Assembly: GCA_023055505.1 (NCBI GenBank)
Contig: JALIRH010000013.1
Location: forward strand, 7,254,001-7,318,000
DNA length: 64,000 bases
DNA from: Callipepla californica brunnescens
Lineage: Eukaryota; Chordata; Aves; Galliformes; Odontophoridae
Direction: 5' to 3'
Part shown: positions 1 to 64,000 of the stretch, in pieces
Layout of the letters: each line of letters opens with the position of its first letter
How positions within the stretch are numbered: the stretch's first letter is position 1
The notes under the pieces: model-generated
Told to the model about the DNA's origin: nothing
The model's input: the letters and a program-made list of their open reading frames with translations, nothing else
Databases searched by the model: none
Translations under genes and position numbers: made by a program

Positions 1-1820
1 GAAGCCTTCAGCACGACAAGTCTAGATTTCTCTTAGTTTCTGTCCAGTCTTCCGACTGATGCTGATGCCACTGAAACTATTTACAAATCAGATTGTTAGA
101 CGCTTTCTCTCCCATCCCCCAGCACTCTGTCAGTCAAAAAAAGTTCTGCCATTGTCTTCAGCAAAGTCAAGACTGAATCTCTGAACAAAAGTATACTCAT
201 GTAGCAAACTGCATTCTGGTTTGTACTTCTACGTCCGTACCCACATCATGCTCAGGACAAGACCATTTTTTATGAGCTTACTGTAACACCATTACAAGTT
301 TGAGAGAGAGAGAGGCATCCACAAGGGAAGTTCAAGAGCCTCTCATCCTACAACTACAAAGCAATAGATTTGTGTAAATTTGGCCTTAGACATGCTTTCC
401 ACCAGTTCTGATAGAAAAGAAAACCAAAACATTTTAACTTTTTCCATTTAGCAGAATTTTCTGACTCTATAGGCAGTTTAGACAAGGTGAACAAAAACCA
501 AGCCAGCTAGCCAGGGAGATTAAAGATTTCTCAGTGAAACCTGCTTACTTTGTCTAAGGAAAAAAGGAAATGTCATTGCTAAGCCCATGATTTAGCAGGG
601 TCTGTGGTGATACCGCAGGGGGAAATGACTTCAAGCTTAAAGAGGGTAGATTTAGGTTAGATATAAGGAAAAAGTCTTTTACAGTGAGGGTGGTGAGGCA
701 CTGGAACAGGTTGCCCAGTGATGTGGTTGATGCCCCATCCCTGGAGTCTTTCAGGGTGAGGCTGGATAAAACCCTGGGCAACCTGACTGAGCTCTGCATG
801 TCCCTGTTCATTGCAGGGGAGTTGGACTAGATGACCTTTGAAGGTCCCTTCCAACTTAAACAATTCTATGATTCTATTCTATGATTCTGGCTGATGCTCC
901 AGTGCATGAGGATATTCCTCCTGGTCCATTAACCTGCATCAGTATTTCCAAAACAAGACTGCAAGTTAAAATGGACAAAAATGCAGCATAATTAAAACAG
1001 CACCAGCTTCCCTTACAAGGCTGTAGATTTCTTGAAGTCTGGGAGGGATGCATAACATCTGGAAGAAACAGGACCAATCTAATGACACTATGAACAATGA
1101 CAGAAATACTAGCAAAGTGAGGGAAGTGCTCGCATGCAAACAGACCAAGAAGTGATTTATAAGCTTATTCTTGAAGTATTTGGTTGATTCTCTCTCAGAC
1201 AAAACTTTATGTGGAAAAGGGAAAGCTGGGATGTAAGACTAATCCATGCAAGATAGGACTCCAAGTCCCTGACCTTTCTAGTCCCTCACAACTTTATTTT
1301 TCCTGAAGCTTTTGATTAAAAAAATCTACTATCTTATAAAGTCGAAGTGATTTTCCCTGCAGTGGCTGTCAATCAAAGTAACCCTTCTTCTTATGGCAGG
1401 AAGATACAAATTGGTACACATCTAGCACTGTAGCACATATTTTCAGAAACCAATAGCTCCTCTCATCAGTTGCCAAACATGTAATTCATCCTCATTTAAA
1501 AGCAAAGATTAACATCAAGGGAAGAAGAAAAAGCCAAGTAAGCATGAGCAGTCAAGCAAGGCATGCTTTTGAAGCTGAGGGGTTTGTCCTGTGCTTCCCA
1601 CTTGGGTCAGAGTGCAGGGACCCATAAACGAGCAGGCAGGGGCTGTACAACCCTAAGCAAAGCACTGCTGCAATTGACAATAGGGAAAGAACGACCAAAG
1701 TAGCTTCCTGTAAAATTAAATCTTCCTTCTGTTTCAAGTTTGAGGAGATTCAGATGTAGCCCAGGTGGATACCAACTACGTCAGAGTGCTCACAAGCTTT
1801 ATATCTGCATCACTTCTTAC
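1..1820 (-). other. FIP1L2 intron 7 (partial)
   Basis: AT-rich sequence with a CR1 3' end (612-889) and a short GAGA run near 303. I looked for the next Fip1 segment (GKWQDRYGRAES in FIP1L1) on the minus strand and did not find it. Nothing else is supported. Confidence 0.6.
612..889 (+). mobile_element. CR1 LINE 3' end, 5'-truncated
   Basis: Diagnostic CR1 text in the sense orientation: TTGGACTAGATGACC, then GGTCCCTTCCAACTT, ending in repeated ATTCTATGATTCTATTC. The element is about 280 bp and 5'-truncated, as most avian CR1 copies are. It lies antisense to FIP1L2 in an intron. Confidence 0.93.
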
Positions 1821-1945
1821 CTATTAGGAGGAGGCCCAGCTTTCATGCGTCCTCCCACTAGAGCCAAGAAGTCTGTTTTGAATTCTGTTTTGATGATATT
1901 GTTTTCCACTTCTTTTTCAGCATTTCCTGTTCGCCCTTGCTGGAC
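1821..1945 (-). CDS. FIP1L2: FIP1L2 coding exon 7
   Basis: Encodes [20 protein letters not shown], then [21 protein letters not shown]. The opening [11 protein letters not shown] is the Fip1 family signature after NKIT. The remainder is unlike FIP1L1. Acceptor CCTTAG|GTC; donor AATAG|GTAAGA, phase 2. No further exon is recognisable between here and position 1. Confidence 0.88.
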
Positions 1946-4900
1946 CTAAGGAAAATAATATACAGATTTAATGCAATTACTTTCAAATCAATGAAGCATC
2001 AGAGATGATACTGCACTGAAGGTCTCCATTGAGAAACCATTACAGTGCTCCTAGAAACAAGCAACCTACTCTACAGTCAAGGAGGCTGACACTCCTATAA
2101 AGTAGCTGGTTATTCCAACCTGTTGTCCCCTTTTTAACCCATCAGAAGTCCAAAAGTTTAATAATCTCACATTCAGTTTCACGTAGTCCTCAAATCAAAA
2201 CTGAAAATAGTAACATTTGCTTGACTCGTTGGTTTGAGTTCAGATTAACAGCTGTGTGCCACCTAATGAAATTCCACAAAGGCTTACAGTTCAGTAGTAA
2301 GTTACCGTGTGCTCTTATGCTATCTCCATGACTACAAAAAACCAAGCCCTGGCTTTACTGCATGCACGTGCAAGGACTACACGTCACCTACCGTGATCTT
2401 ATTTTCAGTGCTGATGGGAGGAGCAGGATCCAGCCCAAGCTGAAGCCGTCGCTGCTTTTCACAATAAGCTTTCCACGTTTCTTCATTGAATCCGTAATTA
2501 AAGTAATCAGAAAGATCAGCACCTGATAAAGGGAGTGGAGGTCAACACTGGGATTCTGGTAGGTCTGCATTCTCAAACTGTCCTTTAACAGCTTAAACAA
2601 AGTTAAGAGAACTAGTCTTTGTATTTACAGAGTTCATTTCATTCAGTCAGAAAGCTGCTGTGTGCCACAGCTAAGACTGCTGCAACTTGGAGTGGCAGGA
2701 GGACTGCAGCCTAGACAGCAGCAGGACTGCTCGGGGAGTACAAGTACATATGTATGCAGGCTATAAAAAGAGAGGCTGGCAGACAGCTATTCAATAACTG
2801 TTTTGTGGTTTTTTTTTCTGACTGGTTTCCTACAATTGTCCAAAAGAGATGAGAACTGGGGAGAGCACACGAAGCACCACCAGTACATGGAGTGACATGG
2901 CTCATACTATACTATCACATCCTGGTCACAATCCTAACTGTGGTCATCCAAGACGTTAACTTAGTTTGACATTCACTCTCCTGTAAAATGTACAATTTCC
3001 CCTTGAACGCTTCTGAGCAAGAAGAGGCCTCCACTCCTTGCCAAACAAATGCAGATGCACAGAGATAAATGCTGCAGCTCTGCAAGGCACAACTGGCAGC
3101 AGGAAACATCATAGAGCATCTTGCACCTTGCTGAAGTGTCCCTTACATGCCCTTGCACGGACACTCCCAGCCAGTTCTAAAACAAGCAGCGGATGCACAA
3201 GGGCTTAGCACAACCCTCTGGTCACGGTTCTGGATCTACAAAGTGAGGTTGTAGTTTATCTCCAAGGTAAGCCACTCCTCCTGTTGTACCTCCCAGATAT
3301 GCAGATGTCAGCAACACAGATTCAGAAACACTCACTTATCTCTCTGACTGGCCTATATTTCAGCCTTCTATTATTTTTTCCACACCAGATTTCTTCATTC
3401 TCTCTCTCCCTAAAAGAGACACCAACCTGCTGAACAGCTAAAGGACATAAACCTGAATGGCTGCTGAGTAAGCTACTTACTTGCCATCTCAAATAAACTT
3501 ATGGGCCACACCTCTGCTGACACCTTCCTTCTCTATGCATACTCCAATGCTATTTTTTAAGTCTAGTTGGCCCTGTTTTGGTCCAGGGATGTCAGCACAA
3601 CCACACTGATTTCCGTGCTTTGACTCTGAACTTCACTTTTTTCCTTTCAATCTTTTCCTCCTAGCCCCCTCATCCTCAAATCACAATCAATAGGAAACGA
3701 ACATACATTCCTACATACAAAAAGCTACAATTTCTATACTAGCTATCATTAATCACCATAATACATCAATGCAGCTATCTGCACTGCTATATTCTGACAC
3801 GCTTCATTTCAAGCAGACAAGAGATATCTAAAATATGCCACAGATAACCTTACAGAAGTACTACTGACTAAGGATATTAAAATTTCTGAAAGACAGGTAA
3901 TACATAAGTGCACCTGGGAAAATAATATTTCTGTAAAGAGACAAGTGGATTTTACACTTCAGCTAATATTTTGTTACATATTTTATTAAATTAGCACAGC
4001 AAATACTTGGAGCTCTTTGGTTTTTCCACTTACTGCTCTTTTTTCATCTTAATTTGGTACAAGTTCATTTGTAGTATCTCACAGCTGTGACTTCCGAGAA
4101 GTCTCCCTCATACAAACGACGAGGAGACAAAGAGACTGTGTATATACGATCATCTGCTGTGCAGAGTTCTGCCTACATAACACTGCCCTGAAGTAGTTAA
4201 GTGGTGACTGCTTCCTCAGTCATACACATAGGGGCAGAATCTTGCTAAGAATTAGGCAATGCTGCTTTTCAAAAAGATAAACCATAGCCATATCAGAGTA
4301 GAAAGCATTTTGCTCCTCTCCTTTAGTCAACTGTCTGCAGCAGTAGAATTTAAGAGAAAAATCTGCTTTTGTATTAGGATACATTGCTCACGACCACTGC
4401 CCTGAAGAGGGGATATTTTACCCACAGCCCACGTGAGAAAGCTGCATGGCGTGGCTGGGAGCGTGGCCACAAGATGGAAGTGAGCAGCTGCTGCACACGA
4501 AGGACAGAGCATGTGTCACCCTTAGCCAAACAGCTTCATTGTACTGCTATCAGTGCAGCGTTTACTGAGCGAGTGAATTAACAGCGTGCTTTAAAATGTG
4601 TTCTTTTTAGGAAAATTGTATCAATAAATTAAATGCAAACCAATTTTAGGTAAAAGGGTGGCTCAATCAATCAGTAAACATAACCAGTTGTCTACACAGA
4701 CATCAAGAGGCTGAGCAGAGTAAGTTCTGGCATCCCCCTTCCCTGGCAGCAATAAATGGACAGGAAATACATATGAAATTAAAAGACAACTGCAAAAAAT
4801 ATTTACCACAAGAAACTGTGAGGCCCCACCTGGTTTCCTCCATGGCTTGTCTTCAAATGAATCTAAATCCACTTCTATAACAGGCAATCCGTTTATATTC

Positions 4901-7900
4901 CCTGCAGCATCTAAATCAATACCTTTGGGCTGCAACTTGGCTTTGGAGAAAGAGAAACTGTTACTGCCTTTAATCCACTAATTTGCAGAGCAAATTGCTC
5001 TAGTTAAAAAAGTGCTACTCTGAATTTAGTGCTGGCTTTACAGCATGAAAGAAACCACAGTCAACTTTCAAATAAAAGAATATAATTTACTAACTCTGTG
5101 AAGTGCCAGAGTGCTCTGCACTTGCAGTTAAATAACAGAGAAGCAAATTCAACACAGACTGATACTACAGTTGCAAATGATTACAGCACGCATGACATAT
5201 ACCCCGAACAAAGAAAAGAACTTTTCTCCCCATGCAAAATACTATCTTCTCCCTCTTCAAAAATGCAGTTTTGCTTAAAACAAAAAGCTTCTTCAGGATT
5301 TATCTTGAACAGACAGCGTACCAACCGGAGTCAAAAGAGAACCACTGGGTACAGAACCCCCAAGGGAAATCTGTGCTCGTATTCTCCATCAGAGGGAAAG
5401 TTGTTTGCATAAAGAAATTACTGAAGCATACAAAGGCCATGAAACGACAGTCTCACATATGAGGAAGGAGAGAATACAAGTCTCAAATACTATGTAAGTT
5501 AAACTGAATGGTGGGGAGAAATCAACCTGCAGGAATATGCATGGCCAATACTCTAGGCTATGCTTTTTTCCTTTATTTCTCCATTCACTGTTCTGACTTG
5601 ATCAGATTCACTGATTTATTTCCCTCCAAAAAGAGCACAAGATTTGCAGCTGCTCTGCCTGCCACTGTCAGAGAAATGAAATATTACAAAATGTGAATGA
5701 TTAAAGTAAGAGCAATACCTGAAGCTGATGCTCCATAGCCTCTACCCGTTTTTAAGTTTAGATTCATAGGAGTTCCCCTATATGGAAAAGAATCACAAGG
5801 TTGGTATCCAGACAAATTATGTGGAGTTCTACAAAAAGTACAGTAAAACCCTGACATCCTTCACAAGACACTTAGCTCACTTCAGTTTACTCACACCTTT
5901 CTACAATTTTTAATACTAAGCTGGAGCACCCTAAAAGTGAGATTCATTTGGCACCCTAACCCTATGCAAACACAGGAAACATACTTACTGGCCAACAACA
6001 CTGATATGAGAGTTGTCTTAATCAAGAACAAAAAAGGTATTTCAAAGAGCTGCTGGTAGCTACAAGAATGAGGACAGTTATTTAAATGGAACTGAACAAC
6101 ATAGAAATTAAAGCTGCACCTCTACCACAGACTGAGGAGAGAGACAAAGAAGGATCACATTTCAAAAAGGATGTCTGCAAAATCTAGTGAGCTGCTGACA
6201 GAATGGAGCACTGCTATTCAAAGCAACCCACCAGACTCCAATCACCTCTATGACCAGAGATGTAAGAAACACATGAAGTAAAAAAATCAGAATGCGCTGC
6301 AAAGTACATGCAAGCCATTTCTTTAAGAGGAAGGCTGCTAAATCAAAAATACTGTCTTATTTTTATTAAGCCAATGTAGGTACAATTTTAATTCAGTGAC
6401 GTTCTTTCCTGGTTCACAAATGAGCCTCACCATTTGTGAATCATAAAAAAACAGACAGTAGAAACCAATCAGTTCACAGCTTCTGTAAATTCTTAACAAT
6501 ACAGATCTTGCTTCTCAAAGTTTTCACAGCTGATGAGTTATAAGTAGCTTCCCACCTTCAATTTTACTCAATCAAATGATAATAAATATTCAGTTAATTT
6601 TCCAGCAGCAGATCCATTATCATTCTGACTTTAAAAATGGATTTCAACAAACAATTCCTTTCCTGCTTTCTGGCCATTGCTCCCATGCCTCCCAGGATGC
6701 AGACCAACCCTTATTCCCACTTCCAATGAATACAGCAGCTCAGCTTTGGATAAAAACCTGTGACCACAACCAGACACACATACATGTATGACGGTGCTCC
6801 CGTTTTAATATTGCCAATAGTAACTTTCACGTCGTCGTCATCGCTGTCACTGTCACTGTCTTCTTCATCATCCTCTCCACTGGGAAGGGCCTTACAATAA
6901 TAAAAAACACACAGGAGTTTATTAACACATAAAGGTGAGAAGTTCCCCTAGACAGTAATTCTAACCTTATAAATTTTGCGTGAGGAATGTGTTATAAAGA
7001 ATGACCTGATATAAAGATAATGCTTTCTACTGCACTCCAAAGCTGCCTATGGACACAAAAAAAAACAAACAAACCCATGGACACAACCTGCCTTCAGCAT
7101 AAACAGACAGGAGCCCAAGAAGAAACTGCTGTGTCCTTTGAAAAAGTGACCCCTAGATGAGAATCAAAGCAGGATTTCTCAAGGTGGGACTGGCTTAACC
7201 CAGTTCAAAGAATTGCAAGACATCTCACAGATCCACTCTCCTGCTTTCTTTGAGACAGGTGGGAGAGTCTGACATTCCTTCACTGGTCCACAGTCACAGT
7301 ATAAAACTACAGATAAAGTCACCAAAATATTCACCAGCCTCCTCATAAAGCCCTTGGCAGAAGTATGCTCTCACACCACAATCTTCAAGCAGGAAGCTGC
7401 TGAAGAGCTCTGTCTGGCTCATTTCTCACATGGAGTTTATTGACTTTACACATTAGTTCTGCAGTTGCTGATCTGCCTTCAGTGCAGCACTCACTGTGAT
7501 CAAGAACACACCTCTGCTGCTGGCGTCCAAGATCACAGGAAACCTCCAGCAGGTGCAGTTTTATACGATGTATGATCTGAATTAACATTTCACCACTACA
7601 AAAGGTCATGGGAAGGGTGTTCCCAACGCTCTCTCCCTTTCTATAGCAAGCAGGTTTGATAGAACGCTCTCCAGGAATGCTATTAACGTACCACAGGGGC
7701 AGAAAATAACCCCACTGAAAAGACTGGAGGACAAGGGAGGGGAGAAGCAAGTCTCTTCCCACCCATTCAGCAATGAGATGAGGTCTGAGAAAGAATCAAA
7801 ATGAGACCCCCAGCAAGCTCAGCACTTTGGGCCTTCTACTGCAGCGTTCCCTGTATTTTACTGACTCCCAAGTAACATAATATATTGAGCTGACAGCAAC

Positions 7901-10900
7901 GCCATACTTTTCCTTCCAGCCTGTGGTATCAGAGGCCTTCCTTCATCACCTCAGTGGGCATAAGCAGTGCTCAGACCACAGCTCACTCTGCTCTACACAA
8001 GACAGACCAAGATGAGAAGCCTGCTGCTGCCACTAGCATTGGGAACTGTCAGGATACCACAGCAGTACAAAGGAATTTGGCAGCAGGACCAGCACCTTCA
8101 CAAACACATCTTTTTATATGTGAATATTTACAAGCACAAAACCCTCTACCATTTGCAGCAGAACACATACATGCTGTGACACCTCTCGGTCTTCGTTGCC
8201 GATGGGCCGGTTCTCCTGAGGAGCATCTTGCAAAGGATGAGAAGATTCTGCATGTCTAGTAAATGCAACAGGTAAAAATCAGTGGACAAGTCTGACTTAG
8301 AGGTTTACCTACAAACATTTCTAAAGCATCTGCCCAGGTCACTTTCATACAGTGGTTCTACTCATGAAGCGTGCTTACACTGCTGGCAGTTAGCTCAAAC
8401 GTAAGACAAACTGTTAACCACCCTTGCTTGGCTTTGCTTTTCCTGAGAAGAGCAAGGTTAGTATTTCAAAGAACACCTGACAGACAGCAAGGCCAAACAT
8501 CACTAAGCAGTTTATGCTTGTGGCTGCTGCAACAGCTTCCAGTTTTGGTTTGACACAAACACCAATGATAGAATAAAACAATAATTCAACATCCACAGTG
8601 TAACAAAACTTATCTTGTCCTAAAGACTGCTACTAACATGTGTATACAGTAAACGATAGGGAGACTTATCCAGTGGACAGACAAGTATCTACCCCACCTT
8701 GCTCTTCATTCCAGATTAGTCCTAAAGAAACAACAGCCAGTTTAAGATTTATCTCCAATGAAAGACTTGGTACAAACAATAACTGCCTACTGCATTCACC
8801 AAGTGAGGAAGTCAAACTGGCACACGTGCTAGAAAAGAGTACACTGCATGTTACAGGTCTGAAGGTGAAGAGAAACCATTCTTCTCTAATGGCACAGGTA
8901 AAAACTCAGCAGAACTTCAGAACAATTTTGGTTTTTCTAACACACCACTGAAGGAGCCCAAGCCAGTTCTGCCACCAGGACTTTGTGGGGACAAAAACCA
9001 AACCAACAACTCCACAATTAATTTTAAAACATTATGTCTGATAATAAACACACACAAGGTTATCTTCAAAAAGAAACACACGTAACACCTAACAGAATCC
9101 AAACACTGGCCAGATTAAAAACACAGAGGAGACTGCCTAACAGGAGACACCAAACATATAAGCCAGAGATCACACTAACACAACTCAGTAGCTAGTGAGA
9201 AAAAAAGAATAAATCAATTAAAAAAAATAATTCAGACAGGAACAATCTGAGCAGTCAGTGAAGCTCTCATCTTGCAAAATCCCCTCAAATACAGAGAACT
9301 TCAGTCAAGTGGAGACCAAAGAGATGAACGAAGGTTCAGCAGCAGAGGTGATGTTCCTGAGGATGGCTGAAGATAGTTTTTATTATACAAATTAGCAAAT
9401 GTGTCTAACAGAGAAATCAGCCTCTGGAATTACACCCAAGTTGCAGACATGCTTTGTTACACAAGGACCAGAAATTGCACGGCTACAGAGAACTCCACAG
9501 ATGGCTCCGAAAACCTTAACAATGGTTTGCTAAATCCAGGCAACTTGTAACATCAACCTCACTCCTAGAACTTTCGTAAGAATTCAAGATGACTGAATTA
9601 AGGAAGAGTGACAAGTACTACCTCCAGCTTCCAGTCACACGGAGGATCTGTGGGTGTGCATTAGAATTTGTGAACTGGAGTTCAAATAAACATTTGCTAA
9701 GTGACAGTCAATCCCTAACCTGTCTGCTCCCTGGGAACAAAGAACCTGACAGCACCACAGCCATCATCTGCAGGCAAAGAAAAGTCAGAGCTGTTCTATT
9801 TCCTTGGAACACCAACGTAACCCTACCCACTGCACGTAGATGGTACAGACTGCAGGTACCCAACACATCCTTTAGGTTAGGGAGTGTCAGTGGGTTCGTG
9901 TCCTGCACTCCAGTTCATGGATAAAGTCAAACACTGCAGCCAACCCAGCTGGAGTGGGCAGCTGCTCACAGAGCTGCAAACAGAGCCATCTTCTCAGAAT
10001 GTACCACAGCTCTGAACTCAGGAAGATACTCATCGTGCAACAAGGCTGCTGCCACATGCATCACAGCTAATGGAGATGCTTGCTGGAAATTCAGTTTTTA
10101 AACCTTGCTTGTAAAACATATCTTTTTAGAAGAAAGGGACACACAACAGTTTCATGCTAGAAACTTGTTGCTAACTATCTCAACTCTAGTTGGGGGTTGG
10201 ACTAGATGATCTCAGAGGTCCCTTCCAACCTCTACAATTCTGTGATCTAAACCAAGGGTGGCTCTTCCTCACAAAGCTCATTTAATGTTTTTTGGTAATC
10301 ACTTACCAAGCTTGCCTAAAACTTGTGCTTTGTTGTTTTTTTTGTCCATTTGTCATATCACCTAAGCACAGCACATGTACTGCAGCAGTAGGATAGTACC
10401 TGTAACATCACTGAAGTTCCAGACACCAGATTCACAGTGACCTTAGGGAAAAGTGAGTGTGACAAAGAGCCGTGTGATGGCACTGAGCACATCACAGCTC
10501 AGCCAGCACTGGGACATTCTGACACCATCCTGCACGTAAACATGGCAACACAGAGCAAATGCTGAAAGGAAGGCTTGCTAGAGCAGAATACACTGCAACT
10601 GCAGAGGAGGTACTGTCCAGAAGAGCAGGCAATAGTTTCATGCACAGAAATCAATGCTGATCATTGGGCTACTCTCATAGCTTTCATCTGACAGTCTTAC
10701 CTGAATCACAGAGTTTACATATCATAAAAAAAAAAAAGTTACTGACTTGATGGTGTTAAAAGTTTAACTTAGGCTCAAGGTTTTTAGCTTTTCCTGGCTA
10801 AAGGACATGCCACAGCTTTAACAACACCAGACCAACATGAAGTCTTATCCCCAGGCCACTTTATTTTCCCTGGGAATTAAACTGGAGAAGAGATTTGATT

Positions 10901-11700
10901 TAAAATTTATTGGAGGGGAAAAATGGGAGTAAGAGTTTCAATTCGAATGGGCCGACTGACCCAGTTCAACTTCCACACGTGCAAGTGCAAGTCTGACGGT
11001 GGTGGCCCCGTGCGATGGGCAGGGCTGGGATGCTGTCCATGGCATTCCTCAGGCTGTGCTCAGCCTCAACAGCACAGGCTAAGAACGAACAAACAGCCTC
11101 CAACTTACCCAGAAGTTGGTCCGTCTTCTTGCTTGCCAGTGGTGTCATCTGGAAAAGCGGTAACAACAGAATTATTCAGGCAAAAGCACAGGTCAGGTGT
11201 AAGCACAGAATACGCACGGTGAGAGAAATACCGAGCTGTGACACGGCAAGCGCGACCCCAGGGCAGGCTGACAAATTTCAACTAGAAACGGTGCAACCAA
11301 AACACCAAGAAGCCACAGCCAGCCAACAGGACCCCGCACCACGCGGCCAACAGCAGCCGCCCGCAGCAGCCTCAATGCCAAAGGCAGAGGCGCAGGGAAA
11401 GGCGCGCGCCGTGCGGGGATCTCCGCGCAGCTCCGTAACGCGTCAGAGCTGAGGAAACGCGGGGCCGCGCAGCTCGGAGGGCGGCGGGGACGGCCCGGGC
11501 TGCAGTGACCGCGGAGCCGCCCGGCTCCGGCCGCAGCCCCCGCCACGCGCGGGCACCCGCCCCCCCCCGGCCCCGCGCCCGCACCCCCCCCCCCGCCGGC
11601 CCGTACCGCCGTACAGCCAGTGCTCCTCGTCCTCCTCCGCCTCCAGCGGCGCCCCGCCCGGCACGGCCCCGGCCGCCGGCGGCTCCAGCTCGGTGGCCAT
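1821..11700 (-). CDS. FIP1L2: FIP1L2, Fip1-family polyadenylation factor, 5' seven coding exons (gene continues past left edge)
   Basis: Fip1 proteins are subunits of the nuclear cleavage and polyadenylation specificity factor and link it to poly(A) polymerase. Exons by codon phase: 11607-11700, 11109-11148, 6784-6879, 5719-5777, 4830-4940, 2392-2522, 1821-1945. They join without frame breaks into about 218 residues. In order these are an acidic N-terminus ending WLYG, a Ser-Asp run, [26 protein letters not shown], then the Fip1 motif [24 protein letters not shown]. Human FIP1L1 has close counterparts of each. The later segments differ from FIP1L1 ([15 protein letters not shown] and the whole of exon 7), and the neighbour is CHIC1 rather than the CHIC2 that lies near FIP1L1. 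I therefore infer the paralogue FIP1L2. The proline-rich and arginine-rich C-terminal part is not seen and should lie left of position 1. The family call is secure; the paralogue name is less so. Confidence 0.88.
2392..2522 (-). CDS. FIP1L2: FIP1L2 coding exon 6 (second half of Fip1 motif)
   Basis: Encodes [20 protein letters not shown], then [20 protein letters not shown] and KIT. The Fip1 motif is intact. The tail [15 protein letters not shown] differs from FIP1L1 (GLEVIPVTSTTNKIT from memory), which supports a paralogue. Acceptor TTTATCAG|GT; donor ACG|GTAGGT, phase 0. Confidence 0.95.
4830..4940 (-). CDS. FIP1L2: FIP1L2 coding exon 5 (first half of Fip1 motif)
   Basis: Encodes [19 protein letters not shown] and then [17 protein letters not shown], nearly identical to FIP1L1 and diagnostic for the family. 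Acceptor CCAAAG|CC; donor CCAG|GTGGGG, phase 1. Confidence 0.95.
5719..5777 (-). CDS. FIP1L2: FIP1L2 coding exon 4
   Basis: Encodes [19 protein letters not shown], matching the TAPVNLNIKTG region of FIP1L1. Acceptor ATATAG|GGG; donor TCAG|GTATTG, phase 1. Confidence 0.9.
6784..6879 (-). CDS. FIP1L2: FIP1L2 coding exon 3 (acidic Ser-Asp run, [11 protein letters not shown])
   Basis: Encodes [16 protein letters not shown] followed by [15 protein letters not shown], the strongly conserved Fip1 segment. The acceptor is CCCTTCCCAG|TGG, chosen over an upstream TAAG because only it keeps the frame. The donor is AT|GTATGT, phase 2. Confidence 0.9.
6880..11108 (-). other. FIP1L2 intron 2 (4.2 kb)
   Basis: Non-coding interval between exons 3 and 2. 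It contains one short CR1 tail (10187-10247). The open frames here (for example 7385-7762 minus) have no recognisable domain and no splice or family support. Confidence 0.6.
10187..10247 (+). mobile_element. Short CR1 LINE 3' tail
   Basis: Contains GGTTGGACTAGATGATCTC, then AGGTCCCTTCCAACCTCT and ACAATTCTGTGATC, the terminal about 60 bp of CR1. Confidence 0.85.
11109..11148 (-). CDS. FIP1L2: FIP1L2 coding exon 2 (40 nt)
   Basis: A tiny exon with acceptor CTTTTCCAG and donor GG|GTAAGT. It encodes [13 protein letters not shown] between phases 1 and 2. It is supported mainly by strong splice sites and exact phase fit to exons 1 and 3. The sequence has little similarity to FIP1L1, whose acidic N-terminal region varies. 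Confidence 0.72.
11607..11700 (-). CDS. FIP1L2: FIP1L2 coding exon 1
   Basis: Starts at ATG 11698-11700 in a good Kozak context (GGCCATGG) inside a CpG island. It encodes [11 protein letters not shown] and then an acidic stretch ending [10 protein letters not shown], which matches the WLYG of FIP1L1. The donor is G|GTACGG, phase 1. The frame stays open past the donor, but that extension has no family similarity. Confidence 0.88.
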
Positions 11701-11866
11701 GGCCGAAGGGAGGAAGAGGAGGAGAAGAAGCGGCGTCCGCGGCCTCCCGGGCCCCGCTCGGCTCCCGCCGCGGCCTGAGGCGAGGCGCGCGCCCGCTGCG
11801 CTCGGCACGGGGCGGGGAGGGCCGCAGCCGCCGGGCCGGGCCGCGCCGAGCACGCCCGGCTAACGC

Positions 11867-11875
11867 GCCGCCATC
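11867..11875 (-). promoter_or_regulatory. YY1-like site coinciding with a 4-codon upstream ORF
   Basis: On the minus strand GATGGCGGC matches the YY1 core. The same bases begin ATG GCG GCG CGT TAG, a minimal upstream reading frame (MAAR) about 170 bp ahead of the FIP1L2 start. It is only in the mRNA if transcription starts upstream of 11875, which I infer but cannot see. Confidence 0.4.
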
Positions 11876-12023
11876 GCTCTTTCTTTGCCTCCCGCGGGAG
11901 ATGAGGAGGGGACGGAGGGAGAACGGGACGGGTCGGGACCCCCGGCGGGAGCGGAGGCGGCCCCGGGCCCTAGCGCCACCCGCTCCCGCCGCCACAAAGG
12001 CGCCGCGCAGCGGGACGGCGACC

Positions 12024-12052
12024 GCGCATGCGCGGGGCGGCAGCGCATGCGC
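12024..12052. promoter_or_regulatory. Pair of NRF1-type palindromes
   Basis: GCGCATGCGC occurs at 12024-12033 and again at 12043-12052, 19 bp apart, about 330 bp upstream of the FIP1L2 ATG. This is the exact consensus for NRF1, common at TATA-less promoters of housekeeping genes. Confidence 0.7.
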
Positions 12053-12380
12053 CCAGAGAGGCGGGGGCGCCCGACGCGCGGCTTCGCGCCTCGCCGGGCC
12101 CACCTGAGGGCGGGGGGAGCCCGCTTGCTGCTCTGGAACGCGAAGGGCGCGAGCGGGCGGCGGCTGGGGGCCGCCCGGGGAGGAGCGGGTCTTGGGAACG
12201 GTGCCGTCCTTCCAGCGGTATTGGCGCGGCCCGGCAGGGTCTCCGTGCGAAAGACGGCAGCGCCTTTTGGGCGGGATCTGCGAGCCGGTCCCGGCGGAGC
12301 AGCGCCGGAGCCCCGCGGCCGCGTCCTCTCCCGCGGCGGTTCGTGCCCTCAGCCCGCGCCGCCGCCTCGGCCGCTCAGTA

Positions 12381-15300
12381 GCTGCTGCTCGTAACACGGT
12401 GGACAAGTCCTTTTTTTTCCCCGTGCAGCGCTCAGCCTTGCAGACTTGGCTAAAATTATCTATATGTATAAAGCCAACAATACTTACAGCAGTACTGATA
12501 GCAAAGATGGATGTTGGCATAGATATTTTGGCAAGATTCATTACTGAAACTACATTCCAGCAGTAAAAGCAGAGGGAAAACCCCAAATGTTCTTAAAATG
12601 GACCTGCGCAGCAGTCTAGGTGGTCACATCTCATTAACCCCAATGGGACTGATACCACGGCTCAGCCAGACGTTCTGTATTTGCCGTAACAAGAAAGGAA
12701 CATTCTCCACATTTCTCAAATAATATCCCGTAGCGGTTACATGCCCGAACAGCACATCAACCCAGGTGCCCCTGTATTCGTCCAAAACAACTGAGGACAT
12801 CGGTTTCCAACAAAAAACACTGCTGGTGCCTATTTTGGGAATGTGATGTTTTCCCCCCCAGGGATGAACCAAAGGCTTTAATTTTAAGCCCTGCTTTCAC
12901 AGCTACAAAGTTAGCCTGCAAGCACACACAAAAGGCTGCATTGTCCTACGGCCACAGCACTCACATGAGCTGATGTTTTATTTCATGATCACACTATCCA
13001 TGCTCAGGTTAGGCTCCCTCTGCAGAACTACTGTAATGGAATAGGAAAAAAACCTCTCAGCTCTCTGAGCTCAGCATCACTGCACTCCAGCGGTGACACT
13101 CAGAGCATGTGCCATGAAAAGGAAGGCTGCAGCCACAAAAACTCCTTGGAACAGAGGGTCAGCATGCCAGCTGAAAAACGTTACACAGGAGACTAACTGT
13201 GATGTCCATTCTACAGTTGTGTTTTTGGGAAAGCCTTCCTAAGTTTTCCAAGTGTTTTCCCATCAACCAGACAAACCACGCTGGGAGTCCTGCTGCTCTG
13301 TGGCTCATATCAAAGAAACCAGTGACTGCCATCGCGCTCACACAGTGCTGCAGGAGACACAAACCACTTTGTTTCCAGAAACACACGGCACTATTCAGAG
13401 GTTTTCATCTTTAAATTTAATTAAAGAAAAATGTCTCATAGTGATTAAGCGTGTCTGACTTCCAGCTTCTTTAAACGGCATAAGCCTATGCAGTAAAATG
13501 TAGAAATAGAGCTCAGAATTTCATCTTAAAAAGAAAAAAAAAAACCAGCTTTCAAGGTGTGAGGTCGTATTAAAAAAGTGGCTGTTCACTTGTAAACAGA
13601 ATAAAAATGTTAAGAAGACAATTTAAAAACTTTCATACACCTTAAACAAAACCACTTTCTATAAGCCATACAAGTAACATTACAGCATCATAAGGACAGC
13701 AAGAGCAGAAGAAAATGGCAGAGGAATCGCACAACATTACTTACTGAAGTAATAACTTATTTACAGTGAATATTAATAGCTCGACGTTTTTATTGCTCTG
13801 ATGGTAGTGTGTTGACAAGTAAACAGAGAAAATCGTCACGGTGGGACAGTAATATGCATATATTTACAGTTTTGCATACAGTGGTTTTTTGTACCTATCG
13901 AGAAAAGTATAGGGACATTTCCCCCCCAGGTCAATTCCATACTAGATTTTAGCAAAAATGTTCTCTTTTTTTCAGTTATTCACCTACAACTGAGTCCACA
14001 CTTCCTACACATCCCTGTGCACATTCTAAAATACATCTTTCCTCCTCTGATGGCAAAAGAACTCCAGAAGCAGGTGGGGAACTGGAGGTAAGAGCTGTAA
14101 TGCTCTGTCAGTATTCCTTAATGCTCCTCACATACAAAAAGTTCCAAATTAAAAACCAAAGCAAAACGGGCATTTCATAGATCCAAGTTAAAAAGGAAAG
14201 TGTCAACATGTTTATATGAAAAAATGAACACTGGTTAGACAAATATTCCTGTAAGAGCTTTAAAAAACTTGCTGCAAACTCACACTACATACTGCTACTA
14301 GTCTTCTTTCTTGTTGCACAATGTTTTCCTTTTGCTGAAGCCAGTCAAGGCACTGTCTTCGCCATTTGTGTTACACTTTGCTCTGTCAGTCTGTTACGTT
14401 TCTATACGTGCTTACACCAATTAACAAGCATCCTATATAAACAAGCTTACCCATTCATGTTGACTTCTTATTGTTGAAAATGAGCTCTCCAGCAGTATGA
14501 GATATAAGCTACCTGCCAGACGTTTTTATATTAAAGCTGAGGATAGCCTGGGCAAAAGAGAACCTGGAGGCAGAGGAGTTCACAGCAGCATTTACAGTTG
14601 CTTTCATCTTTAAATGAGCTATTAAACCTGTCTTTCAGATGCAAATGTTAATACCACACGCTGTTATTGTATTTTAATGCAAATTTATCGTCTTACTAAA
14701 ACATGGAGCTTGCTGTAAACTTCTGCTTTGGCTCTCATACTCTGTTAGTTGCTTTATGGCCAAATTTTTAAATGCCTATTAAAATATAAAAGGAAAAGAC
14801 CCTTCCATGGTTTGAACGCAATTGATATTTGAGGACAAGGTAAAGCGTAGAGAATTTATGTAATTGAAATGTAAACTTTTAAAATAAATATCCTGTGCTT
14901 AAGTGGGACACTCAGGGTACTCTGTCTGCTTGGCACTGCATTTCACTGGAACAGGACAGATCAGCTGAGAAACTCTCAACTCCATACAATGAAATCAGCA
15001 CAGACTCAGCAGAGGATTTCTGCTCGCAGTGTGCAGAGGGCTGCTCAGCACTCAGCACTGGCATTTACTGAAGCTCTCACCTGCCCCTGCTCTCAGTTGG
15101 AAAAGAACACTTTGAAAATATGATCATATAAAAGCAAAAATTAAGAACCTGCTGAGATTTCTCAAGTTTCTTATACAAAGTTACATAACAAAGTTATGGC
15201 ATAACTATAAGAAACTACTATGGTTCCGTCCAGGTAAGCTCCCTTCACTTACACCACAAACTTATTTTTAAGGGAAATTAACTGTGCTGTGTCAATTTTG

Positions 15301-17361
15301 CTTTTCACTGTTTCTTTCTGCCATTAAGTATTTTCTCTGCTTCCAGTTAGCACTCATCCTAAAAAAAATAAAAACGGACAGAATACTTTTCATAGTTCTA
15401 GAACAGAAATCTGAATTGCAAGGTGTCGCTCAAGTTAAATTAACACAACAATGCAGTTCATCCATTAAATTATATTACAACTGCAATTGATCAGTCAGTC
15501 ATTCCCAGTGTACTGGTCCAACTAACCTCTGCACTAACCATACAGAATTCAGACCCTGAAGCATTAATCTGAGATCAGGAACTACTGCAAGTGCTGGAGT
15601 CCAACACAGCTGTACACATAGAAGGGTGAAAGTTGATTCCAAATAACAGCTTACATAGAACTGGCCTTCTGTAAACACTGTGCACTGGGTATCTGGCCCA
15701 GTACAGCTATTAGAATGTAATGACTTTACTAATACTGTATGTTAACACAATATTGCACACTGAAGAGATGCAAATACATTCAGAGGAAGTTCTAAGACAG
15801 TCTGAAACTAAAAAGCAACCTATGATGATGCTGCACGGAGTCAAGTCACTGCAAAGAAATGCCTGCAGACTTTTATGATATTCATCACAATTACTGCAGA
15901 TGATCAGTTATCTGTTTGTTTGTTTGTTTTGCCTCTCTTATTTCTAGTTAGGAAGGGGGGGAGGGGATACAATGCATTGTCATTTGCTTATTTCTTCATT
16001 TGCTATGAACAAATGGTCTTGCTTAGGCCAGGCGTTACAGGAAGCTTTTCTATAGTCATTTCCCTTCCTGAAAACAGGCAAACAGGGAAGAGTACAAAAA
16101 TGCTTCTGAATTCCACAAGGCATTTGTGACTCTTCAGGCTGTTCCTGAATACCAAAATACACACATAAGCCCATTCAACTGATCTACTTCCTCCCATCAG
16201 CACATTCTGAAATACTGCTCTGATTTATTTCCCCTCTGGAAAGGGATGTCAGATCATTTAACTGTCAAAATGCTGAAGTACTATCATGCTATGAAAATAT
16301 TCACTGTTACTTCAACTTTCATTCGCCTGTTGCAAATTCTTCTCATTAGTAATGACTCTCCCCAATTACAAAACACACTTTTTCTTACTCTGAAAAGAAA
16401 ACAAAACACCCACAGAAACTGACTTTCAGATATTCCAAGTTTAAAAAGTGGGCTTTGGCATGTTTTGCTAATAGCAGCTGCCACCTTGCCTTATATGTGA
16501 CTTTTTCAAAAGATAAATATTTAAGGTTCCTATTTCAGGTGCCACAAATAACACCTGAAATGTAACAGACAGAAAAAAGACAAATGCTTGCTACACATTT
16601 TTCATCCATTTACTAAACAAAAGTGCAACGGAACCCTACACATCTGATAATATGTACAAACTCATTATGGCTTTATCATAAAACAGCATGTGAATGGGTC
16701 TATACAATCAGAGGGATGATAACAAGTGTAATGAATAAAACCATGTCAAACTGTTGGTAATAGAACAAGAGCTATATTACATTCTGTAAACCTTGGCATA
16801 CCACACTTTACATTATGCAAAGAGTCAATATTTACAAGTCTATAGTGGGTAAAATAATGAACCCCCTAACGTAAATGATGATTTTGCAAAGTGCAGGACA
16901 AAACCAGTGCTGTTAATTGCAAGTCCTAAGCAAGCGACTCTAAAATCTTTACTACTAGATGCTTACCTGGACATTTCTACTGAGGGTTTATAGGATTGCG
17001 ACGTTTAGAGTGAAATACAGTATGACACAGCATTAGAATGCATGTTTGAGGACAGCAAATGTAGAAATTAATAAGGCAGCATGCTCAGAAAGAGTTTAAG
17101 CAGCACTGATGTTAGATCCCTAGTGGCAACTATATCAGTTTTAGTTAATGTTAAAAATTCAGAGTGCAACACAGAAGCCTCATTTAACATTTAAAAAAAT
17201 GTGCAAATTGTTGTCAAACAAAAAGTAACATCGCAAGGAAGATACTCTACTGAAGAAATTTTTTTAAACCACAGCAAAGTAGACCATCTTCTTTCCAAAA
17301 TCATCTACAAGGCACTAAGGGTAGAAAATGACAGGTAACATGACAGACCAAATGCAGTTCC
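12381..17361 (-). other. CHIC1 3' UTR plus CHIC1-FIP1L2 intergenic interval
   Basis: Five kilobases without a supported coding exon. It lies directly downstream of the CHIC1 stop codon. AATAAA on the transcribed strand occurs at 13789-13794 and 12978-12983, so a long CHIC1 3' UTR may fill much of it; where it ends cannot be read from sequence alone. I recognised no interspersed repeat here. In eutherian mammals the side of CHIC1 distal to CDX4 is occupied by TSIX/XIST. Confidence 0.5.
12978..12983 (-). terminator. Candidate CHIC1 poly(A) signal
   Basis: AATAAA on the minus strand within ATGAAATAAAACA, 4.4 kb after the CHIC1 stop. An alternative AATAAA is at 13789-13794. Both are only candidates. 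Confidence 0.25.
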
Positions 17362-34459
<17,098 letters not shown>

Positions 34460-36985
34460 TCAAATCAACGGAGCACAGTCTTTTTCCTCCTGCCCCTTCG
34501 CTCTAATCTCCTCGCTCACCCGTTGCTTCCTCGCAGGTTTGTAGGTAGAGAGCTGCGTGGGGCTGAGGTGCAGCGGGCCGAGCTCCGTGGGCTTCCTATC
34601 GTTTTGGAAACCGATTCCCCACGCGGAATAACGGTGCCCTCGTGAGCAGGAGCCCCGGGGCTGGGCAGAGCCCTCAGGAGGGCTGTGTGCTGGGGTTCTA
34701 ACAGCGAGCCTGCCGGCGGGTGTTTCATTGGTGTCGGTGCGCCGTGAGGAGGGGAGCTCGCCCTCTGTGTCCCCTGCCCCCCAAAAATGAGAAGGGAAAA
34801 GATTTCTGTTCCCGTCGTCTGTTCTTGGGATAAGCTTCCCTTTGTCGATTGCCCTTGCTGTTTTTCAGGGCTTTTTAGGTGTTAGCGAAAAGCAGCTGGC
34901 TTGATTACGAATATCTTTGCTGTTTCTGAAAGCACGACTGCATGACGTGCAGGTAACTGGTGCTGTGTGCTTGTGCCCGGTGTGCAGAGCTGCAGCGAGT
35001 CCAAAGAGATGCGGCTTTCAGTCACCGAGTGCACACTGCAGGAGATCATAGGCTTGGGGCAGTGCATCGGCCCTACGGGTTTTAGTAATTACTGTTTTTC
35101 TTCTCGGCAGCTTTGATGTCTTGCCCCAGAAGCATGTAAGGATGTGTAAAATATAACTGCGGGGGTGTAATGGGCTGTCCCCTGCAGCATTTTCTGTGGG
35201 AAAGAGCTGGGTTCACAGCTGTGTGCTGTGGCAAAAGTTGGACAGCCCAGGAAGCATTTTGGAGCAAGACAAGGAGTAGATTAAAATGCTGTCTTAGTTT
35301 ATTAGGGAAGCATTTTCCAGCACTATATCTGTTGAATGCTTTAAAACAAAATACAAAAACACAAAAAGCCCATATGCTGGGGTGCTGGTGTTTTCCCTGA
35401 CCTTCCAGTCTGATTTTTGCACTTTCTTTTGTACCAAGAGAGGAAGATGCAGTAAATGATCCTATGTGATCACAGAGTTCATGTCATGATTAAATAATTG
35501 GTCTTGGCTGTAAGCAGTAGCTCTGTTTTGGAATGAATATGGACATGCATGATTGCAAACACTGGAAGTGGTCTGCAAGTACGTTCAGTATGACAATTGG
35601 TCTGGCAGTGCTGTAGCTGTCTTCTTGGTGGGAAGGTCTGGGCAGGATTTACACATGTGGCTGAATAGAAAGGTGTTTGTGTTGGATGAGGATGGTGAGC
35701 TAGATGTGTGGAGGACAAAGGGCAGTGACTATGTACAGGTGTGTGCTGAAGTACCAGCGTCTTGTTTTATTAGAGGCTGAGAGCCCTTAAAAACCCAACT
35801 GAATGTTGTAGGAATAGTGGTGACCCATTACCAGGCAGCCTTATGCCCTTATGTTCTTGAACCAGCCAGCTGCCCTGTGAGTGAGCAGTTGTGCTGCTGC
35901 CTTCAGTACAGTCGTGGCTGCATGCCTGCTCGGTGGCAGTCATGTATTTCTCTGTCCAAGACGCTATCAAATTCTAAATTGCTTTTTTTCCTGGTGTCAG
36001 CTTTTCGTTGTGTACGTAGTTTTAAAAATGACCTATTTCATATCCAACTGCTTCCACATTGCTCTGCAAAGTACACTTGGTATAAACCTTGGTATGAAGC
36101 CATAGTTTTGCTTTGTTGGCCTTTTTCTGAAGGCCTAGGCCAGGTTTCTTCTTCAACATAATGATGCTTTCTTAATCACTGAGCTTTAAACGTGGAAACG
36201 AGCTTATCAGTAACTGAGTTTTGTTTGGTTCTATTACATGCTGAATTTTAACATGGAAAATGATGGCAGGTATGTTTTTAAAGCATGGTGTTCAGAGCTG
36301 CAGCTATCAGAGGGCAGTCATAGGATGTGTGCTACTAAAACCCTGCACGTTCTTTCCAGCGTCCTGAGGCAGGTGTCTCATTCAGAGAAAGTTGCTCTGG
36401 CTCTCTGAAAACTGCCTTATGAAATGTTCAGACTTCTGCTGGTCTGCTGTTCTATGTCCTGTCTCTGTGTGGGGTACTCACAGTTCTGAGTTTTCACTGA
36501 GTTGAGATGTTCCATGTTTTATTTGCTCCGTTTCTGATATCAGACAACAGGGAAGATAGCAAGTTCTGGGGGGTTTCAGCTCATGGAATGAGGTGTTAAG
36601 TTGTTCGGCATTTTAGACACTTTTTAATCTCAGCTGCACGAGAGAGGCAGCAGCAAATAGTCTTCAGATCCAAGATTATAACCTGGGTTACTTTGTGGTT
36701 GCACTGAAAATGCCTATTGTAGAGATAGATAGTTTTCATATCATCTTAGTTTCAAGAAGTTGCCAGGTTTATGATCCAGGTTTTTATTTCTACTACTGCA
36801 TTACTACTAGCAATAGTAGCCAAGTTTGGGTTTGGTTATGCTCTCCTCTATGAATTACTTTTTTTTAAGTGTGTTTTAATAGGATCCTGTAGGATTCAAT
36901 AAGATGCTGTAAAATAATATTAGAGTACTTAAATAAATCTATACATTTTTATCTGCCCCAGACCCATACTTTGAAGTTGGACTTA

Positions 36986-37040
36986 TGGTTGGACTAGATG
37001 ATCTTGTAGGTCCTTTCCAACCTAATGTATCTATGAATCT
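36986..37040 (+). mobile_element. Short CR1 LINE 3' tail
   Basis: GGTTGGACTAGATGATCTTG, then AGGTCCTTTCCAACCT and ATGTATCTATGAATC, a CR1 terminal fragment of about 55 bp. Confidence 0.8.
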
Positions 37041-38385
37041 AAGTTAGTTAATGAAGGCAGATGACTGCTGTGCTACCCAGAGCCTCAATTTATGGTAAAA
37101 CCATGCTCCACAATTAAATATTTATAGTTTGTCTGAAAAAGGCAGTTGTTCCCAAGGCTTTGGCACCTCTGCAGCATTCTCATAAGAGTAAAGATGATTC
37201 AATTAAGTGTCAGAAGGGATTTGCTGGGCGTTAGTTGTGTGATGCAGAATTTTCTGTTGATATCAGCATGGTGTAGAAGTGGCTCACTACACAAACCCAA
37301 AATTATGGTCCAACAGCTGAATTTGAACAGTGTGATGGTTTTCTTTTTACATGAAGTGAAAAAGGGAGGGCACTAAGAGCCTGGGGAAAATACCCACTGA
37401 GTGAGAAAGATTGTCTGATTTATTATTTTAATTGCCTCATGTGCTAAGGGAGAGTCTAATTAAAGTCCTTGGAGGAATCTTCAAAGGTGGAGAGATAAAC
37501 ACTGAAATTGTTGTGTATAGCCCTTAGTGTTTCTTCTCACCTGTATAAATACAACAAATAGGAGTGCTGGATGGTGTCTTCTGAAGCTTTTCCTTTACAT
37601 GAGTAATGTAGAAGAGGCAAACATAGCTCCCCAGAAAGCAACAGCGATGCAGGGACTCTAGTGGCTGGGTTGCCATTCTGATATCTGTGTTCCTGTGCTG
37701 GTATTTGCAGAGCACGAGTACGGGATGGGTTCATGTCAGAACGTCCTGTAGTGGGCCACTGAAGTGGGCCAGTGTGTAGCCATGTGTGAATTTGCAGGTG
37801 CCAGACAACAATACTTTCTATTTTTCTTTTCTGATGACCTTTCCAATGAAATAAAGGTTTCTGTATAGAGCACAGAACTCTGTGCATCAGAGAAGCTCAT
37901 ACTATGAGATGCCCACGAGTAGGACCTCTGAGAGGTTTAGGTGTTTCTATTACTTGGTGTTTTCTTCCTGCTTTTTTTCAGTCTCATCAGTTGCCTTCTA
38001 GATACTGATACTGTCTCCTGACAGTGTAGAGCAATAATCAAAGCTAACTTCTCTGTGAGCATGTTTATCCCAAATTTGGTGTCCTTCAGGAGTGCACAGT
38101 TGGTACACGCTTGCTGTGACAGTGAGTGCTAAGCTGCTTGGTAACAGCTCTGAAATACGAGGTCTGCTTCTATGGGTATTCCTTGTCTTTTAACCTGAAA
38201 TAATCGTCACACAAAATTGGTGGCTCAAGTCTGCTACCTGAGAAAGCTGTAGTGATACTAATGAAACTCTTAACTTGCTTTTTGGTAGTGTGATAATAAT
38301 GACAGTTCTATTTCCATTACGTTTGTCCTTTTGTTTTTCAATCATATCACATGTGCGGACTACATAGATTACAAAGACTGTTCAT

Positions 38386-38391
38386 TTTATT
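38386..38391 (-). terminator. Candidate CDX4 poly(A) signal
   Basis: AATAAA on the minus strand, 516 bp after the CDX4 stop. A nearer variant ATTAAA lies at 38526-38531. Either would give a 0.4-0.5 kb 3' UTR. Confidence 0.4.
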
Positions 38392-38906
38392 TAATTAGAT
38401 GCAGTGTGTCACCAAACGTAACATTGTTACTTTCCTTCAGTGGTGAAGTGTTTCAAAAGTTGTTTTGAAAAAAATGACTTAATTTTCAGTACACGTTAAG
38501 TGTGAATGTTTATAAACACCCACTGTTTAATGATAGAAAATGTAACAAACTAAATACATCCAGCGTCTTACATCTTATGCAGCGTTACTCTATAATCAGT
38601 TCACTGGCAATTTTCATCGTATACACGAGCAAACTGGAAGTATGTTTACTTGGATCTTCAGTAGTATCTTTTTCTGTGTTGGTATCTGGAGCCAATCATC
38701 TCCTGTTCAAAAGATTTTGAGCGGTAAGTATCAGCAGCATGTGTTCCCTGAGATTTCTTTAACTGAAATACTTCAATAACAGTCCTAGATCGTCTGTGTA
38801 GAAATAAGTACTGTGAAGGTAGTTAAACAAGAATGGTCCTTTGCAAAGCTGAGTTTCCAAGAGACAGAGTTAAAAAAAACTTTTTTTTTTCTTTTTCCCT
38901 CACTGT

Positions 38907-39113
38907 TCATTCTGAAACTATGACCTGATGAATGTCAGCAGGCTGCAGTATGTTTATTCTGTGCGGTGGTGGGAACAGGGAGCTTGTGATTTCATTTGGG
39001 CTGAGTGAACCAGAGTCGCTCTGAACTGAGCCCCCACTGCCATCAAACTGTGAGATTTTCTTCTTGATTATTTTCCTTTCTTTGGCTCGGCGATTCTGGA
39101 ACCAGATTTTCAC
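38907..39113 (-). CDS. CDX4: CDX4 coding exon 3 (recognition helix and tail)
   Basis: Encodes [19 protein letters not shown], the DNA-recognition helix, then a tail with [11 protein letters not shown] and the terminal HQVIVSE. Stop TGA 38907-38909. Acceptor TTGCAG|GTG. Confidence 0.97.
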   Translation of the reverse strand: MKIWFQNRRAKERKIIKKKISQFDGSGGSVQSDSGSLSPNEITSSLFPPPHRINILQPADIHQVIVSE

Positions 39114-42100
39114 CTGCAATGTTATAAGCGGCGTCTGATTAGTTTAAAGCAGTCAAACTTTTTACAGCAACAGTAGCAATGAAAAAATACATGTAAGCAA
39201 AACAAATAAACATCCCCAGTTCAGCTCCCAAAAACCGCTGCTGGATTTGTGCAGTGGGAAACTCTGAAGTTACTTTGGATTCACTTTCTGTATTATAATC
39301 AATAGAAAATCATCTGTGCTTCTCAGACATGGTGCAAAGTGAGCTTGCTGTGTTATGTTTAGGAGCACAGGATTCAGATTTCTCACTTATATTCAGTGTC
39401 TGCAGAGTTCATCATCTAAACTTTGACAGTAGCATGTGTCATACTTTAAGGAAGATGCAGTTTGAGAATACTTTTTAAGGTTTCTTCATCTCTGATAAAG
39501 GTTAATTCAAACATAAATAGTGAGAGTGCATTTTCTTCTTTCAGTTGTGATTTGTGTGGATGTGTATTCATATGCGTTTGATTTGTTTAACAGGCATCTG
39601 ATTCGTGGCTCTGTGTTGTGCCCTGCGTTCAGTTATGGCAGTGCTACTTGAGGACAATGAATTTCAAACTAAGTGTTTATTTTGAAAGACTCGTGCCTAC
39701 GTGAAACCCAATTTTAGTCAAGTATCTAAATTTTCTTCCCTTTTGCGAGGATGTAAAAGAGCAGAAAACTCTGTTTTCCTCAATGTTAATTTCCCATTCT
39801 GATCTCACTGTTTTTGTTGCATCCTTCAAGGTATACTGAATACAATACTGTACAGAATGTTCTACCGTGGCTGTATTTTCCAGGTAGTTATTTCATTATT
39901 ACCTTGCAGGTAATGACGTTAAGAAACAGTTAGCAGTGTCAGTAGCTAATACAAATACATCGTATGCTTTGACTGCATCTTACCTGAAGGAAATTTACCA
40001 ATCAAAAATTGGATGTCTTTAAGAGAAGAGCAACAGATAAAACTAGCGGTTGTTTCTGTGCGGAATCGCTAGGTGCTCCAGGTATGTCTGTGTTCTCAGC
40101 CAGCTTGCATAGCATTAGAGCGGGGGCTTGAATTTTTTATAACTGCACTTCTCTGAAAGTTGTCCAATGGAGCTATATCCCAGTGTACAACAAATGTAAG
40201 CTCTTTGGTGATGCACTTCTATCTTAGCTACTTCCCAGAGCCACAGAATATCCTGAGTTACAAAGGACCCTCAATAGCCATCAAGTGCAACTCTCTGCTC
40301 CATGCAGTACTGCTAAAACTTGATGTCTGAGCTCGTTGTCCAATGGCTGCTGGGTGCTGTGACCACTGCCCCGGGCTGGGAGTACCCAACCATTCTCTGT
40401 GTAGAACTTTTTCCTAATATCTCATATGATTTATAGTCTGTGGAGTGTAGTCTGTGTACTGTTTGGTTTTTGAGACTGAACATCACTGTGCTACAGGATG
40501 ATTCTAAACCCCAGTGCTTGCCTACTCATCCTTTTCAGCCTATAACAATCCCTCTCTGTTACCTGTTCTTGCACAGACTGAATGCAAATGAGAATGGTAT
40601 TTTAAAGGACTGAGTATGCATACAAACAATAGTTTGTCAAGTTTTAAAAAGAAAGGTCTCTTACTTAAATTTACCTGGGGCAGTAAGTCTGGTTGCTAAG
40701 GTATGAGGTGCTTTATTCAGTACCGCCCATCTTCCCTTATCTTCCAACTGTAGCAGAACCATTGACATTGTTACATAAGGAGGACTGGATGCAACAGTTG
40801 CTACACTTGCAGGCATTTCAGAAATGTGCTCTCCACCGCAGTGATTTTAGGAAATTCTCTCCTGAATTCCTCTAACCTTTGTATGAACGCAACTGAGATA
40901 GCTCAGGAGGCTGGCTTTATTCGGGGCAGTGCTTAGGTATGTACTTAACCGGAATGCAGAGGTGCTTCCCAAGTGAGCAATTGACCTAAGTATGCACTTC
41001 AAAACTTTCTGAGCAGATGGTCTGTTACGTGTATAACAGGTATAAAAATTCAGCACCCGTTTTGTAGCCTAAAGCTTCTTGTGCGTAATAGGTGTTTGTA
41101 GTAGCTGTGGACATGGCAGCAAGATGAAATCCTGACTTGAAAATCACCTGTAAAAGCTGCTTGCCACGTAAAATGGTGCATGTCATAACTATTGAGGGCT
41201 TAGCTAAGATAATGTTAAGCCAAATTGTTTAATTCCTAGCTGCCTAGCAAGCTGCTTTGCAACTAAAAATGACTACTTTTCCATACTTCTATTACAGATG
41301 AACTCGTGATACTTAGTTAGCTGTAACTAGAGGTTTCTGTCACATTAACCTATTTATTAATGTGTGGTGTATTCACTGTGTGGCTAATACATTCACAAGC
41401 TATCGTGGTTGCCCTGGTGCTACTTTTGCACACAGGACAAGAATGCTGTTTGTATCTTCTGGCAGCAGCCGTGTCTGGTGAAGGGGTGCAGGCGTTGGTT
41501 AGTCTCTGGGTGTACCTGTCTTTCAGATAGTCCAAGGTTTGCTGCAAGTTCTGACTTTCTCCTTATTGTAATGTATCTGTTGCAGTGAAATTCCTTCTCT
41601 AATTCTAGTCTCTGGTGGTCTGTGTAAACAACCCGGTACTTCTCTTTTGTTCTTGTTTTACCTGTTTGAGAAAGAAATAGTATTAATTCTCTGAGGTTGA
41701 TTTTATGTAGCATCTTTCTTTCATGCATCTCAATCATCTCACAGGCAGTAAATAAAACTGCAGGGTATTGCACAAGACTGTTTTCTGAGATTATTTTCTG
41801 TGTTGCAGAGGAATATGAAGTACATAGTAAATAAGTTTCATTTTTTTCTAAACGTTTTGAGAGCACGTTGGTTATCATAGTTATCTTTTTCCCTCTCTCT
41901 CTCTGTAAGCATACATCTAAATATAAAGCTCTTATGTGAAGAATGTCCTGAAGCATCTTAAATTCGTAGCAATAACTTAATTAGTACTGGATACATTTGA
42001 GCTCCAGATTTCACGTCACTGTTCTGTATATCTCTCAGAATGTCAGGACTGACTCTGTCAGAGTTTGCTTATTTACGCCATGTCCTAATTCTTTATTTGG

Positions 42101-45100
42101 GCTTTTGCAGCTCACCTCTGTAACACGAAGAAACATCCACTCCTTCCTTTTAGCCATGCTTAGAAGTTCAATAATGACGTGGTATTTTTTCAGTAAGGTG
42201 TGGTTTTGCAAGGCGCTGAGTGCCTGTGGGTTCACTTGGTGTGCGCTGTTTCCATTTGAAATCACAGACACTCAACAACTTATAAGACTAGACAATAAAA
42301 TACTTGTAAAATCATTTTCTTTTGATTGGACAAATACCATTAAGAGAAAAGTTACTTGATATCTAGAAGATACTTTTCAATTCTTACCCTTTTTTAAAAC
42401 AATTATTTGTCTAGTATTAATGCAGAGAGATGACTTTTGAACTGATTTTTTTTCTCATTTTCACTTTTAACTGCCAGCTAGGTACTTGCTCTTTTTCGTC
42501 TGATCTTCCCAGGTTTCTGTTTTTTTGATGTGAGTTTTCTGGGACAAACTGTAAGACAAAGACTCCTTTAAAGTGGTTCCCTAAAATCCATTGAGGTGTT
42601 AAGATGAAGCACACGCCACACAAAAGAGCGACAAGGAGATCTTATCAAGAGCTCCTTTTACATTCAGAACACAAGCCAATTGGTTTGGAATTTACAAGCC
42701 CTAAACAAATGTCAGACTCTTTCATCTTAGCTGAAGGAAAAAAAGGACAGGAATAAATCGAGTATTTTTGCTTCAGTTCTCTTCAGCTTTGGGCAGATAT
42801 TTAGGGTAAAATGAGATTTTTGCATGAAGGTTAAGACATTTTGAAATATGAAGTGTGTTTTTCTAAGTTCTGTGCTGCTTTGATTGCTAAAGTACAGGAT
42901 CTTCCTGCTTAATTTTGCAGGGCCAAAACATTCATTAAACTCAAGTTTACTTTTTTAGAAGTTACAATGTGTTGGCTTTGAAATATTTGCTCTAGATGAT
43001 AGTTAGAGTGCTAACAGTGGTATAGATATTCAGATTCCATGTAAACTAAAGGCTTAGGAGGTAATCTTTGAAAAGAAGTTAAAATTCAACAGGGTTATTC
43101 CGGATTCAATATAATCAGCAAATATAACCATGATTTGAGGGGGTGGAGAGAAGGAGTAGTTTTCCCCATTCCCCTTGGTCGTAAAATTCACAGAGCATTT
43201 CTTCTGAAGACAATAAAGCTAGGAGAAGGCCTCTTTATTTGCTGTGAAAATCATCACCCTTTCCGGCAATATAACTCCTGAAGAAAAAAGGGAGAAGGAA
43301 GAGACGAGGCTGCATATCAAAGCAAAGAGAAGTGTTGAGAGGGTCTGCTGCCCCAATATGACAGATAGGCCTCAAAACCAAAGACAATGTAGCCCAGTGG
43401 AAAATAATGTCTCGACTAGTTTACAAAGAAAAAATAAATTAGCATTACAGCAGAGACTTGGCCTTTATTTATTTATTTATTTATTTTGCTTTTCTGTTTT
43501 GCTTTCTAGCTGTGTTTCTGCTGTGATGTAATCTCAATTATTTGGACATCACTGCTTGTTATGGTGTAAAAGTATTGAGTATACTTGAAAAAACAAAACC
43601 AACCAAACAAAAACCACTGAACAACCTGAAGCTGATCTTGCAAAATATACAAAATGTTCTTGTCCTGTTCTGTTGTTCTTTTTCTGAGAGGGATCGTACC
43701 CAGCTGAAATGACATGTAAAGATTTCAAGTTCTTGACCCTTGTTCAGGTGTGATCTCTTCAGTTAGTTTCATGCCTTGAAGATTTGCTCTCCCAGAGTTG
43801 CACTTTTTACACATAAACTCACAGAGTTTAGGAATGATTTGGTCTGAAGTTTTAGTCTCACATAATTGAAGCTATTTGGGCAAGGTGAAAGTGCTCCTTC
43901 TGGAGCCCGTGTGGGAAGATGCATTTACCAAGCCCTCTCTGGATGTTTGTTTTTTAAACTTTCCTATACAGACATTGCAAATGTATTTATCAATATCTGA
44001 AAAAAAAAATCTGAACACGCAATTATAGTTTTCTACTTAGAAGATACATTAACAGTAAAATTTCAAACTAAGTCTGCACTGCTGTAAGCATGTAGCACTT
44101 CAGTCTCTGTGGTACTGTCATATCCTGAAGACTGTCTTGCTCAGGCAAATTTTCAATTCAGCCTTCCTGAATTGTCTTTTTTTTCATATAAAATGCCAAA
44201 TATATTGAATCAGTGTAAATATTTAAATAGAGGGGATAAAATTCAATTAACAGTTTCCCCAAGTAGTTCCCAGTGTGTTAGTATTTTAGTACACTTCCTC
44301 GTTTAATTGTATGCGCTTGAATTTTTGTTATTCCATGCTGCTCACGTAAATTAGTGTGGCTGTGCACCAGGAGTGTTGTGAAGGACATGTGTATGTAGAT
44401 AAATATTTGTAGCATTCAGGGCTGAATAATTTTGATATTTTAGAAAAAGAGTGATATTAGTGAGCAGTGCGATTGTAGGGGAGGAGCCAGTAAAAATCTG
44501 TTTCAAAGAGGGGTCAGTGGCATCGAGGTTTTATTATGCTCTGGAGAAAGGACTGACGAGTTAGTGTGCAGCTCCTTGCACCACGTTGCTCTTGCCATTA
44601 TCCTGTAATTTCATTTCATATCACTTTTTCTGACAAATTTTTCCAGCTTTTACACTTAACATTGTAATAAGAACTCTGATGAAAAGCTGAGTGTAATTTG
44701 GTACTTTCCTTGTTTTGCAAAACAGCCAAGTCTGTGTTTTACTTTCCCAAACCCTTTGCATTAAGCAGGTTTGTTGTCTTGAGTCAAATTCAGTGTGGTC
44801 TTGAGCTGTTTGTAACACTTCAAAGGACTGGGCTCCAGGGTTGTAAAGCCTCGGGGCATTTATCTATGCACAGCCCCCAGTTCACCTGTCCAGTATTGTC
44901 CATGAGCTGTTCCAGCATGGGTGTAAATTGTGTGCTTTTCAGACTAGAGATGAATTGAAGCACATAGCTGCTTTTCTGAACTGCATCTACGTTTTATGAA
45001 GTTTAGTAGAACTTAGCAGTGCCTTCCTTGTCTGTGCGTTACATTCAGGACTGAGGTTTAGATTTTGTATGCTTTAATCTTAAAACATCCTAGCATGTTT

Positions 45101-46763
45101 AAACTTCAGTGACACGGCAGAAGGGGATGGCTTTTTGACGTTGCACCATTCTCACTTGCTTCTGGTCTGCCTTAGCTCTTGCATCACTTTCACACCTGGA
45201 AGACTCCAATGATGTTAATGAAGTTACTGCAGATTCACATGAGGATACATGATCGAGGGGAGCAGAGTTGAAATCTGCCTGGCTTTGAAGATTATTGTAA
45301 AGGCTTCCAATGGAACTAACACATTGTGATACCTTAATGTCCTCGAGGTATTTTATACTGGGTAAAAAGGAGGAAACAGCACGTATCTACTTTATAACTG
45401 AGAAACAATTATTAGACTCGTTCCACTCTTGAGTGATAATGTTGGAAGGATTATTTCTCAAGTGGCACTGCTGATTTTCTGTCTTCTAGAACTGCTCCAG
45501 TTGTCATTGCGCTAATTTCTTTACAGAGTTTTCTTTGATGCTCTCTGACACGCACTTACTACTTTTAACCTTAACAATGGCTTTAGCAAACCTTGCTACG
45601 CACAATTTACACCTTGGGAATATACACAGAAAAGCTCTCCTGACGTGCAGCTTGTGACTGGAACAGGCACATCAATGACTGACACTTGGAGGAAAGTGAG
45701 TTTTGGATGTCTAATAGTAGCAAGCTGCAAAATTTTGATTTGAAAGTAAATGAAGCAAAAGCTTAACTGATAGAGATACATGGTCTGCAAAGAAAATAGT
45801 CTGTGCAGGGTATTTGAGTCAGATTGCTTGTCTGGGGATATTTCTTCTCATAGGTCTCTGGAACAGTAAATATCACAAAAACAACAGAAAAAAATGCGTT
45901 ATCACATATTTTTTCCTTGAAAGTATTTGGAAGTCTGTAAAGGTTTAAGATGAGCCAGCTTGTAGATTGAACTTTACCTTTTGGCATAAAATAATTATGT
46001 ATTGTTTTTGCAGGTAACTGCTAACAGCAGCATTTCCAGGTGTCAGTTCTCATCTATGACGCTTTGTATTTGTTAGAACAAAGATACTCAGATGTGAGTT
46101 TGTAGCCACATGTAAACACAACCGCCATTCTACCACAGTCACATAAAACCTTTATGGGGTGAAAGTGAAACTAGTGTAAATTCAGTTAAATCTGCATTAA
46201 GCAGTAGTAGGTTAAATAAATGCCATAAATGATCCACCGACCTACGTGCTTTAAGTACAGTTAATTATTTATAAGATCAGTGATAGCAGAAAAAATTCTT
46301 CTTGAGATAGAAAGTTTAGTGCACGCTTACCAGTAGTGTTGGTTTGCACGGCTTTCCTCATCCATTCGTAAGAGCTGTGCCTTTGGCTGCTGGGGGAGAC
46401 CTGCTGTGCGGTACCTGCAGGAGGTAACCCCGCGGGTGCGGCGGGATGGAGGGAGCTGTACTCAGCTGGACTGTAGGAGCCGTGCCCAGGAGATGAGCCG
46501 CTGAGCTGTGCGGCGGCAGCCGTGCCGGAGGGCCCTGGGCACGGCCCGTAAGCGTTCCAGTCCTCCCTCTGGGGGCCGTAGTGGGGTCCCCAGGCTCCCG
46601 CGGGCTGTCCGTGGCTGTCTGGAGCTGGCACGTGGTGATACCCCATGTAGTCTGAGTAGGGGGGAGCAGGCACGAAGTTCTGCACTGGCAGGTTGTTGTT
46701 GCTGCACCTTGCAGGTCCTGGATACATGCTGGTCTCTTTATCCAAGAGAGAGCTCACGTACAT
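38907..46763 (-). CDS. CDX4: CDX4, caudal-type homeobox transcription factor (complete, three exons)
   Basis: CDX4 is a ParaHox transcription factor that drives posterior HOX genes, axis elongation and blood specification. Exons: 46331-46763, 41516-41661, 38907-39113. Phases (1, then 0) fit exactly and give 261 aa (human about 284). The N-terminus [16 protein letters not shown] and the motif [16 protein letters not shown] match CDX4, as does the pre-homeodomain hexapeptide region [11 protein letters not shown]. The homeodomain spans [20 protein letters not shown] to [13 protein letters not shown] and is intact. The tail [20 protein letters not shown] and terminal HQVIVSE match mammalian CDX4 (QQVIVSE). 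Position next to CHIC1 is the mammalian arrangement. A TATA-like AATAAAAG (minus, about 46883-46890) lies about 120 bp above the ATG. Secure. Confidence 0.97.
39114..41515 (-). other. CDX4 intron 2
   Basis: 2.4 kb, containing an inverted CR1 (40243-40570). No shared element with intron 2 of the neighbouring CDX gene was convincing by eye. Confidence 0.55.
40243..40570 (-). mobile_element. CR1 LINE 3' region, sense to CDX4
   Basis: Reverse-complement CR1: CACAGAATATCCTGAGTTAC followed by AAAGGACC, and later the block with CTCATCCTTTTCAGCC. About 330 bp and diverged. It reads on the minus strand. Confidence 0.8.
41516..41661 (-). CDS. CDX4: CDX4 coding exon 2 (homeodomain helices 1-2)
   Basis: 146 nt encoding [40 protein letters not shown] and [15 protein letters not shown] with Cys is the CDX4 version. 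Acceptor TCAAACAG|GT; donor ACAG|GTACAC, phase 0. Confidence 0.97.
42577..42665. promoter_or_regulatory. Shared intron-1 element X, CDX4 copy (diverged)
   Basis: Aligns with 61764-61845 in the other CDX intron 1. The ordered exact words are TTCCCT, GTTAAGATG (42598-42606), CACAAAAGAGC (42619-42629) and GATCTTATC (42638-42646), separated by small indels. The last word contains a GATA core on the minus strand. It lies between exon 2 and block Y in both genes. Confidence 0.6.
43169..43396. promoter_or_regulatory. Shared intron-1 element Y, CDX4 copy (228 bp, identical to 62863-63090)
   Basis: Every one of 228 bases matches the copy in the neighbouring gene's intron 1, with no gap (constant offset 19694). 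It contains GGTCGTAAAA (43177-43186, CDX/posterior-HOX type). TTCCGG (43261-43266) is an ETS core, CCGGAA, on the minus strand. TATCAAAG (43315-43322) is TCF/LEF type, and ACAATG (43384-43389) is SOX type. An enhancer role is inferred from position, sharing and motif content. A short tail of similarity continues at 43415-43445. Confidence 0.75.
43466..43489. repeat. (TTTA)n microsatellite
   Basis: About six tandem TTTA units just beyond shared element Y in CDX4 intron 1. It is absent from the corresponding place in the other CDX intron. Confidence 0.9.
46331..46763 (-). CDS. CDX4: CDX4 coding exon 1 (transactivation region)
   Basis: ATG 46761-46763 begins [16 protein letters not shown]. The middle is rich in Pro, Gly, Ala and Ser. 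It ends [17 protein letters not shown], where the Trp-containing motif contacts PBX/TALE cofactors in relatives. Donor G|GTAAGC, phase 1. The exon is GC-rich (about 46380-46720) within an AT-rich surround. Confidence 0.96.
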
Positions 46764-49700
46764 GATGCTTGCAGAATGTTGTCACAACATCTTGCTCTTC
46801 CGTATTTTCTTTTGTCGCTTACAAATAATTGTTCTATTTTTGCTAATAGTGCCAAACTGCTTGAAATCTTCTACTTCATCCTCTTTTATTATCAACTGTG
46901 TTACCAGGTGCTGGTGGTAATGGTTTACCAAGATCTTGTCTGACGTCAGCCAAACTCCCAGCCTCATAATTACATTTACATTCAAATGAAGGGCTGACCA
47001 ACCCCACCTTGCTGCCAGTTCTGGTGCTTTCTCTTTTGCAGAACTTTTATCTGTCCCATTACCCTTCACTGATATTCAACAGTGATTCCACTCCTGTAAC
47101 GTGATGCAACTGTTGCTTGTATTTGGAACTTAGTGAGCAGACCTTTTTTTAAAGAAAAACATCTAAGTACCATACACTGCCATTACAGTTCAAATAATTC
47201 TTTTCAGGGATGTATATTTTTTGTCATTTGTTGTCAGTCAACAAGTATATCTATTACTCTCTTAATTTGTCAGATGCTCAAAAATCTCATTTTAAATTCT
47301 TCATTAATGGATGCAGTCAATTTGAATAATAACTGTCTCAAAAATTTCCCACTTGTTGCTGATGTTTGTAAGCTTTTTAGTATAGAGTAATTAAAATTCT
47401 GTCTGCCACAAACATGTTCATGCTTTCCCCATAGGTGGTGTTTTAGAGAGATCTCTTGGCTGTTGCAAATGGATTATTTTTAGGAAGTAGGCAGTAGGTC
47501 TTCTTAACAAATGGTAGCAGATATGTAAAGAAGATGACAAAAAACTCTGAAGAAAGTCTTATATTAGGCCCAGCACTATTGTTGGTATGTGATTCAAGCT
47601 GATGATGACTCTGACGTGTCTGAAAGGCCTTCCTCTGAAACCCGTGTGTAGTTTGTTCAGTGGTGGCAGCTGGAGCAGTGGCATGAAGTGGCTGCAACCT
47701 CTGTCAGAGGTCAGAACTGCCCTGCTGTGTGTCTGCTGGGTGCTTGCCACTTGGTAGTGTGCAGTGAGCTTTTTCACCAGGAGGAATCATTCCAAATTTG
47801 TTGTTGCATGTGATTATTAGGAATGTGATATTAATGTGGGAGAATTAGACCACTTTTTGTTACTCGAGAACTGCCTCGATGTGGCTGCCTCGTTACAATT
47901 TGTAGAGTGCTTTTAATATCAGATTTTTATCTTGGATTCATTTCTTTGCTGTGAGCTATTTGTCAGGGGTATGCCTGCAAAAGAGGTGCAAATTGTAATG
48001 ACTTGTTTCCCTTTATGAAGGTGTGGATCTTCATTCTGCTGCCTTTGTATTTTGACGCTGCTTATGCTCGCACATCCCTTCTAATTTCAGCACCAAAGGA
48101 TTCTGTGTCCTTAAAGAGGAAGGATTCTTTTTTTTTTTTTTTTAAGACTTTTTATTGATAAATGTTGCAGTCTTTAAGGTTAATTTTTTATAGTTATGAA
48201 TTTATTTCTTATTCCATGCAGTGATGCTGAGGAAAGCTGCATTGTGGGATAGGACATGGAAAAAGTTAGACCCCTGTTATTGATGTGCCCCTTATTTAAA
48301 AATAAAGTAAAAAGTGCATATCTGGACTACATATGGAGCACCACTGAGATTAAACAAGATGAGGTTTCCTATCCTGAAAGTGTTTTATATATTGTATATG
48401 TACTTAGAACTTAATTTTTAACTGTCTTCCTTTGTTTATGCTTCTCCTCAAGCCACCACAGTTTCACTATCACTTGATCCTATTTTTTGTATCTCAGTGC
48501 CTTATCCTTCATTCCTTGTTCTTCTTTTATCTTTTGTTTATGCTCCTCCTTTCCCTTTCTTGTTTTGCCTGTTCCATTATCTGAAATTTCTTTAGATCTA
48601 TTTCGATTCTTTCCAGAACATAATTAGATCAAGATATGCTGATCACGAATTGCTGTACTGATTTGATATCGGTTGACAATAGTTAACTTTGGATAAGGCA
48701 TTTTGTTTAAACAGATTTACATAGAAGGATAAGATTGGTGGGTAAGACTGCAGATTTTTTTAACGCCAGAGTGAGAATAAGATAACTAAAATGGCAGCAT
48801 TCAAATGATCTTCCACATCCTGACTGTTTGCCTCTCATTTTGTATCAAAGAACTGTGTGGTTCATTAGAAACGAACCACATCTTTTCGTGTAGTCTAGTA
48901 TTTTAAGGTATCATAATTTTGAAATTGATGGGTTTTGAGAACTAAATCTAAGCCCTTCCATGAATAATTTCTTAGCCACCCATGTGTTGTTCCACTCATA
49001 TCCTCCCTATCGTTAGCTTCAGAGCCACATCACCTTCAGTGTAGAAGTGACTTACTCTGCACGAGTTTCTGGAACTCTGCAGTTCCAGAAACACTTTTAG
49101 TACACATTGCTGTCAAATGAGAGAGGGAGAGAGAGATCTCTGCCCTTTCCCTGTCCATATTTGCACTGTGATGGAGCAGCAGTGAGTTGCTGGTGGGAGA
49201 GCAAGGGCGAGTGTGCTGCTTATGGCTGATCCATGTGGTTGTGGAGCTGTCATGTTACCATGGTCCTTCTTTGCCTTTCTGAGGTGAGAGGAAAGGGGAA
49301 GAAGGTCTGAGGCAGTAGGCCTCATCGATACAGAGGCTTGTATGTATACAATTTTTAGCAGTGGGGGAAAAATACAGAATAGGAATCTCTGGTAAGGTAC
49401 TGGCAGCAAGGCTGCTGCACATTGTGTGCTTCAGAGAGGCTGGTGGCCACAGAGAACTGAGCTCCAAAGTAATCATTTTTCATTTTGCTCCAACTGTCAA
49501 AGCATTATGTCTAAGTTAGCTAATGTCAATGGGAATTGCCCGAGCTTTTGGTTGAAATGAAGTAGTTTGTGTGTAAAATTAAATATCAATAGATTACTCT
49601 GCAAGGAATGCCCTATATTTGTTTCCATGGAAAGTACAACAGATACAAAGTGCACCATACTCAACAGAGCAGATTCTCAGCTACAAAACCCTACTTTTAG

Positions 49701-52700
49701 ACATAGTCATCTCCATTACCGATGCATTTTCACCAGCAATAAACAAGACCCTGCATGCTGCACTTGTAAAAACTGGCACAGCCATCCAGAACGCAGCTTG
49801 TCTCAGCAGTGATGTGAAAGACACACGCCCACTGCCTCACTGTGCTCACATCCACTGCTTGGGTTGCATTCATGCTTAGCGAGCTTTGTTGAATGTCAGC
49901 GGGTGCCACTTTTTCCACATACAGGAGTTCACTTCCACCCCTTTGCTACATATGCACTACTGTCAGATGCCTCTGCTGCCAACTGTCACTCAGCAACAAA
50001 ATGTAATGGACTATTGGTGGGAAGGTTCAACCTGTAATGCTGCACCATCAACATGCATCTCTGATGTCATGGGCCAATAAAATAAACTAGGAGGCATTAC
50101 TTTTGGAACATCCCTCATACTTTGTGTGTTTAATCTTTGTGGAGGGAAATTGTCTAATTTTCTAGCAAGTGGTTGGTGAAAATCTAGTAATGCTCATAGC
50201 AACAAGTGCAGTCATAGCCACAGAACTATAGTAGAAGTTTTATTGTCTCAGTGTTGATGGTTTACCACAGTATGGGAGCTGTTCTACAGAGCGTTTCCAG
50301 AGACAGCAGTAATAGTGTAACCACAAATCTGTGGTTAAGGCATTTTAATGACAACTGTCATAGCTGTAATTTCGTGGAGTACTGGTAGGTTAAAATTGGC
50401 CTGTACAATATGTGAATTAAAGGTGTTTATACCTGTGATTGTTTTTATAAGCATATTGTAATGCTTGCCCATAAAGTCACTCTTCTTTTTCTATAAAGAT
50501 AAGAAACGAATCTATTTCTGACACTTGGCAATTGTATGCAATCTACTTTCTGGGGTTATGTTTCTGAGGAGAAGAAAGTGTATGAGCTCAGTATGTCTCA
50601 TCCTCGCTAAGGTGCTGTCAGCAGATGTTTGCTTCCTTGCCTCCAGGGGACTGCTCCAGGAGCACATCAATAATGTAGGGCTTGGGAATGCTTCTCGCTG
50701 GCGCCTTCATAACTGCATGCTACGATTTCAGTGGAATGGCAGGCTGAGGAGTTTGCTAGTGAGCTACATATTAATGACGGATGTAGGGTAGTATTTCAGA
50801 GATATTACCCTTTATTAAAAGCAGGCTTTACATGCACATCCAATCCTTCTAACATTAATAACTGTAGAAAGCTCAGGGAAAGGACAGTCAGTACAGGGCA
50901 TGCTGTCAACTGAGGTCAGTTTCGTTGGAAAAGAATCTATTAATTCAGGAAGGAAGGCAGTCTGTTTTTAAATCTTAAACTGCTGAAGACAGTGATCATG
51001 CTTTCATGGGAGCTTCTACAAACAACCATTCTAAAAATGTTATTTACTCTTTTTAATTGGAATGGTTTAACAGTCTAGTGAGGTCTCATTTTCAGAGCAT
51101 GAGATGCCAGACCATGCCAAGTTGTTCTCCTTACTGATGAGCATGGTACAGCCCAGAGAGCTGAGTCAGCCTTGGTAACTGAGCTACTTTCACCTGCTGA
51201 GGTTAGCTCTTCTGGGGGGAAAACGGGGAGACATCAAAAGCTAAACTCTGCACAAACAAGTAGAAATAGAAGTGATAACTGTGCATGAAGCCTTCATCAG
51301 TGTTGCAGTTTTCTATTCCACACTCTTAGATTTTGCTTGTTAACAAATCCTTCTGAAAAATGATCAATTTTGGAAACTGGATTGTTGGGAGTATGGTGAT
51401 CGTGTTCGGCCTTCTACCTCTTAGAGCTGTTTCTCTGACTGCTGCTAACGACTTAGCTTTTATTTCCTAATGTTAATGTTTTCCACTTTCTTAAGGTAGC
51501 AGCAGTATCTGTAGTGTATGATTTGCACCGGTGTTGCATGTGCTAGGGAAGAGTGGAATTAAAAGAGAGCCTTTCTGGTCTGAAATCTAGATAATTTAAA
51601 ATCTGATACAAAATCAATACAAACAGCAGTAAAAGTGTCTTACTGCTCAGCAAGCAGTCTTAGTGCAGCAGGTTTTAAAGAACCTGTATGTGAAATCCAG
51701 GTTAAATTGATTCTTTTTACCAGAGCTGTAAACGAGATCAGCAGATCCTCTGATATTTGGTTTCCTTCCTGAACCTGCTGTGCAGGGCTTCCACTTAGTG
51801 TTGCTGATTCATCCTGACTGGAATTCAGCTAGCTGGGGATTGTTGGGTGCTCAGTATTTAGTCCTTTAGAGATTCCTTGAGTATGGTCTTTGTTTTTCAT
51901 GAGGGAAATAAAAGAATTGCTTGCTTTTACTGTCTACCACTATTGCTATACGTGTGGTTTATATTCCTGTCCGTCCAGTGTTTGTCAGAGATATTTAACC
52001 GTTCTTCCTCCCTCTCAGGTGAGAGGCCATGTGTATCGAGTCCCTCCTGCCCTGGAGGACCAAGAGCATGCAGGATAAAGTTAAGTTAAGCCTCTCCATT
52101 TTGAGACACTTCACAGAACAGTTTGTTACAAAATGTACAGAAAAGTGAATTGTGCTCTTTGACCGTGAGAATGGCTGGCAAACATTTTCACCATGAAAAC
52201 AGTGCCTGTTCTTTTAATAGTGATGTCCACACAATTCTGAGTCTCACTTTTAACATCCAGTGCCATTTCCAAAACGTGACCCACCACCGAAGTTGTTCAG
52301 AATGAGCAGAGATGCACCATCTCTGTGTGCTCTGGGTGTACAAGTGTGGCTTGGAGCGAGCCTGTACTGCACCACAGAACTGAATAAGGATGCCTGAGGT
52401 AGAAGCGTGAGTTTTATTTCTTGTGTTAACATCTAGAGTGAGTATTGGTTTGCCTGAAGTTTTGTTTTTTTTCTTTTGTTAGGAAATGTCACTTTGAATT
52501 GTATGGCTTTCTTAGCTGCATGAAGTTTTTGCAGGAGATCCTGCCTGGATCTCCTGTTCTTGATCTTTTTGTGCCATGCGCTTCTCTCTGGGTGATGGGG
52601 TTTAGAGGTTAGTGAACTCCTCTGAAAATTGCATATACCTCGATCGTTGCTTTAATCACAATTAGGATTAAGGGCTTAGATATTCCTGTGATGTAGGCTA

Positions 52701-55700
52701 CGGTACGCTTTTCTTCTTCAGGGCACTTTGCTAACAAACAATCAATCTTCACAGCAACTCTGCTTTAGTGTCCCTACTTTTATAGATGTGCTAAAAGCGA
52801 TAGGTTTCGTGATTTGCCCAGCAGTGGAAGGGAAAGCAGCAGTCTGCTGAGGTATTTCATGACTCAAAATGTTGGACCAAAATACTTCTGGTTGATTTGC
52901 CTCCCATTTGATGCTTCTCATTTTTAGTTTAGCTAAGCAACAGTATTTTACAAGTTTTTTAATGAGAAATAGCTTACTTGTGTTTTTGTGGTGGACAACT
53001 TTTTAAAGGATTAAAGCATATTGGAAAATACTTGAACAGATTGCTAGCAAGTTAAAAAAAAAAAAAAATTACATTAAGCCATGTAATACAATCACTGGCA
53101 TAACTAGAGGGTTAATAATCCCTAAGGTATTATCCTGGTTTATAGATGCAGCTTTTTGAGCAGTAAATTTTAACCTTTGAACATGTGCTTCTGCAAATAA
53201 AATCCAGCCTTATTTTGTGTACTTAACAACTTCTGATTGGAAACACATAGCAACCTATAGCGAGTGTGCTTTCAGCAGACTGGGGCAGAAACAAGGCAGA
53301 TCTTCAAAGTGGTCACTTATCTTCCTCAATAACTCTTCTACATGTAAACAAGATAAACCGGGTCATTTTTGCCAGATCCCTCACTCTTTGAATGATGTTG
53401 AAATAATTTTAAAGAGAAAGAAGTTGAGTTCAGATTTATTTTCTTATAGTTTCTAAGGGCTTTTAAAAATATATATTATTTTAAAAAAATCTATTACAAA
53501 ATCAAACTATGTCATGCAAACGTGATTAAAAGCTAACAGTGAACTTGATCCTGCAAAACTCTGGGGTTCTGGTGCATTTAGCTAGAACTAGGTGTCAAAT
53601 TATTGTATATTGTTACAAAAAAACCAAAGCTTCTTTCTGTATGCTTACAAGTTTTAAACTGTACATCTGGATGTTCTTGCTTATTTTTCTCTAGTATGCA
53701 ACCTTAATTCCGTTTAATTGCTTTTCTCTTTTAACCTTTTTCAGTCTCTGTTAAGTAGAATATTCCTGCGAGCTGTATGTAAGGTATCTGTAGCATTTCG
53801 CTCTGTGTGCAGAATGGCTGTTCTGAGTATTTCCCATGGCTGCTTCCTGTAGACGTAAGCAGTGCGTATCTCTTCTGGGAGACCCATGTCTCAGTTTGAC
53901 AGCTGTGCTCATCAGTGTGGATGTGAAATCTCTCCTGTTCATAAGTGCTATTTATCATGTTCTGCTTTTCGTAATACGTGAAAAGCGCTAGAAGTTTTTC
54001 TGTTGCTGAACTTTGAATTGTATTGTAATTGAGTTTCTTCATCTCATTTGGCTTATCTTACCAACACAAAGCTTCAAAGTACTCTTGCTAACAGCACAAT
54101 GCAAGGAAAGTGTGGGAATTTTACAATGTAGATGTGCATCCCTTTCAAGTTTACTCCTTTCGTGCTGTCCTCCTTACAACCAGAAAATTCTAAGTAAAAT
54201 TAAGAGAGAGAGAAAGAGAGTGAAAGCTGCCAGCTCCCCGAATCAGCCTGGTTTTACCGTTCTGTTTTTTCTAAGCATCTCGCTGCTTTTCAACTTGGTA
54301 CTGCAACTCAGTAACAGAATGTTCATCAAAATTATGTTGACTTTCTACAGTAGCTAATATCACATTGGCAAATGATTATTGAAAACGTCATTTATTTTTA
54401 TGATCTCTATATACACAGTGACTTTACATTACCTACATTTTGATGATCTAATAGTACTATTTGTTATAATTAAGAAAAAAAAAAAAAAGAATGTAGTGCC
54501 GAAATGACTTAATGTTCCTAAGTCTTATTTGTAACAATGTTGGAGATAGTTGTGAGGACACTTTGATGGAAATTCGTGAGGATAAGCATCCTAAAGTTCT
54601 AAATAGCTTTTGGCAAAGGGGAGTATAAATTCCCAAATTACCCGAGTGCTTCAAAAATGTTCTCTTTGCAGCCAGAGAATTGTGTACGTGTGATTGGTGG
54701 TCAACTCAGGAAGCAGATATCCAGATTATTCTTAAATAGTGATTATCTTCCCAAGTCTGCTTAGTGTAGAAGGGATCAGCATTTGGGGATTGGAACCTCC
54801 CTCCTATTTAGATGCTCAGATATGGGTTTAGGAGATTAGTATTAGGTGCCCACTTAGAAATCTGCAAGAGCTTCTAACTAGGTAAAATATTTTTGCTTTG
54901 TCTTCTATTAATTTAGCTTTTCAGATTTATTTTTATTTTCTAGTACCACAATAGCTCTGAAAACCAGCCCAAATATGAAATTAGTTGAATGCAAGTATTG
55001 CATCTTTGTCCAGGGGTTGTGCTGTCTCACAAATCACAGTCTCTACCAAAAATGAGCTTAGGCCAAGATCCGTATTTCCCAACTGTTTCCAAATCATTTA
55101 TGATAAGATTGATTCACGTATGTTTATACCAGTATAGGGAGCACTGGAAATCATGCCTGTCAAAACAAAATAAATCCAAAAAGCTCATCCGTGACCTTCA
55201 ACCTTAAAACAGCGAGTGCAAGCACCACAACTCAGGGTTTCCATCAAGTGGGTCAAAACAATTAAACCAAGTTTTCATTTATCAAGATCCATGTGTAACA
55301 CCAATGAAAGTGAGATTAGTACATGGAACCTGTGTGGAGATGGAAGGAGAGGAATGCACTCTTTACCTAGGGGTGGGGACAGAGCACTCACATTAAGCTG
55401 CCGTCACAGCCTCAGCAATGTCATATTGCCTATGGCCTCTTTTGTGCTTTTGTTTGTCCACAGAATACGCTTAACAAGTGGCCACTCTAGCCCTCAGCTC
55501 TCCTCCTCCCCAGTGCCTGCCCACCTGCTGCAGGGATGCTTGCCCCGTGGTGTTCTCTTGCGAGGCTCCCTGCAGCTAGGACTCCTGACACACAACAGTT
55601 CCAGTGCCACTGGAACTTGCACTGTCCTGCAGACCGGGCAAGTGACTCTTGATTTACTGAACTTGAAGCATGTGTGCACAGAACCGTGTCATGCTGGAGA

Positions 55701-55797
55701 CCCCTGCAAAACAGCTGCAGATGTCCTCTTCCATACTGTAGTGCTCTGTGTACCGGTAGTTCATAGTGTTTGTTAAGCAGCAGCTCCTCAGCCAGCC
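46764..55797. other. Intergenic interval between CDX4 and the CDX4-like gene
   Basis: Nine kilobases. The left end is the CDX4 promoter; the right end should hold the 3' UTR of the CDX4-like gene. A mariner remnant lies at 49604-50118, a T run at 48128-48146 and an A run at about 53054-53068. The 186-codon plus-strand frame at 55216-55776 has no recognisable domain and lies antisense to the expected 3' UTR. Confidence 0.55.
49604..50118 (-). mobile_element. Decayed mariner element (Galluhop-like)
   Basis: The right end, GGAGGCATTACTTTTGGAAC followed by ATCCCTCATA, is a mariner terminal inverted repeat. The left end keeps only inner terminal sequence (GGAATGCCCTATATTTG, then TTTCCATGGAAAGTACAACAG). 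On the minus strand 49918-49730 begins MEKVAPADIQQ and continues QAVDVSTVRQW, the helix-turn-helix start of mariner transposases. The rest is broken and lacks a catalytic DDD region. At about 515 bp it is an internally deleted, dead copy. Confidence 0.82.
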
Positions 55798-56052
55798 TTA
55801 CTGAGAGGCCACCACCTGCTGCAGGTTCCCGGAGTGCTGCAGGCCGTTCATTGGAAGCGGAGCTGGCGGAGGTGGAGGTGGGAACAAAGAGCTGGGCATT
55901 TCTGAGTGAGTCTGTTGGTCGGGAGCTGGCATCGGGCTCACTGAGCCAGAGTCACTCTGCATAGAGCCAAGATTACTGCCATCAAAATGAGTCATTTTCT
56001 TCTTCATTAATTTTCTTTCTTTGGCTCTGCGATTCTGGAACCAGATTTTCAC
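55798..56052 (-). CDS. CDX4-like coding exon 3 (recognition helix and tail)
   Basis: Encodes [19 protein letters not shown] and an 84-residue segment in all, ending NLQQVVASQ with stop TAA (55798-55800). Acceptor CTGCAG|GTG. The tail is longer than that of CDX4 and contains [14 protein letters not shown]. Confidence 0.95.
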   Translation of the reverse strand: MKIWFQNRRAKERKLMKKKMTHFDGSNLGSMQSDSGSVSPMPAPDQQTHSEMPSSLFPPPPPPAPLPMNGLQHSGNLQQVVASQ

Positions 56053-58970
56053 CTGCAGAGGAGCAGAGGAAATTTTTTTCAGTTGTTAATAGAATGCAGT
56101 GTGGTTCTTTGTATGGTCAAGGGGCGTAGGAGAAAATCAACTGCATGAGGTCCAGTGAGAGAGGCAGCAGCAAATTGGGACAGCTGAGCTCTTTGCTTGA
56201 TTTTATACATTTTTTTCCCACATAGGTAATCTTTCCTATTTCATAATAAAATATTTAGTTTGATAAATAGCTTTATTAGTGTTTTATTCCTAGGAAGTAT
56301 TTATTAAATGAGTTTGATCTTTTTTTTTTTTTTTCTTTTTGGCACAAAGTCTAACAGAACCTAATGCATCACAGCAGTGGCCAAAAGAATATGAAAGTAT
56401 CTTTGAAAAGTATATTCTGTAAGTCAGAGCAACTCAGAGCCTGTTGCTGGCCTATGAACTGAGAAAAGATTCCCCTTTTGGATGCTGAACTCCTTTGCTA
56501 CAATTGTAAGGCAACAGAAATACACCTGTGAGCAGAAATTCACCACTGCACTGCTGTAGGTATGCGTTACTTCAGAGTATTATAGAAGTGGTGCCTCAAT
56601 AGGTAAGCACTTTTTCCTGCATGTGTAGACAAAGTTAAAAGCTGCTGCTACTTCCCACACAGTCCGTGACTTTATTTCATAGTCATTGCTCTGTCACAGC
56701 AATGCAGTCTTTGAGAAGAGATGAACTATTGAAGATTAAACGGATTTTGATTTGGACAGAACAGGTGAGGACATGAGAAGATGACAGTGCTCAATTAAAA
56801 ATGCAGCAGAAGTTGTTCAGGTGTGAAAAAGCGACTCTTCTGTGGTAACTGAAATGTCACTGGGTATGAATCCCTGATGTGGGCTTTAAGTCTGTGTGTA
56901 TCATTGGAAATGATTCTCTATTATGTATAGTCTGCATGATAGGTCAGATTATCACATTTGGATGTAGTTTTGTATTTAATCAGATGACAAAGGCAGTGCT
57001 TTTGTCAACAGCTTTTTATCAACCCAAGGAAAAATCTGTGGTTTTCTGAGAAATGCTGATTTGTTTTCTTTTCTAGCTGCTCAGCAGAGAGAGAACTGAC
57101 AATCAGAAAGAAGGAAAAACAGTAAAACTGATGGTATCTGTGACCATTAAAAGAAATCCCACAAGACATCACGAGGACTCAGTGCCAGTTTGTGTTCTTA
57201 TTCTTGAGCCATTATTATGCCCATTTTCCAGCTGAATGTGACAATTCTAGGTGCACATAAAGCTTACAAAAATTTGAGCCCGGGTTTCTTAGGTCCCTGG
57301 CTGTCATCTCAAACATGCAGCAGTTCATTCTGTTGTCCTCATTTCTGAAATATCACTTTAGTAGCAAATGATGTTCATGTTCTATTAAAGCTGTCAAAAA
57401 TATCCTACATTCTGTCTGTGCTGTGGTAATCTGGCTTTTCCCATCATCTGCCAGAGTATATGAAGAGATGAAACTGTCTAATAAACAGAGTAACACCTGG
57501 TTCAGGTTTGCTCTCTATGTTCTGTGATATCTGCTTTGAATGTAGGGGTTTTATTCTTTTCCATCAATAAGCTGGATGTAGAGATCTGCAGCAGAGATCC
57601 AGAGCAATGTTTTAGTAGGCATTTAAAGGTTGCATACCAGTTATCAGATACAAGTAAATACAAATCTGTAACGTCAGACTTACAGCTTCTGTGGACTTGT
57701 TCTTTACCTGGTGCTCTCCTTTTACAGTACTTTTGCCACTGCTTAGTTGTGCAAGTAATCCCGCAGTGCAAGTTTAGCTCTTCTTTCTTGTCCTCGCCAT
57801 CTGTTTATTTTTGTATCCTGTCTATATCAGAAGTGCTTCATTTATCACTTAAAAAATAACTAGATATTACTTCTTCACTTTCTTGTTTATGTGTCGTTCT
57901 TTGTTCTTCTGTCTTGAGATAATCTATTTGCGGAGTTCCTCCAATGAAGCTTTTAAAATCGTTGCTTACTTCAGTGCACTGTGGTAAGGAATCCCCAAGT
58001 AAATTGGAACAGGACATGCTCAGCCCATGTTAGAACTATAACAGAGCTCTAAACTGACGTTTCATCTTGGTTGGCATGAGCCAGCTGAGGTGCTTGAAAG
58101 CCAGCGTCTGTGCTCCTGCTTCGCCATAGCAGGAGGTGGCATAGGCACAACAATTACGTGATTCAAGAATGTGGCACTGAGTGGTTCCAGAACAAATTGT
58201 ATCTATCTTTTTGTCAGGAAAAATTGATTCCATGTATGGGAAAGGAAGTGGAGTTTGCAGGGAATGGAGGGAAATAGGGAAAGGAGAAAGGATGAGCAAG
58301 TGTGTAGGAGATTTTAAAGAAAAGGTAGAAGGTGACCAAGACCCAAATATCTTCAGTGTCCTGAACATACTGGAATTCGTCACTAACAGTACCTATGCCT
58401 CTGCTAAGAATGGCCTTGCTTAAGGTCTCCCATGACCTCAGAGGAGCCAGGGCTAGGAAATGTTTGCAAAAGCTTCTCCCTTCTAATACTGACCCAGCTG
58501 AACAGCAAGAAGTCCTGGCAGGATTCGGTTGTTGGTTTCTCAGAGCAAGACTGTGTCAGGCTTCTCTTTGTCTTTTCTGTGCAGTTGCTCAGCTCTGTGC
58601 TGTAATCATGTCAGCTGAACTAGTGCTGATGGGATATTTCAAAGGAATGCAAACAAAGCCATCAGGCCATTCAGCTGGACAGTATGAGCCCCTAAATCGC
58701 AGAGGGAACGCAGCCACGTTAGATTCAAGGCATAAGCATTTCTGTATTCCTAACCAGCGTGGTGTTATCCTCCTCAGCAATAATAAATGCAAAGGAAACT
58801 CTGAATGGATAATCCATACTCTACCTGTCTCTCGGAAAGTCTTAGGTTTGCAGCAAGTTCAGACTTCCTCCTGATTGTAATGTATCTGTTGTAATGAAAT
58901 TCCTTCTCTAATTCTAATCTCTGATGATCTGTGTAAACCACTCGGTACTTCTCTCTTGTTCTTGTTTTAC
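55798..58970 (-). CDS. CDX4-like caudal homeobox gene, exons 2-3 (tandem paralogue; exon 1 outside window)
   Basis: A second caudal-type homeobox gene, same strand, about 9 kb upstream of CDX4. Exons 58825-58970 (146 nt, the same length and phases as CDX4 exon 2) and 55798-56052 encode an intact homeodomain: [20 protein letters not shown] to [13 protein letters not shown]. The tail is [20 protein letters not shown], then [19 protein letters not shown], a polyproline run and terminal LQQVVASQ. The QSDSGSxSP box and LQQVV end tie it to CDX4 rather than CDX1 or CDX2. Compared with CDX4 the exon 2 protein has K-to-R, C-to-Y and G-to-R (NLRLSERQ) changes. Splice sites and frames are clean, so it looks functional. 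Exon 1 was not found up to 64000. By analogy with CDX4 (3 kb beyond element Y) it is expected near 66 kb. Confidence 0.9.
56053..58824 (-). other. CDX4-like intron 2
   Basis: 2.8 kb of unique AT-rich sequence with a T run near 56321. Plus-strand frames such as 58395-58874 run antisense across exon 2 and show no domain. Confidence 0.55.
58825..58970 (-). CDS. CDX4-like coding exon 2 (homeodomain helices 1-2)
   Basis: Encodes [40 protein letters not shown] and NLRLSERQ. Acceptor TTTCAAAACAG|GT; donor ACAG|GTAGAG. By hand alignment it differs from CDX4 exon 2 at about 17 of 146 bases, mostly synonymous. Confidence 0.95.
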
Positions 58971-61763
58971 CTGTTTTGAAAGAAGAACACATTGCTTCAA
59001 CCCAGAACTTTTTAACTTCAGTAACATAAATATCTGACTTCACATTTTACACACGTGGGTATTTTAGGCCTGGTTCTCTATGCACTTACCCAGAGTAACT
59101 TCCTTGACTGCAGTGCACTTGGTATCAGTTTACAACAGGAGAGGGTAATGCCATCAGCTATTGGGTTTGCTCCTTAGTAAATAGATGATAAACTGGTGCT
59201 CATATTCTTTATTACCCTTGGGTTATCGTTTGGGCAAGAGAAGTTGTTCTCGTTAAGAACAAGGAGCCAGGAAGCCTGGGTTCTGTTCCCAGTTCTGATG
59301 CAGGCTTTACTGCACAGTGTTGAATTACTTTTTTCTCTTCCCTGAAGCTGATTGAATGCCACTTGATTTGGAGATGAATTGTGAAGGATGTTTTACTGCA
59401 CAGAAAGTACTGAGAGCTTCCAAAGGTTCTCAGACCCTGTCGCTAGAAATATTGATATGATGTTGTTATTGCAGTTTGGCGGTTGTGTCTTTCCTTCAAG
59501 TCTAGCACAACCTAACCAAGCCTTGATCATGTCTCAGGGAGTAGTACGATAAATTTACAGATGGCAGTTAATTAAAAAAGGAGGAAAGGAAAGCAATAAT
59601 ACTTAACAGAGGACATTCAAATAATGCTAGAATTGCACCACTGGTTCCTTTTCAGGCAGCGTGGTTGCAGCATTTCAGATGTGGGTACAGCTGACTGAAG
59701 CAGACATGGCTCATCAGTAACTGGGTCATTAAAAAGGTAAGAGCAAATGACATGAGCAAGTGAACACAGGTGCAAGTAGCTGGAATGTATTGATTTCATA
59801 TAGGATCATTTGTGAGGAGAGAAGATGTTGGCAGTCATTAAATGCAACTGAGAATGAGGAAGGTTGCTGATGCTTCCTTTCTCACCAGCCTTTCCACTCT
59901 TGTTAATGTTCATTTTAGGCAAACAAAATCTTAGAGGTCAACAGCTGCTTAAAATCAGCTCCTGAGCCCTGCCCTAAGGTCTTCCTACATTTTAGAAAGA
60001 TTAGGTTGTCTGGGGGCTAAAACCAGTGTTACAGTGTTTGCAAATAGTGTCTTGTTGATTTGTTTTGTGCTTTCTTGTCTGTTTTCACTTGGATGCTTCT
60101 TCAGATATGTATATCTGTCTGTAAATTGTCCAGGACAGAGAACACCTTTGTAGTTGGTGATCTCTGCTATGTGTTGCACAGTGGTACTGTGCTTTGTGAA
60201 CCTTCCCGTCTAGCGGGTGGGAGCAGCCCCACTGCAGTCAGATTCTCTGGGAGCCTACGTAAAATGGGAGGCATAGTGGGGCTTGCTGACTGTAGCAGTC
60301 TGATCGTGCTGCAGGTGTAGCTTAGCTTCATAAAAAGGCTTTTTGGATCTTTGTCTTACAGAGCATTTTCTGAAAAAAAAAAAAAGAAAAAAAAAAAGTG
60401 CATGCATGCCTAACTCTTCAGAAAAAGATTTACCTCAAACTTAGAATACTTTCACCGGTGATGAGAGTAATTAGTGGAGAGCACCAAAATAGACTTTCAG
60501 TAAATGAATTGGCAAAATGTCCACGTCTGAGCAGCTGCCCATGGTGTGTCACTGAGCAACCAGCCACCCCTGCAGCACAAAACAGCTGGGGGTTTATTGG
60601 TGGTACCGAAGTCTGGTTACTCCTCAGCCCCTTCTTCCCTAGCTTGTGAAGTAGTACCCAAAGCTCAGAATTCAAGGTACAGAACTGTAATGGAATCTTG
60701 AAGTACTTTATCCTTTAATCCCTGATTTGGTTTCACTGGTTAATATGTTTTTCCCTATCAGTGGAGAAAGATGTAGTTTCATTGTTTTAACAACTGAATA
60801 TATTTAAAGTTAGTTGCCTTCTACTTGTTATCTAAATGCATACACCATGTTTTAATGAATTCTCCTCCAGGATTTGCCTTTGTTGTCAAACTGCAAGAAT
60901 TTTTGACTCACTGAGGTACTATGTACATGTCCAGATTCTTAAGATGATCCATTTTGTACTGTTTGTATAGGTATTAGATGCACAGTTGTTCAGCACTGAA
61001 GTCCTGGTCACTGTAGTGCTGTAAACAAAATACCTGTGTCTGTATGCAGTGAGTGGCTCAGCCTATGTGAAAGGCTCTCTCAGGGACTCCTCCTAGCTTG
61101 CATTACAAGATCTACGACAGAATTCGGTCCCTTAGCTTTCATACTTCTGGCTCTTTGACTGTGGGAAAGCACTGTGCATTAATAGTGAGTTTACAACGAT
61201 ATGGATATTTTCCAACTGTCATGAGGTCATCATTGTGTTTACTTGGAACATTTCAGTAGGAAAAATAAATGTATACGTTTTTATTTGTTGCTTATGCTGG
61301 TGTCTCTGCTCCCTCCATGCAGCCCAAACGACTCTCTGTTAAATGAATCTGTTAACTTTCTTGTTACGTTCTGCTGTGCTGTGCTTGGCTGGGTCAGGCA
61401 TTCTCAGCTCGGTAGCATTTCTGTTACTGTAGAACTGTAGTGAAAAGCAGAATTAGCCCAATTATGTTTATCCAGATAATCAAGTGAAAAGTGCTGCTAA
61501 TTTTACAGTATTATGGTGAAAATGTTAAAGTCTCTGGAGAGCTGCAGTTATTTAGCTGTGTCCACATGAACACTATGACATTTGTTTTCATTCATTCAAA
61601 GTGTAAATTGTTTAACATATGGCATGTGTTGTGCTTTGATGATTTACTTGGTGTATTTTAACCTTAGATCTGTAGCCTGTTTTTTTCTTTTTTTTTTTTT
61701 TTTCTTTCCCCTCTTCAGATGAGAACTTGAGGTCATTCTATGGGACAGAAATGTTTAAGGTAT

Positions 61764-61845
61764 TTCCCTAGTCTCTTTTGTGTTGTTAAGATGGAGAACA
61801 CAAAAGAGCAAAGCGATCTTATCTTCAGCTCTATTCTCATTCCGA
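61764..61845. promoter_or_regulatory. Shared intron-1 element X, CDX4-like copy
   Basis: Counterpart of 42577-42665: GTTAAGATG (61785-61793), CACAAAAGAGC (61799-61809) and GATCTTATC (61815-61823) in the same order and spacing apart from small indels. Confidence 0.6.
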
Positions 61846-62862
61846 AGTCACAGACAAATATCAGATGTGCTTCTGTTGCCAAAACAAGATGGAAAACTTC
61901 AAGGTATAGCTTCCTATTCCTGACTTTCAGTGCTTAAACCCTTATCTGCACTGTAGAGGTCTGAGATCTGCTGAGGTCTCCAGAGAAGAGCCCACGATGT
62001 TGGCAACATCATGTTTTGCTCTCAGTGAGGCCTGGTGAGGTCCCAGCGTCTGTGAGGGACTTCCATACCCCTTTGTTGGATGCTGTCTTGGAGTTCCTCT
62101 GCATGTGGCATTTCATTTCAAAGGCAGAGTGGACTTTTTTATTTATTTTCCAAATCAACAGCAATAAAACCTGTTGTTAAACAGGTTGGCAGAGTATAGG
62201 GCATTCTGTCATGAATCTTACAGATCTTCTGCTCATTTCAATTACAGTAATGCATTTTATTTCAAGAAGTACTACCTGAGTAAAATCTGAGGTAGAACTA
62301 ATGCATCACCCCAGAGACAGCAGAAGGATGTTCTTCATTTGTCAGATCTCTTTGGTAGAGAATGAAAAAAAATTAATGATCCAGTGATGATGGTTAACAT
62401 TTTAATCCTGCAGATTTCACTCAGGTGAGTGAAATTACCAACATTTACCTTTTGACAACCTTACTCTTTTATTAAAAAGAAATTTTAATAGATTGCTTTT
62501 AATCAGCAATTGAGTATGATTTTATTGGGATTGTATTGTTCCAGAGTCATAGCGTGGAGCTGCAGGTGGCTGAGGAGTTATCAGTGGCTGGGTGGAACTA
62601 AAATAAAGAGCTTTGAAAACTGCCTCTGTGTTGAGGGGGCAGATTTTCTGAGTTCAGTGAGCTATTTAAGAACAGCAAGTTTTGCCAAAACCTGTTTTTA
62701 CAAATAGTGATTATTTAGGAGTGCCTTTAGAATGAGGAGAAATAAGGTATTTCAGCATTAGAAAACTTTCTGTGAGATAAAGTTTAACAATCCTGTCTTA
62801 TCACACCCACTTCAGCAATTTTTGTGACTGGCCAAGTTCTGAGTTGGGGGAAGGGAACAGCT

Positions 62863-63090
62863 TTCCCCTTGGTCGTAAAATTCACAGAGCATTTCTTCTG
62901 AAGACAATAAAGCTAGGAGAAGGCCTCTTTATTTGCTGTGAAAATCATCACCCTTTCCGGCAATATAACTCCTGAAGAAAAAAGGGAGAAGGAAGAGACG
63001 AGGCTGCATATCAAAGCAAAGAGAAGTGTTGAGAGGGTCTGCTGCCCCAATATGACAGATAGGCCTCAAAACCAAAGACAATGTAGCCCA
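62863..63090. promoter_or_regulatory. Shared intron-1 element Y, CDX4-like copy (228 bp, identical to 43169-43396)
   Basis: Second copy of the invariant block. Motifs are at 62871-62880 (CDX/HOX type), 62955-62960 (ETS), 63009-63016 (TCF/LEF) and 63078-63083 (SOX type). Similarity resumes at 63141-63170 after an unrelated 50-bp spacer, against 18 bp in the CDX4 copy. Confidence 0.75.
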
Positions 63091-64000
63091 GGAAAGGAGG
63101 AAAAAAAAACAAAACCAAACCAACACTGTCAGACCTCACAACTAGTTTACAAAGTAAAATAAATTAGCATGAGAACTGGTCCCTGGCCCCTTCCTTGCAC
63201 CTCCTCTCTGAACTGTCCAGGAATACCCTTCCTCTACCTAAACTGACATCATTCCTAAAATCCAGTGGCCAACTAATCTAGACAGATGTCCTTTACATAA
63301 TTATGTCAGATTACTTACAAGTGTCAGCATTTCAATTGTATAGCTTACTATTGTTTGAGAGGGAGTTGGTATCTGTACTTGATGGCTGAAAGGCAGTATA
63401 AGTCAGCTTCAAATGTGGAGCAGTTTTCTGGCCTAAAGATATGTTCTGTTCTGTTCATATTCACGTCTTTATGATGGCACAGTGTTAAGAGAGGGAGTAG
63501 TTAGCTTTCTGAGTTATTAATAAAGGACCACTGGATATCAGGGCCCAGAGGTGTGGATATTTATTTATTCATTTACTTATCTATTTTTGTGTGAGAGCTA
63601 TTTCTAAATATTCATGCAGTTTAAAATTTAGAAAAGGAAAGGTCCAAACTCACCCTAGGGAGTTTCACTGGTTTAACTGATTTTGTGGAACGAACGCGAT
63701 TTAAATGAATAAATGCCTTGAAGAGATTCACTGTGCTGCCCGTGAAGTTCTGTGAAGTTATGAGAGTACTGTCCTGCCACAAGTCTCAGTGAGCTGAATA
63801 GAAATATTGCCAAGTTACATGCATAGAGGTTTGTGATGCTGAAATTCTAGATTTGAATTTTCTGCTGGGTCTTGATCATTTTTTTTCTTATACATGCTCA
63901 GGTGACTTGTGAAAAGAACAGGGGAATATCACAGAACCAGAAACTTTCACTGGACCTAGAGATTTTCCCCTCTGTTCTGCTGATTTCTATTTAAAGTGCG

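Follow-up and report, generated by a model that had tools for sequence, protein, structure and literature searches.

A tandem CDX4 pair of birds with a homogenised first exon and an identical intronic block, most likely maintained by gene conversion

Long-lived concerted evolution of gene pairs is in itself already known. Among insects, the neighbouring homeobox paralogues engrailed and invected are said to evolve in concert. In mammals, three pairs, BMP8A/B, DDX19A/B and TUBG1/2, have been in concerted evolution for >100 million years and, according to the accessible text of the study, raised third-position GC is significant in two of them (Carson and Scherer 2009, PMC2720389). A linked pair of Dlx genes in Capitella teleta carries a 150-bp tract, comprising the homeobox and part of an intron, which the available part of the report ascribes to gene conversion, while the rest of the two genes has diverged (PMC3199776). 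For the amphioxus genes Pax3/7a and Pax3/7b, the region studied in the source contains, according to its accessible portion, no conserved non-coding element that is present more than once, which implies diverged regulation; the pair described below differs in having a non-coding element that recurs at 100% identity (PMC6010424).

The vertebrate Cdx literature, in the available parts of three papers, deals with three genes, Cdx1, Cdx2 and Cdx4, with no second Cdx4 (PMC2543028, PMC4304130, PMC4471637). A partial search of the literature, mostly without subscription papers, returned no description of CDX4 as a tandem pair in birds, nor of gene conversion acting on CDX4. In this work we analyse such a pair in a genomic window, by which we mean the whole stretch of 64,000 bases under study (C13:7254001-7318000 of its own assembly, which comprises 1,085,249,470 bases in 321 contigs).

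The CDX4 pair and the block in intron 1

The two paralogues, here called G1 (left) and G2 (right), are arranged head to tail, both on the minus strand. According to the spliced reading frame, supplemented by tblastn for exon 1, the coding sequence of G1 is made up of exon 1 (coding part 46331-46763), exon 2 with the first part of the homeobox (41516-41661) and exon 3 (coding part including the stop codon, 38907-39113), which together yield a product of 261 aa. G2 encodes 279 aa in exon 1 (67358-67796 in window numbering, outside the window), exon 2, again with the first part of the homeobox (58825-58970), and exon 3 (coding part including the stop codon, 55798-56052). A protein search with G1 gave 2289 matches, of which the best 120 were used; among these, the nearest named full proteins are CDX-4-like and CDX-1-like of the New World quail Cyrtonyx montezumae, the former (P0002) 97% identical to G1 and the latter (P0005) of the G2 type among the matches listed.

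The assembly contains two CDX4-type genes, both on C13, while the genes that we take to be CDX1 and CDX2 by their sequence lie on C14 and C1. Downstream of G1, on the minus strand, there are exons (17365-27137) presumably belonging to a CHIC1-like gene, with 75-95% identity to a piece of human CHIC1. Because CDX1- and CDX2-like genes are found elsewhere in the genome and CHIC1-like exons follow G1, we regard G1 and G2 as a tandem CDX4 pair. CHIC1 is a known neighbour of CDX4, and XIST arose in mammals beside the conserved CDX4-CHIC1 linkage, as stated in the accessible text of the source (PMC2430539). G2 is thus not CDX1, and the database label "CDX-1-like" given to G2-type proteins is misleading and hides the CDX4 pair. 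Among the matches listed, both types are present in birds, squamates and caecilians, turtles have them in different species, and tuatara has G2 alone; the other birds have two types and no third. A copy number that stays at two fits gene conversion and not unequal crossing over. In one protein model from Melospiza melodia (P0001), exons 2-3 of the G2 type are joined to a whole G1; it is a read-through model and agrees with G2 preceding G1 in a passerine. Two repeats were also observed, one dispersed and short (817-872, 10192-10246 and 36987-37041, with copies 82-89% identical and an inverted copy beyond the window), the other a direct repeat beyond the window (L005:7251-7572 vs L005:8876-9206, 331 columns, 95% identity, 1.6 kb apart).

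According to the original prediction, intron 1 of the two genes shares a non-coding block in which 43169-43396 equals 62863-63090 at every base. This is confirmed (0 differences in 228 positions), and the match runs one base further to the right and no base further to the left, so that the blocks in G1 (43169-43397) and G2 (62863-63091), both on the minus strand and spaced by 19.7 kb, agree at 229 of 229 positions. At the rate of difference seen in exon 2, no change in 229 positions has a probability of 5e-13, and at the non-synonymous rate of exon 2 it is 0.002; chance is excluded as the source of the identity. The number of copies, which the same prediction had proposed to count, is two: a search of the whole assembly (E 0.001 or better) found only the two blocks themselves, which rules out an interspersed repeat. 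Homology with introns of the other CDX genes was rejected as well: against the regions of this genome that surround CDX2 (15 kb) and CDX1 (20 kb), the block gave a best E of 0.056, and nothing rose above chance.

The flanks of the block had been described as mostly unalignable, which holds for most of their length, but not for an unlisted patch of 49 columns just past the right edge, where 43415-43463 in G1 is 80% identical to 63141-63188 in G2 (minus strand, E 1.2e-4). This diverged patch points to a homologous element that formerly extended further. Elsewhere in intron 1, a weak similarity was found between 42378-42679 and 61579-61857 (60% over 305 columns, E 8e-10), which may be the decayed remnant of another element common to both genes.

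Exon 1 versus exons 2-3 within and between species

The block is not the only part of the two genes that has been homogenised. In exon 1, 46353-46745 of G1 (minus strand) is identical to 67380-67778 of G2, outside the window, except for one 6-bp indel; the tract of ~393 aligned bases consists of exact runs of 337 and 58 bp that overlap by two bases at the indel. Across 130 gap-free codons, none of the 89 synonymous and none of the 301 non-synonymous sites has changed, whereas the ends of the same exon differ between G1 and G2 at 5 of the first 18 and 7 of the last 22 bases. Exon 2, by contrast, differs at 17 of 146 bases (14 synonymous and 3 non-synonymous changes, as originally counted), which corresponds to 14 changes at 31.3 synonymous sites, 3 at 115.7 non-synonymous ones and a dS of 0.68; at this rate, the probability of 0/89 synonymous changes is 1e-23. 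Exon 3 can be aligned over 124 columns, with 83% identity. The longest exact runs common to both genes (337, 229 and 58 bp) all fall within the two islands, and elsewhere they reach at most 29 bp. Since the silent sites are identical and the identity stops within the exon, the identity of exon 1 argues for transfer of sequence rather than selection on the protein. Of the idea of gene conversion confined to the block, put forward at the outset, the conversion is well supported at this locus but the confinement is wrong, as ~393 bp of exon 1 are homogenised too.

Third-position GC is higher in the core of exon 1 (92/133) than in exons 2-3 (52/117 and 67/133; Fisher p 1e-4 and 0.003), although a high GC content is common in first exons in general. 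The GC content of the block is 100/229, compared with 725/2000 in the near flanks (p 0.03) and 4824/12599 in all of intron 1 (p 0.10), a weak rise that loses significance against the intron as a whole. Upstream of exon 1, a promoter-side patch (46901-47015 vs 67964-68087) contains exact runs of 17-22 bp and is similar, not homogenised.

For the comparison across species we analysed, besides the pair from the window, same-species pairs from seven birds, three squamates and one caecilian. In six of the seven bird pairs the copies are on contigs of equal size, and in Sylvia they are on different contigs. Several further species were left uncounted: Merops (P0040/P0096, both G2-type models), Nipponia (P0019/P0069, a pair of G1-type models), Pavo (P0051/P0074, in each of which exon 3 is of the G2 type), Melospiza (the joined model mentioned above) and Melopsittacus (P0008/P0083), in which the G2 homeobox model is broken and the exon-1 cores, with 3 differences in 107 residues and 12 gap columns, are in line with the other birds.

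Within a bird species, the two exon-1 cores differ at 0-5 of 108-121 residues (with 0-7 gap columns). The closest of the other species compared is 3 residues away for the two quails and 21-32 away for the remaining six birds, and in 8/8 bird species the nearest row is the paralogue of the same species. Exons 2-3 behave in the opposite way: the two copies of one bird are 72-77% identical, and its G1 is 94-99% identical to the best G1 of another species. In the 30-row tree of the exon-1 core, the paralogue label changes 13 times, which is the maximum possible with 13 G1 rows, and a tree that holds G2 as one clade is rejected (p-AU 1e-46), whereas in the tree of exons 2-3 for the same number of rows the label changes once, with a support of 99/96. 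Support for single bird pairs is uneven (85/62 for Formicarius, 94/90 for Manacus). This bird and Cyrtonyx each have two exon-1 cores that agree at every aligned residue, and the species differ from each other at 3; the two copies from the window cluster apart from those of Cyrtonyx (98/87), which makes it likely that exchange continued after these quails parted. A first exon that groups by species and exons 2-3 that group by paralogue in eight birds amount to concerted evolution, and the concerted evolution of exon 1 is best explained by recurrent gene conversion.

The homogenisation of exon 1 is seen in the DNA of this genome and, in each of the seven other birds, in the proteins. This also bears on the possibility that the assembly process used reads of one intron to fill or polish the other, which the zero differences between the blocks would fit. 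We consider such an artefact very improbable, given that there is no N in 104 kb, that the flanks differ on both sides of the block, and that the exon-1 pattern recurs in the seven other birds with species-specific sequences.

The pair itself appears to be old. On exons 2-3, one copy of the caecilian Rhinatrema belongs with G1 and the other with G2, which would place the origin of the pair no later than the caecilian-amniote split, an estimate that leans on the G2 branch (99/96). By the ages of these lineages, a pair shared with caecilians is older than mammalian pairs of >100 million years. In the exon-1 core, the two copies of Rhinatrema group together (96/95), yet differ at 15 of 127 residues. 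A lungfish row with a long branch is placed beside the caecilian G1 (85/74); either this pushes the origin of the pair further back, or the placement is an error. Rows from two turtle species also point to concerted evolution (88/81). Mammals are represented among the best 120 matches by two monotreme rows, both G1-like, which hints that mammals may have lost G2. In squamates (rows P0059/P0071, P0060/P0076 and P0101/P0102), the exon-1 copies differ at 58 of 134 residues in Rhineura, 48 of 135 in Eublepharis and 36 of 94 in Lerista; Lerista was included in this pairwise comparison of residues and left out of the trees and of the core-difference counts, because its G1 exon 1 is cut short. The copies of Eublepharis still group, weakly (89/54). 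Since the squamate copies have strongly diverged, conversion is not universal, and in these lineages it has apparently stopped or never persisted.

The block in other animals and its candidate role

To follow the block beyond this genome, a protein collection was searched with its translations, which returned two matching rows with one copy each: P0121 (45 aa, labelled jgi, on two contigs) and P0122 (61 aa, labelled lgn, on one contig). Over 162 bases of the block, a minimum of 9 differences is forced by P0122; P0121 forces 1 in 135, or 2 in 138 should its reading finish at a stop codon rather than at the end of a contig. The sole forced change of P0121, at site 43353, is also present in P0122, and the two copies of this bird agree there. 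If constraint alone were acting, 0/229 would have a probability of 2e-6 at the rate of P0122, of 4e-4 at the pooled rate (10/294), and of 0.18 (1/135) or 0.035 (2/138) at the rate of P0121. The forced differences in both rows indicate that the block is not invariant between animals, and a block that varies between animals while its old copies within one genome are identical is what conversion predicts, although two rows with one copy each are thin evidence. On near-invariance, as expected of an ultraconserved non-coding element, the two rows differ, P0122 departing from it and P0121 coming close to it. The probabilities at the rate of P0121 imply in turn that constraint surely contributes to the identity. 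Beside the block, the reading frame of P0122 (GFFFLSWATL) is closer to that of G2 (CFFFLLSWATL) than to that of G1 (RDIIFHWATL), so a G2-like copy of the block likely exists elsewhere.

As to its nature, both strands of the block are traversed by reading frames, one of which has stayed open in P0122; on visual inspection, there is no acceptor AG at the block edge in the orientation of the gene, and a hidden exon is unlikely. No family of Rfam reached its gathering score between 36000 and 64000, and a structured RNA of a known family was rejected. One 22-base piece had no exact match in viral contigs, and the block had no match in phage records; with no such matches, a viral or phage origin was rejected. 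CDX-like sites of the form TTTA[TC][TG] occur 3 times in the block, counting both strands, compared with 0.54 in shuffles (P 0.004), but this is one of 13 patterns tried, P is about 0.05 after correction, and no claim is built on the excess of the motif. The block, which is apparently non-coding, kept in both genes and has CDX-like sites in excess, may on these grounds be an enhancer of both genes, as predicted here; the shared enhancer of the original prediction is a plausible reading.

Could purifying selection alone, with nearly all bases of a common enhancer constrained and no exchange between the copies, account for the identity? A non-coding element that contains CDX-like sites, with a conserved patch adjoining it, would be compatible with such constraint, as would the single forced difference of P0121. 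We nevertheless regard this explanation as very unlikely: P0122 demonstrates that bases of the block do change between species, the edges of the block are abrupt, and the 89 identical synonymous sites of exon 1 are beyond the reach of constraint on the protein. Constraint on nearly every base, which the original prediction had offered as one of its readings, is accordingly unsupported as the sole cause by the differences counted in P0122 and P0121.

An origin of very low probability, in our view, is recent copying and insertion, in which a templated insertion or microduplication from the other intron would have placed the block where no prior homologue existed to be converted. Such an event would agree with the 100% identity and with the fact that nothing can be aligned directly to the left of the block. 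However, both blocks sit in intron 1, share one orientation and are collinear with the exons on either side of them, and the 80% identical patch follows on the right; collinearity and this patch suggest that the element was already present in both introns. Besides, exon 1 has been homogenised too, and the G2-like flank of P0122 makes a G2-like copy elsewhere likely, evidence that covers the G2 type only.

Proposed mechanism and comparison with known gene pairs

With the alternatives weighed, we judge recurrent interlocus gene conversion to be the most likely reason why the two copies of the block stay identical, and it has likely overwritten ~393 bp of exon 1 as well; for the block, concerted evolution is inferred from the exon-1 pattern, from the identity of the two copies and from the two translations. 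According to the mechanism that we propose, selection on the N-terminal region of the protein and on the probable regulatory element in the intron would preserve two long stretches of homology, which would serve as templates for repair between the G1 and G2 copies. Each repair event would write one copy over the other, wiping out their differences, so that the stretch would remain usable in later rounds. Exon 2, with 146 bp, and exon 3, with ~124 bp that can be aligned, probably lack the length that conversion requires, and the remaining parts of the introns would be too diverged. We would tentatively go further and suggest that the two islands, being self-sustaining, lock a CDX4 pair of tetrapod age into a common N-terminal domain and a common intronic enhancer, while the homeodomains and tails diverge; on this somewhat doubtful extension, the lengths of the identical islands (393 and 229 bp) and of the diverged stretches (146 and 124 bp) would set bounds on how much homology conversion requires in the bird germline.

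If conversion does maintain the block, copying, and not constraint, can keep a regulatory element in step between paralogues, and the identity of paralogues alone would be no measure of functional constraint. It would also be an unusually old case, one that recurs in every bird compared and in the caecilian, not in three squamates, and the contrast between birds and squamates makes the persistence or stopping of conversion in gene pairs directly testable.

The CDX4 pair resembles BMP8A/B, DDX19A/B and TUBG1/2 in that the copies are linked and mosaic, introns take part in the homogenised portions, GC3 is raised in two of the three mammalian pairs and in the exon-1 core here, and many species are involved. 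As far as the available text of that study describes the mammalian pairs, their fragments span neighbouring exons and introns, whereas here a non-coding island stands alone in an unalignable intron; the CDX4 pair, moreover, encodes a homeodomain factor and on the tree is shared with caecilians, hence older (PMC2720389). With the Dlx genes of Capitella, in turn, it shares the linkage of homeobox genes and the presence of short converted tracts amid divergence. The Dlx pair, however, is inverted, was described in one species and, in the accessible part of the report, has a homogenised homeobox, whereas in the CDX4 pair the homeobox diverges, and it is the N-terminal exon, in many species, and the intron element that are homogenised (PMC3199776). 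What sets this locus apart from the known pairs is the isolated non-coding island at 100% identity, the combination of a diverging homeobox with a homogenised N-terminal exon, and the breadth and likely age of the phenomenon.
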